Assembly (NCBI GenBank): GCA_947174505.1
Contig: CAMWJF010000007.1
Location: 1 to 64,000 of the forward strand
Source: an uncultured Lachnospiraceae bacterium
GTDB lineage: Bacteria; Bacillota; Clostridia; Lachnospirales; Lachnospiraceae
Direction: 5' to 3'
DNA: 64,000 bases
Position 1 is the stretch's first letter. Every line of letters starts with the position of its first letter. Positions 1 to 64,000 of this stretch are shown piece after piece. The notes under the pieces were generated by a model, which did not search any database, was not told the origin of the DNA, and saw only the letters and a list, made by a program, of their open reading frames with translations. The translations under genes and the position numbers were made by a program.

Positions 1-33
1 CACCCCTCATGATTGAGGGGCAGGGGAGTTGAT

Positions 34-52
34 GTGTCGAAGACACTTTTTT
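34..52 (+). terminator. Short hairpin plus T-run at window edge
   Basis: A 5-bp stem (GTGTC/GACAC) with a GAA loop is followed by six T. A second perfect stem, CCCCTC/GAGGGG, lies at 3-20. Together they look like the 3' end of a transcript entering from the left. The stem is short, so this is tentative. Confidence 0.4.
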
Positions 53-108
53 ATCTTGACGGCACAGACGATAATGATACCATCACACCCTAATAATAGC
101 GAAGCCTT

Positions 109-555
109 TTATGATAACACTTTCGTATAATACACGAACTCACTATCTCTCTTATATTCGGTATAACCCAGCTTTTGATAAAAAGAATTTGTGCGAATGT
201 TCCAAATAGGAGTATCGAGATAAAATTCTTTTACAGTAGGAAACATTCCTTCAATTTCTTGCATAATATAAATGCCATACCCTTTTCTGTGGTGTTCTGG
301 ATTAATAAAAATTCTTCCTATATTCAGCTTTTCTCCATCTATAAAAAGAATAGCGCCACCTATAATAAGCCCGTCAACTAACAATTTGTATAAATGATTT
401 AATCTTGCCATCTTTGTGTGAAACTGTATAGACATATACCCGGGAGGACCTCCCCTGGAAGGTGCTCCTATCTCTACATCGCTATCGAATGAACGTTTAG
501 AGATACCATTTATCACCAGGGCATCCGATGTACCGGCCTTTACCAATTCAATCAT
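109..555 (-). CDS. GNAT family N-acetyltransferase
   Basis: A 148-residue single-domain acetyltransferase that should move an acetyl group from acetyl-CoA to an unknown amine. The C-terminal half has the GNAT core: a beta strand ending in IFINPEHHRKGYG (the acetyl-CoA pyrophosphate loop, R/Q-x-x-G-x-G/A-like), then a helix, and a late FYQKLGY motif. There is no signal peptide or membrane segment. The start has an AAGGAG about nine bases upstream. Codon use is AT-rich (many AAA, ATA and TTT), unlike dnaE a kilobase away, which suggests a recently acquired gene. It shares orientation with the C39-like gene to its right. The substrate cannot be read from sequence. Confidence 0.8.
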   Translation of the reverse strand: MIELVKAGTSDALVINGISKRSFDSDVEIGAPSRGGPPGYMSIQFHTKMARLNHLYKLLVDGLIIGGAILFIDGEKLNIGRIFINPEHHRKGYGIYIMQEIEGMFPTVKEFYLDTPIWNIRTNSFYQKLGYTEYKRDSEFVYYTKVLS

Positions 556-642
556 TATGTCGGTCTCCTTTCACGAAAAACAGGATGCAATACCATAACT
601 CAATAAGAAGATAAATAAAAACCTCTTTTACTCTGAAAACAA

Positions 643-1008
643 TTATTCATCTATAAATAATTCCAAATAAGACTGAATCCGCGCCTTGCTATATAATTCA
701 TCCATAAGCCCAAATTCTGGATCATAGTATTTTCCGTAATAATACAAAATCCAATGGCCATATTTTGGTAATAATACTTTCAGAATACACACTGACGGCA
801 ATGGTGTGGAATTATCTGCCTTTGTCATTGTTTTCGCCTGAGTGATACCATAATGTTCCAATGCTTTTGCAATATCTTTTTTTCCAGTTCCTTTATCATT
901 ATGCATCACCTGAATAACATCATCTACCGAAACATTCGCAATCATTGCAACACATGCCTGTCCACACAAATATTCCGTTGGCTGTTTGATATATTTGATT
1001 TCTCTCAT
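643..1008 (-). CDS. Small C39-like papain-fold protein
   Basis: A 121-residue protein resembling the peptidase C39-like (papain-fold) superfamily. A Cys-containing motif, YLCGQACVAMI, sits near residues 14-24, where C39 peptidases carry the catalytic cysteine. A later GHWILYY...YYDPEFG segment supplies the matching His and Asp. In family members these three residues form the cysteine protease triad. There is no signal peptide, no ABC transporter partner and no double-glycine precursor nearby, so it is not an obvious bacteriocin-processing peptidase. A GGAG lies seven bases before the start. It shares the AT-rich composition of the adjacent GNAT gene. The function is unknown; it may be a stand-alone intracellular peptidase or amidase. 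Confidence 0.6.
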   Translation of the reverse strand: MREIKYIKQPTEYLCGQACVAMIANVSVDDVIQVMHNDKGTGKKDIAKALEHYGITQAKTMTKADNSTPLPSVCILKVLLPKYGHWILYYYGKYYDPEFGLMDELYSKARIQSYLELFIDE

Positions 1009-1433
1009 TCCAGTCTCCTAACAATTATTTCCGCGCACTAATGCACCTAAATCATAAAATTCCGATTGTTGAATTGCTCAATGACATTATTTTACCACAA
1101 ACGCGTACACAATTCCATTTAAATTTGGAGTGTGTCTTGCTACGGATATATTTTTCGGTGGTGCTGTAATAGTCCAAAATCTGCTGTTCCTGCCTGGTTG
1201 TGACGGAGCATTGTCTGTCAGTCCATGTTCCTATGAAAAACAGCGTTTCTTTGCAAAAGTTCCTATGAAAAACAGCATTTTTCTTGCGGATAAAAGTGCG
1301 GTTATGGTAATATTTTATGTAGGCGGAAACAAAAATTCCTGTCCGCCTGCGGTCGCGTAAGGCGTTGGTTTCACCATAGAAAGAGGGAAATTATGAAGGA
1401 ACTGGCAGCAGGGAATTAGGAAAGGATACGATC
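1009..1433. other. 425-base gap with an 18-bp direct repeat
   Basis: There is no supportable gene here. The first 110 bases are AT-rich and should hold the minus-strand promoter of the C39-like gene, though no clean -35/-10 pair was found. An 18-bp sequence beginning GTTCCTATGAAAAA occurs at 1227-1244 and again at 1259-1276, a perfect direct repeat with a 32-base period. An open frame of 76 codons across it has no ribosome binding site and is taken as chance. The last 50 bases lead into dnaE, whose own AGGAAAGGA lies at about 1418-1426. Confidence 0.5.
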
Positions 1434-4400
1434 ATGGCGTTTGTACATTTGCATGTCCACACGGAGTTTAGTCTGCTGGATGGTTCCAACAAAATAAAAG
1501 AGTATGTGAGGCATGTGAAGGAGCTGGGGATGGACAGCGCGGCGATCACGGATCACGGCGTCATGTACGGTGTGGTTGATTTCTATAAGGCGGCGAAGGA
1601 GGCGGGGATCAACCCGGTCATCGGCTGCGAGGTTTACGTGGCGCCCCATTCCCGCTTCGACAGGGAGCTGACGGGCGGTGAGGACCGCTACTATCATCTG
1701 GTGCTTCTGGCCGAGAATAACACGGGTTATGCAAATCTGGTAAAGATTGTCAGCAGGGGCTTTACGGAAGGGTACTATTACAGGCCGCGTGTGGATATGG
1801 AGTTACTGGAGCAGTACCACGAGGGGCTGATCGCGCTTTCGGCCTGTCTGGCGGGGGAGGTGCCCCGTTACATCCAGAAGGGGCTTGTGGACGAGGCAAA
1901 GAAGGCAGCCTTAAAATATCAGAATATTTTCGGGAAGGACAATTATTTTCTGGAACTGCAGGATCACGGGATTCCGGCGCAGCAGTCGGTCAATTCCGTG
2001 CTTCTTCGCATGGGCAAAGAGCTGGATATTCCGCTGGTGGCAACCAACGACGTGCACTATACCTATGCGGAGGATGCCCAGCCCCACGACATTCTGCTAT
2101 GTCTGCAGACGGGGAAGAAGGTGGCTGACGAGGACCGGATGCGCTACGAGGGCGGACAGTATTATGTGAAAAGCGAGGAGGAGATGAAGGGGCTTTTCCC
2201 CTACGCGTGGGAGGCGGTGGAGAACACCCAGCGAATCGCCGACCGCTGCCATGTGGAGATCGAGTTCGGCCATTACAAGGTGCCCCATTATGATGCGCCG
2301 GAAGGGTATGACTCCTGGAGCTACCTGAATAAGCTGTGTCAGGAAGGCATGAAGGAACGCTACCCGGAGGACGACGGTTCTTTGCAGGAGCGTCTGCATT
2401 ATGAGCTTGACACGATCAGAAACATGGGATTTGTGGACTACTTTCTGATCGTGTGGGATTATATCAATTTCTGCCGGGAGAACGGGATCGCGGTGGGTCC
2501 GGGCAGAGGTTCGGCGGCGGGAAGTATTGTATCCTACTGCCTGAAAATCACCAATATCGATCCGATCAAATACAGCCTGCTGTTTGAGCGTTTTTTGAAC
2601 CCGGAACGCGTTTCCATGCCGGATATCGACGTGGACTTCTGCTTTGAGAGAAGGCAGGAGGTGATTGACTATGTGGGTCAAAAATATGGCAGCGACAGGG
2701 TCGTGCAGATAGTCACTTTCGGTACGATGGCAGCCAAGGGGGTAATCCGTGATGTGGGAAGGGTGATGGATCTTCCCTACGCCTACGTGGACCGTCTCGC
2801 GAAGATGATACCGCTTGAGCAGAATCAGGGTGTTTCCATTGACCGCGCCCTGGAGATGAATCCGGAGTTTAAGAGTCTCTATGAGGAGGATGAGCAGGTT
2901 CACAGTCTGATCGACATGTGCAGACGGCTGGAGGGGCTGCCGAGGCACACTTCCATGCATGCGGCGGGTGTGGTGATCTGCCCGGAGGCGGCGGATGAGT
3001 TTGTGCCCCTTTCCAGAGGCGCCGACGGTTCCATCACCACCCAGTTTCCGATGACTACCATTGAGGAGCTGGGGCTTTTGAAGATGGATTTTCTGGGGCT
3101 TCGGACGCTGACGGTGATTCAGAACGCGGTGCGGCTTGTGGAGCAGAGTAAAGGAATCGTCATTGACATAGATCACATTGATTACGACGACAGGGCGGTG
3201 CTTTCCTCCCTCGGAACGGGGCGGACAGACGGCGTGTTCCAGTTGGAAAGCGGCGGGATGAAGGGCTTCATGAAGGAGCTGAAGCCCCAGAGTCTGGAGG
3301 ATGTGATCGCAGGGATTTCCCTCTACCGTCCGGGTCCTATGGACTTTATTCCGAAATATATCAAGGGCAAGAACCATCCGGAGACGGTGACCTATGACTG
3401 CCCGCAGCTTGAGCCGATCCTTGCACCTACTTACGGCTGTATCGTGTATCAGGAGCAGGTTATGCAGATCGTGCGGGAGCTGGGCGGTTATACCATGGGC
3501 CGGAGCGATCTGGTGCGCCGTGCCATGAGTAAGAAAAAGCAGTATGTGATGGAGCAGGAGCGGAAAAACTTTACTTACGGGAATCCGGAGGAAGGCGTGC
3601 CCGGCTGTGTGGCGAACGGCATTGACGCGGAGGTGGCGGATCATATTTACGACACGATGATGGACTTCGCCAAGTATGCGTTCAATAAGTCCCATGCGGC
3701 CTGCTATGCGGTGGTTGCATACCAGACGGCCTATCTGAAATATTATTATCCTGTGGAGTTTATGGCGGCGCTGATGACCTCCGTCATTGACAATCCGAGT
3801 AAGGTGGCGGAGTACATTATGACCAGCAGGAGCATGGGCATACAGATTCTGCCGCCGGATATCAACGTGGGTGAAAACGGCTTTTCGGTGGCGGAAGGGC
3901 AGATCCGTTATGCGCTGTCTGCCATCAAGAGCGTGGGACGTCCCGTGATCGACGCGGTGGTGGCGGAGCGTGACGCCAGAGGCCCTTACCAGAATCTGGG
4001 GGATTTTGTGACCCGGGTGACAGACCGGGATATGAATAAGCGCGTGGTGGAACATTTTATCAAGGCGGGGGCCATGGACAGTCTGGGAGGTACGCGCAAG
4101 CAGCTTCTCAGTGTGTACCTGCAGGTGATAGACGGCATCCAGCAGGACCGCAAGAATAATCTGGCGGGCCAGATCACCCTTTTTGACCTGGCGGCTGAGG
4201 AGGAGAAGGTGGATTACCGGGTGAGCCTTCCCGATGTGGGCGAGTATTCCAGGGAGATGAAGCTTGCCTTTGAGAAGGAAGTGCTTGGCATCTATATCAG
4301 CGGCCACCCGCTGGAGGAATACCGGGAGACGTGGAAAAAGAACATCACGAACACCACGGCGGACTTTGCCATGGATGAGGAAACCGGGGAGACAAGGGTT

Positions 4401-4889
4401 GCAGACGGCGCGAAGGTGACCATCGGCGGCATGATTACGGAGAAAAAGATCAAGTACACCAAAAATGAAAAGGTGATGGCTTTTCTGCAGGTGGAGGATC
4501 TGGTGGGTTCCGTGGAGGTGATTGTCTTTCCGAGAGATTATGAGCGGTACGGCAATGCGGTGATGGAGGACAGCAAGGTCTTCATCAGGGGCAGGGTATC
4601 CGTGGAGGAGGATAAGGGCGCGAAGCTGGTCTGCGAGCAGATCACCACCTTTGAGCAGATGCCGAAGAAGCTGTGGATTAAATTTCCGACAAAAGAGGAC
4701 TACGAGAACCGAAAAGCGGCGCTTTTCGATATTCTGCGGGAGGCGGAGGGAAAGGACAATGTGGTGATCTATGTGGAAAATCCCAAAGCCATGAATCCGC
4801 TGCCGGCAGACTGGAATGTGTCGGCGCAGGCTGCGCTGGTCCAGCGGCTGGAGGCGGCCTTTGGGGAGAGGAATGTGAAGGTGGTCTGA
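1434..4889 (+). CDS. dnaE: DNA polymerase III alpha subunit (DnaE1 type)
   Basis: The 1151-residue replicative polymerase subunit, of normal length for the DnaE1 group. It begins with a PHP domain (HVHTEFSLLDG near residues 7-17 and ITDHGVMYG near 39-47), followed by the C-family polymerase palm with the triple-aspartate motif PDIDVDF at about 396-402 and GPGRGSAAGS just before it. Helix-hairpin-helix DNA binding (LPPDINVG region) and a C-terminal OB-fold (VTIGGMITEKKIKY) complete it. It has no 3'-5' exonuclease insert, so it is not PolC. In Firmicutes DnaE works with PolC, extending primers on the lagging strand. No intein is present. The start is set by AGGAAAGGA about eight bases upstream. 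pfkA follows with its own promoter. Confidence 0.97.
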   Translation: MAFVHLHVHTEFSLLDGSNKIKEYVRHVKELGMDSAAITDHGVMYGVVDFYKAAKEAGINPVIGCEVYVAPHSRFDRELTGGEDRYYHLVLLAENNTGYANLVKIVSRGFTEGYYYRPRVDMELLEQYHEGLIALSACLAGEVPRYIQKGLVDEAKKAALKYQNIFGKDNYFLELQDHGIPAQQSVNSVLLRMGKELDIPLVATNDVHYTYAEDAQPHDILLCLQTGKKVADEDRMRYEGGQYYVKSEEEMKGLFPYAWEAVENTQRIADRCHVEIEFGHYKVPHYDAPEGYDSWSYLNKLCQEGMKERYPEDDGSLQERLHYELDTIRNMGFVDYFLIVWDYINFCRENGIAVGPGRGSAAGSIVSYCLKITNIDPIKYSLLFERFLNPERVSMPDIDVDFCFERRQEVIDYVGQKYGSDRVVQIVTFGTMAAKGVIRDVGRVMDLPYAYVDRLAKMIPLEQNQGVSIDRALEMNPEFKSLYEEDEQVHSLIDMCRRLEGLPRHTSMHAAGVVICPEAADEFVPLSRGADGSITTQFPMTTIEELGLLKMDFLGLRTLTVIQNAVRLVEQSKGIVIDIDHIDYDDRAVLSSLGTGRTDGVFQLESGGMKGFMKELKPQSLEDVIAGISLYRPGPMDFIPKYIKGKNHPETVTYDCPQLEPILAPTYGCIVYQEQVMQIVRELGGYTMGRSDLVRRAMSKKKQYVMEQERKNFTYGNPEEGVPGCVANGIDAEVADHIYDTMMDFAKYAFNKSHAACYAVVAYQTAYLKYYYPVEFMAALMTSVIDNPSKVAEYIMTSRSMGIQILPPDINVGENGFSVAEGQIRYALSAIKSVGRPVIDAVVAERDARGPYQNLGDFVTRVTDRDMNKRVVEHFIKAGAMDSLGGTRKQLLSVYLQVIDGIQQDRKNNLAGQITLFDLAAEEEKVDYRVSLPDVGEYSREMKLAFEKEVLGIYISGHPLEEYRETWKKNITNTTADFAMDEETGETRVADGAKVTIGGMITEKKIKYTKNEKVMAFLQVEDLVGSVEVIVFPRDYERYGNAVMEDSKVFIRGRVSVEEDKGAKLVCEQITTFEQMPKKLWIKFPTKEDYENRKAALFDILREAEGKDNVVIYVENPKAMNPLPADWNVSAQAALVQRLEAAFGERNVKVV

Positions 4890-4920
4890 CGGCGTGAAAT
4901 GAGGCCTTGATGGAAAAATA

Positions 4921-4949
4921 TTGAAAAACCCATATTTTTAGAGTAAAAT
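4921..4949 (+). promoter_or_regulatory. Sigma-A promoter of pfkA
   Basis: TTGAAA, a 17-base spacer and TAAAAT. Just downstream are a 12-bp perfect palindrome ATTGAATTCAAT (4958-4969), placed where a repressor operator would sit, and a 7-bp hairpin CCAACGC/GCGTTGG (4984-5001) in the leader. The promoter shows that pfkA is transcribed separately from dnaE. Confidence 0.7.
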
Positions 4950-5049
4950 ACTAATAGATTGAATTCAATAAACAGGGAAAGAACCAACGCGGGTGCGTTG
5001 GATTTCGAAAAATAGATAGTATATTAAGGTGGAAAGGTGTGGAATCGGT

Positions 5050-6018
5050 ATGGCGAAGCAGATTAAGACAATCGGTGTGCTGACCAGCGGGGGTGATGCG
5101 CCGGGCATGAATGCGGCGATCCGCGCGGTGGTCAGAAGAGGAATTGATAACGGTGTCAAGGTCAAGGGGATTAAGAAAGGCTATCAGGGTCTTCTGAACG
5201 AAGAAATCATTGACATGGAAAAGTGGTCGGTAGCGGACACGATCCAGCGCGGCGGGACTATTCTGGGGACGGCGCGCTGTCACGAGTTCCATACGCAGGA
5301 GGGACAGCAGAAGGGAGCGGACATCTGTCATAAGCACGGGATCGACGGTCTCGTGGTGATCGGCGGCGACGGCTCCTACAGGGGCGCACAGGCGCTTTCC
5401 AGACATGGAATCAATACGATCGGCCTGCCGGGAACGATCGATCTGGACATTGCCTGTACAGAGTATACCATCGGTTTTGACACGGCGATCAATACAGCGA
5501 TGCAGGCCATTGATAAGGTAAGGGACACCTCGTCCTCCCACGAGCGGTGCAGCATCATTGAGGTTATGGGCAGGAACGCGGGATATATCGCGCTGTGGTG
5601 CGGCATTTCCAACGGGGCGGAGGATATACTGCTCCCGGAGAAGTATGATTATAACGAACAGCAGATCATTAACAATATCATTGCCAGCAGGAAAAAGGGC
5701 AAGACCCATCATCTGATCATCAATGCGGAGGGCATCGGGCATTCCACCTCTATGGCGAGAAGGATCGAGGCGGCTACGGGTATCGAGACAAGGGCTACGA
5801 TTCTGGGTTACATGCAGCGAGGCGGCTCGCCCACCTGTAAGGACCGCTATTATGCTTCCATCATGGGCTGTTATGCGGCGGATATTCTCTGTGAGGGCAA
5901 GACGAACCGGGTGGTTGGTTACCAGCACGGTGAGTTCCTGGATTTTGATATCGAGGAGGCGCTGAGCATGGAGAAGGGGATTCCTGATTATCCCTATGAG
6001 ATGTCGAAGATACTATGA
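5050..6018 (+). CDS. pfkA: ATP-dependent 6-phosphofructokinase
   Basis: Phosphorylates fructose 6-phosphate to fructose 1,6-bisphosphate with ATP, the committed step of glycolysis. The 322-residue length is typical of bacterial PfkA. Visible motifs are LTSGGDAPGMNAAIRA (ATP loop), GGDGSYRGA (the Gly of GGDGS marks ATP rather than PPi use), GTIDLDI carrying the catalytic Asp, and the substrate-binding segment MGRNAGYIAL. In most PfkA proteins the catalytic segment reads TIDND; here Asn is replaced by Leu while both Asp remain. An upstream in-frame GTG at 5029 is possible, but the ATG at 5050 has AAAGG behind it and gives the usual N-terminus. Its stop overlaps the next start by four bases, indicating translational coupling. 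Confidence 0.95.
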   Translation: MAKQIKTIGVLTSGGDAPGMNAAIRAVVRRGIDNGVKVKGIKKGYQGLLNEEIIDMEKWSVADTIQRGGTILGTARCHEFHTQEGQQKGADICHKHGIDGLVVIGGDGSYRGAQALSRHGINTIGLPGTIDLDIACTEYTIGFDTAINTAMQAIDKVRDTSSSHERCSIIEVMGRNAGYIALWCGISNGAEDILLPEKYDYNEQQIINNIIASRKKGKTHHLIINAEGIGHSTSMARRIEAATGIETRATILGYMQRGGSPTCKDRYYASIMGCYAADILCEGKTNRVVGYQHGEFLDFDIEEALSMEKGIPDYPYEMSKIL

Positions 6019-6809
6019 TAACCAGTGTACACAACAAATGCATCAAAGAGGCCGTAGCCCTTCTCGCGAAAAAAAAAGAGCGTGATCGGCGCGGTCTCTT
6101 TGTGGTGGAAGGCGGGAAAATGTTTGGCGAGGCGCCGGCGCAGCAGATCAGCCGGGTATATCTTGCGCAGAGTGCAGAGAAAGAAATGACTGCGAAGTAT
6201 GGGGATAAGCTGTCCGGGCTTTCCTGCGAGATTGTGGCGGATGACGTGTTTGCACGAATGTCGGATACGGTAACGCCGCAGGGGATTCTTTGCCTTGTGC
6301 GGCAGCGTCGCTATAATATAGAAGAAATCCTGCAGGGTGACGATAAAAAACAGATGTTATTTATAGTGCTGGAGGATATACAGGACCCGGGAAATCTGGG
6401 GACGGTCATTCGGACGGCGGAGGCAGCAGGCGCGGACGGTGTGATTATGAGCAGCCGGACGGCGGATATCTATAATCCCAAGACAATCCGTTCGACGATG
6501 GGGGCGGTATTCCGGGTGCCTTTTCTCTATACGGAAGATCTTAGTTCCGTGATAAAGATGCTGCAGGGGCGTGGAACAGCGGTTTACGCGGCGCATTTGG
6601 GAGCGAAGGATTTCTATGACGCATTCGACTACCGGCAGAGTACGGCTTTTCTGATCGGGAACGAGGCGAACGGCCTGCGGGATGAAACAGCAGGCTGCGC
6701 GGATACGCTTCTCGGGATTCCCATGGAGGGAAGGGTGGAGTCCCTGAACGCGGCTGTGGCTTCTTCCATTTTGTTATACGAGGCTTACCGGCAGAGGAGA
6801 AAAGGTTAA
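6015..6809 (+). CDS. SpoU/TrmH-family RNA 2'-O-methyltransferase
   Basis: A 264-residue SAM-dependent ribose methyltransferase of the trefoil-knot SPOUT class, most like RlmB/YsgA-type rRNA enzymes. Residues 1-95 form a substrate-binding domain. The rest is the knot domain with motif 1 (DIQDPGNLGTVIRTAEA), motif 2 (IPMEGRVESLN) and GNEANGL between them, all intact. The target nucleotide cannot be assigned. It starts inside the last codons of pfkA (ATGA overlap), so the two are cotranscribed although functionally unrelated. It ends 48 bases before a possible tiny frame and 174 bases before proC. Confidence 0.9.
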   Translation: MITSVHNKCIKEAVALLAKKKERDRRGLFVVEGGKMFGEAPAQQISRVYLAQSAEKEMTAKYGDKLSGLSCEIVADDVFARMSDTVTPQGILCLVRQRRYNIEEILQGDDKKQMLFIVLEDIQDPGNLGTVIRTAEAAGADGVIMSSRTADIYNPKTIRSTMGAVFRVPFLYTEDLSSVIKMLQGRGTAVYAAHLGAKDFYDAFDYRQSTAFLIGNEANGLRDETAGCADTLLGIPMEGRVESLNAAVASSILLYEAYRQRRKG

Positions 6810-6857
6810 AACAGGATTTAATGTTAGAATAACGGATGTTTTTAAATAGGAGAAGGG

Positions 6858-6950
6858 GTGGAAGAAAATAACGAAAAGGTCGGTAAAATGCTGAAAAATA
6901 TCTATCGCTATTTTATAGACACGGATGACGGGCGGACGCAATGCGCGTGA
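6858..6950 (+). CDS. Possible 30-residue leader peptide upstream of proC
   Basis: A GTG-initiated frame of 30 codons sits in the gap between the methyltransferase and proC, with AGGAGAA three bases before the start. The peptide is charged (begins VEENNEKVGKM) with a short aromatic stretch, NIYRYF. No homology is recognised. It may be a translated leader or chance; the good Shine-Dalgarno is the only support. Confidence 0.2.
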   Translation: MEENNEKVGKMLKNIYRYFIDTDDGRTQCA

Positions 6951-6983
6951 CTTTGCAAAAAATGCTTCGGCATGGAGGAAAAA

Positions 6984-7778
6984 ATGAAAATAGGATTTAT
7001 CGGGCTTGGAAATATGGCGCGGGCCATCATCGGCGGAATGCTGGAGCAGGGGATTGTGTCTGCGGAGGAGATCTGTGGCAGCGCGAAAACACAGAGTACC
7101 CGTGACGCGGTGCGGGAGCAGCTCGGCATTGACGTGAAGGCGTCCAATGCGGCGGTGGCGGAGGAAGCGCAGACATTGATACTGGCGGTGAAGCCGCAGT
7201 TTTTGGAGGGCGTGATCGGAGAGATCTGTGATGCGGTACAGCCGGACACGCTGATCATCAGTATCGCGGCCGGCAAGACGCTGGAGTGGCTAGAGCAGGC
7301 TTTCGGCCGGCGGGTGAAGCTGGTGCGCTGTATGCCGAATACCCCGGCGCTTGTGGGGGAGGGCTGTACGGGCGTCTGCGTAAACGGCGCGGTATCGGAG
7401 GAGGAGATGGCGTACAGTCTCCGGCTGATGGAGAGCTTCGGAAAGGCAAGTCTGGTGGAGGAGCGGCTGATGGATGCGGTGGGAGCAGTGAGCGGTTCCT
7501 CTCCGGCCTATGTGTTCCTTTTCATAGAAGCGATGGCCGATGCGGGCGTAGCCGCCGGTATGCCCCGGGCGCAGGCTTATGAGTTTGCGGCGCAGGCGGT
7601 TTACGGCAGCGCGAAGCTGGTGCTGGAAACGGGGAAGCATCCGGGAGAGCTGAAGGATATGGTGTGTTCCCCGGGAGGCACGACGATAGAGGGCGTGCGG
7701 GTATTAGAGGAGGCGGGCTTCCGCGGTGCGGTGATGGACGCGCTGCTGGCCACGGTGGAGAAATCCGGGAAGCTGTAA
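6984..7778 (+). CDS. proC: Pyrroline-5-carboxylate reductase
   Basis: Reduces 1-pyrroline-5-carboxylate to L-proline with NAD(P)H, the last step of proline synthesis. The protein has about 264 residues. It has an N-terminal Rossmann fold with GFIGLGNMARAIIGG, the central VKPQFL and RCMPNTPALVGEG motifs, and the C-terminal dimer domain with GSSPAYVFLFIEA and SPGGTTIEG, which are the hallmark residues of P5C reductase. An ATG twelve bases earlier would add four residues, but GGAGG at 6974-6978 is correctly spaced for the ATG at 6984. No proA or proB is in the window. It is followed by a 220-base gap with a strong promoter for the next gene. Confidence 0.95.
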   Translation: MKIGFIGLGNMARAIIGGMLEQGIVSAEEICGSAKTQSTRDAVREQLGIDVKASNAAVAEEAQTLILAVKPQFLEGVIGEICDAVQPDTLIISIAAGKTLEWLEQAFGRRVKLVRCMPNTPALVGEGCTGVCVNGAVSEEEMAYSLRLMESFGKASLVEERLMDAVGAVSGSSPAYVFLFIEAMADAGVAAGMPRAQAYEFAAQAVYGSAKLVLETGKHPGELKDMVCSPGGTTIEGVRVLEEAGFRGAVMDALLATVEKSGKL

Positions 7779-7868
7779 CACCTTCCGGGAGGTCTGTCGG
7801 AACATCTTGTGTTTTGTAAAAAATTAGTAACAAAATATAGAGATAAAACAGGGCCAAATTGTATAAAC

Positions 7869-7897
7869 TTGACAAAGAATAGGCGTTTTGCTAAAAT
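7869..7897 (+). promoter_or_regulatory. Sigma-A promoter of the SH3/SleB-type gene
   Basis: TTGACA, 17 bases, TAAAAT. The leader of about 100 bases that follows contains a repeated TGTAACAA (two copies about 14 bases apart near 7918 and 7930), a possible regulator half-site pair. GGAGGG at 7989-7994 is the ribosome binding site. Confidence 0.75.
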
Positions 7898-8000
7898 AAT
7901 CCATACTTAACCAAACTGTAACAATTTTGTAACAATCTTTATCTTTTTGGTTTATGGGAAATGATATATTTCCTGTATGGATGAAGATGGAGGGATGTTT

Positions 8001-9062
8001 ATGCGGAAAGGGTATAGACTTCTGCTCGCCGGTTTTATTCTTGGGATATGTTTATGCGGTCTGTCTCTGGATGTACAGGCTACCAGTAGGAATGAGTATC
8101 TGGATTCGCTGAATGCGGGCGTGTCACAGATCGTAGATCCTACAGGAAAGGCGGCAAACGAGGACGCAATCCGAGAACTGACAGAGGTGTCAGAAGCAAA
8201 CGGTGGACAGAAGGAAACGGATCTGGTTATGGCCAATGTACAGGTGGCCATGAATGTGCGCGCGGAGGCTGACGGGGAATCCGAAAAGGTCGGTCTTCTC
8301 TATAAGGACTGCGGCGGCAGAATACTGGAGAGAAAAGACGGCTGGACAAGACTCCGCAGCGGGGATCTTGTGGGCTGGGCAAGCGACGACTATCTGCTTT
8401 TCGGCGAGGATGCAGAGGAGCTGGCCAATGATGTGGGGAACCTCATTGTACAGATTGAGACGGATACGCTCTGCGTGAGGAAGGACCCGGAGTCGGAAGC
8501 GGAGGCAGTGGGATTTATTCCCCGGGACGAGGAGCTGGAAATCATCGAGGTGCTTGACGAGGATTGGATCAGCGTGGATTATGAGGGCGAGACGGGCTAT
8601 GTTTCGGCAGAGTATGTGGATATTGATTTCCACATCGACGAGGGCGAGACGCTGATAGCGATCCAGAAGAGGGAAGAGGAAGAACGGAAAGCGAAGCTCA
8701 CGGCCAACAGGGGCGCCGTAGTAGTGGGCGGCGACGACACCAGGCTTCTGGCGGCGCTGATCTACTGCGAGGCGGGTATCGAGACTTACAACGGCAAACT
8801 GGCGGTAGGCGCTGTGGTTATGAACCGTGTCAGGAGCGCGGCTTATCCGAATACAATATCGGGCGTTATATTTGCGTCGGGACAGTTTACGCCCGCACTC
8901 AACGGCAAGGTGGCCAGAGTGTACGGCGGGGATATCCCGGAAAGCTGCTGGGAGGCGGCCAGAGCCGCCATCAACGGCGAGACGAACGTGGGCGACGCAA
9001 CCCATTTCCGGCGCGCCGGGAATCACGACGGACTGCTGATCGACCGTCAGGTATTCTGGTAA
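8001..9062 (+). CDS. Secreted SH3-domain cell wall hydrolase (SleB-like)
   Basis: A 353-residue exported peptidoglycan hydrolase. A signal peptide (MRKGYRLLLAGFILGICLCG...VQA) covers residues 1-27. Two bacterial SH3 domains follow (NVRAEADGESEKVGLLY... and LCVRKDPESEAEAVGFI...), which usually bind cell wall peptide. The C-terminal 120 residues match the Hydrolase_2/SleB family: LLAALIYCEAG with the catalytic Glu, VVMNRVRSAAYPNTI and a final RQVFW close to the family's HVFY end. Family members are lytic transglycosylases or amidases acting in spore germination or wall turnover. The in-frame ATGs at 7977 and 7995 lie before or against the GGAGGG site, so 8001 is preferred. A perfect hairpin GCGTGAAA/TTTCACGC at 9065-9084 follows the stop. 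Confidence 0.85.
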   Translation: MRKGYRLLLAGFILGICLCGLSLDVQATSRNEYLDSLNAGVSQIVDPTGKAANEDAIRELTEVSEANGGQKETDLVMANVQVAMNVRAEADGESEKVGLLYKDCGGRILERKDGWTRLRSGDLVGWASDDYLLFGEDAEELANDVGNLIVQIETDTLCVRKDPESEAEAVGFIPRDEELEIIEVLDEDWISVDYEGETGYVSAEYVDIDFHIDEGETLIAIQKREEEERKAKLTANRGAVVVGGDDTRLLAALIYCEAGIETYNGKLAVGAVVMNRVRSAAYPNTISGVIFASGQFTPALNGKVARVYGGDIPESCWEAARAAINGETNVGDATHFRRAGNHDGLLIDRQVFW

Positions 9063-9151
9063 CAGCGTGAAAAAAGTTTCACGCGGGATGAACGCGGCGG
9101 CAGGGCTGATAACTCTTGCCACATTGGGAATAATATGAGATAATATAGCGG

Positions 9152-9177
9152 GCAAATGTCCGATGGAATCGGGCAGG
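9152..9177 (+). repeat. Dispersed palindrome CCGATGGAATCGG, copy 1
   Basis: A 26-base sequence beginning GCAAATGTCCGATGG recurs at 39351-39376 with two mismatches; the central 18 bases are identical. Its core CCGAT-GGA-ATCGG folds into a short hairpin. It sits in the leader of the NfeD gene. Confidence 0.6.
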
Positions 9178-9221
9178 GAACGTTTGGGCGCGGGTTTTAC
9201 ACTGTGCATCAGGGAGGGAAC

Positions 9222-9680
9222 ATGATGGAGATACAGGCGTTAAACATGACGGTGGTCTGGCTGGTCATCCTTGTGGCGCTGGTTGTGATCGAACTGCTGA
9301 CGATGGGACTTACCACTGTCTGGTTCGCGGGCGGCGCGCTTGTGGCTACTTTGGCTTCTCTGCTGCATCTGCCGGTTGTGATACAGATTATACTGTTTCT
9401 TGTGGTTTCGGCGCTGCTTTTGTATTTTACAAGGCCTATTGCGGTAAAATATTTTAATAAAGACCGTGTGCGTACAAACGCGGAAAGCCTTGTGGGACGG
9501 CAGGCCATAGTCATCAGCGAAATTGATAATCTGCAGGGCATCGGACAGGTGAATGTGGGCGGCATGGAATGGTCTGCTCGCACGAAGACGGACGAGGAGA
9601 AGCTGCCGGTGGGCGCAGTGGTGATTGTGCTTGCCATAAACGGCGTGAAACTGATTGTAGAGGAGAAGAAAGAATTGTAG
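9222..9680 (+). CDS. NfeD-like membrane protein
   Basis: About 153 residues: two or three transmembrane segments (VVWLVILVALVVIELL, VWFAGGALVATLASLL, VVIQIILFLVVSALLLYF) followed by a C-terminal OB-fold of about 70 residues (ESLVGRQAIVISEIDN...KLIVEEKK). This is the short NfeD architecture. NfeD proteins pair with SPFH/stomatin proteins in membrane microdomains, and the next gene is exactly that partner. GGGAGGG at 9211-9217 fixes the ATG at 9222; a longer frame from 9156 would overlap a repeated palindromic sequence and is rejected. Confidence 0.85.
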   Translation: MMEIQALNMTVVWLVILVALVVIELLTMGLTTVWFAGGALVATLASLLHLPVVIQIILFLVVSALLLYFTRPIAVKYFNKDRVRTNAESLVGRQAIVISEIDNLQGIGQVNVGGMEWSARTKTDEEKLPVGAVVIVLAINGVKLIVEEKKEL

Positions 9681-9797
9681 CGGCTATTCGGTGCAGGTCG
9701 AAGCGTTTACCGCTTGGACCGTAAAACAGGATTCATCAAAGCGATGAAGGTACCGGACAGCTATGGGCTGTAAATGCTTTCGGAAACGGAGAAGAAA

Positions 9798-10718
9798 ATG
9801 GGTGGACTTGTAGCGTTACTGGTTGTATTGATACTGATTGTCCTGATTCTGGCATCCTGTATCAAGATTGTGCCGCAGGCACAGGCATATGTGGTGGAGC
9901 GGCTGGGCGCATACCAGCAGACATGGTCTGTGGGACTGCATATCAAGGTTCCTTTTATTGACAAGGTGGCGAAAAGAGTCGTTTTGAAGGAGCAGGTGGT
10001 GGATTTCGCGCCCCAGCCCGTGATTACAAAGGATAACGTAACCATGCGGATTGACACGGTGGTCTTTTTCCAGATTACGGACCCGAAGCTTTTTGCTTAC
10101 GGCGTGGAGAACCCGATCATGGCAATTGAGAATCTGACGGCGACAACGCTTCGTAATATCATCGGTGAGATGGAGCTTGACCAGACGCTGACGTCCAGAG
10201 AGGTGATTAATACGAAGATGCGCGCTTCCCTTGATATTGCGACAGACCCCTGGGGCATTAAGGTGAACCGTGTGGAGCTTAAGAATATCATTCCCCCGGC
10301 GGCGATTCAGGACGCCATGGAGAAGCAGATGAAGGCGGAGCGTGAGCGCCGTGAAGCGATCCTGCGTGCGGAAGGTGAGAAGAAATCCACCATTCTGGTA
10401 GCGGAAGGCCAGAAGGAATCGGCGATTCTGGAAGCGGAGGCGGAGAAACAGTCTGCGATCCTGCGCGCGGAGGCCCAGAAGGAGAAGATGATCCGCGAGG
10501 CAGAAGGTGAAGCGGAGGCAATTCTCAAGGTGCAGAAGGCAACGGCCGACGGTATCCGCATGATCCGTGAAGCCGGTGCGGACGAGGCGGTCTTAAAGAT
10601 CAAGAGTCTGGAAGCTTTCGAGAAGGCGGCGGACGGTCAGGCGACGAAGATTATCATTCCTTCGGAGATTCAGGGACTGGCGGGACTTGCGGCTTCTGCG
10701 AGGGAAATATTAAGATAA
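9798..10718 (+). CDS. SPFH/Band 7 (stomatin-like) membrane protein
   Basis: A 306-residue membrane scaffold protein. One N-terminal transmembrane helix (LVALLVVLILIVLILASC) is followed by the SPFH domain (QAQAYVVERLGAYQQTW..., DNVTMRIDTVVFFQI, RNIIGEMELDQTLTSRE) and a long charged coiled coil. The coil at about 195-245 is built from repeats of roughly 11-13 residues around AEGQKESAIL, with four recognisable units. Family members oligomerise into rings in membrane microdomains and work with NfeD, encoded just upstream. GGAG at 9788-9791 favours the ATG at 9798 over one at 9774. The stop lies three bases before a large structured RNA element. Confidence 0.9.
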   Translation: MGGLVALLVVLILIVLILASCIKIVPQAQAYVVERLGAYQQTWSVGLHIKVPFIDKVAKRVVLKEQVVDFAPQPVITKDNVTMRIDTVVFFQITDPKLFAYGVENPIMAIENLTATTLRNIIGEMELDQTLTSREVINTKMRASLDIATDPWGIKVNRVELKNIIPPAAIQDAMEKQMKAERERREAILRAEGEKKSTILVAEGQKESAILEAEAEKQSAILRAEAQKEKMIREAEGEAEAILKVQKATADGIRMIREAGADEAVLKIKSLEAFEKAADGQATKIIIPSEIQGLAGLAASAREILR

Positions 10719-10720
10719 CA

Positions 10721-10812
10721 GAGTGAGAAGTGCTTCTAAAGACGTCCCGCTAGGGCGGGACGTCAAGAAGCACTAAGTCTCACTCGAAAGAATGCCCAAA
10801 GACAGGCATTCT
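10721..10812 (+). repeat. Two-hairpin intergenic RNA element, copy 1
   Basis: Stem-loop I (10721-10785) has three helical tiers: GAGTGAGA/TCTCACTC, AGTGCTTCT/AGAAGCACT and GACGTCCCGC/GCGGGACGTC with a TAGG loop. A 3-base bulge (AAG) separates tiers one and two, and an AAA/A internal loop separates tiers two and three. Stem-loop II (10789-10812) is AGAATGCC/GGCATTCT. The same geometry with different outer stems occurs at 49565-49660. There is no T-run after either hairpin, so it is not a plain terminator. It lies between the SPFH gene and argF. Confidence 0.8.
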
Positions 10813-10839
10813 CTGCGCGGATTGGAGTAAAGGGAAAAC

Positions 10840-10879
10840 GGCAGGACGGTTCTGGTGAGCTGTCCTGTCGATGATTTTT
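10840..10879 (+). terminator. Hairpin and T-run in the argF leader
   Basis: GGCAGGAC pairs with GTCCTGTC, and the helix extends to about 13 bp with wobble pairs around a TGGT loop. A T7 run follows five bases later. It is placed 22 bases before argF, so it could end upstream transcripts or act as an attenuator. The gap between stem and T-run makes it an imperfect terminator. Confidence 0.5.
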
Positions 10880-10901
10880 TTGTACATAAGGAGGCAGTAT
10901 C

Positions 10902-11894
10902 ATGGATTTGAAAGGGCGCAGTTTTTTAAAGCTTCTGGATTTTACGCCGGAGGAAATTCTGTATATGGTGGATGTGGCGGCGGATTTGAAGGATAAGAAA
11001 AAGAAGGGAATCCCAGTGGACAGGCTGCGGGGGAAAAATGTGGCGCTGATCTTTGAAAAAACCAGCACCAGAACCCGCTGTGCCTTCGAAGTGGCGGCCC
11101 ATGATCTGGGCATGGGAACAACATACTTGGACCCGTCGGGCTCCCAGATCGGCAAAAAGGAGAGCATCGCTGACACGGCGCGGGTTTTGGGGCGAATGTA
11201 TGAGGGGATTGAGTACCGTGGATTTGGGCAGGAGATTGTGGAAGAACTGGCGAAACATGCGGGCGTGCCCGTCTGGAACGGTCTGACCAATGAGTTTCAT
11301 CCGACCCAGATGCTGGCGGATCTTTTGACCATAAGAGAGCATTTCGGCCGCATAAAGGGTATTAAGCTTACCTACATGGGCGACGCCCGCTACAACATGG
11401 GTAATTCCCTGATGGTGGTCTGCGCCAAGATGGGGATGCATTTCACGGCCTGCACCAGCAAAAAATATTTCCCGGAGGAGGCTCTTACGAAAATATGCCG
11501 GGAGATTGCGGAAGAAAACGGCGGTTCCATCCGTCTGACGGAGGATGTACCGGAGGGAGTGACGGGAGCTGACGTGGTATACACGGACGTGTGGGTGTCC
11601 ATGGGCGAGCCGGAGCAGATCTGGGAGGAGAGACTGCATGATCTTGCGCCTTATCAGGTCAATGCGAAGGCGATGGCGCTGGCAGGAAAGGATGCGGTGT
11701 TCATGCACTGTCTGCCCGCCTTTCATGATCAGATGACCGGAATCGGCAGGGAGATCGGTGAAAAGTATGGTATGGCGGAGCTGGAAGTGACGGACGAGGT
11801 GTTTGAGTCGCCCCAGTCCATTGTGTTTGACGAGGCGGAGAACCGTATGCACACCATCAAGGCAGTGATGGCTGTGACATTGGGTGGGGTGTAG
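10902..11894 (+). CDS. argF: Ornithine carbamoyltransferase
   Basis: Joins ornithine and carbamoyl phosphate to give citrulline and phosphate, in arginine synthesis; the reverse direction is used in arginine deiminase catabolism. The 330 residues carry the carbamoyl phosphate loop STRTR near residues 55-59, HPTQM, the ornithine-binding DVWVSMGE and the HCLPAFHD motif with the active-site Cys. Length and motifs fit the ArgF/ArcB family. No arcA or arcC lies nearby, so a biosynthetic role is assumed. AAGGAGG sits eight bases before the start. The leader contains a terminator-like hairpin and the two-hairpin element. Confidence 0.93.
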
Positions 11895-11910
11895 GAGAAG
11901 GCTGAATCAA

Positions 11911-11966
11911 TTCTCTGATGAGCAAATTATACATCCAAGAATTTGTGGCGCTTCGGATATGGAGGA
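11911..11966 (+). repeat. Three-hairpin leader element, deleted copy
   Basis: The sequence CTCTGATGAGC (loop of hairpin 1), AGAATTTGTG (5' arm of hairpin 2) and CTTCGG..TGGAGG (3' tail) follow in the same order as in the full copy on the minus strand at 40442-40570. The 3' arm of hairpin 2 and all of hairpin 3 are missing. The tail supplies GGAGGA, the ribosome binding site of birA. Confidence 0.65.
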
Positions 11967-11974
11967 AAAGATCC

Positions 11975-12982
11975 ATGAAAACAGACAGATCCGATATTTT
12001 GACATGCCTGCGAAACAGCGAGGATTATGTGTCGGGACAGCAGCTTTGCGACCGTCTCGGGGTTTCCCGCACGGCGGTCTGGAAGGTGATGAAACAGCTA
12101 AAGGAGGAGGGGTATCGGATCGAATCGGTGCCAAGCCGCGGGTATCGTCTGGTGGAGAGTCCGGCGGACGTATATTCGGAGAGTGAGATTGCCAGCAGGC
12201 TTCACACGAAATGGGCGGGACGGCGGCTGATCTATTTCGACTCCACCGGCTCCACGAACCCGGACGCCAAACGTTTTGCGGAGGAGGGCGCGCCGCACGG
12301 CACCACGGTGGTGGCCGACAGGCAGACGGCGGGCAGAGGCCGCAGAGGTAGGGCGTGGGAGTCGCCTGCGGGCAATTCTGTTTATTTTACGATTGTAATC
12401 AGGCCGGCCTTTGTCCCGGATAAGGCGTCCATGATTACGCTGGTGATGGCGCTCTCCGTGGCGGAGGCGATTCACGGGGTGACAGGCCTTGATACGGGCA
12501 TCAAGTGGCCGAATGATATTGTGGTGAACGGGAAAAAGGTGGTCGGCATTCTGACGGAGATGAGCATGACGCCGGAGATGAATGAGATTCAGTTTCTGGT
12601 GGCGGGCGTGGGTGTGAATGTGAACCAGGAGAGCGCGGAGGCATTCCCTGAAGAGCTACGCGGGACAGCCACTTCCCTGAAGATAGAGTCCGGGCGGCAG
12701 ATTGACAGGGCGGCGCTGCTGGCGCGGATTCTGGAGCAGTTTGAGACGGATTATGGAACCTTTGAACAGACCCTTACACTGTCCGCATTAAAGGAACGCT
12801 ATGAGTCCCGGCTGGCTGGCAGGGACGCCGCGGTGCGTGTGCTTGACCCGGCGGGAGAGTACACTGGGATTTCGCGGGGAATCACCGACACAGGAGAACT
12901 GGTCGTGGAGAAGGAAAACGGAGAGAGAGTCCCGGTTTATGCGGGGGAAGTGTCGGTCCGCGGGCTGTACGGGTATATTTAG
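11975..12982 (+). CDS. birA: Biotin protein ligase / biotin operon repressor
   Basis: A 335-residue bifunctional BirA. The N-terminal winged helix (YVSGQQLCDRLGVSRTAVWKVMKQLKEEG) binds DNA. The central ligase domain has GRGRRGRAWESP, the biotinyl-5'-AMP loop, and KWPNDIVVNGKKVVGIL with the catalytic Lys. A C-terminal SH3-like domain ends it. It attaches biotin to carboxylases and, when loaded with biotinyl-AMP, represses biotin genes. GGAGGA at 11961-11966 decides the start at 11975, and the frame upstream of it is part of a dispersed repeat rather than protein. It appears to head a run of genes in the same direction through lysS. Confidence 0.93.
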   Translation: MKTDRSDILTCLRNSEDYVSGQQLCDRLGVSRTAVWKVMKQLKEEGYRIESVPSRGYRLVESPADVYSESEIASRLHTKWAGRRLIYFDSTGSTNPDAKRFAEEGAPHGTTVVADRQTAGRGRRGRAWESPAGNSVYFTIVIRPAFVPDKASMITLVMALSVAEAIHGVTGLDTGIKWPNDIVVNGKKVVGILTEMSMTPEMNEIQFLVAGVGVNVNQESAEAFPEELRGTATSLKIESGRQIDRAALLARILEQFETDYGTFEQTLTLSALKERYESRLAGRDAAVRVLDPAGEYTGISRGITDTGELVVEKENGERVPVYAGEVSVRGLYGYI

Positions 12983-13001
12983 TCGCAGGTTGAGGGAAAG
13001 T

Positions 13002-13343
13002 ATGAAAGAGGACAGAATCGTGCTCTGCGGCGCGAATGCTTACGAGCAGAAATATTTTTTTAATGAGAAATTCGATAAAATACCGCAGTCGATCAAGGAC
13101 GAGCTGCATATCATCTGCGTGCTTTTTACAGAGGAAGTGGGCGGTATCTTCACCATTGTATTTGAGGAGGACGGCAGCATTTCCCTGGAGACGGATGCGG
13201 AGGAGGACGATCTGCTCTATGATGAGATAAGCAGCGGTCTTCTGGTGGGAGAGATCCGCAGGAACAGGCAGGAGATGCTGGAGTCCCTGCAGTTGTATTA
13301 CAGGGTGTTTATTCTTCACGAGCCGATACCTGAGATGGATTGA
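13002..13343 (+). CDS. Conserved hypothetical protein (DUF6145-like)
   Basis: A 113-residue acidic cytosolic protein with no signal peptide or membrane segment. From memory it resembles a Lachnospiraceae-restricted family annotated DUF6145, often found beside birA and dus genes. It contains the segment LCGANAYEQKYFFNEKF and an EEVGGIFTIVF strand pair. Its role is unknown. GAGGGAAAG precedes the ATG at 13002; an earlier in-frame start would lie inside birA. It starts 20 bases after the birA stop, so the two are probably cotranscribed. Confidence 0.7.
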   Translation: MKEDRIVLCGANAYEQKYFFNEKFDKIPQSIKDELHIICVLFTEEVGGIFTIVFEEDGSISLETDAEEDDLLYDEISSGLLVGEIRRNRQEMLESLQLYYRVFILHEPIPEMD

Positions 13344-13413
13344 AAAGCGGCATGAAAGATGGCTGTTTCAATGGCAGTTTAAGCATTTGACAGGGAGGAT
13401 TGGTAAAAAGGAC

Positions 13414-14385
13414 ATGGGCCATCTACTGAAACCGCTTACGATAGGCGGCGTTACATTGGAAAATAATCTCATACTGGCTCCCATGGCAGGCGTGACAGAC
13501 CTGCCTTTTCGTTTGCTGTGCAGCGAACAGGGGGCGGGACTTTGCGGGATGGAAATGGTGAGCGCCAAGGCTATTATGTACGGCAATAAAAATACGGAGG
13601 GGCTGCTGGCGGTTCATCCGCAGGAAGGCCCGGTTTCCCTGCAGCTGTTCGGTTCTGACCCGAAGATCGTCAGCGAGATGGCGAAACGGATTGAGGAGCG
13701 GCCCTTTGCCGTGCTGGATATCAACATGGGCTGCCCTGTACCGAAGATCGTGAACAACGGGGAAGGCTCGGCCCTGATGCGGGAGCCGGAGCTGGCGGGA
13801 AAGATCATTGCCGCCACGGTAAAGGCCATAAAGAAACCTGTCACGGTAAAAATCCGCAAGGGGTTTGACGCGGCCCATGTCAGTGCGGTGGAGATGGCGA
13901 AGATTGCCGAGGATGCGGGAGCCGCGGCTGTGGCAGTGCACGGCAGGACCAGAGAACAGTTTTACAGCGGGGAGGCGGACTGGGATATCATAGCTAAGGT
14001 AAAGGAGGCGGTCGCCATTCCCGTAATCGGAAACGGGGATGTGACGGACGGGGAGAGCGCCAAAAGACTGCTTTTGCAGACCGGCTGCGACGGTGTGATG
14101 ATCGGCCGCGCCGCCAGAGGGAACCCATGGCTGTTCGGGCAGGTCGCCGCCTGGCTGGAAGAGGGACGGGTACTGCCTGCGCCGTCCATGGAAGAGAGGA
14201 AGAAAATGATCCTGCGCCATGCCGCGCTTCAGCTCGAAATAAAAGGAGAGTATACCGGTGTCCGGGAAATGCGAAAACACCTGTCGTGGTACACGGCGGG
14301 ACTGCCCGGCTCGGCCAGACTCAGGGGAAGCGTAAATCAGGCGGAAAGTTTTGGGGAGATTGAAAAGCTGGTGGAATCCATGTAA
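13414..14385 (+). CDS. dusB: tRNA-dihydrouridine synthase (DusB type)
   Basis: A flavin enzyme that reduces uridine to dihydrouridine in tRNA D-loops using NAD(P)H. Roughly 324 residues form a TIM barrel plus a C-terminal helical domain. Motifs are LAPMAGVTDLPFRLLC (FMN binding), MGCPVPKIV with the active-site Cys, KIRKGFD and GNGDVTDGESA followed by GRAARGNPW. ATG at 13414 gives the normal N-terminus; a TTG further upstream has GGGAGG nearby but adds residues not expected in the family. The stop is followed by a hairpin GCAGGAAT/ATTCCTGC at 14393-14417. Confidence 0.92.
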   Translation: MGHLLKPLTIGGVTLENNLILAPMAGVTDLPFRLLCSEQGAGLCGMEMVSAKAIMYGNKNTEGLLAVHPQEGPVSLQLFGSDPKIVSEMAKRIEERPFAVLDINMGCPVPKIVNNGEGSALMREPELAGKIIAATVKAIKKPVTVKIRKGFDAAHVSAVEMAKIAEDAGAAAVAVHGRTREQFYSGEADWDIIAKVKEAVAIPVIGNGDVTDGESAKRLLLQTGCDGVMIGRAARGNPWLFGQVAAWLEEGRVLPAPSMEERKKMILRHAALQLEIKGEYTGVREMRKHLSWYTAGLPGSARLRGSVNQAESFGEIEKLVESM

Positions 14386-14472
14386 CCTCCCTGCAGGAAT
14401 TTAGATGGCATTCCTGCGCCTGTAAGGACATATACTGTGTCAGAACAGAAGACAGGCACAGGAGAAAACACG

Positions 14473-15300
14473 ATGGAAACGGAGAGCATCGTCTATTTTC
14501 ATCCCATACAGGATATGCATAAAATGACCGCTGCCAAGAGACACTGGTGGGAGGGTATTTCTCTGCCTGGAAGGGTCTTGCGGGCGGAGGATGCGGGCGG
14601 CTTCTTTGTGCCCGTGGACTGTTTGGTTCCGCATTACTATTATAAAAAGAAACCGTGGCCGCAGGAGATTTTGTCGGAGGCTATGGCGACCGTGCTGCAC
14701 GGTGCGCCGGGACTGGCGGACGCGTTTCTTCATCCGGAAATAATGACACTCGTGTCGGAAGATCGGAAGGAGCGCTGGACGCCGCGCCGGGAGACAATGG
14801 AAAGGCTTTCCGCCGGTCTGCTTGCGGCCTGTGCCGCCGACTGCCTGTTTCAAAGGGGCATGGTAAATGTACTGCTTGGCCGGTCTGAGGACACCGATTG
14901 GCAGATGGAGATGACAAGGCGGCTTCTGGCGCCCTATCTGCCCAGGATCAACAGCCTTATCTTCCATTATGAGGAGGTGGAGGGAACGGATATCTGGGAG
15001 GAGGCGGCGGATGAACTGGAGGCATATGGATACGAATACGGGCTTGTCCCGTGTATGAAGCCTTATCTTACTTCGGAGGAAGCTCTTCGCTGCGACAGGG
15101 AAAGGTGCGGCGGGGTGATCCTGGATTATGCGGAAAAGCCGAGATACCCCAGAGTGGAACGGGAGGGACAGACGGTCTATGCGGATTTGACCTCCAACCG
15201 GGAAAAGGAGCTGCGCTACGCCGGAAAAAACGGGCGGATTCTCTATATATCGCCCCTCAAATATCTTGACACTATAGTAAAAAATAGTTATGATAGGTAG
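14473..15300 (+). CDS. Hypothetical protein beside greA
   Basis: A 275-residue protein that I do not recognise as a named family. It is soluble, with no signal peptide, and rich in Tyr, Trp and acidic residues. Recognisable stretches are HWWEGISLPGRVL, DCLVPHYYYKKKPWPQ and a C-terminal GRILYISPLKYLDTIVKN. AGGAG eight bases before 14473 favours that ATG; a GTG at 14437 would add 12 residues. It lies between dusB and greA on the same strand and is probably in their operon. Similar genes occur, as I recall, in the same place in related Lachnospiraceae, but no function is known. Confidence 0.7.
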   Translation: METESIVYFHPIQDMHKMTAAKRHWWEGISLPGRVLRAEDAGGFFVPVDCLVPHYYYKKKPWPQEILSEAMATVLHGAPGLADAFLHPEIMTLVSEDRKERWTPRRETMERLSAGLLAACAADCLFQRGMVNVLLGRSEDTDWQMEMTRRLLAPYLPRINSLIFHYEEVEGTDIWEEAADELEAYGYEYGLVPCMKPYLTSEEALRCDRERCGGVILDYAEKPRYPRVEREGQTVYADLTSNREKELRYAGKNGRILYISPLKYLDTIVKNSYDR

Positions 15301-15367
15301 ATGTGAAAACCCAAGTTTTTCGAGCGCGCACTGCGTATGGAATATATAGGAAAGGAAGATTTTTACC

Positions 15368-15850
15368 ATGCAGGAGAAAAAGAATATTTTAACGTATGAG
15401 GGCTTGCGCAAGTACGAGGAAGAGTTACATGATTTAAAGGTTGTAAAGCGTAAGGAAGTAGCCCAGAAAATCAAGGAGGCCAGAGAGCAGGGCGATCTCT
15501 CCGAGAACGCGGAGTACGACGCGGCCAAGGATGAGCAGCGCGACATTGAGGCGAGGATTGAGGAGCTGGAGAAAATTCTTAAAAATGCCGAGGTTGTAGT
15601 GGAGGATGAGGTGGATCTCGACAAGATCAACATCGGCTGCCAGGTTAAGATACTGGATGTGGAATTCAATGAAGAACTGGAGTATAAGATCGTAGGTTCT
15701 ACCGAGGCGAACAGCTTAAAAGGAAAGATTTCCAACGAGTCTCCTGTGGGCAAGGCGCTGATCGGCAGTAAAGTCGGTGATACGGTAGAGGTGGAGACAC
15801 AGGCGGGAGTCATTAAGTATAAAGTGCTGGAGATACAGCGGTCGAATTAA
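15368..15850 (+). CDS. greA: Transcription elongation factor GreA
   Basis: Rescues backtracked RNA polymerase by stimulating cleavage of the 3' end of the nascent RNA through the secondary channel. The protein has 160 residues, the usual length. An N-terminal coiled coil ([21 protein letters not shown]) bears the tip sequence [13 protein letters not shown] with the conserved acidic residues. The C-terminal FKBP-like domain ends [18 protein letters not shown]. It starts 17 bases after GGAAAGGAAG and is followed after 41 bases by lysS, a common gene order in Firmicutes. Confidence 0.95.
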
Positions 15851-15891
15851 ACCCTGTGGGTAAGTGACCATTTTGGAGAAAGGGCAGCGGC

Positions 15892-18018
15892 ATGGCGGAT
15901 ACACAGAATAAGCAGCAGGAACAGGACATTAACCAGCTTTTAAAGGTGAGAAGGGAGAAGCTTGCGGTCCTGCAGGAGGCGGGCAAGGATCCTTTTCAGA
16001 TTACAAAATACGACGTAACGCACCACAGTCAGGAAATCACGGATCATTTTGACACGATGGAAGGTAAAAGCGTGTCCATTGCGGGCCGTGTGATGAGCAA
16101 GCGCGTTATGGGAAAGGCATCCTTCTGCAACGTGCAGGATCTGCGGGGGGATATTCAGGTCTATGTGGCGAGAGACAGCGTGGGCGAGGAGCCTTATGCC
16201 GATTTCAAAAAATATGACGTGGGTGACATAGTGGGTGTCGAGGGTGAGGTTTTTAAAACCAAAACCGGCGAGATATCCGTACATGCGCAGAAAGTGACAC
16301 TGCTGTCAAAAAGTTTGCAGATCCTTCCGGAGAAGTATCATGGTCTGGTGAATACGGATATCCGTTACCGGCAGAGGTACACAGACCTGATTATGAACGG
16401 GGACGTGAAAAAGACCTTCGTTATGCGTTCCAAAATCATCAGCGCGATCAGACGTTATCTGGACGGACAGGGCTTCCTGGAGGTGGAGACACCCATGCTC
16501 GTATCCAATGCGGGCGGCGCGGCGGCAAGACCCTTTGAGACCCATTACAATGCACTGGACGAGGATGTGAAGCTTCGCATTTCTCTGGAATTATATTTGA
16601 AAAGACTGATCGTGGGCGGCATGGAGCGCGTCTATGAGATCGGAAGGGTATTCCGGAACGAAGGACTGGATGCCAGACACAACCCCGAGTTTACGCTGAT
16701 GGAGCTGTATCAGGCTTACACCGACTACAACGGGATGATGGATCTGACCGAGAACATGTTCCGCCATGTGGCGAAAGAGGTCTGCGGCACCACCACCGTG
16801 CCTTACGGGGACGTGGAGATTGATCTGGGTAAGCCCTTCGAGCGGATCACCATGGTGGAGGCCGTGAAGAAATATACGGGCGTCGATTTTGACGAAGTGC
16901 CCGACACAGCGGCGGCGAAGAAGCTGGCGGACGAAAAAAACGTGCACTATGAGGACCGCCATGCTAAAGGGGATATCCTCAGCCTGTTTTTCGAGGAGTT
17001 TGTGGAGGAGCACCTGATACAGCCCACCTTTGTCACGGACCATCCCGTGGAGATTTCGCCCCTCACCAAGAGAAAGCCGGACAAGCCGGACTATGTGGAG
17101 CGGTTTGAGCTGTTTATTACGGCAAGGGAGATGTGCAACGCCTATTCCGAGTTAAACGATCCCATCGACCAGCGTGAGCGTTTCAGGGCGCAGGAAGAGG
17201 CGCTTGCGGCAGGCGACGAGGAGGCAAACACCACAGACGAAGATTTTATGAACGCGCTGGAGATCGGTATGCCCCCCACGGGCGGCATCGGGTACGGCAT
17301 TGACAGACTGGTGATGCTGCTTACCAACTCCCCTGCGATTCGTGATGTTTTACTCTTCCCCACCATGAAGAGCCTGGACAAGAAGCCCTCCGACACGGCT
17401 AAATCCGCGAAGAAGCAGGCGAGCGGCGAGGCGAAGAGAAGCAGTGTGACCCGCGAACAGGCGCTAGAGTTACTGAAAAAGTACAACAAGGAACCGTTCC
17501 ATATCCAGCATGCCCTCACCGTGGAAGGCGTGATGCGGTGGTATGCGAAAGAGCTGGGCTATGGGGCGGAAGAAGAGTTCTGGGGCATTACCGGGCTTCT
17601 GCACGACATCGACTTTGAACTTTACCCGGAGGAGCACTGTAAGAAGGCGCCTGAGCTTCTGCGCGAGGGCGGCGTGAGTGAAGATATGATCTATGCAGTC
17701 TGCTCCCATGGCTATGGCATCTGCAGTGAGGAGGAACCGAAGCTGGAGATGGAGAAGGTGCTCTTTGCGGCCGATGAGCTGACGGGCCTGATCTGGTCCT
17801 GCGCGCTGATGCGTCCTTCCAAAAGCACCATGGATATGGAGGTCAAGAGCCTGAAAAAGAAGTTTAAGGACAAGAAGTTTGCGGCGGGCTGTTCCAGAGA
17901 GGTTATTACCCAAGGGGCGGAAATGCTCGGCTGGGAGCTGGACGATCTGTTTGACAGGACGATTCAGGCCATGAGAAGCTGTGAGGCGGATGTGGCTGCG
18001 GCGATGGAAAATATATGA
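15892..18018 (+). CDS. lysS: Lysyl-tRNA synthetase fused to an HD domain
   Basis: A 708-residue class II lysyl-tRNA synthetase with an extra C-terminal domain. Residues 1-495 are a normal LysS: OB-fold anticodon binding (SIAGRVMSKRVMGKASF), motif 2 (RVFRNEGLDARHNPEFT) and motif 3 (GIGYGIDRLVMLL). After a Lys/Ala/Ser-rich linker (about 495-520) comes a 170-residue HD phosphohydrolase-like domain with LLHDIDFELYPEEH (His571, Asp572), an upstream His in FHIQHALTVEG and a later Asp in FAADELTG. These are the usual HD metal ligands. No frameshift or stop separates the parts. A stand-alone relative of the HD domain is common in Firmicutes. The fusion may act on a nucleotide such as an aminoacyl or alarmone product, but that is inference. 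A strong terminator follows. Confidence 0.93.
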   Translation: MADTQNKQQEQDINQLLKVRREKLAVLQEAGKDPFQITKYDVTHHSQEITDHFDTMEGKSVSIAGRVMSKRVMGKASFCNVQDLRGDIQVYVARDSVGEEPYADFKKYDVGDIVGVEGEVFKTKTGEISVHAQKVTLLSKSLQILPEKYHGLVNTDIRYRQRYTDLIMNGDVKKTFVMRSKIISAIRRYLDGQGFLEVETPMLVSNAGGAAARPFETHYNALDEDVKLRISLELYLKRLIVGGMERVYEIGRVFRNEGLDARHNPEFTLMELYQAYTDYNGMMDLTENMFRHVAKEVCGTTTVPYGDVEIDLGKPFERITMVEAVKKYTGVDFDEVPDTAAAKKLADEKNVHYEDRHAKGDILSLFFEEFVEEHLIQPTFVTDHPVEISPLTKRKPDKPDYVERFELFITAREMCNAYSELNDPIDQRERFRAQEEALAAGDEEANTTDEDFMNALEIGMPPTGGIGYGIDRLVMLLTNSPAIRDVLLFPTMKSLDKKPSDTAKSAKKQASGEAKRSSVTREQALELLKKYNKEPFHIQHALTVEGVMRWYAKELGYGAEEEFWGITGLLHDIDFELYPEEHCKKAPELLREGGVSEDMIYAVCSHGYGICSEEEPKLEMEKVLFAADELTGLIWSCALMRPSKSTMDMEVKSLKKKFKDKKFAAGCSREVITQGAEMLGWELDDLFDRTIQAMRSCEADVAAAMENI

Positions 18019-18023
18019 TACGG

Positions 18024-18069
18024 AAAGCGGCGGTGATACCGGTAAAACGGGTGTTCACCGCCGCTTTTT
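18024..18069 (+). terminator. Terminator after lysS
   Basis: AAAGCGGCGGTGA pairs perfectly with TCACCGCCGCTTT and runs into T5. It separates lysS from the convergent diguanylate cyclase gene, which ends at 18103. Confidence 0.9.
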
Positions 18070-18102
18070 CGCAAAAAATGCCGGGGCTGCGTCGTGACCG
18101 GT

Positions 18103-20007
18103 TTACACCGATAGCTCCTTCCGTTCCCTTTTGTCTTCATACATCTTTTCGTCCGCTTCCTTCATCAGCTTTTCGTAGTCCGTGGACTGCCCGGTAAGGC
18201 TGTACCCGAAGGAAAAACGGAGGGGAACCTGTACCCCGTCGTTCAGACTGGCGACGCTGTGGTTCTGTATGTCAGCAAGAAGAGCGGCAGCGTCGGATAG
18301 TTCCTGTTCACTGTCATATTGGTATAAGAATAAAAGGAACTCGTCGCCGCCGAGTCTGGCGGCGATGCAGTTTCCCGGCCCGAAGTCACGGAACAGGCCG
18401 GCGATTTCCCGCAGATAGGCGTCTCCGGCGTCGTGGCCGTAGGTATCGTTGATGACTTTCAGGTTATCCGCGTCGGCCATGACGATCATGCTGTGGCCGA
18501 GCGTCTCCGGTTCGCCAAACAGGGCGGACAGTTTCCGTTCCATTCCTCTGCGGTTGTACAGGCCGGTCAGAAGATCAAAGTCGCGTTCGGCCTCGATTTT
18601 TTTGCGTTTCTCGATTTCTTCCGTCACATCGATAACGACGCCGAAAATATCCTCCCCATCACTGATTTCCTCCAGCTTGACATAGCGGTTCCGGCATGAA
18701 AAGACACAGGTCTCGTCGTCGACGGGATTTTTGCGCAGATCGGAAATAAATTCCCGGAAAACCTCGTAATCCGCAGAGAGCCGTTCGGCCTCCCCTGGCT
18801 CCAGGGCAAGGACTTTGGGGACATGTTCGGTGATACGGACCCTTTTCATGTGCCGGTTGTATTCGTACACGCCGATGAACATATTGGTCTTGCCAAGGAC
18901 ATAGGACATCTTGCGGTTGTTGTCCAGTATGCTCTTTTTCATCCGGTTAATATAACTGCTCAGTTCCGCAAACTCCACGCTGCTATGAATGGCAACGACC
19001 TCATCCAGATTTCCCTGGGCGATGCTGTGCAGCTTTTCATTGATACTGTGGATGCCTTCGACCACATACCGGTTCATATAGCGGGTGACTACACAGGACA
19101 GAATCATTGCAATGGTAATCAGGCAGACAGCAAGCGCGGCCATAGTGGCAGGAATGCGCTGGTACAGATCCCGGCAGGAGAGGATGCGCCCGATATAGTT
19201 TTCGCCGGTCTCCCTGAATACGCAGTAAGACCGTTCCCCGTTTACAGTTGCGGGGAATCCGTTCTTATGTGCAGCGATTGTATCGAGGTCAAGACCGATT
19301 TCCGCAAGGTTCCTGCCCACACTGGGCAGGTCGGTGGCGCCGACAATTTCGCCGGTTTCCCTGTTGACGGCGTAATAGTTGGCATTCAGGTTGACGCGGA
19401 GCAGCGAAAAGATATAGGAAAGTTCATTTTTTTCGGTGGCCTTAAGTACATTGACCGGCTCCATACCCACCTGAACGATAAAGTTTTCGTCCCGGCTCCA
19501 CAGGGCGGAGTACTGCATCAGCTTCTCCTCCGCGGTATTGGGAGTGATATCCTGCACGAGACGCAGGGACCTGTCGGTGAGCATGGGCTTGAAAAACATC
19601 ATCTGCTCGCCGGAGTCAAAGGTAAAGTCGAAGTATTCCGGGTGCGTACCCGCGTAAATGCGGCCAGTGGTATCGAAAATATGGATTTCATCGACTTCCA
19701 TAAGAGCGGCAATTTTTTTCAGCTCCTCCACGCTGTTTAAGACGGAAGGATTGTCTTCGATTATATAGGAGATCGCTTCCGCGTTGTGCAGACAGGTCTG
19801 CCGGTATGCTTTTTTTGTTTCGGCCAGTTCTTCCTGGTTTTTTTCGAGAAGCTGCCCGATCCGGCTGAAAGTTTCCGTGGCGGTCTCAAGGGCCTGCTTC
19901 TGTTCGTGGATGATCTGGATATATAAGATGAGGGCCAGAAGAACTATTACAAGAAAAAACGTGACCGACCGCATATAGCGGCTGATGATTTTTTTAAGCG
20001 TCTGCAT
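18103..20007 (-). CDS. Membrane diguanylate cyclase with extracellular sensor
   Basis: A 634-residue GGDEF protein that should make cyclic di-GMP from two GTP. Transmembrane helix 1 is near 14-30 and helix 2 near 285-310. Between them lies an extracytoplasmic domain of about 250 residues, probably dCache type. A HAMP-like linker, a PAS-like segment (GVYEYNRHMKRVRITEHV...) and the GGDEF domain follow, with RLGGDEF intact near residue 550, so it should be active. No RxxD inhibitory site is visible five residues before it. AGGAGG precedes the start. It is transcribed away from the chemosensory/HD-GYP operon, so synthesis and breakdown of c-di-GMP are encoded back to back. Confidence 0.9.
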   Translation of the reverse strand: MQTLKKIISRYMRSVTFFLVIVLLALILYIQIIHEQKQALETATETFSRIGQLLEKNQEELAETKKAYRQTCLHNAEAISYIIEDNPSVLNSVEELKKIAALMEVDEIHIFDTTGRIYAGTHPEYFDFTFDSGEQMMFFKPMLTDRSLRLVQDITPNTAEEKLMQYSALWSRDENFIVQVGMEPVNVLKATEKNELSYIFSLLRVNLNANYYAVNRETGEIVGATDLPSVGRNLAEIGLDLDTIAAHKNGFPATVNGERSYCVFRETGENYIGRILSCRDLYQRIPATMAALAVCLITIAMILSCVVTRYMNRYVVEGIHSINEKLHSIAQGNLDEVVAIHSSVEFAELSSYINRMKKSILDNNRKMSYVLGKTNMFIGVYEYNRHMKRVRITEHVPKVLALEPGEAERLSADYEVFREFISDLRKNPVDDETCVFSCRNRYVKLEEISDGEDIFGVVIDVTEEIEKRKKIEAERDFDLLTGLYNRRGMERKLSALFGEPETLGHSMIVMADADNLKVINDTYGHDAGDAYLREIAGLFRDFGPGNCIAARLGGDEFLLFLYQYDSEQELSDAAALLADIQNHSVASLNDGVQVPLRFSFGYSLTGQSTDYEKLMKEADEKMYEDKRERKELSV

Positions 20008-20362
20008 GAAAGTATCGATGCCTCCTGTGCTGTAAACGTTGCGGCCTATTATTTGCGTGGTTTACATAATGATTTTCGAAAATTATTAAGTTAAAAAACA
20101 TTCATAAAATACTATAATCGGCATGAGCGTGTCAAGGTAAACGGACAGATTGCAGGAAATGAGGTATCATTTGCGAAGAAAAGGAAGGAAAATCCTGTTT
20201 GGGATGGAAAGAAAAAACAGGGACGAAAAAAGGAACACCGTTGACATTCCCTGCAAAAAAATGTATAATTTGTACATTGTATGTTGATGACAGATATTAC
20301 ATAGAAAATCAGGAAAAAGGAGGGAGAAGATCCGCCTTCAGCGGGCGGATTGATCGGAGAAT
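20008..20362. other. 355-base divergent promoter region
   Basis: The gap between the GGDEF gene and the operon on the right. It holds the plus-strand promoter at 20241-20269 and a hairpin at 20329-20351 next to the start of the first gene. The left part is AT-rich and includes TTTTCGAAAA (near 20073), where the minus-strand promoter should be, but no clear -35/-10 pair was found there. Confidence 0.5.
20241..20269 (+). promoter_or_regulatory. Consensus sigma-A promoter of the chemosensory operon
   Basis: TTGACA, 17 bases, TATAAT: a full match to consensus. An inverted repeat AATGTA..TACATT (20260-20278) spans the -10 and could be a repressor site. The leader of about 85 bases carries AGGAGGG, then an 8-bp hairpin (20329-20351), then GGAG right before the ATG. 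Confidence 0.88.
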
Positions 20363-21460
20363 ATGAGCGAAAACGCAACCAGAGAGCAAATACTGATCGT
20401 AGACGACGAGGAAGTAAACAGGACGATACTCAGCCTGATGTTCGACGCCGATTATGATATTGTGGAAGCGTCTAATGGGATGGAAGCGATAGAAGCGGTA
20501 GAAAAAAATAACGATATTGCGCTGATTCTGCTCGACGTCATTATGCCGGTCATGGATGGCTTCGGTGTGCTCGATTACATGAAAGAGAAAGAACTCTTAG
20601 AGAAGATTCCGGTCATCCTGATTACCAGCATGACGCCTCAGGAGAGTGAGGAGAAGGCATATGAGTACGGCATTGCGGATGTGATGCACAAGCCCTTTGA
20701 GTCGGCGATCATCAAGAGGCGTGCGAATAATATCATTGAACTTTACCAGAGCAAAAAGAATCTGGAAATCAAGCTGAAAGAGCAGGAAGCGACGATACGG
20801 GAGCAGGAGAAGGCGATCCGTGATAACAATGAATTTATGATCGATGCGCTGGGCTCCGTAGTCGAGTTCAGGAGCGTGGAGACAGGCGACCACGTAAAAC
20901 GGATTAAATACCTGACCAGGATACTCCTTAAGTACCTTGCCAAATATTTCCCGAAGTATGGGCTTACGCAGGTGCAGATTGACCAGATTGCCAGAGCGTC
21001 CGCGCTCCATGATGTGGGTAAGATCGGCATTCCGGATTCCATTCTGTTGAAGCCCGGCAGGCTGACAGAGGAAGAATTTGAGATTATGAAGACCCACACC
21101 ACGATAGGCTGTGAGATTCTGGAATCCTTTAAGCCTACCTATCCGGACGAGTTTTATCAGTACTGTTACGAAATATGCCGTTACCATCACGAGAGGGCCG
21201 ACGGCAGGGGATATCCGGATCATCTGGCCGGGGACGAGATACCGATCAGCGCGCAGATTGTATCCATTGCCGATGTGTACGAAGCGCTGGTGAGTGAAAG
21301 GGTATACAAAAGTGCGTACAGCAATGCTGAGGCATATCAGATGATCTTAAATGGGGAATGTGGACAGTTTTCGGAAGATGTGATAGAGTGCTTTAAGCTC
21401 GCTAAGGAAGATTTCTTCAATATTGTTGAAGTGATCAATATGTTTAATTTTACGTTATAG
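20363..21460 (+). CDS. Response regulator with HD-GYP phosphodiesterase domain
   Basis: A 365-residue RpfG-like protein. The REC domain (1-120) has acidic residues DDEE and the phosphoacceptor Asp in ILLDVIMPVMDG near residue 58. A coiled linker follows (140-155). The HD-GYP domain (about 165-360) carries LHDVGKIGIPD (HD), HHERADGRGYP (GYP) and ISAQIVSIADVYEAL with further metal ligands. HD-GYP enzymes hydrolyse c-di-GMP to GMP, and the intact signature predicts activity under control of phosphorylation. The likely phosphodonors are the histidine kinase and HPt protein two genes on. It is the first gene of the operon starting at 20241. Confidence 0.92.
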   Translation: MSENATREQILIVDDEEVNRTILSLMFDADYDIVEASNGMEAIEAVEKNNDIALILLDVIMPVMDGFGVLDYMKEKELLEKIPVILITSMTPQESEEKAYEYGIADVMHKPFESAIIKRRANNIIELYQSKKNLEIKLKEQEATIREQEKAIRDNNEFMIDALGSVVEFRSVETGDHVKRIKYLTRILLKYLAKYFPKYGLTQVQIDQIARASALHDVGKIGIPDSILLKPGRLTEEEFEIMKTHTTIGCEILESFKPTYPDEFYQYCYEICRYHHERADGRGYPDHLAGDEIPISAQIVSIADVYEALVSERVYKSAYSNAEAYQMILNGECGQFSEDVIECFKLAKEDFFNIVEVINMFNFTL

Positions 21461-21470
21461 ATCATACGAC

Positions 21471-21509
21471 GAAGGCTGTAAAACAAAAGTTTTGTGTTTT
21501 GCAGTCTTC
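21471..21509 (+). terminator. Intra-operon hairpin after the first gene
   Basis: GAAGGCTGTAAAACA pairs with TGTTTTGCAGTCTTC (two wobbles). Only TTACT follows, so it may be a weak terminator or a 3'-end stabiliser that separates the first cistron from the rest. Confidence 0.5.
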
Positions 21510-21526
21510 TTACTCTATAGGAAATT

Positions 21527-21599
21527 GCGACAGTGTAAACCATTCTCAGAGTTTGCCGCAGGCATACTCTTAATGTTCGCTGCCGAGCGACGATTTTTT
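21527..21599 (+). repeat. GCGACAGTGTA element, copy 1
   Basis: Begins GCGACAGTGTA, then a hairpin AGAGTTTGCC/GGCATACTCT (one mismatch), then TCGCT/AGCGA and CGATTTTTT. The same start, a hairpin of the same type, GAGCG and CGATTTTTT appear in the same order at 44687-44758. It lies between two genes of the operon. Confidence 0.5.
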
Positions 21600-21634
21600 A
21601 CTTATCAAAAATAGGACGGAAAGGAAAGGGTGTT

Positions 21635-22015
21635 ATGGACGACAAATTCAGACAGCAGCTGGAGGAATGCGGGGCGGACGTGGAGACTACCCTGAAACGG
21701 TTTATGGGGAACGATGCGATTTACCAGAAGTTCCTCGGGAAATTTCCCAATGATCCGAATTACGCGAATCTGGGAACAAATCTGGAGGCGGGCGCTTTCG
21801 AGGAGGCCTATAAGTGTGCACACGCATTAAAGGGCGTAGTGGGAAATCTTGGCCTTACCCCTATTTTCAACAGTGTTTCGGAGCTGGTGGAAGAGCTTAG
21901 AAACAAAGCGGCCGAGGAGGTGGACGCTGCCCGCGCGAATGAGCTGTGGCAGGAAATCAAAAAGGTATACGAGCAGTTTATTGACGTTATCAATGAGAAT
22001 ATCCCGCAAGTGTAA
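21635..22015 (+). CDS. HPt phosphotransfer protein
   Basis: A 126-residue four-helix histidine phosphotransfer protein. The acceptor is His63 in AHALKGVVGNLGL, which matches the HPt consensus HxLKGxxxxLG. The flanking helices are amphipathic and there is no membrane segment. It would carry phosphate between the hybrid-like kinase and the REC domains in this operon; a stand-alone HPt usually means a multistep relay. GGAAAGGAAAGGG precedes the ATG. The kinase gene follows after 17 bases. Confidence 0.88.
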   Translation: MDDKFRQQLEECGADVETTLKRFMGNDAIYQKFLGKFPNDPNYANLGTNLEAGAFEEAYKCAHALKGVVGNLGLTPIFNSVSELVEELRNKAAEEVDAARANELWQEIKKVYEQFIDVINENIPQV

Positions 22016-22032
22016 TTCCATGGGAGGCTGGT

Positions 22033-23484
22033 ATGGAATTTGAATGGTTAAGTTCCCGGATTGCGGATGAAACGATGGAGCTTGTCCTGCTCTTCAATGA
22101 AGAGGGCAGCATCCTTTACGGAAATCAGACGGCGGCGGCAAGGCTGGAATACGACAGGGATAAACTGACAAGATGCAGCATGTCCCAGATCTTCAGACAG
22201 GACTTTCCCAATTCGCCGGACGGGTTTATTACCTTTGTAAAAAAGAGCATGAAGGGTGTTAATGAGATGACGATGTACAGGAGTAATAACTCCTGTTTCT
22301 CTGTCAACGTCCGCATTTTTCCGGAAGATGGGATGGATGCCTATCTGCTTCTTGCGGAGGATATTTCCGCGCAGAAAAATTTGAACATGCGGATTCGCGA
22401 GCTGAAGGAGAAGGAGAGCGAGAACAACCGGTCCAGGAATGAATTTACGGCGAACGTTACCCATGAACTGCGCACGCCCGTGAACGGGATCAAGGGGCAT
22501 GTGATGGAGCTTGTCGAGGAGGTTACGGATCCCGGGCAGAAAAAGACGCTCGACATTGTCCTGAGCTGCTGCGACAATATGCTGACGATTATCAATGACA
22601 TCCTTGATTTTGCGAAGCTGGAATCCGGCAAGTTTGTAATAGACGAAAAGCCTTTTGACTTTCAGGAAATGATAGACAAGGTGGTCGCAACCCACAGCGC
22701 GGTAGTGAATAAAAAGGAACTTCACATGAGCGTGGATATTGATGAGAAGATACCGCAGAAGCTGATCGGCGACGAGCTTCGTCTGGTTCAGATACTGAAT
22801 AATCTGCTGTCCAACGCCATCAAGTTTACCATGGTGGGCTATGTCAATCTGGTGGTCGGGATGACCAGACGGGTCAATGACGAAGTGGAGCTGTTTTTCA
22901 TGGTGAGGGACAGCGGCATCGGCATTTCCCAGAAGGAACAGGACCGCCTGTTCCAGAGCTTCAGTCAGGTGGACGCCTCCATTACGAGGCGTTTCGGCGG
23001 AACGGGGCTGGGGCTGGCCATCACGAAACAGCTTGTGGAGCTGATGCATGGCGATATCCACGTGGAGAGCGAAAAAGGAAAGGGAAGTACTTTTTCTTTC
23101 TCCGTGAAGCTCAAGAGCGAACAGATGCTCGACGACAAGCAGAGCCATGTCTACGTGAACTGGTCCGAGTATATGAAAGAAGGAGAAGGGCAGAAGGTAG
23201 ACCGTCTCATGCAGTTCGGGGAGGCGGAAAACAGGGAAGAGTTAAAGAAGCGCATGGATAAGCTGGTGCTTTCCATTGAAATGGGCGCATGGGATAAGGC
23301 GGAGCTTCTGGCGTCTACGATTAAGACGCTGCTCGAATCGTCGGGGGATGAGGATTTGAAGCGGCAGGAGCTGCGTATGGAGATGGCGATCAGAAAAGCC
23401 AATTACGACAGGAGCATGGATATGTACGGCAGATTGAAGGACGCGATTACAGAGCGGGTCGGAGATCTGTGGAATTCAGAATAA
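22033..23484 (+). CDS. Soluble PAS-domain sensor histidine kinase
   Basis: A 483-residue kinase without transmembrane segments. Residues 10-120 form a PAS domain (LVLLFNEEGSILYGNQTAAARLEYDRDKL). HisKA follows with the phosphoacceptor His144 in NVTHELRTPVNG, then HATPase_c with N-box NNLLSNAIKF, G1 DSGIGIS and G2 GGTGLGLAI. The final 100 residues form an all-helical tail that could be a degenerate HPt or dimerisation domain; no acceptor His is evident. It should phosphorylate the HPt protein or the REC domains around it. Having no membrane anchor, it presumably senses a cytoplasmic or redox cue. Confidence 0.92.
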   Translation: MEFEWLSSRIADETMELVLLFNEEGSILYGNQTAAARLEYDRDKLTRCSMSQIFRQDFPNSPDGFITFVKKSMKGVNEMTMYRSNNSCFSVNVRIFPEDGMDAYLLLAEDISAQKNLNMRIRELKEKESENNRSRNEFTANVTHELRTPVNGIKGHVMELVEEVTDPGQKKTLDIVLSCCDNMLTIINDILDFAKLESGKFVIDEKPFDFQEMIDKVVATHSAVVNKKELHMSVDIDEKIPQKLIGDELRLVQILNNLLSNAIKFTMVGYVNLVVGMTRRVNDEVELFFMVRDSGIGISQKEQDRLFQSFSQVDASITRRFGGTGLGLAITKQLVELMHGDIHVESEKGKGSTFSFSVKLKSEQMLDDKQSHVYVNWSEYMKEGEGQKVDRLMQFGEAENREELKKRMDKLVLSIEMGAWDKAELLASTIKTLLESSGDEDLKRQELRMEMAIRKANYDRSMDMYGRLKDAITERVGDLWNSE

Positions 23485-23496
23485 AGGAGGAAAGCG

Positions 23497-24573
23497 ATGG
23501 AGACAGAACATGTTAAGAAAAACGCGCCTGCCATTCTGATTGTGGATGATATCAGTGTGAATGTGACCATTCTGGAAAACATTCTCACACATGAGGGGTA
23601 TGAGGCAATGACAGCCCTCAGCGTACAGGAGGCGCTGGAGCTGATGAAGCAGACCAGACCGGATCTCATTCTTTCGGATTTGTCCATGCCGGAGATAGAC
23701 GGGCTGGAGTTCTGCAGGATGTTAAAGAGCGACCAGGCCACCAGGGATATCCCCTTTATCTTTATCACGGTGTTAAATACCAGCAAGGAGAAGGAGGAAG
23801 CATTTCTGGCGGGAGCCGTGGATTTTATACCGAAGCCTTTCGATAACATTGAGGTTCTGATGCGGGTAAACAACCATTTAAACAGCTACCGCATGCAGCA
23901 GGAAATGGCGGACTATAACCGCATGATGCACCGCCTTGTGGAAGACCAGAAGAACCAGATCGAAAGGGAGCATGCCAATGTGCTGCGGGCGCTTACGCGG
24001 ATTATGAAAAAGAAGGACGACGACGGGGGAGCGCATCGGAACAATGTGGGATACAACTGTAAGCTTCTTGCGCAGGGGATGCAGTTCTCACCGGCCTATG
24101 AGGACGAGGTGACGGATGAGTTTGTGGAGAACATCGGCATTGCGGCCAGACTCCACGACGTGGGAAGGTTCCTGATGTCGAAGGAGGAGATCGCGGACGA
24201 CGGCGGGCCGGACAGGCAGAATTTGGAATATATTAAAAAGTGTACGGAATTCGGTTGTGAAGTAGTCGGCGAATTCGGTGGGGACCAGGAGAGCGGCGGC
24301 GCGCTGGAGATGACGAGACAGATTGCCAGATGCCATCACGCGCATTGGGACGGCTCCGGCTACCCGGCCCTGTCCGGTAGCGAGATTCCGCTGGAAGCGA
24401 GAATTGCGGCTGTAGCCAACGACTTCGACGAGATGACGGCGCCCGCATACGGGGAGGCCGCCTGTTCCCGGGAGGAAGGACAAAAGCGGATCAGCGAAAG
24501 GAGCGGTACCTACTATGATCCCGATGTGATACAGGTTTTTGACAAGCTTTGGAATAGGATGAGAACAAATTGA
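23497..24573 (+). CDS. Second REC-HD-GYP response regulator
   Basis: A 358-residue protein with REC (phosphoacceptor Asp in LILSDLSMPEIDG near residue 64) and a C-terminal HD-GYP domain. The HD motif (RLHDVGRFLMSKEE) and the GYP signature (HHAHWDGSGYPALSGSEIP) are present, but the stretch after HD is shortened and reads differently from the first copy in the operon (no KIGIPD). Activity is therefore less certain. The two HD-GYP proteins are about equally long, yet too divergent for a recent duplication. It starts 12 bases after the kinase stop. Its stop is 55 bases before cheR. Confidence 0.88.
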   Translation: METEHVKKNAPAILIVDDISVNVTILENILTHEGYEAMTALSVQEALELMKQTRPDLILSDLSMPEIDGLEFCRMLKSDQATRDIPFIFITVLNTSKEKEEAFLAGAVDFIPKPFDNIEVLMRVNNHLNSYRMQQEMADYNRMMHRLVEDQKNQIEREHANVLRALTRIMKKKDDDGGAHRNNVGYNCKLLAQGMQFSPAYEDEVTDEFVENIGIAARLHDVGRFLMSKEEIADDGGPDRQNLEYIKKCTEFGCEVVGEFGGDQESGGALEMTRQIARCHHAHWDGSGYPALSGSEIPLEARIAAVANDFDEMTAPAYGEAACSREEGQKRISERSGTYYDPDVIQVFDKLWNRMRTN

Positions 24574-24628
24574 CTTTTATTTAAATGTATGCTTTAATTA
24601 AAGGTGGTAATTTGGGGAGGCAAAGGAA

Positions 24629-25432
24629 ATGATTACCGACAGCGAATTCCAACGGATCGTTACTTATGTGAAGCAGCACTACGGCATTGATCTGAGCCAG
24701 AAAAGGGTGCTGGTGGGCGGACGGCTGGAGAATTATCTGGTCCGTAACGGCTATGCGAATTACAACGAGTATATGGCGAAAGTGGAGCAGAATCCGAAAG
24801 GCAGTGAGGCCACGGACTTGGTGAATATTCTGACCACGAACCATACATATTTTATGCGGGAAAGCGAACATTTTGACTTCATGAAGAATGTGGCGCTGCC
24901 ATGGGCCAAATCCAAGACGATGGGAACCAAGGATCTGAGAGTCTGGTGTGGCGCTTCTTCCACGGGGGAGGAGCCGTATACGCTGGCTATGATTGTCAAT
25001 GACTTCTTCGGCATTAACCATTCGGGCTGGGACACGAGAATTCTGGCGACGGATATCTCCATGAAGGTGCTGCAGCATGCCTCTAAGGGCGTATATCTGA
25101 AGGAGGATATCGAGCCGCTGCCCGTAAACTGGAAGAGACATTATTTTAAACAGATCAGCCAGGATGAGTTCCGAGTGAAGGATGAACTGAAAAAGGAAGT
25201 GATTTTCAAGCAGTTCAATCTGATGGATCCCATTAAATTTAAAAAGAAATTTCACATTGTATTTTTGCGGAACGTGATGATCTATTTTCAGGATGATACG
25301 AAATACGATCTGATCCAGAGGATATACGATCACATGGAACCGGGCGGCTATCTTTTTATAGGGCTGACGGAGAGGCTGGACCGCCAAATGGTAAAATTTA
25401 ATTATGTGCAGCCGTCAATTTACAGAAAATAG
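24629..25432 (+). CDS. cheR: Chemotaxis protein methyltransferase CheR
   Basis: Methylates glutamates on chemoreceptors using S-adenosylmethionine. It is 267 residues long. The N-terminal all-helical CheR_N domain (IVTYVKQHYGIDLSQKR) is followed by the catalytic domain with TNHTYFMRESEHF, WCGASSTGEEPYTLAM (SAM loop), ILATDISMKVLQHA and FLRNVMIYF. All are standard. There is no C-terminal pentapeptide-binding tail. GGGAGGCAAAGGAA precedes the start. cheB begins 11 bases after the stop, as in many chemosensory operons. Confidence 0.93.
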   Translation: MITDSEFQRIVTYVKQHYGIDLSQKRVLVGGRLENYLVRNGYANYNEYMAKVEQNPKGSEATDLVNILTTNHTYFMRESEHFDFMKNVALPWAKSKTMGTKDLRVWCGASSTGEEPYTLAMIVNDFFGINHSGWDTRILATDISMKVLQHASKGVYLKEDIEPLPVNWKRHYFKQISQDEFRVKDELKKEVIFKQFNLMDPIKFKKKFHIVFLRNVMIYFQDDTKYDLIQRIYDHMEPGGYLFIGLTERLDRQMVKFNYVQPSIYRK

Positions 25433-25443
25433 GAGTGCAGGAC

Positions 25444-26469
25444 ATGATACCAATTAGAGTGTTGGTTGTGGACGATTCGCTGATGTTCCGCAAGCTGCTC
25501 GTGCAGGGGCTGAATTCAGATCCCAATATCGAGGTGGTGGCGGATGTGGGGGATGTCTATGAGGCGCGGGATGCGATACTGAAATTTAAGCCGGATGTCA
25601 TGACCTTGGATGTGGAGATGCCGAGGATGAACGGCATAGAATTCTTAAAGAGGCTGATGCCGCAGTATCCGCTGCCCGTGGTTATGATAAGCGCTTTAAA
25701 TAATAAGGTTTTTGATGCACTGGAAGCCGGGGCGGTTGATTTTGTAAACAAACCGGCTAATCTGACCAGAGAGCAGTTACACAACTTCCTGACGCAGGAA
25801 CTGGCGGCGAAGGTAAAAATCGCCTCCACGGCAAAGGTGGGCAGATTAAAAAGGGTAGACAGCACAGCGATTGCGAGCCACATTACCGCGGCGGGCGGAA
25901 AAGACCGCATCGTTGCAATCGGCGCCTCCACGGGAGGAACCGAGGCCATCTTTGAGGTGGTAAAAAGATTTAAGAGAGATATTCCGGGCGTTGTCATTGT
26001 ACAGCACATGCCGCCCGGTTTTACGCAGATGTATTCGGACCGCCTGAACAACCAGTGTGAGGTGGCTGTGAAGGAGGCCCAGACGGGCGACCGGGTTATG
26101 CAGGGACAGGTGCTGATTGCGCCGGGTGACAGGCAGATGCGGTTAGTCAAGGTGGGCGATGGCTATCAGGTGGAATGCCGGGGTACGGAGAAGGTGAGCG
26201 GCCACTGTCCGTCCGTGGACGTCCTGTTCAGCTCTGTGGCGAAGGCAGCGGGTAATAAAGCGGTGGGTGTGATTCTGACAGGCATGGGGGCTGACGGCGC
26301 GAAGGGACTTTTAGAGATGCGCAACGCCGGGGCGCTGACTGTCGGACAGGACGAGGCGACCTGCGTCGTCTACGGTATGCCAAAAGTCGCTTTTGATATT
26401 GGCGCGGTGCAGCAGCAGGCGCCGGTTACGGCAATTGCAGGAAAAGTTTACGACCTGTTGAGCAAATAG
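25444..26469 (+). CDS. cheB: Chemoreceptor glutamate methylesterase CheB
   Basis: Removes methyl groups from, and deamidates, chemoreceptors. The protein is 341 residues long. The REC domain has its phosphoacceptor in VMTLDVEMPRMNG, and the C-terminal esterase has the Ser-His-Asp triad: IGASTGGTEA, VQHMPPGF and GMGADGAKGL. The gene could start at GTG 25435, but AGGAG (25431-25435) is properly placed for the ATG at 25444. CheA should phosphorylate it. cheD and cheC, typical Firmicute adaptation genes, are absent here. Confidence 0.93.
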   Translation: MIPIRVLVVDDSLMFRKLLVQGLNSDPNIEVVADVGDVYEARDAILKFKPDVMTLDVEMPRMNGIEFLKRLMPQYPLPVVMISALNNKVFDALEAGAVDFVNKPANLTREQLHNFLTQELAAKVKIASTAKVGRLKRVDSTAIASHITAAGGKDRIVAIGASTGGTEAIFEVVKRFKRDIPGVVIVQHMPPGFTQMYSDRLNNQCEVAVKEAQTGDRVMQGQVLIAPGDRQMRLVKVGDGYQVECRGTEKVSGHCPSVDVLFSSVAKAAGNKAVGVILTGMGADGAKGLLEMRNAGALTVGQDEATCVVYGMPKVAFDIGAVQQQAPVTAIAGKVYDLLSK

Positions 26470-26500
26470 ATATTACTTTGAAGAAAGGAGCGGAGCGCAT

Positions 26501-26893
26501 ATGAAGATTTTGTTGGCTGAGGATGACTTCGCCAGCCGTAAGTTTATGGATAAACAGCTTTCACGTTACGGAGAATGTGACGTGATGGTGGATGGCGAAG
26601 AGGCTGTGGATGCTTTTATGATGGCGCTGGAGGACGGAGAACCTTATGATCTGGCATGTCTGGATGTGATGATGCCGGTTATGGACGGTTATCAGGTATT
26701 GAAGGCAATCCGGGATATCGAGGCGCAGAAGGGCATTCCCAAGAGTAAGCGTGTGAAAGTCATAATGACAACGGCGCTGAATGACGAACGCAACGTAAAG
26801 ATGGCGTTTGAACTTGGATGCGAAGCCTATGCCGGGAAACCGATAGATGTGGAGAAGTTTGAAAAGGTATTAACAAAGCTGGGGCTGATTTAG
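26501..26893 (+). CDS. CheY-like single-domain response regulator
   Basis: A 130-residue stand-alone REC domain. It has LLAEDDFASRKFM with the acidic pair, the phosphoacceptor Asp in DLACLDVMMPVMDGY near residue 56, Thr in IMTTALNDE and Lys in AYAGKPID. No output domain follows. In flagellated cells such a protein would bind the motor switch; here its output is open because no flagellar gene is in the window. AGAAAGGAG precedes the ATG. It sits between cheB and cheA, so CheA is the expected kinase. Confidence 0.88.
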   Translation: MKILLAEDDFASRKFMDKQLSRYGECDVMVDGEEAVDAFMMALEDGEPYDLACLDVMMPVMDGYQVLKAIRDIEAQKGIPKSKRVKVIMTTALNDERNVKMAFELGCEAYAGKPIDVEKFEKVLTKLGLI

Positions 26894-26927
26894 AAAATCT
26901 GGGATATCCTTAAGATGAGGAGGAAAT

Positions 26928-29063
26928 ATGGCAGAAGAATTCAACACAGAAAGTATGCTTGACATGTTTTTGTACGAGAGCGGACAGCTCCTGGAAAAAC
27001 TGGAAGGCATAATATTGGAAAAACAGGATGCTGATTGCTTCGATGATGCCGATATCAATGAGATTTTCCGCGTCATGCACACCATTAAAGGTTCCTCAGG
27101 CGTTTTGATGTATGAAAACATCACGAAAGTGACCCATAAACTGGAAGATGTGTTTTATTACCTGAGAGAATCCCATCCGGATGACGTACCGCACATGGAG
27201 CTTGTGGAGAAAGTGCTTGCGGTTTCGGATTTCGTGACGGCGGAGCTGGATAAATTGAAGAACGGCGATACGCCGGACGGTGATGAAAAACAGCTTGTGG
27301 AGGATCTGGATGAGTTCCTTGGCCGCCTCAAGGGTGAGATCAAGAAACAGGGCATTGAGATGCCGCAGGCGAACAGGCATGTGGAGCCGACACAGTTCTA
27401 CATTACGCCGGTGGCTGGTGACGACAGTCATTTTTATCGGATTTCAATCCATTACCGAAGCGATACACAGATGAGTAACCTGAGAGCTTATTCGGCGACC
27501 TACGCTTTGAAGGAGGTGGCTGAGGATCTGCTCTACACACCGGACGATATACTCTCCAATGAGGCCAGCTCCGATGTGATTGTGGCAGAGGGCTTTCACA
27601 TGCTGCTGCAGACGAAAAGCTCCAAGGAGGAGGTCATCGCACTGATTGACAGCTCCGAGGCGGAGGAAATCAATTTCGACGAGCTCTCGAAAGAGGAGTA
27701 CGGCAGGGCGCTCGGAGAGTTTGGCAGGGAGGAACCGGAACCGGCTCCCGCACAGCCTGCGGCTGCGAAGGACGATGGTAACAAAGAAGCGAAGAAGGAA
27801 GGGCCTAAACCCGGCGATTACGTGGTCAAGACCAAGGAGGCCGGCAAGGGTAAGACGTTGGCCAAGAACCAGCCCAAGCAGCAGAGCATCATCAGCGTGA
27901 ATGTGGAGAAGATGGACGCGCTGATGGATCTGATCGGCGAGCTGGTTATTGCGGAGGCAGTGGTACTGCAGAATCCGGATCTGAAAGTGCCGGGGCTGGA
28001 GCTTTCCAACTTCCAGAAGGCGTCCGGGCAGCTTTCCAAGATTACGACGGAGCTGCAGGAAGTCATTATGTCAATGCGCATGATGCCGCTGACCAATGTC
28101 TTCCAGAAGATGAAGAGAATTGTCTTTGACGTGTCCAGAAAGCTGGGCAAGGATATTGAACTTGAAGTGATCGGTGAGAACACGGAAGTGGATAAAAACA
28201 TCATCGAACACATTACCGACCCGCTGATGCACCTTGTGAGAAACTCGGTGGATCACGGCATCGAGGAAGATCCGGCTGACAGAACCGCCGTTGGCAAGCC
28301 TGCGAAGGGCAAGATCACGCTGGAAGCGAAGAACGAGGGCGGTAAGGTTTATATCAGCGTTAAGGATGACGGCAAGGGCCTGAATAAAGATAAGCTGTAC
28401 CAGAAGGCTCTGGATAAGGGTCTGATTGAGAATAAGCCGATCAATGAATTTTCGGATAAGGAAATATTCCGGTTCATCACGCTGCCGGGCTTCTCCACCA
28501 AGGAGGAGGTGACCGAGTATTCCGGCAGAGGTGTGGGTATGGATGTGGTAGTGAAAAATATCCAGTCCATCAGCGGAAGACTTGATATCTCCAGCGTGGA
28601 GTTTGAAGGGTCGGAGATGACTCTGGTCATACCGCTCACGCTTGCGATTATCAACGGCATCGTGGTACAGGTAGGTAATTCCCCGTTTGTGATTGAGACG
28701 GCATCGATCAAGGAATTTGTGAGAGTGGGGGAGGATGACCTCATTCACGAGCCGAGCGGCGAGGAATACATTGTGCTGAGAGGGGAGTGTTATCCCTTTA
28801 TCCGTCTGAATGAAAGGTATGATCTGCCTGATTCAATAAATAAGATTGAAGAGGGAATCATCGTTGTGTTAGAGCATGAAGGCAGTCAGGTATGTGTTCT
28901 GATCGACAAACTGCTGCAGGAACAGGAGATCGTGGTCAAACCGATTCCCCCGTATGTCAGAAAGGTCAAAGGCCTTTCGGGCTGTACGCAGCTTGGCGAC
29001 GGAAGCATTGCACTGATCCTGGATATCGCCGGACTGCTGATGCATGACGGAGAAAGGAGATAG
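26928..29063 (+). CDS. cheA: Chemotaxis histidine kinase CheA
   Basis: A 711-residue kinase with the standard domain order: P1 HPt with acceptor His51 in VMHTIKGSSGVL; a P2-like regulator-binding domain at about 145-245; a Pro/Lys-rich linker (270-315); P3 dimerisation (MDALMDLIGELVIAEA); P4 ATPase with LVRNSVDHGIEE, DDGKGLN and GRGVGMDVV; and P5, a CheW-like domain ending VKGLSGCTQLGDGSIALILDI. It phosphorylates CheB and CheY-like partners in response to receptor signals. All catalytic motifs are intact. It ends four bases before cheW. Confidence 0.95.
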   Translation: MAEEFNTESMLDMFLYESGQLLEKLEGIILEKQDADCFDDADINEIFRVMHTIKGSSGVLMYENITKVTHKLEDVFYYLRESHPDDVPHMELVEKVLAVSDFVTAELDKLKNGDTPDGDEKQLVEDLDEFLGRLKGEIKKQGIEMPQANRHVEPTQFYITPVAGDDSHFYRISIHYRSDTQMSNLRAYSATYALKEVAEDLLYTPDDILSNEASSDVIVAEGFHMLLQTKSSKEEVIALIDSSEAEEINFDELSKEEYGRALGEFGREEPEPAPAQPAAAKDDGNKEAKKEGPKPGDYVVKTKEAGKGKTLAKNQPKQQSIISVNVEKMDALMDLIGELVIAEAVVLQNPDLKVPGLELSNFQKASGQLSKITTELQEVIMSMRMMPLTNVFQKMKRIVFDVSRKLGKDIELEVIGENTEVDKNIIEHITDPLMHLVRNSVDHGIEEDPADRTAVGKPAKGKITLEAKNEGGKVYISVKDDGKGLNKDKLYQKALDKGLIENKPINEFSDKEIFRFITLPGFSTKEEVTEYSGRGVGMDVVVKNIQSISGRLDISSVEFEGSEMTLVIPLTLAIINGIVVQVGNSPFVIETASIKEFVRVGEDDLIHEPSGEEYIVLRGECYPFIRLNERYDLPDSINKIEEGIIVVLEHEGSQVCVLIDKLLQEQEIVVKPIPPYVRKVKGLSGCTQLGDGSIALILDIAGLLMHDGERR

Positions 29064-29066
29064 TAC

Positions 29067-29609
29067 ATGGCGGAAGAGTTATTAAAAAAAGCGGAAACGG
29101 ACGAGACGGAAGAGCTGTTGGAAGAAGATGATTCCCAAAAAGGAATGTTCATGACATTCCAGACGGGAAAAGAGTTCTTCGGCATAAGCATCAGCTATGT
29201 GAATGAAATCATTGCGATGCAGCCGATTGCGGCAATCCCTGAGGTGGAAGATTATGTGAAGGGATTGATCAATCTCCGAGGCAAGATCATTCCTGTGATT
29301 GATGTTCGCGTCAGGTTTAAAATGGAACCGTGCGAGTATACGGACAGGACGTGTATTATCGTCATTGATGTGAAATCAACCATGATCGGTCTGATTGTGG
29401 AGAGATTAGCGGATGTAGATACCATTGCGGAGGACAGTATCGCACCGCCGCCGTCTCTGGGAAGGAAAGAACATGAGCATAACAAATATGTTTATGGGCT
29501 GGCCCGGACAGGAGATACGGTGACGCTCCTTCTTGACCCAGAGAAGCTGATTAAGCAGGATGATATCATGACGGCAATGGAAGAGGTTCGCAAGGAAGAA
29601 CAATCATAA
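29067..29609 (+). CDS. cheW: Chemotaxis coupling protein CheW
   Basis: A 180-residue scaffold that links chemoreceptors to CheA. After an acidic 30-residue N-terminal tail the CheW domain reads MFMTFQTGKEFFGISISYV, VKGLINLRGKIIPVIDV and GLIVERLADVDTI, including the receptor-binding NLRG motif. The acidic extension is longer than in classical CheW (about 160 residues). It starts three bases after the cheA stop codon and ends 15 bases before the receptor gene. Confidence 0.93.
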   Translation: MAEELLKKAETDETEELLEEDDSQKGMFMTFQTGKEFFGISISYVNEIIAMQPIAAIPEVEDYVKGLINLRGKIIPVIDVRVRFKMEPCEYTDRTCIIVIDVKSTMIGLIVERLADVDTIAEDSIAPPPSLGRKEHEHNKYVYGLARTGDTVTLLLDPEKLIKQDDIMTAMEEVRKEEQS

Positions 29610-29624
29610 AAAGGAGAATTTACC

Positions 29625-31403
29625 ATGAAGAAGAGATTTTCAATTAATGACATGACAGTCAGAAGCAAAATTACCTTGTTTAGTGTGTTAATGCTGGGTC
29701 TGATGCTCATCTTATCAGCAGTGGGTATATGGTCCTCCAATATGGTCAATCAGGCGCGCACCAATCTGAACAACAGCGCGCTGGCACAGTATGACATTAC
29801 GCAGGCGTTTGCCAGCTTCTGTAATATTAAGGTTCGCGTGCGCAACATTCTGTTTGTTTATTACGATCAGCCGGAAGAAGTGAAGAACCAGGAGGCAATG
29901 ATCGAACAGTATAAGGCGAATGCCAGAGACTATCTGGATCTTTTCGAGATGAGGGCAGGCGAGATGGATTCTGATACGGCGGCGGAGTATCAGGCTGTGG
30001 TAGACAAGATCAATTCCTGGTATGATTCCACACAGGCGGATATAGATAAGGCGAAAGCCGGGCAGGCGGAAGAGGCGGTCAATGATCTGCTGACTACCGG
30101 TACAGCGATTGCGGATGACGTGGAGAACAGCCTGGTTGAACTGATTACTACGATGGAAACGGCTTCCAGGGCAAAGGAAACGCAGATAAAGCAGGAGCTG
30201 ACAGGCCTGACGATTCTCCAGGTGGCTGTTATGGTTCTGGCGGTTCTTATTACGATCATGTACTGCCTGTTCCTGATTAAGGCGATTACCAGACCTATGG
30301 CGAAGCTGTCCGAGGCGGCTAAGAAGATGACCATGGGTGATATTGATGTAGACTGTGATAAGATTTATAATGACGATCTGGGTGAGCTTCTCGACGAGTT
30401 TGGACAGATGGCAGAGGCGATCAGGGAGCAGACCAGAATTACGGATGCAATCTCCAAGGGTGATCTTACCATGGAGGCTAATCCCCGCAGCGACAGGGAT
30501 GTGCTTGGCAAGGCAATCCGCAGACTGCTTTCCGAGAACAATATGACACTCAGCAATGTGAAAGAGGCCAGCTCACAGATTACCGTAGGCTCCGAGCAGG
30601 TGGCGAATGCCAGCCAGGCTCTGGCGCAGGGTTCCACGGAGCAGGCAAGCGCAATCGAGCAGGTAACTGCATCTATGGATGAAGTGACACAGCGCACCAA
30701 AGCCAACGCGACACAGGCTGGCGAAGCGAATGTACTGGTACAGAGCATTAAGGATATGGCGACATCCGGCAATGACCAGATGAAGTCCATGATTCAGGCT
30801 ATGGATGATATCAATGCGTCCTCCGAGACGATTTCCAAGATCATTAAGACCATCGACGATATCGCATTCCAGACCAACATTCTGGCACTGAATGCAGCGG
30901 TTGAGGCGGCAAGGGCAGGCGTACACGGCAAGGGCTTTGCAGTGGTGGCTGAGGAAGTCAGAAATCTGGCAGCGAAGAGTGCTTCCGCGGCAAGCGAGAC
31001 GGCAGAAATGATCGACGATACCATACATAAAGTTGGTAACGGTACAAAGATTGCACAGGATACGGCGAAGTCACTGGATGAGATTGTAACCTCCATTGAT
31101 GAGATTGTTGGGCTGATCAGTAACATTACGATTTCCTCCAACGATCAGGCTACAGCGATCTCCCAGATCGATCAGGCGATCTCTCAGGTATCTACCGTGG
31201 TACAGACCAATGCGGCAACCAGTCAGGAGTGTGCGGCAGCCAGCGAGGAGCTTTCCAACCAGGCTGTTACGCTCAAGAGCCTCATGGCGAGATACCAGTT
31301 GGCCGTTGGCGGTATGGGCGGCAGCAGCTTTGCAGAGCCTGCACCTACTTATAGCAGCGAGCCGACGATTTCCCTGGACGGAGATTACGACGATAAATAT
31401 TAA
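29625..31403 (+). CDS. Methyl-accepting chemotaxis protein (4HB type)
   Basis: A 592-residue transmembrane receptor. Helix 1 is near 17-38 and helix 2 near 195-217. Between them is a 155-residue helical ligand domain, probably a four-helix bundle (4HB_MCP). A HAMP domain follows ([21 protein letters not shown]). The cytoplasmic coiled coil has its hairpin tip, [15 protein letters not shown], at about 418-432. No CheR-tethering pentapeptide is present; the tail ends in an acidic [10 protein letters not shown]. Being the last gene of the cheRBYAW operon, it is the dedicated receptor of this array. Confidence 0.93.
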
Positions 31404-31438
31404 GAAGCGGACAGACCGAAGCGGGTCTGTACAAAATA

Positions 31439-31478
31439 GGAGAAAGAGTCATTGCCCGAGGGCAGTGGCTCTTTTCTG
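31439..31478 (+). terminator. Terminator of the chemosensory operon
   Basis: AGAAAGAG...CTCTTTTCT encloses TTGCCC/GGGCA, a strong GC-centred hairpin with T's in its 3' arm. A smaller stem ACAGACC/GGTCTGT lies just before it at 31411-31430. Confidence 0.8.
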
Positions 31479-31602
31479 CGCATAGGCAGGATCAACAATC
31501 TGAACGGCTATGATTCTCTTCCCCATGGCTGGCCGACGGCAGGGGACTGTTTCTGTGCTGTAAAACGTAAAACGTTAAAAAAGGAAAAATTACGCAAGCC
31601 CC

Positions 31603-31631
31603 TTGACATTTAGCCCAAAACTATATATAAT
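31603..31631 (+). promoter_or_regulatory. Consensus promoter of tRNA-Arg
   Basis: TTGACA, 17 bases, TATAAT, exact consensus, ending 52 bases before the tRNA. The 120 bases before it (31480-31602) hold nothing I can identify apart from a repeated AAAACGT. Confidence 0.88.
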
Positions 31632-31683
31632 TTTTTATGTTGCCGATGTAATACGCTATATGCGGTATATGATGGCAGTACAG

Positions 31684-31757
31684 GTGCGCTTAGCTCAGCT
31701 GGATAGAGCGTTTGGCTACGGACCAAAAGGTCGGGGGTTCGAATCCTCTAGCGCACG
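31684..31757 (+). tRNA. tRNA-Arg (anticodon ACG)
   Basis: A full cloverleaf: acceptor GTGCGCT/AGCGCAC, D stem GCTC/GAGC, anticodon stem TTTGG/CCAAA with loop CTACGGA, and T loop TTCGAAT. The discriminator is G and no CCA is encoded. ACG, read as ICG after editing, decodes CGU/CGC/CGA. Confidence 0.97.
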
Positions 31758-31769
31758 GTATCAGGAAGA

Positions 31770-31810
31770 AGCGGAAATGCTGACAGAAGGGCGTTTCCGC
31801 TATTTCTTTT
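31770..31810 (+). terminator. Terminator after tRNA-Arg
   Basis: AGCGGAAATG pairs with CGTTTCCGCT (one wobble), followed by ATTTCTTTT. It closes the single-tRNA transcript. Confidence 0.75.
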
Positions 31811-31915
31811 GCGCCTTGCGAAAATTAAATGATATCTCTTTTGTAAATAATGATACTGCGCAAACTCTTTGGCAAAATAAGCGTTTTCTCATGATATGAT
31901 TATGGGGGTAATTTT

Positions 31916-32404
31916 ATGAATATTAGTATTGAACCTATATTGATTGAACAAAAATCTGTTTTCATTCAGATGATGGAATTATATATGTATGATTTTTCGG
32001 AGTTTTCCGATGATGATATAAACGAATATGGATACTTTGGTTATCCACGTATTGACGACTATTGGAATGAGGAAGGAAGATATCCCTTCTTTATTAGAGT
32101 TGATGGAAAACTTGCAGGTTTGGTTTTAGTAAGGTCCTGCTGCGAATATAATAATTTGTCTAATCCACACAATATAGCAGAATTTTTTGTTATGAAAAAA
32201 TACCGCCGTAAGGGGGTTGGTAAGGTAGCTTCTATAAAGATTTTTGATATGTTTCCTGGCGGATGGGAAGTTTCCCAGTGGGCGAATAACCTGCCTGCTC
32301 AGAACTTTTGGAAACAGATTATTAGCGAGTATACAAATGAAAAATACGATATGTTTACCACAACAGAAAAGGGTTTGGTTGGATTTACATTTTACAATAC
32401 ATAG
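31916..32404 (+). CDS. GNAT family N-acetyltransferase
   Basis: A 162-residue acetyltransferase with a GNAT fold: AEFFVMKKYRRKGVGKVA is the acetyl-CoA binding strand and loop, followed by helix and the ANNLPAQNFWKQI region. It has an acidic, aromatic N-terminal part (MYDFSEFSDDDINEYGYFGYPRID). A GGGGG ribosome site precedes the start. The gene is AT-rich compared with its neighbours and lies directly downstream of a tRNA gene, a common landing place for acquired DNA, but no attachment repeat or integrase is visible. Its substrate is unknown. Confidence 0.85.
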   Translation: MNISIEPILIEQKSVFIQMMELYMYDFSEFSDDDINEYGYFGYPRIDDYWNEEGRYPFFIRVDGKLAGLVLVRSCCEYNNLSNPHNIAEFFVMKKYRRKGVGKVASIKIFDMFPGGWEVSQWANNLPAQNFWKQIISEYTNEKYDMFTTTEKGLVGFTFYNT

Positions 32405-32459
32405 GTGTATCTGTTGATTTTCATGGTACTTGTATTTATTCTTAAAAATAAAGTGGTAT

Positions 32460-32485
32460 GAGCAGGAATAAAATCCTGCTCTTTT
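32460..32485 (+). terminator. Terminator after the GNAT gene
   Basis: GAGCAGGA pairs perfectly with TCCTGCTC and is followed by TTTT. Confidence 0.85.
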
Positions 32486-32508
32486 CTATTCTTTTACAAA
32501 CTTGGGTG

Positions 32509-32550
32509 TTGACAAACTGTCCATACTGTATATAATGATATATATACAGT
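32509..32550 (+). promoter_or_regulatory. GntR operon promoter with overlapping operator
   Basis: TTGACA (32509-32514), 16 bases, TATAAT (32531-32536). A near-perfect inverted repeat ACTGTATATA...TATATACAGT (32525-32550) covers the -10. This is the layout expected for autorepression by the GntR/YtrA-type regulator encoded 50 bases on. Confidence 0.8.
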
Positions 32551-32602
32551 ATATACTATTTAGGCATGGATGTGACGACAGATCATGCAGGGAGGTCGAG
32601 AG

Positions 32603-32974
32603 TTGAAGATCATTATATCGAACCAGTCGGAGCTGCCGATTTACGCGCAGATCAGGGAACAGATCAAGGAACAGATTCTGAACGGGCAGATCCCGGAAGG
32701 GGAGACCCTGCCCTCGATCAGGCAGCTTGCGAAGGAGGTGGGCGTCAGTGTCATCACCACCACGCGCGCGTACAGCGAGCTGGAGGCAGAGGGCTTTATT
32801 GCCGCCATGCAGGGCAAGGGGAGCGTGGTGCTTCCCACGGACAATCAGCTGCTTCGGGAGCAGTACCTTCTGCGGATTGAGGAAGGTCTTTCCACGGCCA
32901 TAGAAACGGCCAGGGTGATGGGGATGCCCAAGGAGGAGCTGAAGGATATTTTTGATAATTTATTGGAAACATAA
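32603..32974 (+). CDS. GntR-family transcriptional regulator (YtrA subgroup)
   Basis: A 123-residue repressor. An N-terminal winged helix-turn-helix (PIYAQIREQIKEQILNGQIPEG...LPSIRQLAKEVGVSVITTTRAYSELEAEGF) is followed only by a short dimerising tail, the hallmark of the YtrA subgroup that controls ABC transporter operons. TTG at 32603 is favoured because GGGAGG stands seven bases before it; an ATG at 32585 would include the ribosome site. It heads an operon with the two transporter genes and probably binds the palindrome at 32525-32550. Confidence 0.88.
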   Translation: MKIIISNQSELPIYAQIREQIKEQILNGQIPEGETLPSIRQLAKEVGVSVITTTRAYSELEAEGFIAAMQGKGSVVLPTDNQLLREQYLLRIEEGLSTAIETARVMGMPKEELKDIFDNLLET

Positions 32975-32998
32975 GGTTTTGGAAAGGAATGAGTGCAT

Positions 32999-33871
32999 AT
33001 GGAACTGCTGGAAGTAAAAAATCTGTCAAAGCATTATAAGAACTTTGACTTGAAGGATATCAGTTTTAGCCTGCCGAAGGGCTATATCATGGGGTATGTG
33101 GGGGCGAATGGCTCCGGGAAAACGACTACATTAAATCTGATTACGGGCATTTTAAAAGGTACGGAAGGAGAGGTGCGGATTGACGGCCTGTCCCACGAGG
33201 AGGATATGGGGGCATATAAGGAGAAGATCGGTTATGTGGGAGATGAATCCTATTTTCCCGATCACTTTAAAATTAAGCATATCCGCAGCATCTTAAAAGA
33301 CTTTTATCCGACGTTTTCCGCGGATAAATTCAACGGCTTTATCAGGAAATGGAAACTGCCGGAGAATAAGATGATTAAGGATTTTTCCAGAGGAATGAAG
33401 GTGATGCTGATGTTCGCCTCGGTGCTGGCCAGAGAAACGAAGCTGCTGGTACTGGACGAAGCCAGCAATGGTCTGGATCCGGTCATGCGGGCAGAGGTGC
33501 TTCGGCTTTTGCAGGAGTATGTGATGGACGGGGAACGGAGTGTGATTTTTTCCACCCACATTTTAAGTGACCTGGAGCAGATTGCGGATTATATTTATTT
33601 TATTCATGCGGGCAGGACGGTTTTCTACGACGCGAAGGATGATCTGATTGAGAACTTCCTTCTGGTGAAAGGCGAGAGCGCCAGGATTCCGCCCGCGCTG
33701 AAACGGGAGTTGATCGGACTGGAGGAAAACGCCTACGGCTTCGAGGCGGTTCTGCCAAGCGATAAGGCGGAACTTCTGGGAAACGCGTTCCTGTTTGAAA
33801 AACCAACGATAGACCAGATTGTGATTCACTATATCAAAAACAAAGATATGGACACAGGAAAACAGGAATGA
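32999..33871 (+). CDS. ABC transporter ATP-binding protein
   Basis: A 290-residue ABC ATPase. It has Walker A GANGSGKTT near residue 36, signature FSRGMKVML (an SGG-less variant common in YtrB-like exporters), Walker B LLVLDEASNGLDP and H-loop STHILSDLEQ. A C-terminal 70-residue extension shows no clear domain. It should drive the permease encoded next. AAGGAA precedes the ATG at 32999; GTG at 32993 is the alternative. Co-regulated with the GntR protein, it may export a cell-envelope-active compound, but this rests on family precedent only. Confidence 0.9.
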   Translation: MELLEVKNLSKHYKNFDLKDISFSLPKGYIMGYVGANGSGKTTTLNLITGILKGTEGEVRIDGLSHEEDMGAYKEKIGYVGDESYFPDHFKIKHIRSILKDFYPTFSADKFNGFIRKWKLPENKMIKDFSRGMKVMLMFASVLARETKLLVLDEASNGLDPVMRAEVLRLLQEYVMDGERSVIFSTHILSDLEQIADYIYFIHAGRTVFYDAKDDLIENFLLVKGESARIPPALKRELIGLEENAYGFEAVLPSDKAELLGNAFLFEKPTIDQIVIHYIKNKDMDTGKQE

Positions 33872-33947
33872 GAGACTGACAGCCCTATTTCATGTCAGTG
33901 GGAAATCAGATGCAGAGAGAGCTATGTAAGAGAGAGGAGCAGGTAAA

Positions 33948-34631
33948 ATGAGAGCGTTGTATTTCTTGAAAATAGATTATATTCTGACTAGGAAGCAGAT
34001 GTATATTGTGCCGTTGTTTTTCGTTCTGGCGCTGGTGACTGGCAAAAGCGTAAGTACAGAAAACATGTCGCTGCTGGTGACGTGTTCGTATATGCTGTTT
34101 GTGTCCACCATTTTTTCGACGGCGCCTTTCGGGTACTGTGTCGGGAAAAACAGGGGATTTCTGCTGTTGTTCCCGGCTACGGTAAAGGACAGGGTGGCGG
34201 GAAGGTTTCTGTATGGAATATCCTTTGTGGCGCTGCTTGCGCTGCTCTGCGGTGCAGTTGTGGGCGTGTATGTGATGCTGGGAGTGGAGATTCCGCTCTG
34301 GACGCTGGGGGCCGGGCTGTGCGAACTGGCAGTCGGAATTGTGATTACGACTCTGGAGATCCTGTTTTTCTACCTGTTCGGGGAGGGAAAGGAAAACTGG
34401 CAGTATTTGAGTAATATCGTGAGAGTGGCGCCGGGAATGGCGATGTTTTTTGCCGCAAGCTATTTGATTGACGACGCTCAGGCGGCGGTCTCCGGCACGG
34501 AGATGGATTTGGAGGTTATGACCGGAAGGATGATGCAGGCGGGTGCGCTTGCCGTGGCGGCAGCACTGCTTCTGACTGTGGCGGCAGCGGCGGTCTGCGT
34601 AAAGGTGATTGAGAAGCGGGACTACGCATAA
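33948..34631 (+). CDS. ABC-2 type transporter permease
   Basis: A 227-residue integral membrane protein with about six helices (MYIVPLFFVLALVTG, LLVTCSYMLFVSTIFSTAPFG, GISFVALLALLCGAVVGVYVML, LAVGIVITTLEILFFYLF, VAPGMAMFFAASYLI, ALAVAAALLLTVAAAAVCV). This matches the small ABC2_membrane_5-like permeases that partner YtrB-type ATPases. GAGGAGCAGG precedes the ATG. It is the last gene of the GntR-ABC operon; no clear terminator follows it. Confidence 0.85.
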   Translation: MRALYFLKIDYILTRKQMYIVPLFFVLALVTGKSVSTENMSLLVTCSYMLFVSTIFSTAPFGYCVGKNRGFLLLFPATVKDRVAGRFLYGISFVALLALLCGAVVGVYVMLGVEIPLWTLGAGLCELAVGIVITTLEILFFYLFGEGKENWQYLSNIVRVAPGMAMFFAASYLIDDAQAAVSGTEMDLEVMTGRMMQAGALAVAAALLLTVAAAAVCVKVIEKRDYA

Positions 34632-34696
34632 TTCACAACGGAGACCGCGCAGAAATGGTAAAATACGGGAAATAGTGAGAATCTTTCTCCACACGC

Positions 34697-34725
34697 TTGC
34701 AAATCACTGTAGAATACTGTAAAAT
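34697..34725 (+). promoter_or_regulatory. Promoter of the small membrane protein gene
   Basis: TTGCAA, 17 bases, TAAAAT. Inside lie tandem 10-mers ACTGTAGAAT and ACTGTAAAAT, and CACT/AGTG arms flank the -10, a possible operator. Confidence 0.65.
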
Positions 34726-34790
34726 AGTGACGATATCGACTGATAGTCATGTGGTCGGAGTCAAGTTTTCAAGTGTGAAGGAGAGAAATC

Positions 34791-35261
34791 ATGGAAAGAA
34801 TTTGGACTGTAACAGACAGTATGGGCAATCCCCATCAGATTATGTTTAAGAAAGGATTCGGCGGCGCGAAATGTATCGTTGACGGAGATACATACAAGAT
34901 GAAATCTAAAAACTGGGTGATCTGGATGGCGGATCATCAGATCAGCATTCCCGGTGCGGAGTGTAATCTGGTAGTGATCGGCAACAAGATTCGTCTGGCT
35001 GTGAACGGTACTTATTTAGAGGATGGCACACCTTACGAGCCGATCAGGAACATTCCTACATGGCTGAATGTGTTAGTAGGTATCAATGCGGTTATTGCAG
35101 TATTTATGTATGGCATGATCGGCCTTGCCATTGCTGTGCTTCTGGATCTTCTGACCTATAAACTGGCTTTGAGCAAGAAAGTGACCCCGGCAATGATAAT
35201 TCAGATAGCGCTGCTGGTAGTTCTGCTGATAATTACGGTTGCTATCTTTATCGTGGCATAA
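34791..35261 (+). CDS. Small membrane protein with N-terminal soluble domain
   Basis: A 156-residue protein of no family I can name. Residues 1-88 form a beta-rich soluble part (WTVTDSMGNPHQIMFKKGFGGAKCIVDGDTY...). Two or three hydrophobic helices follow (WLNVLVGINAVIAVFMYGMIG, IAVLLDLLTYKLAL, MIIQIALLVVLLIITVAIFIVA). GAAGGAG precedes the start. It has its own promoter and is followed after 24 bases by the DUF4190-type gene, so the two are likely one unit. Confidence 0.7.
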   Translation: MERIWTVTDSMGNPHQIMFKKGFGGAKCIVDGDTYKMKSKNWVIWMADHQISIPGAECNLVVIGNKIRLAVNGTYLEDGTPYEPIRNIPTWLNVLVGINAVIAVFMYGMIGLAIAVLLDLLTYKLALSKKVTPAMIIQIALLVVLLIITVAIFIVA

Positions 35262-35285
35262 GGATAGAAAGGGGTGGGCATAACA

Positions 35286-35792
35286 ATGGACGAGAATACA
35301 AACTACGGATATAGCGACGGAAATAACAATAATCAGGGAGCGGACGGCGGACAGCAGTACGGTCAGAATGAGCATCCTTTCGCGAGTGCACAGCAGAATG
35401 GCCAGCCTTATGCAAACCAGCAGCAGTACGGCCAGAGTGCGTACGGTCAGGCGCCCCAGTATAATCAGGTGCCCTACGGCGCGCAGCAGCAGTACAACCA
35501 GCAGAATTTCGGACAGCCGGTGAAGGCGGTGGTGTATGATGCCGTGCCGGATAAAACCCACGGGACGTCGGTGGCGGCGCTTGTGTGCGGTATTCTCGGC
35601 CTGGTTCTTTTCTGGTTTCCCGGTGTGGATATCGGGCTGTGTCTGGCAGGCTTGATCTGTGGTATCGTTTCCCTCGTCAAGGGACTCGGCGGAAAAGGGC
35701 TTGCGATTACGGGACTGGTGCTTTCCGTTCTGGCAAGTATCCTGACACTGATCTTTTTCTACTTCTTTGCGCTGGGTATGATGCTCTTGTAA
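35286..35792 (+). CDS. Gln/Tyr/Asn-rich DUF4190-type membrane protein
   Basis: A 168-residue protein. Residues 1-82 are low complexity, almost only Q, N, Y, G and A in QQYGQ-like repeats, resembling a prion-like or disordered tail. The C-terminal part has two transmembrane helices with the DUF4190 pattern (SVAALVCGILGLVLFWFPG, GLAGLICGIVSLVKG-like, GLAITGLVLSVLASILTLIFF). The topology suggests a cytoplasmic disordered tail on a two-helix anchor. The ATG at 35286 is preferred to an in-frame GTG at 35274. A strong terminator ends the unit. Confidence 0.8.
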   Translation: MDENTNYGYSDGNNNNQGADGGQQYGQNEHPFASAQQNGQPYANQQQYGQSAYGQAPQYNQVPYGAQQQYNQQNFGQPVKAVVYDAVPDKTHGTSVAALVCGILGLVLFWFPGVDIGLCLAGLICGIVSLVKGLGGKGLAITGLVLSVLASILTLIFFYFFALGMMLL

Positions 35793-35857
35793 GTGCTGCA
35801 GACCGAAAGACCTGCTAAAAATTTTACAATTTTTGAACATGATACAATACGATAGGT

Positions 35858-35885
35858 AAGGAACCCTGCTTTAGGGTTCCTTTTT
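35858..35885 (+). terminator. Terminator after the DUF4190-type gene
   Basis: AAGGAACCCT pairs perfectly with AGGGTTCCTT, with a 5-base loop, and continues into a T-run. Confidence 0.92.
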
Positions 35886-35993
35886 AAATGAACCATATCT
35901 CGGCCTGATGACTCTTATATACAGGTGCACCGAAAACAGCGGGGTAGATGCGTACGCCGCAGAAAGTAACAGACAACGTGGAGGAAAGACGGC

Positions 35994-36536
35994 TTGACGC
36001 AAGAGGATTTGGTGAGGCGGCTTAAGGAGGGAGACAGGACTTCCTTTGATCTGCTCTATGAACAGTATAAGAATATGGCATTGCGCACGGCATATCTGAT
36101 TACAGGAAATCTTTCCGACAGTGAGGATGTAGTACAGGACACCTTTGTGAAGGTCTGGCTGCACTGTCGGGAGCTGAAAAACGAGGGCGGATTTAAGGCG
36201 TGGATGATGCAGATTCTTGTGCGGACGGCTTATAAGAGTGCCAAAAAGAAGAGTAGGGAGCTGCCGGACGAAGAAATTATGCAGAAGGCCGACAAAAGTC
36301 AGGGTATTTCCTTCGCGGAAGAGGTGATTGCGCGGGAGGAGGCGGAACGGATAGCCAGAGCGGTCAGGTCCCTTCCTGTCAAACAGCGGACGGTGGCGGT
36401 GCTGTACTATTATCAGGAGTGCAGCGTCAGTGAAATAGCTGCCATACTGGGTGTTCTGGAGGGGACGGTCAAGTCGAGGCTGTATACTGCCAGAAAATTC
36501 CTGCGCGGGAAACTGGAAAGGGATTTAGGGATGTGA
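35994..36536 (+). CDS. ECF-type RNA polymerase sigma factor
   Basis: A 180-residue group 4 sigma factor. Region 2 reads FDLLYEQYKNMALRTAYLITGNLSDSEDVVQDTFVKVW. Region 4 contains LPVKQRTVAVLYYYQECSVSEIAAILGVLEGTVKSRLYTARKFL, with its helix-turn-helix. It directs RNA polymerase to stress or signal-specific promoters. It starts with TTG, nine bases after GGAGGAAAG; no ATG is suitably placed. The next gene encodes a single-pass membrane protein and is the likely anti-sigma factor. A second, different ECF gene lies 1 kb on. Confidence 0.9.
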   Translation: MTQEDLVRRLKEGDRTSFDLLYEQYKNMALRTAYLITGNLSDSEDVVQDTFVKVWLHCRELKNEGGFKAWMMQILVRTAYKSAKKKSRELPDEEIMQKADKSQGISFAEEVIAREEAERIARAVRSLPVKQRTVAVLYYYQECSVSEIAAILGVLEGTVKSRLYTARKFLRGKLERDLGM

Positions 36537-36583
36537 TAAAGCGGACAGACGGTTTTTGGTGTATTCTGAAAAAGAGGTGGCAT

Positions 36584-37369
36584 ATGAAGAAAAGAAAGGT
36601 ATGGGAAGAAAAAATAAAAGATGTGTTGGCCTTGGAATGCGACGGCATTACCGCATCCCGCGCGTTGAAGGAGAGAATCGATGTACAAATTCTGGAGAGC
36701 GAAAAGGAGGCAGGGAGTATGAAACATGTATCTGTGAAGAAACTGGTGATCGGTGTGGCGGTGGGATGCCTGCTTGTATCCGGCGGCGTGTTTGCATCAG
36801 GGCGCGCGGTATCCTTGACGAGCCATCACTATCATCAGGATGATGTCGGGGACTTCGGAGAACTTTCGAAGGTAGAACAGGAGCTCGGCTACACGGTGGA
36901 TGCGGTGGAGGCGTTTGCAAACGGTTATCGGTTCGATCATATGGAGTTAGATGATGTGAAGGGGACGGACGAGGGAGGAAACGAGATCTACAGCTTCCGA
37001 AGTCTGGATATCCGATATAAAAAGAGCGGGGAGAACAGCGTCAGCCTCTGTATTGAAAAGCCGGTGGAAATGCCGGTGCGGAACGAGACGCCCGATGCGA
37101 CGCGGGTCTGTGGCGATATCACCCTTTACTATGATACGATTATGAACAAGCAGGTGCCTCCGGATTATGTGCTGACGGAGGAGGACAAGGCAGGCGAAGC
37201 GAAGGGCGACCTCTATATTTCTGTGGGAACAGAGGAGGTGGAGATGCATCAGAGCAGTACAGTGACTTGGGATAAAGAAGGCGTACGCTACCAGCTTCTG
37301 GGATTTGACCTGAATCTGGGCGCTGAGGAAATGCTGGATATGGCGGAAGAGATCATGGGAACTAAATAA
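36584..37369 (+). CDS. Single-pass membrane protein, probable anti-sigma factor
   Basis: A 261-residue protein: about 50 charged cytoplasmic residues (MKKRKVWEEKIKDVLALECDG...), one membrane helix (LVIGVAVGCLLVSGGVFASG) and a 190-residue extracytoplasmic part rich in acidic residues and beta strands. This is the anti-sigma topology, and the gene directly follows a sigma factor gene. The N-terminal sequence does not show a zinc-binding HxxxCxxC motif, so it is not a classic ZAS protein; the outer part resembles DUF4367/DUF4179-type domains. GAGGTGG precedes the ATG at 36584. The assignment is by context. Confidence 0.65.
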   Translation: MKKRKVWEEKIKDVLALECDGITASRALKERIDVQILESEKEAGSMKHVSVKKLVIGVAVGCLLVSGGVFASGRAVSLTSHHYHQDDVGDFGELSKVEQELGYTVDAVEAFANGYRFDHMELDDVKGTDEGGNEIYSFRSLDIRYKKSGENSVSLCIEKPVEMPVRNETPDATRVCGDITLYYDTIMNKQVPPDYVLTEEDKAGEAKGDLYISVGTEEVEMHQSSTVTWDKEGVRYQLLGFDLNLGAEEMLDMAEEIMGTK

Positions 37370-37385
37370 ACGACAACTGTGTCAC

Positions 37386-37420
37386 AAAAGACTCTCTGTG
37401 AAAGGCAGGGAGTCTTTTTA
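37386..37420 (+). terminator. Terminator after the first ECF cassette
   Basis: AAAAGACTC-CTG pairs with CAG-GAGTCTTTT, one T-G wobble inside, followed by T's. Confidence 0.9.
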
Positions 37421-37555
37421 TTCTGTAGGATGAAACTTTTTGCCGCTTTCAATCGTATTGTAGATAGGAGGGACAAAAGGAAGTATAATAAAGGTGATGC
37501 ATTATAGTTGTGGGCAGTTATGCTAAAATATAGATATCTATAGACTGACAGAAGG

Positions 37556-38056
37556 ATGCATGAGGGGATGGAACAGGAATGGAGCTATCTGGTGGAGGAG
37601 TATCGGGCCATGCTGTACCGGGTTGCCTTCTCTAATATAAAGAACCGGGCGGATGCCGAGGATGCGGTGCAGGAGGCTTTTCTGCGTTACATGAAGGATG
37701 AAAAGCCGATTCAGAACAAGGAACACGAGAAGGCCTGGCTGATACGAACTACCATTCATATTTGTCTGGACATTTTAAAGAGCGGCTGGTATCAGAGGAC
37801 GGTTCCGTGGAATGAGTCCTTTGAGAATGCGGCAAAAAATATTTATCTGCCTTATCAGGTCAGGGACGACGAAACGCTTGAGGCGGTGCTGCAGCTTCCT
37901 GTGCATTACAGGAACCCGATCTATCTTTTTTACTATGAGGATTATTCGATCCGCGAGATTGCGGGAATTCTCAATGAAAAAGAGGGAACGATCAAGACAC
38001 GGCTGCGCAGGGGCAGGGAGGAAGTTAAGAAAATTCTGACGGAAGGGAGGCCGTAG
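37556..38056 (+). CDS. Second ECF-type sigma factor
   Basis: A 166-residue group 4 sigma factor, distinct from the one at 35994. Region 2: YRVAFSNIKNRADAEDAVQEAFLRYM. Region 4: LPVHYRNPIYLFYYEDYSIREIAGILNEKEGTIKTRLRRGREEVKKIL. Starts at 37556 and 37568 are both possible; AAGGA stands before the first and GAGGGG hard against the second. No anti-sigma gene with a membrane helix follows. Instead two soluble hypothetical proteins, the first only four bases downstream, appear to be its operon partners. Confidence 0.88.
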   Translation: MHEGMEQEWSYLVEEYRAMLYRVAFSNIKNRADAEDAVQEAFLRYMKDEKPIQNKEHEKAWLIRTTIHICLDILKSGWYQRTVPWNESFENAAKNIYLPYQVRDDETLEAVLQLPVHYRNPIYLFYYEDYSIREIAGILNEKEGTIKTRLRRGREEVKKILTEGRP

Positions 38057-38059
38057 AAC

Positions 38060-38572
38060 ATGGGAATACAGGAGGTACAGGGAAGCAGTAAAACGCAGAC
38101 ATATCAGAAAAAGAAAAACGCCGGGCGCGGGGAAGGATTTCAGGAGAGCCTGCTGCAGAACCTGAAGTGCCGGGACCGGGAAAGGCAGAGCATCGCAGTA
38201 GTGGAGACAGAAGAGAAACAGGCCGTTACGGATGTGCAGACCGAGGTGAGAACGAAGGCGGAGAAGGTGGGCATGGGAAGGATCGGCGCTGCGCCGGGCA
38301 TTCGTGTGAACGCCGCGGCGACGCAGGAGACCTTACAGGCTGTGGAGGTGAGGCATATGAGCTATGAGGAGAGCGACCATGTGAGGATTGCCGTAACGGA
38401 AGGCTACACACTGAAAGGAAAGAGAGAGGAAGGCGTGGCTCCCCGGGTCTATGTGGAGGCAAAGTATGAGGACGGCAGAGTGGAGGCCTATCAGGTAGAG
38501 ATGGCGAAGGTGCAGGGGCAGACGGAACATGTGATTGAACGGTTTGCCCTGGAGACAATGGAGGAGGCATAA
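38060..38572 (+). CDS. Hypothetical protein in the second ECF operon
   Basis: A 170-residue, very polar protein that I do not recognise. The first 95 residues are Gln/Lys/Glu-rich and probably disordered (MGIQEVQGSSKTQTYQKKKN...). The last 70 may fold into strands (VRIAVTEGYTLKGKREEG, VYVEAKYEDGRVEAYQVEMAKV). There is no signal peptide, membrane segment or metal-binding motif. It starts three bases after the sigma factor stop, so the two are translationally linked. It may be a regulator or target of that sigma factor; this is inference from position. Confidence 0.65.
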   Translation: MGIQEVQGSSKTQTYQKKKNAGRGEGFQESLLQNLKCRDRERQSIAVVETEEKQAVTDVQTEVRTKAEKVGMGRIGAAPGIRVNAAATQETLQAVEVRHMSYEESDHVRIAVTEGYTLKGKREEGVAPRVYVEAKYEDGRVEAYQVEMAKVQGQTEHVIERFALETMEEA

Positions 38573-38593
38573 GGCCGCAGAAGGGAGAAAAGT

Positions 38594-39253
38594 ATGATTT
38601 TAATGGGATATAAAACGCTGAATACAACAAACAACACGGCGGAGCTGCTGGCAAAACAGATGAAATCGGCGGATAAAATGAAGATAGCCAAAATGGAAGG
38701 GAGCGTCGACCCGGACAGCTTTGCCGCGAAATTAAAGCGTGCAGACGAGTATGCAGCGTCAGGGGAGCATTACAGCGCGAACGACTCCATAGGCATTATG
38801 CTGCGACAGATGGATGAGCCGACAGCGGGGAATCCGGTGACGAAAGATTTCTGGCATAACGGCGCCCATGTTTCCATCTGCAAAGACGCACTGTACGGGA
38901 ACAGTATCACCATCGGCGGCAGCTCTAATCCGGACTGGGTTCATGTGGACACCTCCGTGGGAACGGTTCATGTGGACCTTAACGATATGACCAGCCTGAT
39001 GAAGTGTCTGGATCTGTTTTCGCCGGAAGACTTAAATGCGATTCTCAGAAAGATTCAGGAGGTAAAGCAGTCCAGGGAGGCCTTAAGCCAGATAGACCGT
39101 ATGCAGGATGAGCTGATGAAAAACGGCCGGGATCAGGAGAAGGAAGGCGGTGAATCCGGCGGAGAGCAGTCTGTGGGCGAGGCTGTCGGTGTGGTCAGCG
39201 CGGAGGAAATGCGCGGGATCGAAGAGAAACGGGATAAGAAATTTATCGGGTAA
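38594..39253 (+). CDS. Hypothetical protein, last gene of second ECF operon
   Basis: A 219-residue soluble protein of unknown family. The N-terminal 60 residues are helical and Lys-rich (TAELLAKQMKSADKMKIAKMEG). The centre carries an odd segment, HNGAHVSICKDALYGNSITIGG then SNPDWVHVDTSVGTVHVDLND. The C-terminal 70 residues are strongly charged and helical. No catalytic motif is recognised. AAGGGAGAAAAG precedes the ATG. It follows the previous hypothetical gene by 21 bases and closes the operon. Confidence 0.65.
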   Translation: MILMGYKTLNTTNNTAELLAKQMKSADKMKIAKMEGSVDPDSFAAKLKRADEYAASGEHYSANDSIGIMLRQMDEPTAGNPVTKDFWHNGAHVSICKDALYGNSITIGGSSNPDWVHVDTSVGTVHVDLNDMTSLMKCLDLFSPEDLNAILRKIQEVKQSREALSQIDRMQDELMKNGRDQEKEGGESGGEQSVGEAVGVVSAEEMRGIEEKRDKKFIG

Positions 39254-39280
39254 TCTGCTTGCCTCCGTAAGAGGAACGGT

Positions 39281-39433
39281 GATATAATGAGCGCAAAGAA
39301 AAAACAAGCGACGCCGTAGGCGGCATTTGTTTTTTCTGCGCCATTAACGAGCAAACGCCCGATGGAATCGGGCAGGAAGCGCTGAAGGCGCGAGTTTGCG
39401 AGTATAGATGATAAAATGAGCGCAAAGAAAAAA
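39281..39433 (+). repeat. 24-bp direct repeat flanking a structured segment
   Basis: GATATAATGAGCGCAAAGAA (continuing 4 A) at 39281-39304 recurs with one change at 39410-39433, 129 bases on. Between them are a long hairpin in which GCGCAAAGAAAAAAC faces GTTTTTTCTGCGC, and GCAAAC...GTTTGC enclosing CCCGAT/ATCGGG (39351-39398). The inner 26 bases at 39351-39376 match 9152-9177. Each repeat copy starts a short frame MSAKKK (10 and 21 codons), neither with a good ribosome site. Confidence 0.7.
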
Positions 39434-39465
39434 GTTTTTGGGGAACAGGAGCAGCAGAAAGACCG

Positions 39466-40308
39466 ATGCAGAAAAAAATAGCGGTTATCAATGACATTGC
39501 GGGATACGGAAGATGCGCCATGACGGTGCTTCTTCCGATTATTTCTTATATGGGAGTGCAGGCGTGTCCCCTGCTTACCTCCGTCTTTTCCAGTAACACG
39601 GCGTTCTCGGACTTTTTTAGGGATGATTACACAGACCGGATGGAGGCATATATTGCAAGCTGGGAAAAGATCGGGCTCCGGAAGGAATTTGACGGCATTG
39701 CGACGGGATATCTCGGCTCTGTCAGACAGATTGAAATTGTGAGACGGTTTGTTCAGGAGTTTTCGCGGGAAGGTACGCTTGTGATCGTAGATCCTGTAAT
39801 GGGAGATCACGGCAGACTGTACTCTGCTTACACGGTAGAGCTGTGTACAGAGCTGAAAAAGCTGGTCGAACTGGCGGATATTATTACACCGAATCTGACA
39901 GAGGCCTGCCATCTGGCGGAAATTCCCTATAAAGAGAAGGGATGGAAAAGAAAGGAACTTTTTGAAATGGCTCATTGTCTTTCCGCAATGGGGCCGTCCC
40001 ATGTTGTCATAACAGGGATTCCGCAGGGGGAATATATCGCGAACTATGTTTATGTGAAAACATCCGCAGATAGCCCGGAGGCACGGTTGAGCCGCGTTCA
40101 CAGGGCGGGGGAGGAGCGGTGCAGTACGGGGGATGTATTTTCCGCGGTAATCGCGGCGGATGCGGTAAACGGCGTGCCCTTTGACCGGTCTGTCAGGAAG
40201 GCGTCCGGCTTTGTAAAGCAGTGTATAGAAAAAGCGCTGGAGCTTGGGACACCGCCAGCGGAGGGTGTGCCGTATGAGGCGGTATTGTACCGGTTGAGGA
40301 GAGGGTAG
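39466..40308 (+). CDS. pdxK: Pyridoxal/pyridoxamine kinase (PdxK/PdxY type)
   Basis: A 280-residue ribokinase-superfamily enzyme that phosphorylates vitamin B6 vitamers to recover pyridoxal phosphate. The N-terminus INDIAGYGRCAMTVLLPII is characteristic of the Firmicute pyridoxamine kinase group. DPVMGDHGRLYSAYT and TPNLTEACHLAEIPY are typical B6 kinase segments, and the C-terminal GERCSTGDVFSAVI carries the catalytic Asp of the PfkB/ribokinase GxGD motif in altered form. The nearest Shine-Dalgarno, AGGAG, is about 14 bases from the ATG, which is long. No de novo B6 genes are in the window. Confidence 0.9.
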   Translation: MQKKIAVINDIAGYGRCAMTVLLPIISYMGVQACPLLTSVFSSNTAFSDFFRDDYTDRMEAYIASWEKIGLRKEFDGIATGYLGSVRQIEIVRRFVQEFSREGTLVIVDPVMGDHGRLYSAYTVELCTELKKLVELADIITPNLTEACHLAEIPYKEKGWKRKELFEMAHCLSAMGPSHVVITGIPQGEYIANYVYVKTSADSPEARLSRVHRAGEERCSTGDVFSAVIAADAVNGVPFDRSVRKASGFVKQCIEKALELGTPPAEGVPYEAVLYRLRRG

Positions 40309-40441
40309 GGGCGTATACGGGCTTGGCGTATACGATCCTTCGCAGTGCTGCGCGCTCGAAAAACCTGCGGTTTTCCTCGCTCGCGGGCTTCGCCCTATAC
40401 ATCCGCAATCTGGAAAAATTGTCAGCGAGCTGCCATTTTTC
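40309..40441. repeat. Inverted and direct repeats between pdxK and merR
   Basis: A 10-mer GGCGTATACG occurs twice 16 bases apart near 40312 and 40328. A hairpin AAAACC/GGTTTT and GC-rich half-palindromes follow. No gene is seen. It adjoins the three-hairpin element on its right. Confidence 0.45.
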
Positions 40442-40570
40442 CTCCATTCCGAAGCATTCTATGCTGAGGAACGCGAGCAGAATTTCAGATTCTGCTCTGT
40501 GATCAAGAGAATTTGTGATGCTTCTGCACAAATTCTTGGTCGAATAAATTGCTCATCAGAGAATTTATTC
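40442..40570 (-). repeat. Three-hairpin leader element, full copy on minus strand
   Basis: Read on the minus strand: hairpin 1 GAATAAATT/AATTTATTC (40542-40570, 11-base loop CTCTGATGAGC), hairpin 2 AGAATTTGTG/CACAAATTCT (40508-40536, 9-base loop CAGAAGCAT), hairpin 3 AGCAGAAT/ATTCTGCT (40476-40496, 5-base loop CTGAA), an extra AGCAT/ATGCT, then CTTCGGAATGGAGG. It lies just downstream of the MerR gene. No real gene follows its Shine-Dalgarno-like tail, so this copy is orphaned. Confidence 0.8.
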
Positions 40571-40598
40571 AACCGTCCATCTTACGTCTGTGCACTGC

Positions 40599-41429
40599 TC
40601 AGGAGGACAACGGATATTCTAACTCAAAGGGGTATCCTTCTTTTTTGTTTTGTTCGGAGAGGGTGTCTGTTTCTATCACATAGAAATCATCGCTCTTAAT
40701 CACTTCTTTCATTTCTTCCCGGATAGTTTCAAAGTCTGTCACATGGGTAGAGATTCTGCGGCAGGCAAAATCCCCCTGGCTGATGGTGCGGACAGCTTGT
40801 CCGGAAGCTGTGGCAGACGGCGCGTCTCCGGTGATTGTGAGGAACATGTGCCGCTGGTATTTGCCGTTTCGGTATTCGTGCAGTACGCCGGAAGGATAGG
40901 CTACCACTGTGCCCATCTGCTGGGCGGTAACGAAAAGCTTCAGGATATGCTGCCCGTAATATTTGGGGACATCCATTTCCTCCAGAGGCAGCGTCAGCAT
41001 TTTCCGGGCCACGATTTCGTTGTGGTAGAACCCGTCCGGAAGCAGGATACCGCTCTTGCTTTTCGGGATTTTGGCAAGACCTGTCACGGGACTTGCCATA
41101 TTCTGCAGCGTTTCCTGTAGGGTAGCAAGGCAGTTGTGGATATCCAGGATCTTCTGTTCCGCCAGAATCTTGCCGTCATAGAGAAGCTTCTGCAGATTAA
41201 TGGAGGCGCCTTCCACATAGTTATTCAAATCCTTTAAAGGGATTCCCAGCTTGATACATACAGTGATCGCATCCAAAAGATAGAGCTGATCCTCTGTATA
41301 ATAGCGGTAATTTGTCTCCGTGTTCACAAAGGCCGGTTTGAGAATTCCGATCTGGTCGTAGTAACGCAGAGATTTGATGCTTACGTTCTTTAGTTTTGAT
41401 ACTTTTCCGATAGACATGTACTGACTCAT
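40599..41429 (-). CDS. MerR-family regulator with GyrI-like effector domain
   Basis: A 276-residue transcription factor of the BmrR/MerR type. The N-terminal winged helix reads MSIGKVSKLKNVSIKSLRYYDQIGILKP and is followed by a dimerisation helix (near 80-115). The C-terminal 150 residues resemble the GyrI-like small-molecule binding domain (YGQHILKLFVTAQQMGTVV, FLTITGDAPSA). Such proteins untwist promoters with long spacers when they bind drugs or cations. The target may be its own promoter; a divergent transcript starts at about 41655. The gene order does not reveal the ligand. Confidence 0.85.
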   Translation of the reverse strand: MSQYMSIGKVSKLKNVSIKSLRYYDQIGILKPAFVNTETNYRYYTEDQLYLLDAITVCIKLGIPLKDLNNYVEGASINLQKLLYDGKILAEQKILDIHNCLATLQETLQNMASPVTGLAKIPKSKSGILLPDGFYHNEIVARKMLTLPLEEMDVPKYYGQHILKLFVTAQQMGTVVAYPSGVLHEYRNGKYQRHMFLTITGDAPSATASGQAVRTISQGDFACRRISTHVTDFETIREEMKEVIKSDDFYVIETDTLSEQNKKEGYPFELEYPLSS

Positions 41430-41619
41430 AGCCTGTTTCCTAAAATCCTTTTTCTGTGTGTTTCATTCGTTATCTGTTTCATCAAAAACTATACCCGAGG
41501 GTAAGAGTTCCAAGAAATATTTTGTCACAAAACGTTTGGGAAGACAAGACCTTTTGGGAAATTTGTGGTCAGGAAAATTTGACCTACAAGATCATGTATA
41601 TATGGCGCAGGACATATCA

Positions 41620-41648
41620 TTGTGATCCGGGCAGGGCTGTGATATAAT
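41620..41648 (+). promoter_or_regulatory. Strong promoter in front of a tiny frame
   Basis: TTGTGA, 17 bases, TATAAT. It fires toward 41653-41838, where only a short frame exists, and a terminator follows at 41904. This defines a short transcript of roughly 290 bases that could be an mRNA or a small RNA. Confidence 0.65.
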
Positions 41649-41652
41649 TTCG

Positions 41653-41838
41653 GTGTTGCCGATAACGAAAATGACGGGAGTGCAAAGGAGTGTGTATACG
41701 GCGCTTTATATGATGGAGCATAATGATTTTACAGGTAATTTAAAAATTTCAGACAGCAGCATTGATATTCTTGGACAGGTTTATATCGATGGAAAGGCAT
41801 TAACGCTTGCCATAAGTGCCGAGAGAAAAAATCCGTAA
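41653..41838 (+). CDS. Possible small protein, start uncertain
   Basis: An open frame of 61 codons from GTG 41653, or fewer from ATG 41671, GTG 41692 or ATG 41710. AAGGAG near 41685-41690 is too close to 41692 and too far from 41710. The C-terminal part, EHNDFTGNLKISDSSIDILG, is protein-like but unrecognised. The consensus promoter before it and the terminator after it support transcription; they do not prove translation. It could be a degraded gene or a small RNA. Confidence 0.3.
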   Translation: MLPITKMTGVQRSVYTALYMMEHNDFTGNLKISDSSIDILGQVYIDGKALTLAISAERKNP

Positions 41839-41903
41839 AATGGTTGTGTAGAAATAATGCCGTTCAGTCTGCCTGTTTCAAAGCGAAATGATTCCAACAA
41901 ACC

Positions 41904-41942
41904 AAAACAGCGGTAAACCTGTCACAGATTTACCGCTGTTTT
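41904..41942. terminator. Bidirectional terminator
   Basis: AAAACAGCGGTAAA pairs perfectly with TTTACCGCTGTTTT, giving A- and T-runs at both ends. It serves the short plus-strand transcript and the minus-strand phosphorylase gene that ends at 42016. Confidence 0.92.
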
Positions 41943-42015
41943 ATTCAGAGCAGGCAGATTATAAAGGGACATATCACAGCCCTGCACGATCAACCTCTCA
42001 TGTTTATGATTATGA

Positions 42016-44451
42016 CTAGCCCATGGTCACGACCACATCATATTCGGTTTTACCGGCCACATAAGGAACGACGCATCCTTCCACGGCCTGTCCGTCCACG
42101 GTGAGGGACTTCACACCCTTCTCCACGTTGTCAGGATTAACCACCCTGATGTTGTAGGTGCCTTCGCGGAATTTACGGGTTAAGGTAAAGTCACCGAAAC
42201 CTTTGGGCACGCAGGGATCAATACTGAGTCCCCTGTGGGTAGGGTACACGCCAAGAATGTGCTGGGACACATTCACGAAAGTCCATGCCGCCGTACCGGT
42301 AAGCCAGCTGTTCTTCGCCTCGCCGGGGATGTACGCGTCGGCTCCGGCTACCATCTGGGAGTACACGTAGGGCTCTGTGCGGTGGATTTCGCTGATTTCC
42401 TCCACATAGGCAGGGCAGGTTTTCTGATAGATTTCAAAAGCCCTGTCGCCACGCCCGATCACGGTTTCCGCGATGGAAACCCAGGGATTGTTGTGGCAGA
42501 AGATACCCGCGTTCTCCTTGTATCCGGGCGGATAGGAGGAGATTTCACCCAGCTCCAGATGATATCTGGTGTAGGCGGGCTGCAGGATCATCACACCGTA
42601 CTGGGTATCCAGCTTTTCCTTTACGGAATCAAGCGCCTTTTCGGCAAGCCCTTCCTTCACGCCGATACCGGCAAGAGGGCAGAAACCGTTGGATTCGATA
42701 TAAATCTGTCCTTCCTCGCATTCTTTGGAGCCGATCTTTTTGCCATAAGCGTCGTAAGCGCGGACGAACCAGTCGCCGTCCCAGCCGTCCTTCAATACGG
42801 CGTCATACATTTTCTGCACTTCCGCGCGGGCGTAATCCGCCTCCGCCTGATTGTCCATAAGCTCACATAACTGTGCGTATTCTTCCCCGTACTTGACGAA
42901 CATACCGGCGATAAATACGGATTCCGCAACAGGTCCTTCGGAGGGACCAAAGGTCTGGAAAGATTCTCCCGGATGCTCGGAGAAGCAGTTTAAGTTCAGG
43001 CAGTCGTTCCAGTCGGCGCGGCCGATCAGGGGCAGCGCATGGGGGCCCTTGTGTGTCACGATATAGTTGAAGGAGCGTTTCAGGTGCTCCAGCAGAGGCT
43101 TTGCAAGAGATTCGTCGTTGTCAAAGGGAACCATCTCTGTCAAAATGGAAGTGTCCCCCGTCTCGCGCACATAGGCGGAGGTACCAGCGATCAGCCAGAG
43201 CGGGTCGTCGTTGAAGCCGCTGCCGATGTCGGAGTTGCCCTTCTTGGTGAGGGGCTGGTACTGATGATAAGCGCTGCCGTCCTCAAACTGGGTGGAGGCA
43301 ATATCGATGATGCGCTGCCTTGCACGGTCCGGGATCAGGTGGACGAAGCCCAGCAGATCCTGACAGGAATCGCGGAATCCCATACCGCGTCCGATGCCAG
43401 ATTCATAATAGGATGCGGAGCGGGACATGTTAAAGGTTACCATACACTGATACTGGTTCCATATATTGACCATGCGGTCTACCTTGTCGTTGGAGGACTT
43501 CACGGTGTACTTGGATAACAATTCGTTCCAGTATGTGTTCAGTGCGGCAAATGCCTGTTCCACGTCCGCGTCAGTCTGATATTTGGCGAGCATTGCCTCG
43601 GCAGGCTTTTTGTTGATGACGCCGGGTGACTCCCACTTCTGGTCCTCGGGATTTTCTATGTAGCCCAGAACAAATACAAAGGTTTTGCTCTCGCCGGGCT
43701 GTAAGGTCACGTTGATCTGGTGCGACGCGATGGGGGACCAGCCGTGTGCCACAGAGTTCGTCGCCTGGCCTTTCTCCACGGCCTCAGGATTTGCTGCGCC
43801 GCGGTATGCGCCAAGGAAAGCGTCGCGGCTGGTGTCAAAGCCGTCTACGGGCGTGTTGACGGAGTATACCGCATAGTGGTTCCTGCGTTCGCGGTACTCT
43901 GTCTTATGGTAGATAGCGGAACCGATAACCTCCACCTCGCCGGTGTTTAAGTTACGCTGGAAATTGCGGGAATCGTCGTCCGCATTCCAGAGGCACCATT
44001 CAACATAGGAGAAGAGGGAAATGTTTTTTTCGCTGTCGCTTTGGTTGGTCAGTTTCACCTGACTGATTTCACAGTTGTCATCCATGGGGATGAAGGTGAG
44101 GACTGAAGCCTCCAGTTTGTTTTTTACGCCTGTAAAGCGGCTGTAGCCGATGCCGTGGCGGCATTCGTAGCTGTCAAGCTCTGTCTGGGTCGGCTTCCAT
44201 CCGGGATTCCAGACGGTGCCGTCCTCTTTGATATAGAAGTATTTACCATTGATGTCATTGGGTACGTCGTTGTAACGGTAACGTGTCATGCGAAGAAGCT
44301 TTGCATCCTTATAAAAGGTGTAACCGCCGCAGGTGTTGGAAATCAGCGTAAAGAACTCCTTACAGCCCAGATAGTTGATCCAGGGTAAGGGCGTCCTGGG
44401 TGTGGTGATGACATACTCGCGGTTTTTGTCATCAAAATAACCAAATTTCAT
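42016..44451 (-). CDS. Cellobiose phosphorylase (GH94)
   Basis: An 811-residue GH94 enzyme that splits cellobiose with phosphate into glucose 1-phosphate and glucose, saving one ATP. The N-terminal beta-sandwich begins [15 protein letters not shown]. The (alpha/alpha)6 barrel holds [17 protein letters not shown] and [20 protein letters not shown], where the general-acid Asp is expected, and [19 protein letters not shown]. Length and motifs match intracellular cellobiose phosphorylases. AAGGAGAATGGAG precedes the ATG at 44451; an upstream extension to 44586 lies over the promoter. A LacI regulator is divergently encoded and its operator-like sequence sits in this gene's leader. No cellobiose transporter is nearby. 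Confidence 0.93.
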
Positions 44452-44518
44452 AGCTCCATTCTCCTTTTCGTTTGATTTGTGTCCGGTTCTTTGCAAATTG
44501 CCCTGAAACGGAGCAGGG

Positions 44519-44530
44519 TAAACGATTAAG
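44519..44530 (-). promoter_or_regulatory. LacI-type operator in the phosphorylase leader
   Basis: TAAACGATTAAG on the plus strand, about 28 bases beyond the -10 of the phosphorylase promoter. The same AAACGATTAAG stands behind the -10 of the divergent LacI gene (44668-44680), suggesting one repressor controls both. Confidence 0.6.
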
Positions 44531-44557
44531 TAAAGTTGTCTCCGCCCGGATAAGCAA

Positions 44558-44586
44558 ATTATACAGAAGAAATGAGAAAAAAGCAA
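44558..44586 (-). promoter_or_regulatory. Promoter of the cellobiose phosphorylase gene
   Basis: On the minus strand TTGCTT, 17 bases, TATAAT. Transcription should start near 44551, about 100 bases before the ATG. Confidence 0.75.
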
Positions 44587-44630
44587 TAATTATATGTTTA
44601 TCATGTAAATTCAATAAATTTCAAAAGGCG

Positions 44631-44680
44631 TTGCAATACTTGGCGATGTATTGTACAATGGAAATACGAAAACGATTAAG
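44631..44680 (+). promoter_or_regulatory. LacI gene promoter and operator
   Basis: TTGCAA (44631-44636), 17 bases, TACAAT (44654-44659), then the operator-like GAAAACGATTAAG (44668-44680) at about +3. This is the position for autorepression. Confidence 0.72.
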
Positions 44681-44686
44681 CGACAT

Positions 44687-44758
44687 GCGACAGTGTAGAA
44701 CATCTGAGGAGAATGCGAAGCATTCTCTGAATTGAGCGCGGGGGTGTTCGATTTTTTG
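44687..44758 (+). repeat. GCGACAGTGTA element, copy 2
   Basis: GCGACAGTGTA, then hairpin GAGAATGC/GCATTCTC (44709-44727), CTGAATTGAGCGCG and CGATTTTTT. It has the same order of parts as 21527-21599. It lies in the leader of the LacI gene. Its hairpin and the CTGAATTGAG tail also match 63102-63138. Confidence 0.5.
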
Positions 44759-44783
44759 TTCCAGGGCTGGAGAGGATTAAAAT

Positions 44784-45824
44784 ATGGTATCTATGAAGGA
44801 TATTTCGGCGGTCTGCGGTGTCTCGGTGGCTACGGTCAGTAAGGCGCTTAATGATCAGAGCGATATTGGACAGGAGACGAAGAAGCGGATTCGGCAGGTG
44901 GCCGAGGAGATGGGTTACTTTCCAAATACGGCGGCCAAGATGCTGAAAACGAACCGCAGTTATAATATAGGGGTTCTGTTTAACCATGAGGATTACAGCG
45001 GTCTGACCCATGACTATTATGCCTTCGTGCTGGACAGCCTGAAACGCACGGTGGAGGAGAAGGGCTACGACATTACCTTTGTCAATACCAGCGACCGCCG
45101 CGCGGGCGCAATGAGTTATCTGGAACACTGCAAATCCCGTGGCTTTGACGGCGTTGCGATTGTCTGTACGGATTTTTATTCGCCAGAGATTTTACAGCTT
45201 GTGAGGGGCACCATTCCCATCATTACGCTGGATCACCTTTTTAACAATGTCTGTGCGGTTATGTCCAACAATGTGCAGGGGATGCAGGATCTGCTTACAT
45301 ACATTTATAAGAAAGGACACCGCCGGGTAGCCTATATCCATGGGGCCGATTCCGCTGTTACACAGAGCAGACTGTCTTCCTTTTACCGTACGGCTGCCCA
45401 GCTCGGACTGACGATACCGGATGAATATATCCGCATGTCGCCCTACCGTGACACCAATGGCGCGTATGCGGAGACGGTGAGGCTGCTTGAATTAAGGGAG
45501 CCTCCCACCTGTATTCTCTATCCCGATGATTTTTCTGCATTTGGCGGTTTTAATGCGATTCAGGAACGGGGAATGCGGATTCCCGATGACATTTCGATCG
45601 CGGGCTATGACGGCATCCGGGTCGCCAGACATATTGAACCTACTCTGACCACGCTGCGGCAGGACACGGAAGAGCTGGGGAAAATGGTGGGAGAAAAGCT
45701 GATCAGTCTGATCGAACATCCCAAAATCACATTGGTGGAGACGCTTGTGGTGGAGGGACATGTATTTGAAGGAAATTCCGTGGCGGATATCAATGTGAAA
45801 AGTATGAAGTCCCATATCAGATAA
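44784..45824 (+). CDS. LacI-family transcriptional regulator
   Basis: A 346-residue repressor. The N-terminal helix-turn-helix and hinge read MKDISAVCGVSVATVSKALNDQ...MGYFPNTAAKMLKTN. The periplasmic-binding-protein-like ligand domain follows (IGVLFNHEDYSG..., PTCILYPDDFSAFGGFNAI, DISIAGYDGIRVARHIEPTLTT). GGAGAGG stands 11 bases before the ATG. It is divergent from the GH94 gene and both promoters carry AAACGATTAAG, so it most likely represses cellobiose use and itself, with a disaccharide or sugar phosphate as inducer. The ligand itself is inferred from context. Confidence 0.92.
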   Translation: MVSMKDISAVCGVSVATVSKALNDQSDIGQETKKRIRQVAEEMGYFPNTAAKMLKTNRSYNIGVLFNHEDYSGLTHDYYAFVLDSLKRTVEEKGYDITFVNTSDRRAGAMSYLEHCKSRGFDGVAIVCTDFYSPEILQLVRGTIPIITLDHLFNNVCAVMSNNVQGMQDLLTYIYKKGHRRVAYIHGADSAVTQSRLSSFYRTAAQLGLTIPDEYIRMSPYRDTNGAYAETVRLLELREPPTCILYPDDFSAFGGFNAIQERGMRIPDDISIAGYDGIRVARHIEPTLTTLRQDTEELGKMVGEKLISLIEHPKITLVETLVVEGHVFEGNSVADINVKSMKSHIR

Positions 45825-45903
45825 TACCTGAAATGGGGTATTCTATCAGAAAGCCTTTACCTTGGAATTTGAGATTCCACAGAGCGAAATCAGGGAGGGA
45901 AGC

Positions 45904-46296
45904 ATGTCGTCACCGATTTTATTTGACCAAAGCAAATTAAAGGCATATGATGGTCTTATGAGGCTGTGCGAGTTTGCCGGGAAGTCCGGGGCGTGGCAGC
46001 AGACTTTATGGAGTAAGCTTTTGGAGAATCAGAAGCTTTACGACGCTTTTGTCTACTATCTGGAGAACCACGGACTGCCGGATGAGCCGAAGTGCGGGGC
46101 ATATTCCCTGACGGACTGTTATGTGTGGCAGATAGAGCAGGACAATCTGCGCATGGACACGGGGAAGAATACCGCAAGCTGCAATAAGGAGGACATGGTG
46201 CTCAGGTCGTTCATGATGATGGCAGATATGCAGAGGCATCCGGAAGAATACGCGAAAAAGCTGGGTGACTGGAAAGGCATGGATCAGACCATGTAA
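45904..46296 (+). CDS. Hypothetical protein
   Basis: A 130-residue soluble, helix-rich protein that I do not recognise. It contains DGLMRLCEFAGKSGAWQQTLWSKLL, a segment with three Cys (LCEFAG, KCGAYSLTDCYVW) and a Met-rich SFMMMADMQRHPEEY. AGGGAGGGAAGC precedes the ATG at 45904, which decides the start over the in-frame ATG at 45862. It lies between the LacI gene and a DUF1700-type membrane protein on the same strand and could be cotranscribed with the latter, 38 bases on. Confidence 0.7.
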   Translation: MSSPILFDQSKLKAYDGLMRLCEFAGKSGAWQQTLWSKLLENQKLYDAFVYYLENHGLPDEPKCGAYSLTDCYVWQIEQDNLRMDTGKNTASCNKEDMVLRSFMMMADMQRHPEEYAKKLGDWKGMDQTM

Positions 46297-46334
46297 AGGG
46301 CACGGAGACAGAACAGAGGAAAAAGGAAGGAAGT

Positions 46335-46784
46335 ATGGATCGGACGGAATTTATAGACAGGCTGCAGAGGGCACTTGCGGGCGGCGTGAACAGCTCCAGG
46401 GTGGCGGAGAACGTGCAGTATTACCGGGAATATATTGACGTGGAGATCAGAAAGGGCAGAAGCGAGGCGGAAGTGCTGGAAAGTCTCGGCGATCCGAGAC
46501 TTCTTGCGAAGAGCATTATTGAGGCAAATAAGCGCGCCGGTATCAGTGAAGGGACGAACCGGACTTACGATGAGGAGACCGGGGAGGACAGATACGGGGA
46601 GCTGAAAAAGGCGGCAAGGGAAAAAATCGTGCGCGTTCCGGGCTGGCTGATCGCGCTGACTGCGGTTGTGATTTTTCTTTTGATCATCGGTCTGGCATTT
46701 TCCATGATTTCTTTACTTGCGCCGATCATGATTCCGGTGCTGGTTGTGATACTTGCGGTGAATTATTTTAAAGGACGGAAATGA
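46335..46784 (+). CDS. DUF1700/HAAS-type membrane protein
   Basis: A 149-residue protein. The N-terminal HAAS-like helical domain (FIDRLQRALAGGVNSSRVAENVQYYREYIDVEIRKGRSEAEVLESLGDPRLLAKSII) is typical of DUF1700 proteins, which usually pair with PadR-type regulators and act as membrane partners. Two adjacent membrane helices follow near residues 98-145 (WLIALTAVVIFLLIIGLAFSM, ISLLAPIMIPVLVVILAV). No PadR gene is visible nearby. GGAAGGAAG precedes the ATG. Confidence 0.8.
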   Translation: MDRTEFIDRLQRALAGGVNSSRVAENVQYYREYIDVEIRKGRSEAEVLESLGDPRLLAKSIIEANKRAGISEGTNRTYDEETGEDRYGELKKAAREKIVRVPGWLIALTAVVIFLLIIGLAFSMISLLAPIMIPVLVVILAVNYFKGRK

Positions 46785-46789
46785 CAAGT

Positions 46790-46824
46790 CAACAGGCCGT
46801 TTACTTAGGATAAACGGCCTGTTG
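46790..46824 (+). terminator. Strong hairpin after the DUF1700-type gene
   Basis: CAACAGGCCGTTTA pairs perfectly with TAAACGGCCTGTTG (14 bp, 7-base loop). There is no T-run, so termination is likely but not certain. The next 180 bases hold two copies of AAAAAATAGTAC-AAAG (near 46925 and 46974). Confidence 0.7.
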
Positions 46825-47002
46825 AGGGGAGTATAAATAATTAATATAAGGGTCTGTAGGCGGAGAATGAAGGGGTATCTCCGTCTACGTTTATTATTAT
46901 AGTACATTCTGCGAAAAAAACAAGAAAAAATAGTACCAAAGTACCAACCTTAGTTTTGGTGCTTTTGAATAAAAAAATAGTACTAAAGACCTATAAGTTG
47001 CC

Positions 47003-47033
47003 TGAATAACTTCGTTTGGAATCTCTCATACTA
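47003..47033 (+). promoter_or_regulatory. Forespore-type (sigma-G/F) promoter
   Basis: TGAATA (47003-47008), 18 bases, CATACTA (47027-47033). This equals the Bacillus sigma-G consensus as I know it, and no sigma-A promoter competes here. It predicts forespore expression of the 49-residue Asn-rich protein that follows. Confidence 0.7.
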
Positions 47034-47069
47034 TTTCTGTAACACGAAACCAATCAGGAGGTATGGAAG

Positions 47070-47219
47070 ATGTCTAAGAACGATTTTAACCAGAACAATC
47101 AGCAGAATGAGAAGCAGCAGGACAAGAACAACCAGAACAATTCCAAGAACAGCACAAACAACAACAGCAAGAACAGCTCCGGCAGCAACTCTAACAACAG
47201 CAGCAAGGACAACTATTAA
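47070..47219 (+). CDS. 49-residue Asn/Lys/Gln/Ser-rich small protein
   Basis: A tiny protein starting MSKNDFNQNNQQNEKQQDKN and ending SSKDNY, built almost only from N, K, Q, S and D with a single Phe and Tyr. AGGAGGT at 47056-47062 is a perfect ribosome site seven bases before the ATG, and a strong terminator follows the stop. The promoter is of forespore type. Composition resembles gamma-type small acid-soluble spore proteins, which are Gln/Asn-rich amino acid stores, but the repeats and length differ. I propose a spore protein; no homologue was checked. Confidence 0.75.
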   Translation: MSKNDFNQNNQQNEKQQDKNNQNNSKNSTNNNSKNSSGSNSNNSSKDNY

Positions 47220-47237
47220 GAAGGATCTGGTCTGAGA

Positions 47238-47265
47238 AGGGGACGCATCGGGCGTCCCCTTTTTC
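47238..47265 (+). terminator. Terminator after the Asn-rich protein
   Basis: AGGGGACGC pairs perfectly with GCGTCCCCT, with a 5-base loop and a T5 run. A textbook intrinsic terminator. Confidence 0.95.
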
Positions 47266-47345
47266 CGACTCTGTTTATATTGCATGGGATGTCGGGGGAA
47301 GAAAACTAAGTTGACAGGTTTTTACTTACGGCATAAAATGTACCT

Positions 47346-48494
47346 ATGGAAAAATTAGAGTATATTGTGCCCTGTCATTTTGGGCTGGAGGCAGTTTTAA
47401 AAAGAGAAATTATGGATCTTGGTCTGGAGATTACCTGCGTGGAGGACGGCAGAGTCAGCTTTGCCGGGGACAGGCAGGCACTGTGCCGTGCCAATGTTTT
47501 CCTCCGCAGTGCGCAGAGGGTACTGGTTAAGATAGGGAGCTTTCATGCGGAAACCTTTGAGGAGCTTTTTCAGGGGACGAAGGCGCTTCCCTGGGAGGCC
47601 TATATTCCTAAAGACGGAAAATTCTGGGTGGCTAAGGCGGCCAGCGTGAAGAGCAGACTTTTCAGTCCTTCCGATATCCAGTCGATTATGAAAAAAGCTA
47701 TGGTAGAGCGTATGAAGGGCGTTTACCACATCGACTGGTTTGCGGAGAGCGGGGCGGACTATCCGGTCAGAGTCTTTATTAAGAAGGACGAGGTGACGGT
47801 GGGACTTGACACTTCGGGAGAATCCTTACATAAACGTGGCTACAGAAAGCTGACGGTGAAAGCTCCCATTGCGGAGAATCTGGCGGCGGCCCTTCTGATG
47901 CTGACGCCCTGGCGGGGGGACCGGATTCTCGTGGATCCTTTTTGCGGCAGCGGGACGATTCCCATCGAGGCGGCTATGATGGCAGCCCATATTGCGCCCG
48001 GGAAAAACAGGCGTTTTACGGCGCAGGACTGGGCGCATGTGTTTCCGGGTAAGCTCTGGGAAAAGGCAAGGGAAGAGGCGGAGTCCATGGAAACGCCGGA
48101 TGTGGAAACGCAGATTCAGGGTTATGACATAGACGGGGAGATGGTGTCCATTGCCAGGGCAAATGCCAGACTGGCAGGGGTGGAGCATCTGATCCATTTT
48201 CAGCAGAGGGACGTGGCGCAGCTTTCCCATGCGAAAAAGTATGGGTTTATCCTGACGAATCCGCCCTACGGGGAGCGGCTTTCGGAGAAGGAAGCCCTTC
48301 ATGCCCTGTATCGGACGCTGGGAGAGCGTTACCGTGCGCTGGATGCCTGGTCCATGTATGTGATTACTTCCTACGAGCAGGCGGAAAACGCCATTGGCAG
48401 GAAGGCGGATAAGAACAGAAAGTTGTATAACGGGATGATAAAGACCTACTTTTATCAGTATATGGGTCCAAGGCCCACCGGGAGTAAAAGGTAA
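47346..48494 (+). CDS. THUMP-domain rRNA methyltransferase (RlmL/YpsC-like)
   Basis: A 382-residue SAM-dependent guanine-N2 RNA methyltransferase. Residues 1-155 contain a ferredoxin-like part and a THUMP RNA-binding domain (IVPCHFGLEAVLKREIMDLGLEI...). The C-terminal Rossmann domain has DPFCGSGTIPIEAAMMA near 196 (SAM binding) and the catalytic NPPYGERL near 305. It lacks the second methyltransferase domain of E. coli RlmKL and matches the Firmicute YpsC group, thought to modify 23S rRNA. It ends three bases before the next gene, hence one operon. Confidence 0.9.
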   Translation: MEKLEYIVPCHFGLEAVLKREIMDLGLEITCVEDGRVSFAGDRQALCRANVFLRSAQRVLVKIGSFHAETFEELFQGTKALPWEAYIPKDGKFWVAKAASVKSRLFSPSDIQSIMKKAMVERMKGVYHIDWFAESGADYPVRVFIKKDEVTVGLDTSGESLHKRGYRKLTVKAPIAENLAAALLMLTPWRGDRILVDPFCGSGTIPIEAAMMAAHIAPGKNRRFTAQDWAHVFPGKLWEKAREEAESMETPDVETQIQGYDIDGEMVSIARANARLAGVEHLIHFQQRDVAQLSHAKKYGFILTNPPYGERLSEKEALHALYRTLGERYRALDAWSMYVITSYEQAENAIGRKADKNRKLYNGMIKTYFYQYMGPRPTGSKR

Positions 48495-48497
48495 GCG

Positions 48498-49577
48498 ATG
48501 CAGCAGAACAGTTTGATGAAAAGTACTTTGGTATATTGCATTCTATTTGTGGCGGCGGCCATGGGCGTTATGCTGTACTATGCGGCGACAAAGACTGTGG
48601 GCGTGGCGGACCTGGCGCAGGATGAGGTGGTGCGGCCTTCAGAGCAGGGAGAGGAGAACACGCCGGATGTCCCGAAAATGGAAAATGAAATCGTCATAAA
48701 CAGAACTGAATTGAACACTAATTATTTCTGTATACCGATGCCGGAAAGCGTGAAGGCGGAGGAAGTGGTTTTAGAGAATCACTACATGGATAAGGAGCTC
48801 TGGGTGGGCATCAGTACCGAGCAGACACAAGTCTACGAGGAATTTTACGAGTCGAAAAGCGTCTTCGGGAACTGCGAGAATGTGGCGGACGGCCGTTTTG
48901 AGGCGGAGAAGGACAGAATCTGCCTGCGGTTTGCGCTGAATGGGGTTTACGAGTACAGGAGCATTTTTGAGGATCATACCCTGTATGTAGAGTTTGTGCC
49001 CCCGAAAGAAGTGTATGAGAAGATTATCGTGATAGATCCCGCTTATGGGGGCGAGGAGCATGGCGTCGCTGTGGACGGAATCCTTTCAAAGAATATAACG
49101 CTTGACGTTGCAAAGGCGTTAAAGGCTATGCTTGACGAGAGCGATATCAAGGTGTACTACACAAGAATGGACGACAGCAATCCGGCGGCGGCGGACAGAG
49201 TGGAGCTTGCGGCAGCGACAAAGGCGGATATGCTGATCAGTATAGAAGTGAGCGGCGACGAGAACAGTAAACTTTATGGGACGTCGACGGTTTATAACAG
49301 TAAATTTTTTATCCCCGGTTTCGGAAATGTGGAGCTTGCGGATCTTCTCGAACGGGAGGTAGTCACGTCGATCAGCGGCAAAGCCTGCGGTCTGATCGAA
49401 TCGGCAAAAGAGGATCTGGTCGTGAACAACGCCACGGTTCCGGCGGCGGCCATCCGGGTGGGATATCTGACGAACAGTCAGGAGGCCATTTTGCTGCAGC
49501 GCGAGGATTATATCAGGCGGATTGCAGAGGGGATTTACAATGCGGTTTTGAAGGCGTACGAACAACGCGAAGAGTAA
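48498..49577 (+). CDS. Membrane-anchored amidase_3-fold protein, probably inactive
   Basis: A 359-residue protein with one N-terminal membrane helix (TLVYCILFVAAAMGVMLYYA), a 140-residue linker domain and a C-terminal half that aligns with N-acetylmuramoyl-L-alanine amidases (amidase_3). The zinc and catalytic residues are replaced: DPAYGG for DPGHGG, LSKN for the Glu-bearing EKD, SIEVS for SIHAN, and IRVGYLTN for VELGFISN. Structural motifs such as RVELAAATKADMLIS and the end IAEGIYNAVLKAY remain. It is therefore likely a pseudoenzyme, perhaps a wall-binding or regulatory protein. The stop codon lies inside a two-hairpin RNA element. Confidence 0.82.
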   Translation: MQQNSLMKSTLVYCILFVAAAMGVMLYYAATKTVGVADLAQDEVVRPSEQGEENTPDVPKMENEIVINRTELNTNYFCIPMPESVKAEEVVLENHYMDKELWVGISTEQTQVYEEFYESKSVFGNCENVADGRFEAEKDRICLRFALNGVYEYRSIFEDHTLYVEFVPPKEVYEKIIVIDPAYGGEEHGVAVDGILSKNITLDVAKALKAMLDESDIKVYYTRMDDSNPAAADRVELAAATKADMLISIEVSGDENSKLYGTSTVYNSKFFIPGFGNVELADLLEREVVTSISGKACGLIESAKEDLVVNNATVPAAAIRVGYLTNSQEAILLQREDYIRRIAEGIYNAVLKAYEQREE

Positions 49578-49660
49578 TTCTAAAGACGTCCCGCCATGGA
49601 ACGGGACGCCAAGAATTACTATACTTCGCGTGAGAGAATTTCCGAAAAGCGGAAATTCTC
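49565..49660 (+). repeat. Two-hairpin intergenic RNA element, copy 2
   Basis: Stem-loop I (49565-49631): ACGCGAAG/CTTCGCGT, AGTAATTCT/AGAATTACT and GACGTCCCG/CGGGACGCC (one mismatch). It has a 3-base bulge ATA and an AAA/A internal loop in the same places as in the copy at 10721. Stem-loop II (49634-49660): GAGAATTTCC/GGAAATTCTC. The stop codon TAA of the amidase-like gene is within the second tier. Confidence 0.8.
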
Positions 49661-49687
49661 CATATACTTATGAGGAGACAGGACAAT

Positions 49688-50305
49688 ATGCTTCAGATTA
49701 TATTTGCCACAGGCAATGAAGGGAAAATGCGGGAGACCCGGGCCATTCTCAGCGATATGGAGCTCGAAATCCATTCCATGAAGGAGGTCGGGCTTGCGCT
49801 TGAGATTGAGGAGGACGGAACCACATTTGAGGAGAATGCCCGCATCAAGGCGCGGGCGGTGGCAGATGCCCTTGCCGCGCAGGAAAAAACGCGGGAGTGT
49901 ATAGTGGTGGCGGATGATTCCGGGCTGGAAATCGATTTTCTGAATGGGGAGCCGGGCGTGTATTCCGCCAGATATCTCGGTGAGGAAACGCCTTTTTCCG
50001 AGAAGAGCGAGGATCTGCTCAGAAGGCTTAAGGATGTGCCGGAGGAGGAGAGAAGCGCAAGGTTTGTCTGTGCGATTGCGGCGGTATTTCCGGACGGCGG
50101 GGAGGTTATCACCAGAGGAGTCATTGAGGGCAGGATCGGCCACGAGCTGCGCGGGGATAACGGCTTCGGCTATGATATCATCTTTTATCTGCCGGAATAC
50201 GGCCGTACCGCGGCGGAGCTGACGGATGAGGAGAAGAACCGTATCAGCCACAGAAGCAGGGCTTTGGAACAGATGAAAGAGGAACTGAAGAAAAGGATGT
50301 TGTAA
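49688..50305 (+). CDS. rdgB: XTP/dITP diphosphatase
   Basis: A 205-residue Ham1/RdgB nucleotide pyrophosphatase that hydrolyses dITP, ITP and XTP to monophosphates and keeps damaged purines out of DNA and RNA. Motifs are IFATGNEGKMRET at the N-terminus, FEENARIKARAVADAL, VVADDSGLEIDFLNGEPGVYSARY with the catalytic Asp, and GDNGFGYDIIFY then ISHRSRAL near the end. GAGGAG is about 11 bases before the ATG at 49688; an ATG at 49670 would include it. It is followed after four bases by the phosphodiesterase gene. Confidence 0.93.
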   Translation: MLQIIFATGNEGKMRETRAILSDMELEIHSMKEVGLALEIEEDGTTFEENARIKARAVADALAAQEKTRECIVVADDSGLEIDFLNGEPGVYSARYLGEETPFSEKSEDLLRRLKDVPEEERSARFVCAIAAVFPDGGEVITRGVIEGRIGHELRGDNGFGYDIIFYLPEYGRTAAELTDEEKNRISHRSRALEQMKEELKKRML

Positions 50306-50309
50306 TGAC

Positions 50310-50789
50310 ATGAGAATATTGATTGTGAGCGACAGTCATCGTCATAATGCAAATCTGCTTGCCGTGCTGGAACGGACTGGTCCCTATGATATGCTGATAC
50401 ACTGTGGGGATGTGGAGGGGAGCGAGTATACGATCAGCGAGGCGGCGGGCTGCCCTGTGGTAATGGTGCAGGGAAATAATGATTTTTTTTCGGACCTGCC
50501 GAGAGAAGAGGAGTTTACGCTTGGGCGTTATAAGGTGTGGGTGACCCACGGACACCATTATTATATCGCCATGAACACCGAGACGATCAAGCAGGAGGCC
50601 ATAAGCCGGGAAGTGGATATCGTTATGTGCGGGCATTCCCACAGGCCGTTGGTTGATATCGGAAAGGATGTTACGCTGGTCAACCCCGGCAGTATCAGCT
50701 ATCCCAGACAGGAGAACCGGAGGCCCAGTTATATTATTATGGAGCTGGACAGAGAAGGGGAAGCACATTTTACTTTAAATTTTGTTTAG
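50310..50789 (+). CDS. YfcE/MJ0936-family metallophosphodiesterase
   Basis: A 159-residue calcineurin-like phosphoesterase with all five metal-binding motifs: VSDSHRHN, IHCGDVEG, VQGNNDFF, VTHGHHYY and CGHSHRPLV. Relatives hydrolyse cyclic and linear phosphodiesters with Mn2+. The physiological substrate is unknown. It is translationally close to rdgB, the two commonly being neighbours in Firmicutes. A consensus promoter for the tRNA cluster begins eight bases after its stop. Confidence 0.9.
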   Translation: MRILIVSDSHRHNANLLAVLERTGPYDMLIHCGDVEGSEYTISEAAGCPVVMVQGNNDFFSDLPREEEFTLGRYKVWVTHGHHYYIAMNTETIKQEAISREVDIVMCGHSHRPLVDIGKDVTLVNPGSISYPRQENRRPSYIIMELDREGEAHFTLNFV

Positions 50790-50796
50790 AAAGCTG

Positions 50797-50825
50797 TTGA
50801 CAGAAAAAAAACCATATTATATAAT
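50797..50825 (+). promoter_or_regulatory. Consensus promoter of the tRNA cluster
   Basis: TTGACA, 17 bases, TATAAT, exact consensus, 38 bases before the first tRNA. Confidence 0.9.
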
Positions 50826-50862
50826 GGAACATGCGTTGTGAGAAATGGCGTTTGATCCCTTG

Positions 50863-50937
50863 CGGGGTGTGGCTCAGCTTGGCTAGAGCGCCTGGTTTGG
50901 GACCAGGAGGTCGCAGGTTCGAATCCTGTCACCCCGA
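50863..50937 (+). tRNA. tRNA-Pro (anticodon TGG)
   Basis: Acceptor CGGGGTG/CACCCCG, D stem GCTC/GAGC, anticodon stem CCTGG/CCAGG with loop TTTGGGA, T arm GCAGG-TTCGAAT-CCTGT. No CCA encoded. Confidence 0.97.
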
Positions 50938-50959
50938 CGCAGTTTATCTATAATGACAT

Positions 50960-51030
50960 GCGGGTGTAGTTCAATGGTAGAACACCAGCCTTCCAAGCTG
51001 GATACGTGGGTTCGATTCCCATCACCCGCT
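50960..51030 (+). tRNA. tRNA-Gly (anticodon TCC)
   Basis: Acceptor GCGGGTG/CACCCGC, anticodon stem CCAGC/GCTGG with loop CTTCCAA, T loop TTCGATT. No CCA encoded. Confidence 0.97.
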
Positions 51031-51066
51031 CTCCGTACGGTGTAAGCCTGTGCGGGTGTGCAGTAC

Positions 51067-51140
<74 letters not shown>

Positions 51141-51146
51141 TTGTAT

Positions 51147-51221
51147 GGTGGGTATGGCGCAGTCGGCTAGCGCGCCAGATTGTGGCTCTGGAGGCCGAGG
51201 GTTCGAGTCCCTCTATCCACC
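51147..51221 (+). tRNA. tRNA-His (anticodon GTG)
   Basis: Acceptor GTGGGTA/TATCCAC with an extra 5' G facing a C discriminator, the identity element of tRNA-His. Anticodon stem CCAGA/TCTGG with loop TTGTGGC. Confidence 0.96.
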
Positions 51222-51262
51222 TTTAACATGAGCGTGCGGAGCACTGCCTGGTTTACCAATAA

Positions 51263-51334
51263 TGGGCTATCGCCAAGGGGTAAGGCACAGGACTTTGACT
51301 CCTGCATTCGCTGGTTCAAATCCAGCTAGCCCAG
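51263..51334 (+). tRNA. tRNA-Gln (anticodon TTG)
   Basis: Acceptor TGGGCTA/TAGCCCA, anticodon stem CAGGA/TCCTG with loop CTTTGAC, T loop TTCAAAT. No CCA encoded. Confidence 0.96.
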
Positions 51335-51338
51335 TTAT

Positions 51339-51411
51339 GGACCACTAGCTCAGTCGGTAGAGCACCTGACTTTTAATCAGGTTGTCGGGGGTTCGAATCC
51401 CCCGTGGTTCA
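51339..51411 (+). tRNA. tRNA-Lys (anticodon TTT)
   Basis: Acceptor GGACCAC/GTGGTTC (one wobble), anticodon stem CCTGA/TCAGG with loop CTTTTAA, T arm GGGGG-TTCGAAT-CCCCC. Last tRNA of the cluster. Confidence 0.97.
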
Positions 51412-51435
51412 CTAAAGGAATCCACAGTGTAAACT

Positions 51436-51451
51436 GGGGGATTCGAACCCC
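51436..51451 (-). repeat. Inverted copy of the tRNA-Lys T-arm
   Basis: These 16 bases are the exact reverse complement of 51388-51403 in the T-arm of the tRNA-Lys gene 33 bases upstream. The precursor RNA could pair the T-arm with this copy. CACAGTGTAAAC just before it resembles the start of the GCGACAGTGTA elements. Confidence 0.7.
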
Positions 51452-51477
51452 GGAGCGATATTCTCCGTGGCTTGTTC

Positions 51478-51507
51478 AAAACACCACTGCAAATGCGGTG
51501 TTTTTTT
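51478..51507 (+). terminator. Terminator of the tRNA cluster
   Basis: ACACC/GGTGT closes an inner GCA/TGC pair, followed by a T7 run. Confidence 0.85.
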
Positions 51508-51612
51508 GTTGCACACGGTTTCATAAAGGATATCGCCGCCTGCGGCGGTATGTGGATGGTGCGGCGTGCAGGGAAAAGGCATCCCGACCCGGTTGCGAAG
51601 GAGGTAAAAGAT

Positions 51613-52971
51613 ATGGAACAGACGAAAGAGAATAAGATGGGCACTATGCCCGTAAACAGACTGCTGATTACGATGTCGCTGCCCATGATGATATCCATGC
51701 TGGTGCAGGCGCTTTACAATGTGGTGGACTCCATTTTTGTCTCCCGCATTAATGAGAATGCACTGACAGCAGTGTCACTTGCATTTCCGATCCAGACGCT
51801 GATGATTGCGGTTGCGGGCGGTACCTGTGTCGGCATCAATGCGGTGCTCTCCAGGGCGCTGGGGGAAAAGGAGCAGGAGCGGGCAGACAATGCGGCATCC
51901 AGCGGCGTTCTTCTGATGGGAATCAGCTATCTTCTTTTTTTGGCAGTGGGTCTTTTCGGTACGAGGACATTTTACTTAAGTCAGACTGATGATGTGCAGA
52001 TTGTAGAGTATGGAGTGGCTTATCTGAGTGTGGTGTGCTGCTGCTCTTTCGGTCTTTTTTCCCAGTTTGTGTTCGAAAGGCTGCTGCAGTCCACGGGAAG
52101 AACCTTCTATATTATGATTACGCAGGGAACGGGCGCTATTATCAATATCATTCTGGATCCCATTTTTATTTTCGGCCTGTGCGGCATGCCGAAAATGGGG
52201 GTTATGGGTGCGGCTGTGGCGACCGTGACAGGACAGATCGTGGCGGGAACCATAGCATTTGTCATTAACAGCAGAAAAAATGAAGACATCCATATTTCCG
52301 CAAAGAAACTCCGGCTGGAGAGGGAGGTTGTAGGACAGATATATAAGATTGGTGTGCCTTCCATGATCATGCAGGCTATCGGTTCCGTGATGACGTATGG
52401 CATGAATCTGATCCTGATTTCCTTTACGCCTACCGCCACGGCCGTATTCGGTGTGTATTTTAAGCTGCAGAGCTTTATCTTTATGCCAGTGTTTGGCATG
52501 AATAACGGACTGGTACCGATCCTGGCATACAATTACGGTGCAGGCAGAAGAGACCGCTTTATTCAGGCGTTGAAGTGCGGCATTTTTTATGCGGTGGGAA
52601 TCATGGCTGTCGGGGTAGTGGTTTTCCAGAGCATTCCGCAGATTCTTCTGGGATTTTTCGAGGCGTCGCCGGAAATGCTTGCGATAGGCGTGCCTGCGCT
52701 TCGGATCATCAGTATCTGTTTTGTGATGGCCGGTTTCAGCATCATCTGCGGCACGGCGTTCCAGGCGCTTGGCAATGCGGTGTACAGCATGATCGTTTCC
52801 ATTGCAAGACAGCTCATTGTGCTGCTTCCGGCAGCGTATCTCCTGTCCCTTGCAGGGAATGTGGATTTTGTGTGGTGGTCCTTCCCGATTGCAGAGCTGG
52901 TTTCCCTGGTCGTGACGGTGTTCTTTTTGATAAGAATTAACCGTGAGGTAATCCGGCATATCGGGGAATAG
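51613..52971 (+). CDS. MATE-family efflux transporter
   Basis: A 452-residue, twelve-helix multidrug and toxic compound extruder that should export cationic compounds in exchange for H+ or Na+. The two MATE halves are visible (LLITMSLPMMISMLVQALYNVVDSIFVSRI... and VGQIYKIGVPSMIMQAIGSVMTYGMNLILI...). An upstream frame reaches 51472, but AAGGAGGT stands before the ATG at 51613. It follows the tRNA cluster terminator and may have its own weak promoter. The second MATE gene in the window, at 58057, is only distantly similar. The substrate is unknown. Confidence 0.9.
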   Translation: MEQTKENKMGTMPVNRLLITMSLPMMISMLVQALYNVVDSIFVSRINENALTAVSLAFPIQTLMIAVAGGTCVGINAVLSRALGEKEQERADNAASSGVLLMGISYLLFLAVGLFGTRTFYLSQTDDVQIVEYGVAYLSVVCCCSFGLFSQFVFERLLQSTGRTFYIMITQGTGAIINIILDPIFIFGLCGMPKMGVMGAAVATVTGQIVAGTIAFVINSRKNEDIHISAKKLRLEREVVGQIYKIGVPSMIMQAIGSVMTYGMNLILISFTPTATAVFGVYFKLQSFIFMPVFGMNNGLVPILAYNYGAGRRDRFIQALKCGIFYAVGIMAVGVVVFQSIPQILLGFFEASPEMLAIGVPALRIISICFVMAGFSIICGTAFQALGNAVYSMIVSIARQLIVLLPAAYLLSLAGNVDFVWWSFPIAELVSLVVTVFFLIRINREVIRHIGE

Positions 52972-53036
52972 ACAGATGCGCGTGTCGAAGCGGATGTCTC
53001 CCCGGCGGCATCTTTCCGGTGGAGATTTCCGAATCG

Positions 53037-53065
53037 TTGACAGGGCGCAGGGAAAATGATATGAT
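53037..53065 (+). promoter_or_regulatory. Promoter of tRNA-Leu
   Basis: TTGACA, 17 bases, TATGAT, 58 bases before the tRNA. A GC-rich hairpin TCTCC-CGG/CCGG-GGAGA lies before it at about 52996-53027 and may end the MATE transcript. Confidence 0.8.
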
Positions 53066-53122
53066 ACATAGGCAGGCGGGCAGAAGTGACATGGATGTCA
53101 TAAAAATTCTGCAGTCTGACAG

Positions 53123-53202
<80 letters not shown>

Positions 53203-53205
53203 TAA

Positions 53206-53254
53206 ACAGGGGCTTTCGAGACATTTTTGGTGTCTTGGAAGCCCTTGTTTTTTG
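53206..53254 (+). terminator. Terminator of tRNA-Leu
   Basis: AACAGGGGCTT-C-AGACA pairs with TGTCT-G-AAGCCCTTGTT and runs into T6. The rest of the gap up to 53458 holds no gene I can support. Confidence 0.85.
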
Positions 53255-53458
53255 CGTTTGACAGCAGCTGTTGGAAAAGCGCAGGCAGGGATGACTTTAT
53301 TATGCTGGCCGGACCGGTTTTTGTGGGTTTGTGTGGCGCTTTTTGCTGCCACCGCATCAATGTGGTCTTTTTTTAATCTTTTTTAATCTCTCTTTTTTGC
53401 AGAATATACCCCATTATTGTTGAAAATACACAAATAGGGAGAGGTAAAGCGAAAATAT

Positions 53459-53487
53459 TTGACTATATTCAACAAAAAGCATATAAT
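53459..53487 (+). promoter_or_regulatory. Promoter of the binding-protein lipoprotein gene
   Basis: TTGACT, 17 bases, TATAAT. TTTGACTATATTCAACAAA across the -35 is a partly inverted sequence that may be a regulator site. Confidence 0.78.
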
Positions 53488-53524
53488 TTCTGGGAAGGAA
53501 AATTATAGTAAGGGAGGAGAAGCA

Positions 53525-54577
53525 ATGTATAAATTACAAAAAGTGATCGGTCTGTCGCTCATGACAGGACTTTTGCTGTCAGGCTGCGGACAGGCAGGCG
53601 ATCCTGAGATTATTATGCCGGATACGCCGATGCAGCCTTCGGCGGCTGTAAGCGGCGGGGCAGCAGCGGAGCCTGTGGCGGCAGCAGAGGAAACGGCGGC
53701 GGAGGAGACACAGGAGGCGCAGCCCTCGGCGGGTACGGGTGAGGCGCATACGGTGTATCTGATTACCATGGATCTGGCGGACAGCTACTGGCAGTCGATT
53801 GATAAGGGCTGTAAGCAGGCGGCGGAGGAGCTGGGAAATATTACATATAAGTGGATCGGGCCGGACACCCACGATGACGCGCTGCAGAGCGCCTGTGTGG
53901 ACCAGGCGGTATCGGAAGGGGCTGAAGCGATTCTGATTGCGGCAAACAGCGCCGAGGGCGTAAATGGCAGTTTACAGAAAGCGGCGGATGCGGGATGTAA
54001 GATTATTTACGTGGACAGTGCGGCAAGCTTTGACTGTGTGACGGCGCTGGCGACCGACAATGAGGCGGCGGGAAAGACGGCTGCGGACAGCATGAAGAAA
54101 GCGCTGGCGGAAAGAGGGATTACGTCCGGTACGATCGGTGTTATGGGTGTGACGCAGGACACGGCTTCCTGTGTGGCGAGGGAAACAGGTTTCCGCGCGG
54201 CCTTTGAGGGCACCGACTTTGTGCTGGCTGATACGGTATATATGATGGATGATGCGGCCAATATCAAGAATGCCGTGACGGCAGGTCAGGGACAGGGATA
54301 TGTGGCGTATTTCGGAACCAATGAGGGTACCTCCGTGGCGGCCGGGGAGGCGGTCAGAGAGTCCGGGCAGGACGATCTGGTTGTGGGATTTGACACGTCA
54401 GACGCCATGCTGGCGCTGATTGCAGACGGTACTGCCTATGCGACCATGCAGCAGAACCCGGAGCGCATGGGACATGACGGCATGGTCATTGCCGTGCAGG
54501 CGCTGGAGGGAACTTATACAGACACTAACACAAAAACGGATACGGGAGTGACGGTCATCACTGCGGATTCCATGTAG
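53525..54577 (+). CDS. Sugar-binding lipoprotein (ribose-binding-protein type)
   Basis: A 350-residue exported substrate-binding protein. The signal peptide ends in a lipobox, LLLSGC near residue 20, so the mature protein is lipid-anchored. A 45-residue Ala/Glu/Pro-rich tether follows, then a type I periplasmic-binding fold (VYLITMDLADSYWQSIDKGCKQAAEELG, ATDNEAAGKTAADSM, GYVAYFGTNEGTSVAAGEAV, VVGFDTSDAMLALI). Ligands of this class are sugars or autoinducer-2-like molecules. No ATPase or permease gene is present. Instead the next gene encodes a chemoreceptor, which suggests sensing rather than uptake. GGGAGGAG sets the start at 53525. Confidence 0.9.
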   Translation: MYKLQKVIGLSLMTGLLLSGCGQAGDPEIIMPDTPMQPSAAVSGGAAAEPVAAAEETAAEETQEAQPSAGTGEAHTVYLITMDLADSYWQSIDKGCKQAAEELGNITYKWIGPDTHDDALQSACVDQAVSEGAEAILIAANSAEGVNGSLQKAADAGCKIIYVDSAASFDCVTALATDNEAAGKTAADSMKKALAERGITSGTIGVMGVTQDTASCVARETGFRAAFEGTDFVLADTVYMMDDAANIKNAVTAGQGQGYVAYFGTNEGTSVAAGEAVRESGQDDLVVGFDTSDAMLALIADGTAYATMQQNPERMGHDGMVIAVQALEGTYTDTNTKTDTGVTVITADSM

Positions 54578-54585
54578 GAGATGTG

Positions 54586-54716
54586 GTGTGAAAAATAATG
54601 CCGATGCATTTATTTTTCACACGCAAATTTGTGCAGGAGCATCACAAATTTGTTTTATGGCAGACGCAAATTTGAGATTTGCGCCGCCTCGTCGCGTGAA
54701 CGCTCCGGAATGGAGA
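54586..54716 (+). repeat. Three-hairpin leader element, full copy
   Basis: Hairpin 1 GTGTGAAAAATAA/TTATTTTTCACAC (54586-54622, 11-base loop), hairpin 2 CAAATTTGTG/CACAAATTTG (54624-54652, 9-base loop CAGGAGCAT), hairpin 3 CGCAAAT/ATTTGCG (54665-54683, 5-base loop TTGAG), then CTCCGGAATGGAG, a small hairpin (CTCC/GGAG) that holds the Shine-Dalgarno of the chemoreceptor gene starting at 54722. Loops match the minus-strand copy at 40442-40570; stems differ in sequence but stay paired. Confidence 0.82.
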
Positions 54717-54721
54717 ACGAT

Positions 54722-56422
54722 ATGAAATTTAAACAGAAAATGTTTACCTTATACTGTGTTCCGATGTTGGTGTACGGCATCCTGCTTTTGGTGATCGGGC
54801 TGATCCAGTTTGAAAACGGCATGTATAAGGAGACAAGGAACAGCTTAAAATCAAATGCGCTGGCGGCGATGAGTCTGTACAACAGCCAGGGCTACGGGGA
54901 TTATGCCCTGAAGTCGGACGGCAATGTCTGGAGAGGCATGAATTTTAACATTTCGCAGGAGACGGGCATTGTGGACGAGCTGAAAGCGCAGACAGGCGTG
55001 GATATCACGTTTTTCTTTGGTGACACGGCTGTCATGACCTCTGTTATGAATGAGGGCGGAAACAGATGGTATGGTATGCGGGCGGGCGCAAATATTACCA
55101 ATTATACGCTGCATCAGGGGGCGCAGCTCTGGTACCGCAATATTGAAATAGACGGGAAAATGTGTCACGCTTATCTGATTCCCATTGTGCAGCCGGGCGA
55201 CGGTACCGTGACGGGCGCAATGATGGCCTCTCTTCCGACAGAGGAATTTGACGGTATTATCAGGCGGTATGTGCTGATCAGCGTTGTGATTGCGTTTGTG
55301 GTGCTTCTGGCTGTAGGCGGCTTTATTTACTGGTATATCGGCGGGCTGACTAGGGTGCTCCACAATGTGAGAGAGGTGCTTTCCAAGGTGTCCAACGGGC
55401 AGTTTGAGGATGCGCGTCTGGAGGAAATCAGGCGGCGGGATGAGTTTGGGGACTTGGCGTCCTGTACGGAGAGACTGCGGCTGAAGATTTATGATATTCT
55501 GGATGACATCCGTCACGGGACGGTGAAGCTGACGGGGGCTGTCGAGAGGCTGAACAGGACGTCCGAAAGTACCACGCAGGCTGCGGTGAGCATGAGCGGC
55601 AGCGTGGCACAGATCGAGGATACAGCCAACCGGCAGCAGAGCGGGACCACGCAGGCCGCGCAGGATGTGGAGGCCACGAAACAGGCGATAGAGGAAATGC
55701 TGGTGCAGATTGAGGGCATCAATCAGATTTCCAGAGACATGGAAGACATGTCGAAGGAGAGCGCGGACATATTGCGGGAGCTGGAGGAGAGCAGCAAAAA
55801 GGCGCAGGATACGGTGCGTGGAATCAGGAATCAGACGGACACCACGAATGAATCGGTCAAACAGATTAAGAGTGTGACAGAGTATATCACCAACATAGCG
55901 GAGGAGACCAATCTTCTGGCGCTTAACGCCAGCATTGAGGCGGCCAGGGCCGGAGACGCGGGCAGGGGATTTGCGGTGGTGGCACAGCAGATTCAGAAGC
56001 TTGCGGAGGAATCCAACCATTCGGCGGCACAGATCGGAGATAATATTAAGGATCTGGTGGAGAAGACGGAAGAAAATCTGGCGGCCATGAATCTGATCGG
56101 TGAGGTACTGAAATCACAGGAAGACAAGGTGACCAGGACGAAGGATATCTTCGGGGAACTGGATCGCAGCATCGGTCTGGTGACGGATAAAGAGAACAAC
56201 ATGCAGCAGAATATCCGTTCCATGAATCAGGCAAAAGATAATATGTCAAACGTGATTGAAGAGCTGGCGCAGGCATCCATGGACAACGTCAGTACCGCGC
56301 AGGTGACGGCGGAGGCCGCGGGGCAGATGCAGGAGGAGATAAAAGGCATCACCGAGCTGAGTGCGGATCTGACAGGACTTGCGGAGAACCTGAATCAGAA
56401 TCTGCAGTCATTCCTATCTTAA
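54722..56422 (+). CDS. Methyl-accepting chemotaxis protein (Cache type)
   Basis: A 566-residue chemoreceptor. Transmembrane helix 1 is near 8-30 and helix 2 near 180-203, with a single Cache-like extracytoplasmic domain between them (about 150 residues, [30 protein letters not shown]). HAMP follows, then the signalling coiled coil with tip [15 protein letters not shown] from residue 397. No CheR-binding pentapeptide. It lies directly downstream of a sugar-binding lipoprotein gene and probably receives that protein's signal. Its leader is the three-hairpin element, whose tail covers the ribosome site. No che genes are adjacent; it would use the array at 24.6-31.4 kb. Confidence 0.92.
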
Positions 56423-56449
56423 TTGATGCGGTCGGTAAGGCAGTCAGAG

Positions 56450-56482
56450 AACAGGGGCTTATATCAAAAGCCCCTGTTTTTT
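56450..56482. terminator. Terminator shared by convergent genes
   Basis: AACAGGGGCTT pairs perfectly with AAGCCCCTGTT, then a T-run. The minus-strand lipase-like gene ends at 56464, so its last codons are part of this hairpin. Confidence 0.9.
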
Positions 56483-57867
56483 AAATTGGCAACGAGGTTT
56501 ACATAAAATTCGCGTATATCAAATCCGGGAATATTTTCCCGGTTTAAGTCGATCATATCACCATGGGAAATGCCCCGTCCCCCGGGAACGGTAAGCTGGA
56601 TAAAGGATTCTCCCCAGCGGGCGCTTTCCAGGGATACCAGCCCGTCGTTTGCACCGTCAAAATGTCTGACTAGGGGGTAGGCCATATTGAGCGGGAATCT
56701 GCCGCCGGAAGCGCGGTTCATCTGACTGCCCACACTCTGATAACAGACGTCGGGATGGTCTGGCAGCTTTTCATTCCTGAGTGCACAGGCGGAAGCCGTG
56801 AGGTCCCGTACGGCGGAGAGGAAGTCGGGACTGGCGTCGCCAAATTTCTTCAGGGCGGTATTGTATTTGCGGGCTACGCTTTTCTGAATCCTTTCCGGTA
56901 TTTTTTCCAACAGATAATCGGCAAAGATGCAGCCCCGGTGGGGTGTGTTGATGGTAGTCAGGCTGGCCACATAAGGGGAGACGCCGCAGGCGCTGATGGC
57001 ATGGCGGCTGTCCAGACCGCCCTTGGAGTGGGCGATGATATTTACCTTTCCGCAGCCCGTTTCCTGTACGATGGAGCGGATGCGCTCCGCCAGCTCCTGC
57101 CCGCAGGAGGCCACGGAGGCGGCTGACTGCTGGCTGCCATAGTAGATGACGGCGCCGTTCTGTTTCAGTGCATAGGGAGCCCTGCCCCAGTAATTAAAAA
57201 ATCGGAAGTCCCGGAAAAATACGCCGTGCACCAGAAGGAGGGGATATCTGGTGTGGCAGAGCTGGCTTTGGGCGCGCACCTGATCCAGCAGATACTTTTC
57301 GTTTTCAAAGGCGGCCTCGCGTGAGGTGATGGCAATGATCCGGCACAGCGCCCAGATATGAACGAAGGGAATAAAGCCGCAGGCAATGCCGATGATGCGC
57401 CACTTGATTCCCAACTGGACGGAGGTCGTATACACGCGGATAATGCCGTTCCAGAAGAGAACGGATTCCAGCAGGATCAGGAGAAGCAGGCCGGCCAGAT
57501 ATCCTGCGCCCTGTGCAAAACTGCCGGGCATATCCGAATTTCCCCAAAGGCGGTACAGAAGGTGCAGGATCACAAATGCGGATGCGGCAATGGCAGTGAC
57601 AAGAAAGAGCTGCAGCAGGGTAACGCCGTCCGTGAGTATTTTGTTGCGGCGGGTGGAGGTTTTCCTGACAGTCAGCCCGGGAAAAAGATTGATGTAGAGA
57701 AAGAGACATCCCCAAAGCATATATGCCAAAATGATGGCGGGGGTGCGGGACGGGGTGAAAAAGGCGCTCCGCAGGCGGGAATCCGTGAGATGGGGGATCA
57801 GTATGTAGAGCGCGCAGAATCCGGATGTCAGGAGCAGTGCCGATAGTATTTTACCTGTGTTTTTCAT
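56464..57867 (-). CDS. Membrane-anchored alpha/beta hydrolase (lipase-like)
   Basis: A 467-residue protein. Five or so membrane helices occupy residues 1-190 (ILSALLLTSGFCALYILIP, IILAYMLWGCLFLYINLFPG, LQLFLVTAIAASAFVILHLLY, AGYLAGLLLLILLESVLF, IGIACGFIPFVHIWALC). An alpha/beta hydrolase domain follows with LLLVHGVFF (oxyanion region), the nucleophile elbow AHSKGGLDSRH and a late GISHGDMID with the catalytic His. This resembles triacylglycerol lipases of the GxSxG type, with Ala at the first position. The start at 57867 follows GGAG. The C-terminal six codons overlap a transcription terminator. Confidence 0.85.
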   Translation of the reverse strand: MKNTGKILSALLLTSGFCALYILIPHLTDSRLRSAFFTPSRTPAIILAYMLWGCLFLYINLFPGLTVRKTSTRRNKILTDGVTLLQLFLVTAIAASAFVILHLLYRLWGNSDMPGSFAQGAGYLAGLLLLILLESVLFWNGIIRVYTTSVQLGIKWRIIGIACGFIPFVHIWALCRIIAITSREAAFENEKYLLDQVRAQSQLCHTRYPLLLVHGVFFRDFRFFNYWGRAPYALKQNGAVIYYGSQQSAASVASCGQELAERIRSIVQETGCGKVNIIAHSKGGLDSRHAISACGVSPYVASLTTINTPHRGCIFADYLLEKIPERIQKSVARKYNTALKKFGDASPDFLSAVRDLTASACALRNEKLPDHPDVCYQSVGSQMNRASGGRFPLNMAYPLVRHFDGANDGLVSLESARWGESFIQLTVPGGRGISHGDMIDLNRENIPGFDIREFYVNLVANLKNRGF

Positions 57868-58056
57868 GGGAATCTCCATTTTGCAAAGTCTGTTGGAAAA
57901 GCTGTATTTGAACCTATGGTAGCATAATAGGGACAGGATGAAAACAGGAAAATGCCATTGCCGGGCAAGTTTTCCGGGCAGCGATAATACGATTGCAATT
58001 CCCGGCCGGTTCGGGTAAGATAACATATGGACAAACCGAAAGAAAAGGAAAGACTT

Positions 58057-59442
58057 ATGGCCGGGAAGCAATCATCAATGACCCGCGAGGAGCGTATGGC
58101 GACAGAGCCAATCGGTAAGCTGATGGCAGGCATGACGCTGCCCTCCATCCTCGCGCAGATCATCAATATTTTATACAGTATTATCGACAGAATTTATATC
58201 GGGCATATGGAAGGGGTGGGGGCAAACGCCCTGACAGGGGTTGGCGTCACTTTCTGTATCACGGTGTTTATCTCCGCGTTTTCAGGCTTTGTCAACAGCG
58301 GTGCCGCGCCTCTTGCCGCCATCTGGCTGGGAAAACAGGACAGGGATCACGCGGAGAAAATACTTGGCAACAGCGTAAGCTTTCTGGTGATCTGCACGGT
58401 GGTGCTGATGGCCATATTTTATGCTTTTCAGAGGCCGCTGCTCTACCAGTTCGGCGCAAGCGACGCCACCATAGAGTATGCGGTGGACTATCTGACGATT
58501 TATCTGGCGGGTACCTTGTTTGTGGAACTGGCGCTTGGGTTAAACGCCTTTATCATCTGCCAGAGCAGGCCGGGAACGGCGATGCTGTCGGTGCTGATCG
58601 GTGCGGTGACTAATATCATTCTCGATCCGATTTTTATCTTTGGCTTTCATATGGGAGTAAAGGGAGCGGCGGTGGCGACCGTCATCTCGCAGGCTCTCAG
58701 CGCAGCCTGGGTCACGGGCTTTTTGCTGAGCAGGCATTCTTCCCTGAAAATAAGGAGAAAATTTCTTAGGCTTGAGAGGGGGATTCTGGCCAGTATTTTC
58801 TCACTTGGGATATCGCCCTTTATTATGCGGTCCACGGAGAGCTTTATCAGCATTGTATTAAACCACGGACTGCAGGCCTACGGCGGGGATCTCCATGTGG
58901 GAGCGCTCACCATTATGCAGAGTGTGATGCAGCTTTTTTCCGCTCCTATAAGCGGCTTTACGCAGGGTATGGCGCCCATTGTCAGCTATAATTACGGCGC
59001 GGGGAATTTCGGCCGGGTGAAACAGCTCTACCGCTGGATGATCGGCCTGTGTTTCGGCTTTATGCTGGTTTCCACGGCGACCACGATGCTGTTCCCGGAA
59101 TTTTATGCCGGGTTTTTCACCAATGAGACGGCGCTTGTGGAGCTGGTCGGGAAGGTGATGCCGGTCTTTATGGCGGGAATGCTGGTGTTTGGCCTGCAGA
59201 ACGGGATCCAGCCCACTTTTCTTGCGCTCGGGCAGGCGAAGGTGTCGCTTTTTATTGCCGTGCTGCGCAAGATTATTTTACTGATTCCTTTGGCGGTTAT
59301 CCTGCCGCGCTTTTTCGGGGTGATGGGCGTTTACTATGCGGAACCGGTCTCCGATGTCATTTCGGCGACAACGGCCAGCGTGTTGTTTCTGCTTCATATC
59401 AGGAAGATTCTTTCGGCGGAGTCGCTTGCTAAGATACGGTAA
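58057..59442 (+). CDS. MATE-family efflux transporter
   Basis: A 461-residue twelve-helix MATE pump of the DinF/NorM-like bacterial group. It begins MAGKQSSMTREERMATEPIGKL, with the first MATE half AGMTLPSILAQIINILYSIIDRIYIGHMEG and second half ILASIFSLGISPFIMRSTESFISIVLNHG. AAAGGAAAG stands before the ATG at 58057; an ATG at 58027 would add ten residues. The promoter probably lies in the 190-base gap shared with the divergent lipase-like gene. It is unlike the MATE at 51613 outside the family motifs. The substrate is unknown. Confidence 0.9.
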   Translation: MAGKQSSMTREERMATEPIGKLMAGMTLPSILAQIINILYSIIDRIYIGHMEGVGANALTGVGVTFCITVFISAFSGFVNSGAAPLAAIWLGKQDRDHAEKILGNSVSFLVICTVVLMAIFYAFQRPLLYQFGASDATIEYAVDYLTIYLAGTLFVELALGLNAFIICQSRPGTAMLSVLIGAVTNIILDPIFIFGFHMGVKGAAVATVISQALSAAWVTGFLLSRHSSLKIRRKFLRLERGILASIFSLGISPFIMRSTESFISIVLNHGLQAYGGDLHVGALTIMQSVMQLFSAPISGFTQGMAPIVSYNYGAGNFGRVKQLYRWMIGLCFGFMLVSTATTMLFPEFYAGFFTNETALVELVGKVMPVFMAGMLVFGLQNGIQPTFLALGQAKVSLFIAVLRKIILLIPLAVILPRFFGVMGVYYAEPVSDVISATTASVLFLLHIRKILSAESLAKIR

Positions 59443-59503
59443 AAAAATCGTCGCCCGGCAGCCCGCAGGGGTTTTTCATTATGGCAATGTTGGCATAGAA
59501 ACC

Positions 59504-59532
59504 TTGACAGGCGGGCATACTTATGGTACATT
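59504..59532 (+). promoter_or_regulatory. Promoter of the CaCA antiporter leader
   Basis: TTGACA, 17 bases, TACATT. Transcription should begin near 59539, exactly where the riboswitch-like leader starts. Confidence 0.82.
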
Positions 59533-59539
59533 ATCACAC

Positions 59540-59690
59540 AAGTTAAGAGGGAGTAGTTATCCTGTGCAGGCAACATACCCTGACACACGTGTCATGTTTG
59601 CACGCTTTCCGTTTCATACCGGGTATTCGTGAAATGAGAGAAAGAACGAGACTTTTAGCATTCTAACATGTTGAAAGCCTCGTTTTCCTA
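59540..59690 (+). promoter_or_regulatory. Probable yybP-ykoY (Mn2+) riboswitch
   Basis: The leader opens with TTAAGAG (59543-59549), which pairs with CTTTTAG (59652-59658) as P1, directly followed by GGAGTAG (59550-59556), the conserved L1 sequence of yybP-ykoY RNAs. CAACATAC and CATACC occur in the interior, where the second conserved loop is expected. A terminator, AACGAG-CTTT/AAAG-CTCGTT with T4 (59645-59686), reuses the 3' strand of P1, so P1 and the terminator exclude each other: metal binding should switch the gene on. yybP-ykoY RNAs often precede cation transporters such as the CaCA gene here. The interior was matched from memory, not by covariance model. Confidence 0.68.
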
Positions 59691-59722
59691 TTTACGGGGC
59701 TTACGAGAAGGAGGAGAGAGCT

Positions 59723-60664
59723 ATGGATGTTTTGGTTCAGATCGGTTTATTGGCGCTGGGGTTCGTGCTTCTGGTGAAGGGAGCGGACTGGTTTGTGGAG
59801 GGTGCGGGACGGCTGGCGGAGAAATTCGGGATTCCCCAGCTGGTGATCGGACTTACCATTGTGGCGATGGGCACTTCACTGCCGGAGGCGGCGGTCAGCG
59901 TGTCGGCGGCCCTGAAGGGGAGTGCGGAGATCACCATCGGCAATATTGTGGGCAGCAATATTATGAATGTCCTGCTGATTCTGGGGCTTACCGCTCTCAT
60001 TACTCCCATAGCGGTGCAGAAGACTACGGTCAGATATGAGATCCCTTTCGTGATTGCGGTTTCGGTGATCCTTGTGGCAATGGGCGCTACAGGGGATCAT
60101 CTGCTGCATCTTTCCGATGGGCTGATTCTCTGGGTGCTGATGCTCTGCTATCTGGGATACCTGCTTGTCATGGCAAAGAAGGGCGGCGGTCTGCCGGAGG
60201 AAATGCCGGAAGAAAAACCCGTGCCGGTCTGGAAAATGCTGCTGATGATTGCTTTGGGCGGGGTGATGATTGTAATCGGTTCTGACGTGGCGGTGGATGC
60301 GGCTACGGAGCTGGCATTGATTTTCGGTATGAGCGAGCGGCTGATCGGTCTGACGATTGTGGCATTCGGCACTTCCCTGCCGGAGCTGGTGACAAGCGTG
60401 ACGGCTGCGATTAAGGGCAAGGCGGATATCGCGGTCGGCAACATTGTGGGTAGCAATATTTTTAACATTCTCTTTGTGGTAGGCACTTCGGCGCTGATTA
60501 CGCCGGTAGCGTATGCGCCGGACTTTCTGGCGGACGGTATTGTGTGTATCGCTGCCGTTGTTCTTCTGTGGCTGTGCGTTTTCAGAAAAAGACGACTGGG
60601 ACGTGCGGGGGGGCTGCTTATGCTGCTCGGCTATGGGGGATACTTTATGTATCTGATGCGGTGA
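59723..60664 (+). CDS. CaCA-family cation antiporter (YrbG-like)
   Basis: A 313-residue Ca2+/cation:proton (or Na+) antiporter with ten helices in two inverted repeats. Each repeat has the CaCA alpha motif: GTSLPEAAVS...GNIVGSNIMN and GTSLPELVTS...GNIVGSNIFN, whose Glu and Asn bind the cation. A short acidic/Pro loop (PEEMPEEKPVPVW) divides the halves. GAAGGAGGAGAG precedes the start. The probable Mn2+ riboswitch in its leader suggests export of Mn2+, or of Ca2+ with Mn2+ as signal. A terminator follows. Confidence 0.92.
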   Translation: MDVLVQIGLLALGFVLLVKGADWFVEGAGRLAEKFGIPQLVIGLTIVAMGTSLPEAAVSVSAALKGSAEITIGNIVGSNIMNVLLILGLTALITPIAVQKTTVRYEIPFVIAVSVILVAMGATGDHLLHLSDGLILWVLMLCYLGYLLVMAKKGGGLPEEMPEEKPVPVWKMLLMIALGGVMIVIGSDVAVDAATELALIFGMSERLIGLTIVAFGTSLPELVTSVTAAIKGKADIAVGNIVGSNIFNILFVVGTSALITPVAYAPDFLADGIVCIAAVVLLWLCVFRKRRLGRAGGLLMLLGYGGYFMYLMR

Positions 60665-60700
60665 AGAAAGGATGTAAGTCAGAAAAACAAGATTATCAAA

Positions 60701-60732
60701 AAAGGGCTGACGTTTAGTCAGTCCTTTCTTTT
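60701..60732. terminator. Terminator shared by convergent antiporter and DegV genes
   Basis: AAAGG-CTGAC pairs with GTCAG-CCTTT (one wobble), followed by TTTCTTTT on the plus strand. The DegV gene stops at 60714 inside the hairpin. Confidence 0.85.
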
Positions 60733-61616
60733 CCCCAGAAGAACACGGCAACCGTGCCCGGGCCTGTGTGCGCGCCGATGGTGGTGCCGATGCTGTTAAT
60801 GACAACGTTGCCGTCCAGATGAGGGAAGCGTTCCTCGATCAGATCCGCCACGAATCTGGCGTCCGCATAGCAGGCGGACTGTGAAATATAGCATTTCCCG
60901 CTGTATGCGGCGCCTTCTTCTATGCATTCCTCCATTTTGTCCACAATCGTATGCATCACTTTTCTTTTGGTGCGGATTTTATAACGGGGAATCAGCCTTC
61001 CCAGATGATCCACGTTCAGGAGCGGACAGATATTCAGCATATTTCCGATCAGGCCGGAGGTTTTCGAGACGCGGCCGCCTTTGATATAGAAGGTAAGGTC
61101 AGTGGAAAAGAACCAGTGGTTCAGGCGCAGCCGGTTGTCCAGCGCCCACTGATAGAGTGCTTCGACGGACATGCCCTCGTCGCGCAGGTCTGCCAGCCTG
61201 TCCATCAGAAGACCGAAGCCCGAGGACGCCGCCAGGGAGTCCACGATATAAATCGTCTGATCCGGATATTTTTCGGACAGGATTTCCCTGGCGCCCATGG
61301 CGGAGTTGATCACGCCGGAGATACCGGAGGACAGGCACAGGTGCAGGACGTCCTTTCCGGCTCTCAGGAAGGGCTCAAAGTATTCCGTAAATTCCACCAC
61401 GTTGATCTGTGAAGTTTTGGTTTCAGCGCCGTCCGCCATCGCCTGGTAAAAATGTTCGAAGGACATGCTCTTGCCCAGATCATCCGGATATTCCCGGCCG
61501 TCCAGCTCATAGTGAAAGCAGGCGTAAGAAATGCCGCGCTTCGAGAAATGTTCCGCCGGAAGGTCTGCAGTCGAGCAGCAGCTCAGAATATATTTTTTCA
61601 TAATATGGGTATCCAT
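60714..61616 (-). CDS. DegV family fatty acid-binding protein
   Basis: A 300-residue two-domain DegV protein, the FakB class. FakB proteins hold a fatty acid for phosphorylation by FakA. Seen here: ILSCCSTADLP at the N-terminus (usual DegV has DSxxDL), LCLSSGISGVINSA, VDSLAASSGFGLL, the basic patch FYIKGGRVSKTSGLIG and GTTIGAHTGPGTVAVFF, which are the typical lipid and phosphate motifs. No fakA is nearby. The start at 61616 follows GGGAAAGG; an inner ATG at 61601 is possible. The last codons overlap the shared terminator. Confidence 0.92.
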   Translation of the reverse strand: MDTHIMKKYILSCCSTADLPAEHFSKRGISYACFHYELDGREYPDDLGKSMSFEHFYQAMADGAETKTSQINVVEFTEYFEPFLRAGKDVLHLCLSSGISGVINSAMGAREILSEKYPDQTIYIVDSLAASSGFGLLMDRLADLRDEGMSVEALYQWALDNRLRLNHWFFSTDLTFYIKGGRVSKTSGLIGNMLNICPLLNVDHLGRLIPRYKIRTKRKVMHTIVDKMEECIEEGAAYSGKCYISQSACYADARFVADLIEERFPHLDGNVVINSIGTTIGAHTGPGTVAVFFWGKERTD

Positions 61617-61818
61617 GCCTTTCCCGCAATCAGCGAATCAAATTAGTATTTCAGATGCAACATACCTAAGAGTGTAACATGTTTGCGGCGCAAAAACAAT
61701 GAGGCCTTAGGACTATCCCGCATTTCCGAGCTTGTACTTGTTTTAAGCGGAAATATTTGGTATACTATGAGGCGTAAATAAAAAACAGAAAATAAATATA
61801 TAAAAAAGGAGAACAGAC

Positions 61819-63048
61819 ATGAAAGGAAACATTGTTGTTGGTCAGTCCGGCGGCCCTACAGCCGTTATCAACTCTTCCGTAGCGGGCGTATACGCCGCTG
61901 CAAAGAAGCTGGGCGTGAAGAAGATCTATGGTATGGTTCACGGTATCGAGGGATTTCTGGAAGACAGAATGATCGATCTTGGCGAGTATCTGGATGATGA
62001 GACGGGAATCGAGCTTTTGAAGAGAACCCCTTCCGCATTTTTGGGCTCCTGCCGTTTCAAGATGCCCCAGATTGAGGGACATGAGGACGTTTACGAGAAG
62101 GTGTTTGAGATCATGGAGAAGCATGACATCGAGTGCCTGTTCTATGCCGGCGGTAACGACTCCATGGATACGGTTAAGATGCTGTCCGACTATGCGGCGG
62201 CTCACGGCAAGTCCCAGAGATTCATGGGCGTGCCGAAGACCATTGATAATGATCTGCCTGTGACGGATCACTGCCCGGGCTACGGTTCCGCGGCGAAATA
62301 TATTGCGGCTTCCTTAAAAGAGATCATCCGCGACAATGCATCTTTCGGCGCGAAGAAGCCTACCGTCTGTATCGTAGAGATTATGGGACGTAATGCAGGA
62401 TGGCTTACGGCGGCGGCGGCGCTTGCGAAGGGTGACGACTGCGAAGGCTGCGATGCGATCTATCTGCCTGAGAGAGTGTTTGACATTGACAAGTTCGTTG
62501 CGGACGTGAAGGAGCTGGCGGCGAAGAAATCTTCCGTAGTGATTGCGGTTTCCGAGGGCGTTAAGGTTGCGGACGGCAGATATGTATGTGAGATCGGCAG
62601 GGAGGTTGCCGTGGATGCGTTCGGACATAAGCAGATGTCCGGTACGGCGGTTATGCTGGCCGACAAGATTGCGGCAGAGACAGGCCTTAAGACCCGTGCT
62701 ATCGAGTTCTCCACCCTGCAGAGGGCGGCGACCCATCTGGCATCCCTGACGGATATCAACGAGGCGTTCCAGGTTGGCCATGACGCGGTGATGGCTGCGG
62801 AAGAAGGCAAGACCGGCATGATGATCACGCTTGACAGAAACGGCGAAGATCCGTATCAGTGCGGCACCAGCGCATACGATATCCACGCGATCGCAAACGT
62901 GGAGAGAAATGTGCCCGACGAGTGGATTACCGCGGACGGCAAGGGTCTGACGGACGACTACGAGAAGTATGCGAGACCCCTGATCATGGGCGAGCTGCAG
63001 CCTCTGTTTGTGAACGGGCTCCCGAGACATCTGGTGAGAAAAGTGTGA
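61819..63048 (+). CDS. pfp: Pyrophosphate-dependent phosphofructokinase
   Basis: Reversibly phosphorylates fructose 6-phosphate with inorganic pyrophosphate. The 409-residue protein is of the longer PFK group. GQSGGPTAVINSS replaces the ATP-PFK loop. GGNDSMDTV has Asp in place of the second Gly of GGDGS, and PKTIDND has Lys before TIDND; both changes mark PPi rather than ATP use. The catalytic Asp pair is intact, as is MGRNAGWLTAA. AAAAAGGAG stands seven bases before the ATG. Codon use is strongly biased (GGC, AAG, GTT), as in highly expressed genes. With pfkA at 5050 the cell has both phosphoryl donors. A two-hairpin element spans its stop codon. Confidence 0.93.
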   Translation: MKGNIVVGQSGGPTAVINSSVAGVYAAAKKLGVKKIYGMVHGIEGFLEDRMIDLGEYLDDETGIELLKRTPSAFLGSCRFKMPQIEGHEDVYEKVFEIMEKHDIECLFYAGGNDSMDTVKMLSDYAAAHGKSQRFMGVPKTIDNDLPVTDHCPGYGSAAKYIAASLKEIIRDNASFGAKKPTVCIVEIMGRNAGWLTAAAALAKGDDCEGCDAIYLPERVFDIDKFVADVKELAAKKSSVVIAVSEGVKVADGRYVCEIGREVAVDAFGHKQMSGTAVMLADKIAAETGLKTRAIEFSTLQRAATHLASLTDINEAFQVGHDAVMAAEEGKTGMMITLDRNGEDPYQCGTSAYDIHAIANVERNVPDEWITADGKGLTDDYEKYARPLIMGELQPLFVNGLPRHLVRKV

Positions 63049-63128
63049 AGGAAAATACGAAACCCGAAAACACCTTGCTAAGTGTTTGCGGGCTTCACAT
63101 AAGAGAATGCCAAAGAACGGCATTTTCT
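63043..63128 (+). repeat. Two-hairpin intergenic RNA element, divergent copy
   Basis: Stem-loop I: GTGTGAAG/CTTCACAT (63043-63050 with 63093-63100, including the TGA stop), CCCG/CGGG and AAACAC/GTGTTT, with a 12-base one-sided loop. Stem-loop II: AGAGAATGCC/GGCATTTTCT (63102-63128). The outer stem over a stop codon and the trailing GAGAATGCC hairpin match the copies at 10721 and 49565; the inner part is different. Confidence 0.6.
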
Positions 63129-63159
63129 GAATTGAGATAAAAATAAACCTGATTTTTTC

Positions 63160-63188
63160 AAAAGAGTGGTTTACAAAACCACTCTTTT
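63160..63188 (+). terminator. Perfect inverted repeat overlapping a promoter
   Basis: AAAAGAGTGGTTT pairs with AAACCACTCTTTT across a 3-base loop, between T-rich flanks. It probably ends pfp transcripts; it also contains the -35 of the next promoter. Confidence 0.8.
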
Positions 63189-63219
63189 GTTATATGATGG
63201 TCATGGAAAACGATTTCCA
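63170..63219 (+). promoter_or_regulatory. LacI gene promoter and palindromic operator
   Basis: TTTACA (63170-63175), 17 bases, TATGAT (63193-63198). TGGAAAACGATTTCCA (63204-63219), a near-perfect 16-bp LacI/CcpA-type palindrome, sits at the start point. Its AAACGATTTCC half is found again inverted as GGAATCGTTT about 30 bases on (63250-63259). Confidence 0.75.
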
Positions 63220-63274
63220 GATGGTATTTGCTGACAATCCACTGGTATAGGAATCGTTTCGGAATGGAAGAATC

Positions 63275-64000
63275 ATGGTATCAATCAAAGACGTTGCAAA
63301 GCAGGCGGGTGTGGCGATTTCCACTGTATCCAAGGTGCTGAACAATTATCCGAATGTGAGCGAAGAGACAAAGAAAAAAGTAAATCAGGCGGTGGCGGAA
63401 TTAAATTTTGTGCCCAATTCCGTTGCGGCGGCGCTTTCTTCCAAGCAGTCCGGCAGGGTCGCGCTGCTTCTGAATCTGGGTAATGTGTCGCAGGCGGTGG
63501 ACGAGATCAATATGCAGTATATGTCCGGCACCATAAGCCGGGCGGTGGAGCTGAGCCTGGATGTAATCACGATATTTGACTCCATGCTGAAAAATAAAAG
63601 TCTGGATGAGGTGGTGCGCTATCTGCGTTCCCAGAGTATTACGGGACTTATTATTTTCGGGATGTCGAAGGATGACAGGGTGCTTCAGAAACTGATCGAC
63701 GCGCAGCTTTTTAAGATTGTGACGGTGGACGCGCCTCTTGTGAACGCCTCTTCGTCCTCGGTCTGGATTAATCAGGAGGCGGCGCAGTACGATGTGGCGA
63801 AGAAAACGCTTAAGGAAAATAAGGGAAAGAGCATTCTTTATCTGGCGGGCAAGAAGAACGGCTATGTTTCCGGCGAACGGCTGAAAGGCATACAGCGGCT
63901 GGCGGAGGAAGAGAAGATACCGCTGCTTGTCAGAAACGGGGAATTTTCGGAGCTGCAGGCGAGAAATCTGACGCTGCGGTATGCGAAGAAGAAGGATATC
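63275..64000 (+). CDS. LacI-family regulator, cut by the window end
   Basis: The first 242 codons of a LacI-type repressor, open to the last base. The helix-turn-helix and hinge read MVSIKDVAKQAGVAISTVSKVLNNYPNVSEETKKKVNQAV...FVPNSVAAALSSKQ; the sugar-binding-like domain follows (VALLLNLGN..., SITGLIIFGMSKD, KSILYLAGKKNGYVSGERLKGIQ). The leader ends TTTCGGAATGGAAG, resembling the tail of the three-hairpin elements, and supplies the ribosome site. A 16-bp palindrome at its promoter suggests autoregulation. The controlled pathway lies outside the window. Confidence 0.9.
   Translation, partial: MVSIKDVAKQAGVAISTVSKVLNNYPNVSEETKKKVNQAVAELNFVPNSVAAALSSKQSGRVALLLNLGNVSQAVDEINMQYMSGTISRAVELSLDVITIFDSMLKNKSLDEVVRYLRSQSITGLIIFGMSKDDRVLQKLIDAQLFKIVTVDAPLVNASSSSVWINQEAAQYDVAKKTLKENKGKSILYLAGKKNGYVSGERLKGIQRLAEEEKIPLLVRNGEFSELQARNLTLRYAKKKDI

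Follow-up and report, generated by a model that had tools for sequence, protein, structure and literature searches.

Within the window, by which we mean the whole analysed stretch of 64,000 nucleotides, a structured leader precedes a chemoreceptor (MCP) gene on the plus strand (54722-56422; domain matches to sCache_3_3 and MCPsignal). Three hairpins lie on the same strand within 54586-54688, at the positions claimed for them in the first-pass annotation of this DNA. Hairpin 1 (54586-54622) was delineated from the sequence, from folding against shuffles and from pair analysis in nine and in 95 copies. Folding and pair analysis likewise defined hairpin 2 (54623-54653), which carries the loop CAGGAGCAT and the stem pairs that vary least, and hairpin 3 (54659-54688), which has an outer stem GGC..GCC and an inner stem CGCAAATTT/AGATTTGCG. 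A candidate short hairpin 4, TCGTCGCGTGAACGCTCCGG (54689-54708, plus strand), which alone is no stabler here than its shuffles (z 0.38), stands ahead of the Shine-Dalgarno sequence (SD); the first-pass annotation, correct on the other three, had not noticed it. The plus-strand segment CTCCGGAATGGAG (54703-54715) comprises the right end of the element together with the SD of the MCP gene (GGAG, 54712-54715), and the hairpin over this SD was predicted with a mean probability of 0.89. At the left junction, TAGGAGATGTG (54575-54585, plus strand), the sequence has an SD-like GGAG over the stop codon of the upstream gene (53459-54577), and this GGAG is presumed to be the former SD of the MCP gene. 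The plus strand of 54580-54730 folded better than 199 of 200 shuffles (z -3.4).

A second full copy lies on the minus strand (40446-40574; folding and model match) and folded better than all 200 of its shuffles (z -4.3). Its hairpins 1-3, within 40472-40574, keep the layout of the MCP copy with different stem sequences, and its loops CAGRAGCAT and YTGAR are as first described. It has an SD-like GGAGG at 40441-40445 and no gene behind it at present, its ATG starting a frame of just four codons. The first-pass annotation had counted two copies; both stand, but the count was incomplete, as the plus strand holds further remnants. These are a decayed copy with the tail GCTTCGGCATGGAGG (6876-6986; 24.6 bits, E 1e-4) before proC (6972-7778), another (11897-12029; 20.0 bits, E 0.0014) before a biotin-protein-ligase gene (ATG at 11975, to 12982), and a probable decayed copy with the tail CGTTTCGGAATGGAAG (63153-63278; 20.8 bits, E 9e-4) before a gene that appears LacI-like by eye (from 63275). 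Genes with the same start as proC by eye also carry copies in the genomes G034, G031 and G009 (loci L057, L179 and L193). The proC copies across genomes are either an old shared insertion or the product of a hot spot.

A dispersed and covarying repeat

A blastn search with 54580-54730 against the genome of origin (4.26 Mb, 151 contigs) returned 14 matches on 12 contigs; the leader is therefore a dispersed repeat, with a length of about 130 nt. With a covariance model built from nine full copies (R1), at least 45 matches at E<=1 and at least 31 at E<=0.001 were obtained in the same genome, 150 of 733 first-look candidates having been scored. Among 37 genomes of the genus (own included), 31 had matches at E<=0.001, from 1 to at least 52 per genome, where the high counts are lower bounds as at most 52 candidates were scored per genome; six had none. 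Genomes from outside the genus gave matches in 1 of 24 in the R1 survey. Across the order (E<=1e-4, 10 candidates scored per genome), matches were found in 15 of 295 genomes, belonging to 8 of 129 genera and two families, and in a phylum sample of 398 genomes with 8 candidates scored in each, only the own genome matched. Many of the genomes surveyed are incomplete. A named collection yielded 96 stretches, of which the 80 listed are titled Lachnospiraceae, Clostridiaceae, Eubacteriales and others, nearly all of them MAGs. Viral contigs gave no match to one 21-nt hairpin-2 pattern, and phage and plasmid records gave no blastn match to the MCP copy, used alone as query. A covariance-model search had been proposed in the first-pass annotation; the further copies that it recovered lie mostly before start codons, and their stems covary.

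In a MAFFT alignment of the nine full copies, 19 of 41 predicted pairs carried compensatory changes. A larger set of 95 copies (94 chosen sources, E<=1e-14) had 98.1% of cells paired and double-sided changes in 30 of the 41 pairs; its alignment was fitted to the structure of the model, which favours that structure, and the nine-copy MAFFT alignment agrees with it. The covariation score in the 95 copies was 0.458 versus 0.141 after shuffling, with 0 of 500 shuffles as high, and pairing fell to 39-51% when the partner was shifted by one to three columns. The signal is carried by hairpins 1, 2 and 3. Variation is lowest in the tail and, within hairpin 2, in the inner stem and the loop. From two copies, the first-pass annotation had noted covariation and taken it to imply selection on RNA shape; the double-sided changes and the score support this, and the observation is real and stronger than first stated. 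Two subfamilies are plain, namely A, with hairpin 1 GTGTGAAAAAT..., which includes the MCP copy, and B (GGTTGAATAAA...), which includes the minus-strand copy.

Start codons and Shine-Dalgarno pairing

A start codon with an open reading frame of at least 50 codons, preceded by an SD-like word, was present at the right end of 54 of 66 named-locus copies (the best 68 of 92 matches, less two without 160 nt of downstream DNA) and of 23 of 29 own-genome copies (29 of 30 matches with loci, one partial match being excluded). The same test was passed by 360 of 5000 random positions (7%) and by 2 of 94 antisense ends. It was failed by 12 of the 66 and 6 of the 29 copies, and in some of these another repeat stands behind the copy (L127, L125). 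Beyond the genus, in further genera and one other family, inspection by eye showed an SD-like word and ATG at the end of 17 of the 18 copies that could be read; L341 is the doubtful one. Most copies tested point in the direction of the next gene. The genes downstream of own-genome copies encode or include rimP, gyrA, a deoB-like metalloenzyme, an Lrp-type regulator, glutamate synthase, ribonuclease HII (rnhB), a DegT aminotransferase, an ABC ATPase, an LD-carboxypeptidase, a DUF1540 protein and the MCP. A further downstream gene was identified as dapF by eye. Five of 20 downstream proteins scanned had no Pfam match at E<=1e-5. The downstream genes scanned were seen to be unrelated, with no common theme.

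The hairpin that the first-pass annotation had described as covering the SD does form in the MCP copy, where the SD is predicted to pair with CUCC at a probability of 0.89, but it neither covaries nor dominates elsewhere: none of its four pairs (CTCC/GGAG) showed a double-sided change in the 95 copies, and in folding ensembles the SD was paired with CUYC above a probability of 0.5 in only 20% of them. Pairing of the SD with any partner had a mean probability of 0.65 (median 0.69) over the same copies. The ensembles thus predict an SD that is often partly paired, and since compensatory pairs are absent and CUYC pairing is seldom dominant, no one conserved helix appears to be responsible. These results bear on the idea of a cis-regulatory RNA that controls translation by covering the SD, either as a riboswitch or as an RNA thermometer, both of which the first-pass annotation had put forward. 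A strongly structured repeat in 5' leaders with this degree of SD pairing is what such a reading would predict, but we consider it very improbable: the downstream genes scanned share no function, copy number is patchy within one genus, some copies are not before genes, and degraded copies (L012, L018, L021 and the remnants in the window) keep the SD tail while their hairpins decay, in a sample that is biased because these copies were found through their tails. Against a thermometer in particular stands the want of a conserved SD-covering pairing.

The stretch assigned to candidate hairpin 4 (54689-54708, UCGUCGCGUGAACGCUCCGG; counterpart at 40446-40472 in the minus copy) takes up the GGAAU that was first assigned to the loop of the SD-covering hairpin. 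A possible pairing is CCG-UC-GCG-UAAA-CGC-UC-CGG in subfamily A and GUUCC-UC-AGCAU..AUGCU-UC-GGAAU in subfamily B. When the stretch was folded alone, at least one tail base of GGNAU was paired in 74 of 90 copies. The base opposite N was complementary in 38 of 51 readable copies and not in 13 (84 of 95 rows were entered, 33 of them without a readable partner), and the variants GUUCC/GGAAU, GUGCC/GGCAU and GUACC/GGUAU were all seen. In full-length ensembles, hairpin 4 pairing exceeded 0.5 in only 18% of copies. Compared with shuffles, the isolated hairpin was stabler in B (z -2.7 for the minus copy, and -2.4), while the A consensus gave a z of -0.75. On these folding predictions hairpin 4 is likely in subfamily B and no more than a candidate in subfamily A.

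At the base of hairpin 1 (e.g. window 54588-54590), a TTG, GTG or ATG lies near normal spacing from the left SD in 81 of 95 copies. A conserved leader peptide starting from this codon was considered and found to be unsupported, as the frame is broken in some copies. It was open to hairpin 4 in 40 of the 81 copies, versus 1 and 8 in the other frames, and met a stop after one codon in five copies, the rimP copy among them; the codon-position entropies were 0.80/0.70/0.89. In subfamilies A and B this frame often crosses the element uninterrupted, and there may be local coding in these two subfamilies; in other copies it is broken.

Insertion sites and mobility

Among 58 copies whose left flank is not itself an element tail, 46 had an SD-like word within the 12 nt next to the element; such a word was present in 13.2% of random 12-mers and, further upstream, in 44 of 284 windows. 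The target would therefore be the interval between SD and start codon. Orthologous loci gave both filled and empty versions of such sites. At rimP, the own genome (G000) has a full copy between CAGGAG and GGAG, and G003 has a full copy, G063 an internal-deletion remnant and G025 a tail remnant, while empty sites read CAGGAGgttgttatttgttATG in G034 and CAGGGGGccgttATG in G033 (orthologues matched in 38 of 41 genomes, 30 loci read). At gyrA, G000 has a full copy, G031 and G009 have degenerate ones and G063 keeps a tail remnant; none was seen in the other 26 loci (40 of 41 genomes matched, 30 loci read). Ten further comparisons of orthologous sites gave four filled versus empty pairs (L190/L304, L204/L293-L294, L192/L285-L286 and L210/L276), the clearest being L190 in G006, GGGAAAAGAAGGAAAA-element-GGAGGAAAAAGATGG, versus L304 in G035, GGGAAAAGAAGGAGGAAAAAGATGG. 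The other six were unclean, with diverged intergenic DNA or an orthologue carrying its own copy or remnant; at L303, one of the six, the upstream DNA is unrelated.

The rimP and gyrA loci also bear on whether a repeat that moves as a parasite has been co-opted, its leaders now coordinating a regulon, for instance by way of a hairpin 2-binding protein or sRNA. The many 5' leaders that carry the repeat and the low variation of the hairpin 2 inner stem and loop and of the tail would be consistent with this, but recent spread can also give low variation, and most of the rimP and gyrA orthologues read are without a full copy. We consider such co-option unlikely.

Identical copies with different flanks were found in G031 (L176/L178; L364/L366/L370). 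Identities were 0.927-0.974 within genomes versus 0.905-0.949 between genomes, which is no clear excess and so gives no sign of genome-private bursts. The tail of an older copy was matched by 13 of 36 left flanks in G031, which indicates that the SDs of earlier copies serve as entry points for new ones. The longest word shared by left and right junctions was 5.81 for own pairs versus 5.10 for cross-genome shuffles (73 copies; 0 of 5000 shuffles reached the observed value). By subfamily, the observed sharing was reached in 0 (A) and 191 (B) of 5000 shuffles, and a fixed 8-nt comparison was weak. Within-genome shuffles reached it in 106 (G031), 1128 (G014), 241 (G006) and 121 (G000) of 5000, and for the pooled five-genome set in 3110 of 5000. 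Single loci point both ways: the left side of L204 fits the empty site better than its right side, which favours an SD borne by the element, and L020, L051 and L122 have identical 8 nt on both sides, which favours duplication. Terminal inverted repeats were not found, the longest word common to the two ends being 3.28 nt versus 3.62 nt after shuffling (90 of 95 copies). Like MITEs, the repeat is short, non-coding and multi-copy, and it differs from them in having no terminal inverted repeats.

We conclude, with a probability of roughly 0.85, that the repeat is a small, structured, non-autonomous, mobile interspersed element that inserts between SD and start codon, and not a gene switch. Transposition itself was not observed; mobility is read from empty sites, identical copies and nesting. 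A structured mobile repeat had been among the options of the first-pass annotation, and it is this option that the multiple copies, the covariation, the placement at SDs, the empty sites and the identical copies with different flanks favour. The element would insert into the few bases that separate the SD of a gene from its start codon, and insertion would either duplicate the SD (about 8-9 nt) or bring in the element's own SD at the right end. The host gene would thereby keep a ribosome-binding site at normal spacing, and insertion would for this reason be tolerated, even in front of genes such as gyrA and rimP. The hairpins would be kept by selection for mobility and not for regulating the gene, and may be recognised as single-stranded DNA or RNA by an enzyme supplied in trans. 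After insertion they would decay while the SD tail stays, and any effect on translation or mRNA stability would be a by-product. An element of this kind shows how a genomic parasite could sit at a highly sensitive spot of a gene without silencing it, by leaving a properly spaced SD. It also cautions against reading strong covariation ahead of start codons as proof of a riboswitch, and it poses the question of which enzyme recognises SD sites.

A REP-type element moved by a RAYT/Y1 tyrosine transposase, or an element derived from IS200/IS605, would share with the repeat the hairpins close to its ends, the lack of terminal inverted repeats, the orientation bias and the short SD-like sequence at both junctions. 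Y1_Tnp was detected in 15 of 41 genus genomes, some of them with copies (G003, G005, G015), by a search that also matches 5 of 14 control genomes, but it was found neither in the own genome nor in the copy-rich G031, G009, G006, G014, G029 and G002 (G009 and G014 are about 80% complete, and absence there is not firm). We therefore judge this origin to be quite unlikely. No mobiliser emerged from this search, which covered Y1 transposases in the own genome and the genus genomes. Two further ideas were dropped: a hammerhead-like CTGATGAG in loop 1, for which there was no Rfam ribozyme match in the window or the loci scanned, and an integron attC site, since the copies stand singly before housekeeping genes.

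Relatives and similar repeats

The first-pass annotation knew of no named RNA with this layout. This holds at the Rfam gathering cut-off, which only tRNAs pass in the window, and has to be amended below it, where TD-2 (RF03162, clan CL00124) matches on the antisense strand. The tRNA genes of the window comprise a cluster of six at 50863-51411 and one more at 53123-53202. We take TD-2 to be the Treponema denticola motif of 2017, reportedly from the work of Weinberg in that year, and TD-1 to be its clan mate; we know of no account of a role for TD-2. In cmscan runs, TD-2 was matched below cut-off on the antisense strand in 1 of 4, 1 of 7 and 1 of 12 loci, with scores of 39.6 bits in L020 (twice) and 34.1 bits in L033. 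At E<=0.1 the TD-2 model had matches in 22 of the 41 genus genomes and in none of the 14 controls; its gathering score of 48.7 was reached in none of the 41, the best match having 43.7 bits. In the reverse direction, a broader model of the element (R2) found 9 of 10 TD-2 loci fetched, five with 121-134 bits and four weakly with 21-31 bits, the best match always being on the opposite strand. A few weaker same-strand TD-2 matches overlap the element, and the main matches are antisense. Read on its reverse strand, TD-2 has the same features as the element in the same order, i.e. a long TGAAAA hairpin, a CGAGTTT..AAACTCG hairpin and a short hairpin; it differs in that its Rfam strand is the opposite one and its model stops before the SD tail. 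Given the shared hairpin order and the cross-matches in the genus and with R2, TD-2 is probably a distant relative of the element that was filed on the other strand, and the element thus offers a reading of this Rfam motif. TD-2-like two-hairpin elements (TGAAAAATC..GATTTTTCA and CGAGTTTG..CAAAC) occur at L321, L326, L327 and L329 in G036, G008, G011 and G035. No SD tail was seen in the stretches read at these four loci, and they may therefore be a sister group without SD targeting.

More speculatively, the repeat could stand for a new class of mobile element, which would have the interval between SD and start codon as its target, leave a working SD at its right end and possess neither terminal inverted repeats nor a known transposase. 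It would have moved either via an RNA that is converted back to DNA at SD-like targets or as folded single-stranded DNA, and TD-2 (with TD-1) would belong to the same class. The sense orientation, the hairpin anatomy and the left and right SDs would fit movement by either route; we offer this class as a tentative and somewhat doubtful proposal. A search of a limited literature collection found no description of an SD-targeting repeat.

Among known repeats, the pneumococcal BOX, RUP and SPRITE are, according to the part of the source available to us, short, multi-copy, folded and probably mobile, as the element is, and some are co-transcribed with genes (PMC3049150). BOX and RUP, unlike the element, are described there as having terminal inverted repeats and target-site duplications, and the available part of the description mentions no insertion between SD and start codon (PMC3049150). 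In the accessible parts of the Bacillus cereus literature, the repeats bcr1-bcr18 measure 100-400 bp, with an average of 39 copies of bcr1 per strain; bcr1-3 are called MITE-like and are often in UTRs, and bcr10 and bcr18 have a conserved RNA structure (PMC6542083, PMC3446304). Their mobility is tied there to TTTAT motifs, whereas the element is tied to SD sites (PMC6542083, PMC3446304). By analogy, we regard the element as the same kind of repeat as BOX/RUP and bcr, from which it would differ in its insertion site, its right-end SD and its lack of inverted repeats.

A second dispersed three-hairpin family follows the same plan, with GATTGAAAATTAAAATTTTCAATC, CGAGATTTGTG..CACAAACTCG and a tail GCGCAGAAATGGAG before a start codon. 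It was found in G031, G009, G034, G003, G002 and G015, with dozens of matches in G031 and G009 together. Its loci include contig C21 of G031 (L182/L125) and L309-L315, and one subfamily B copy of the first family (L051/L176) lies directly behind a second-family SD.
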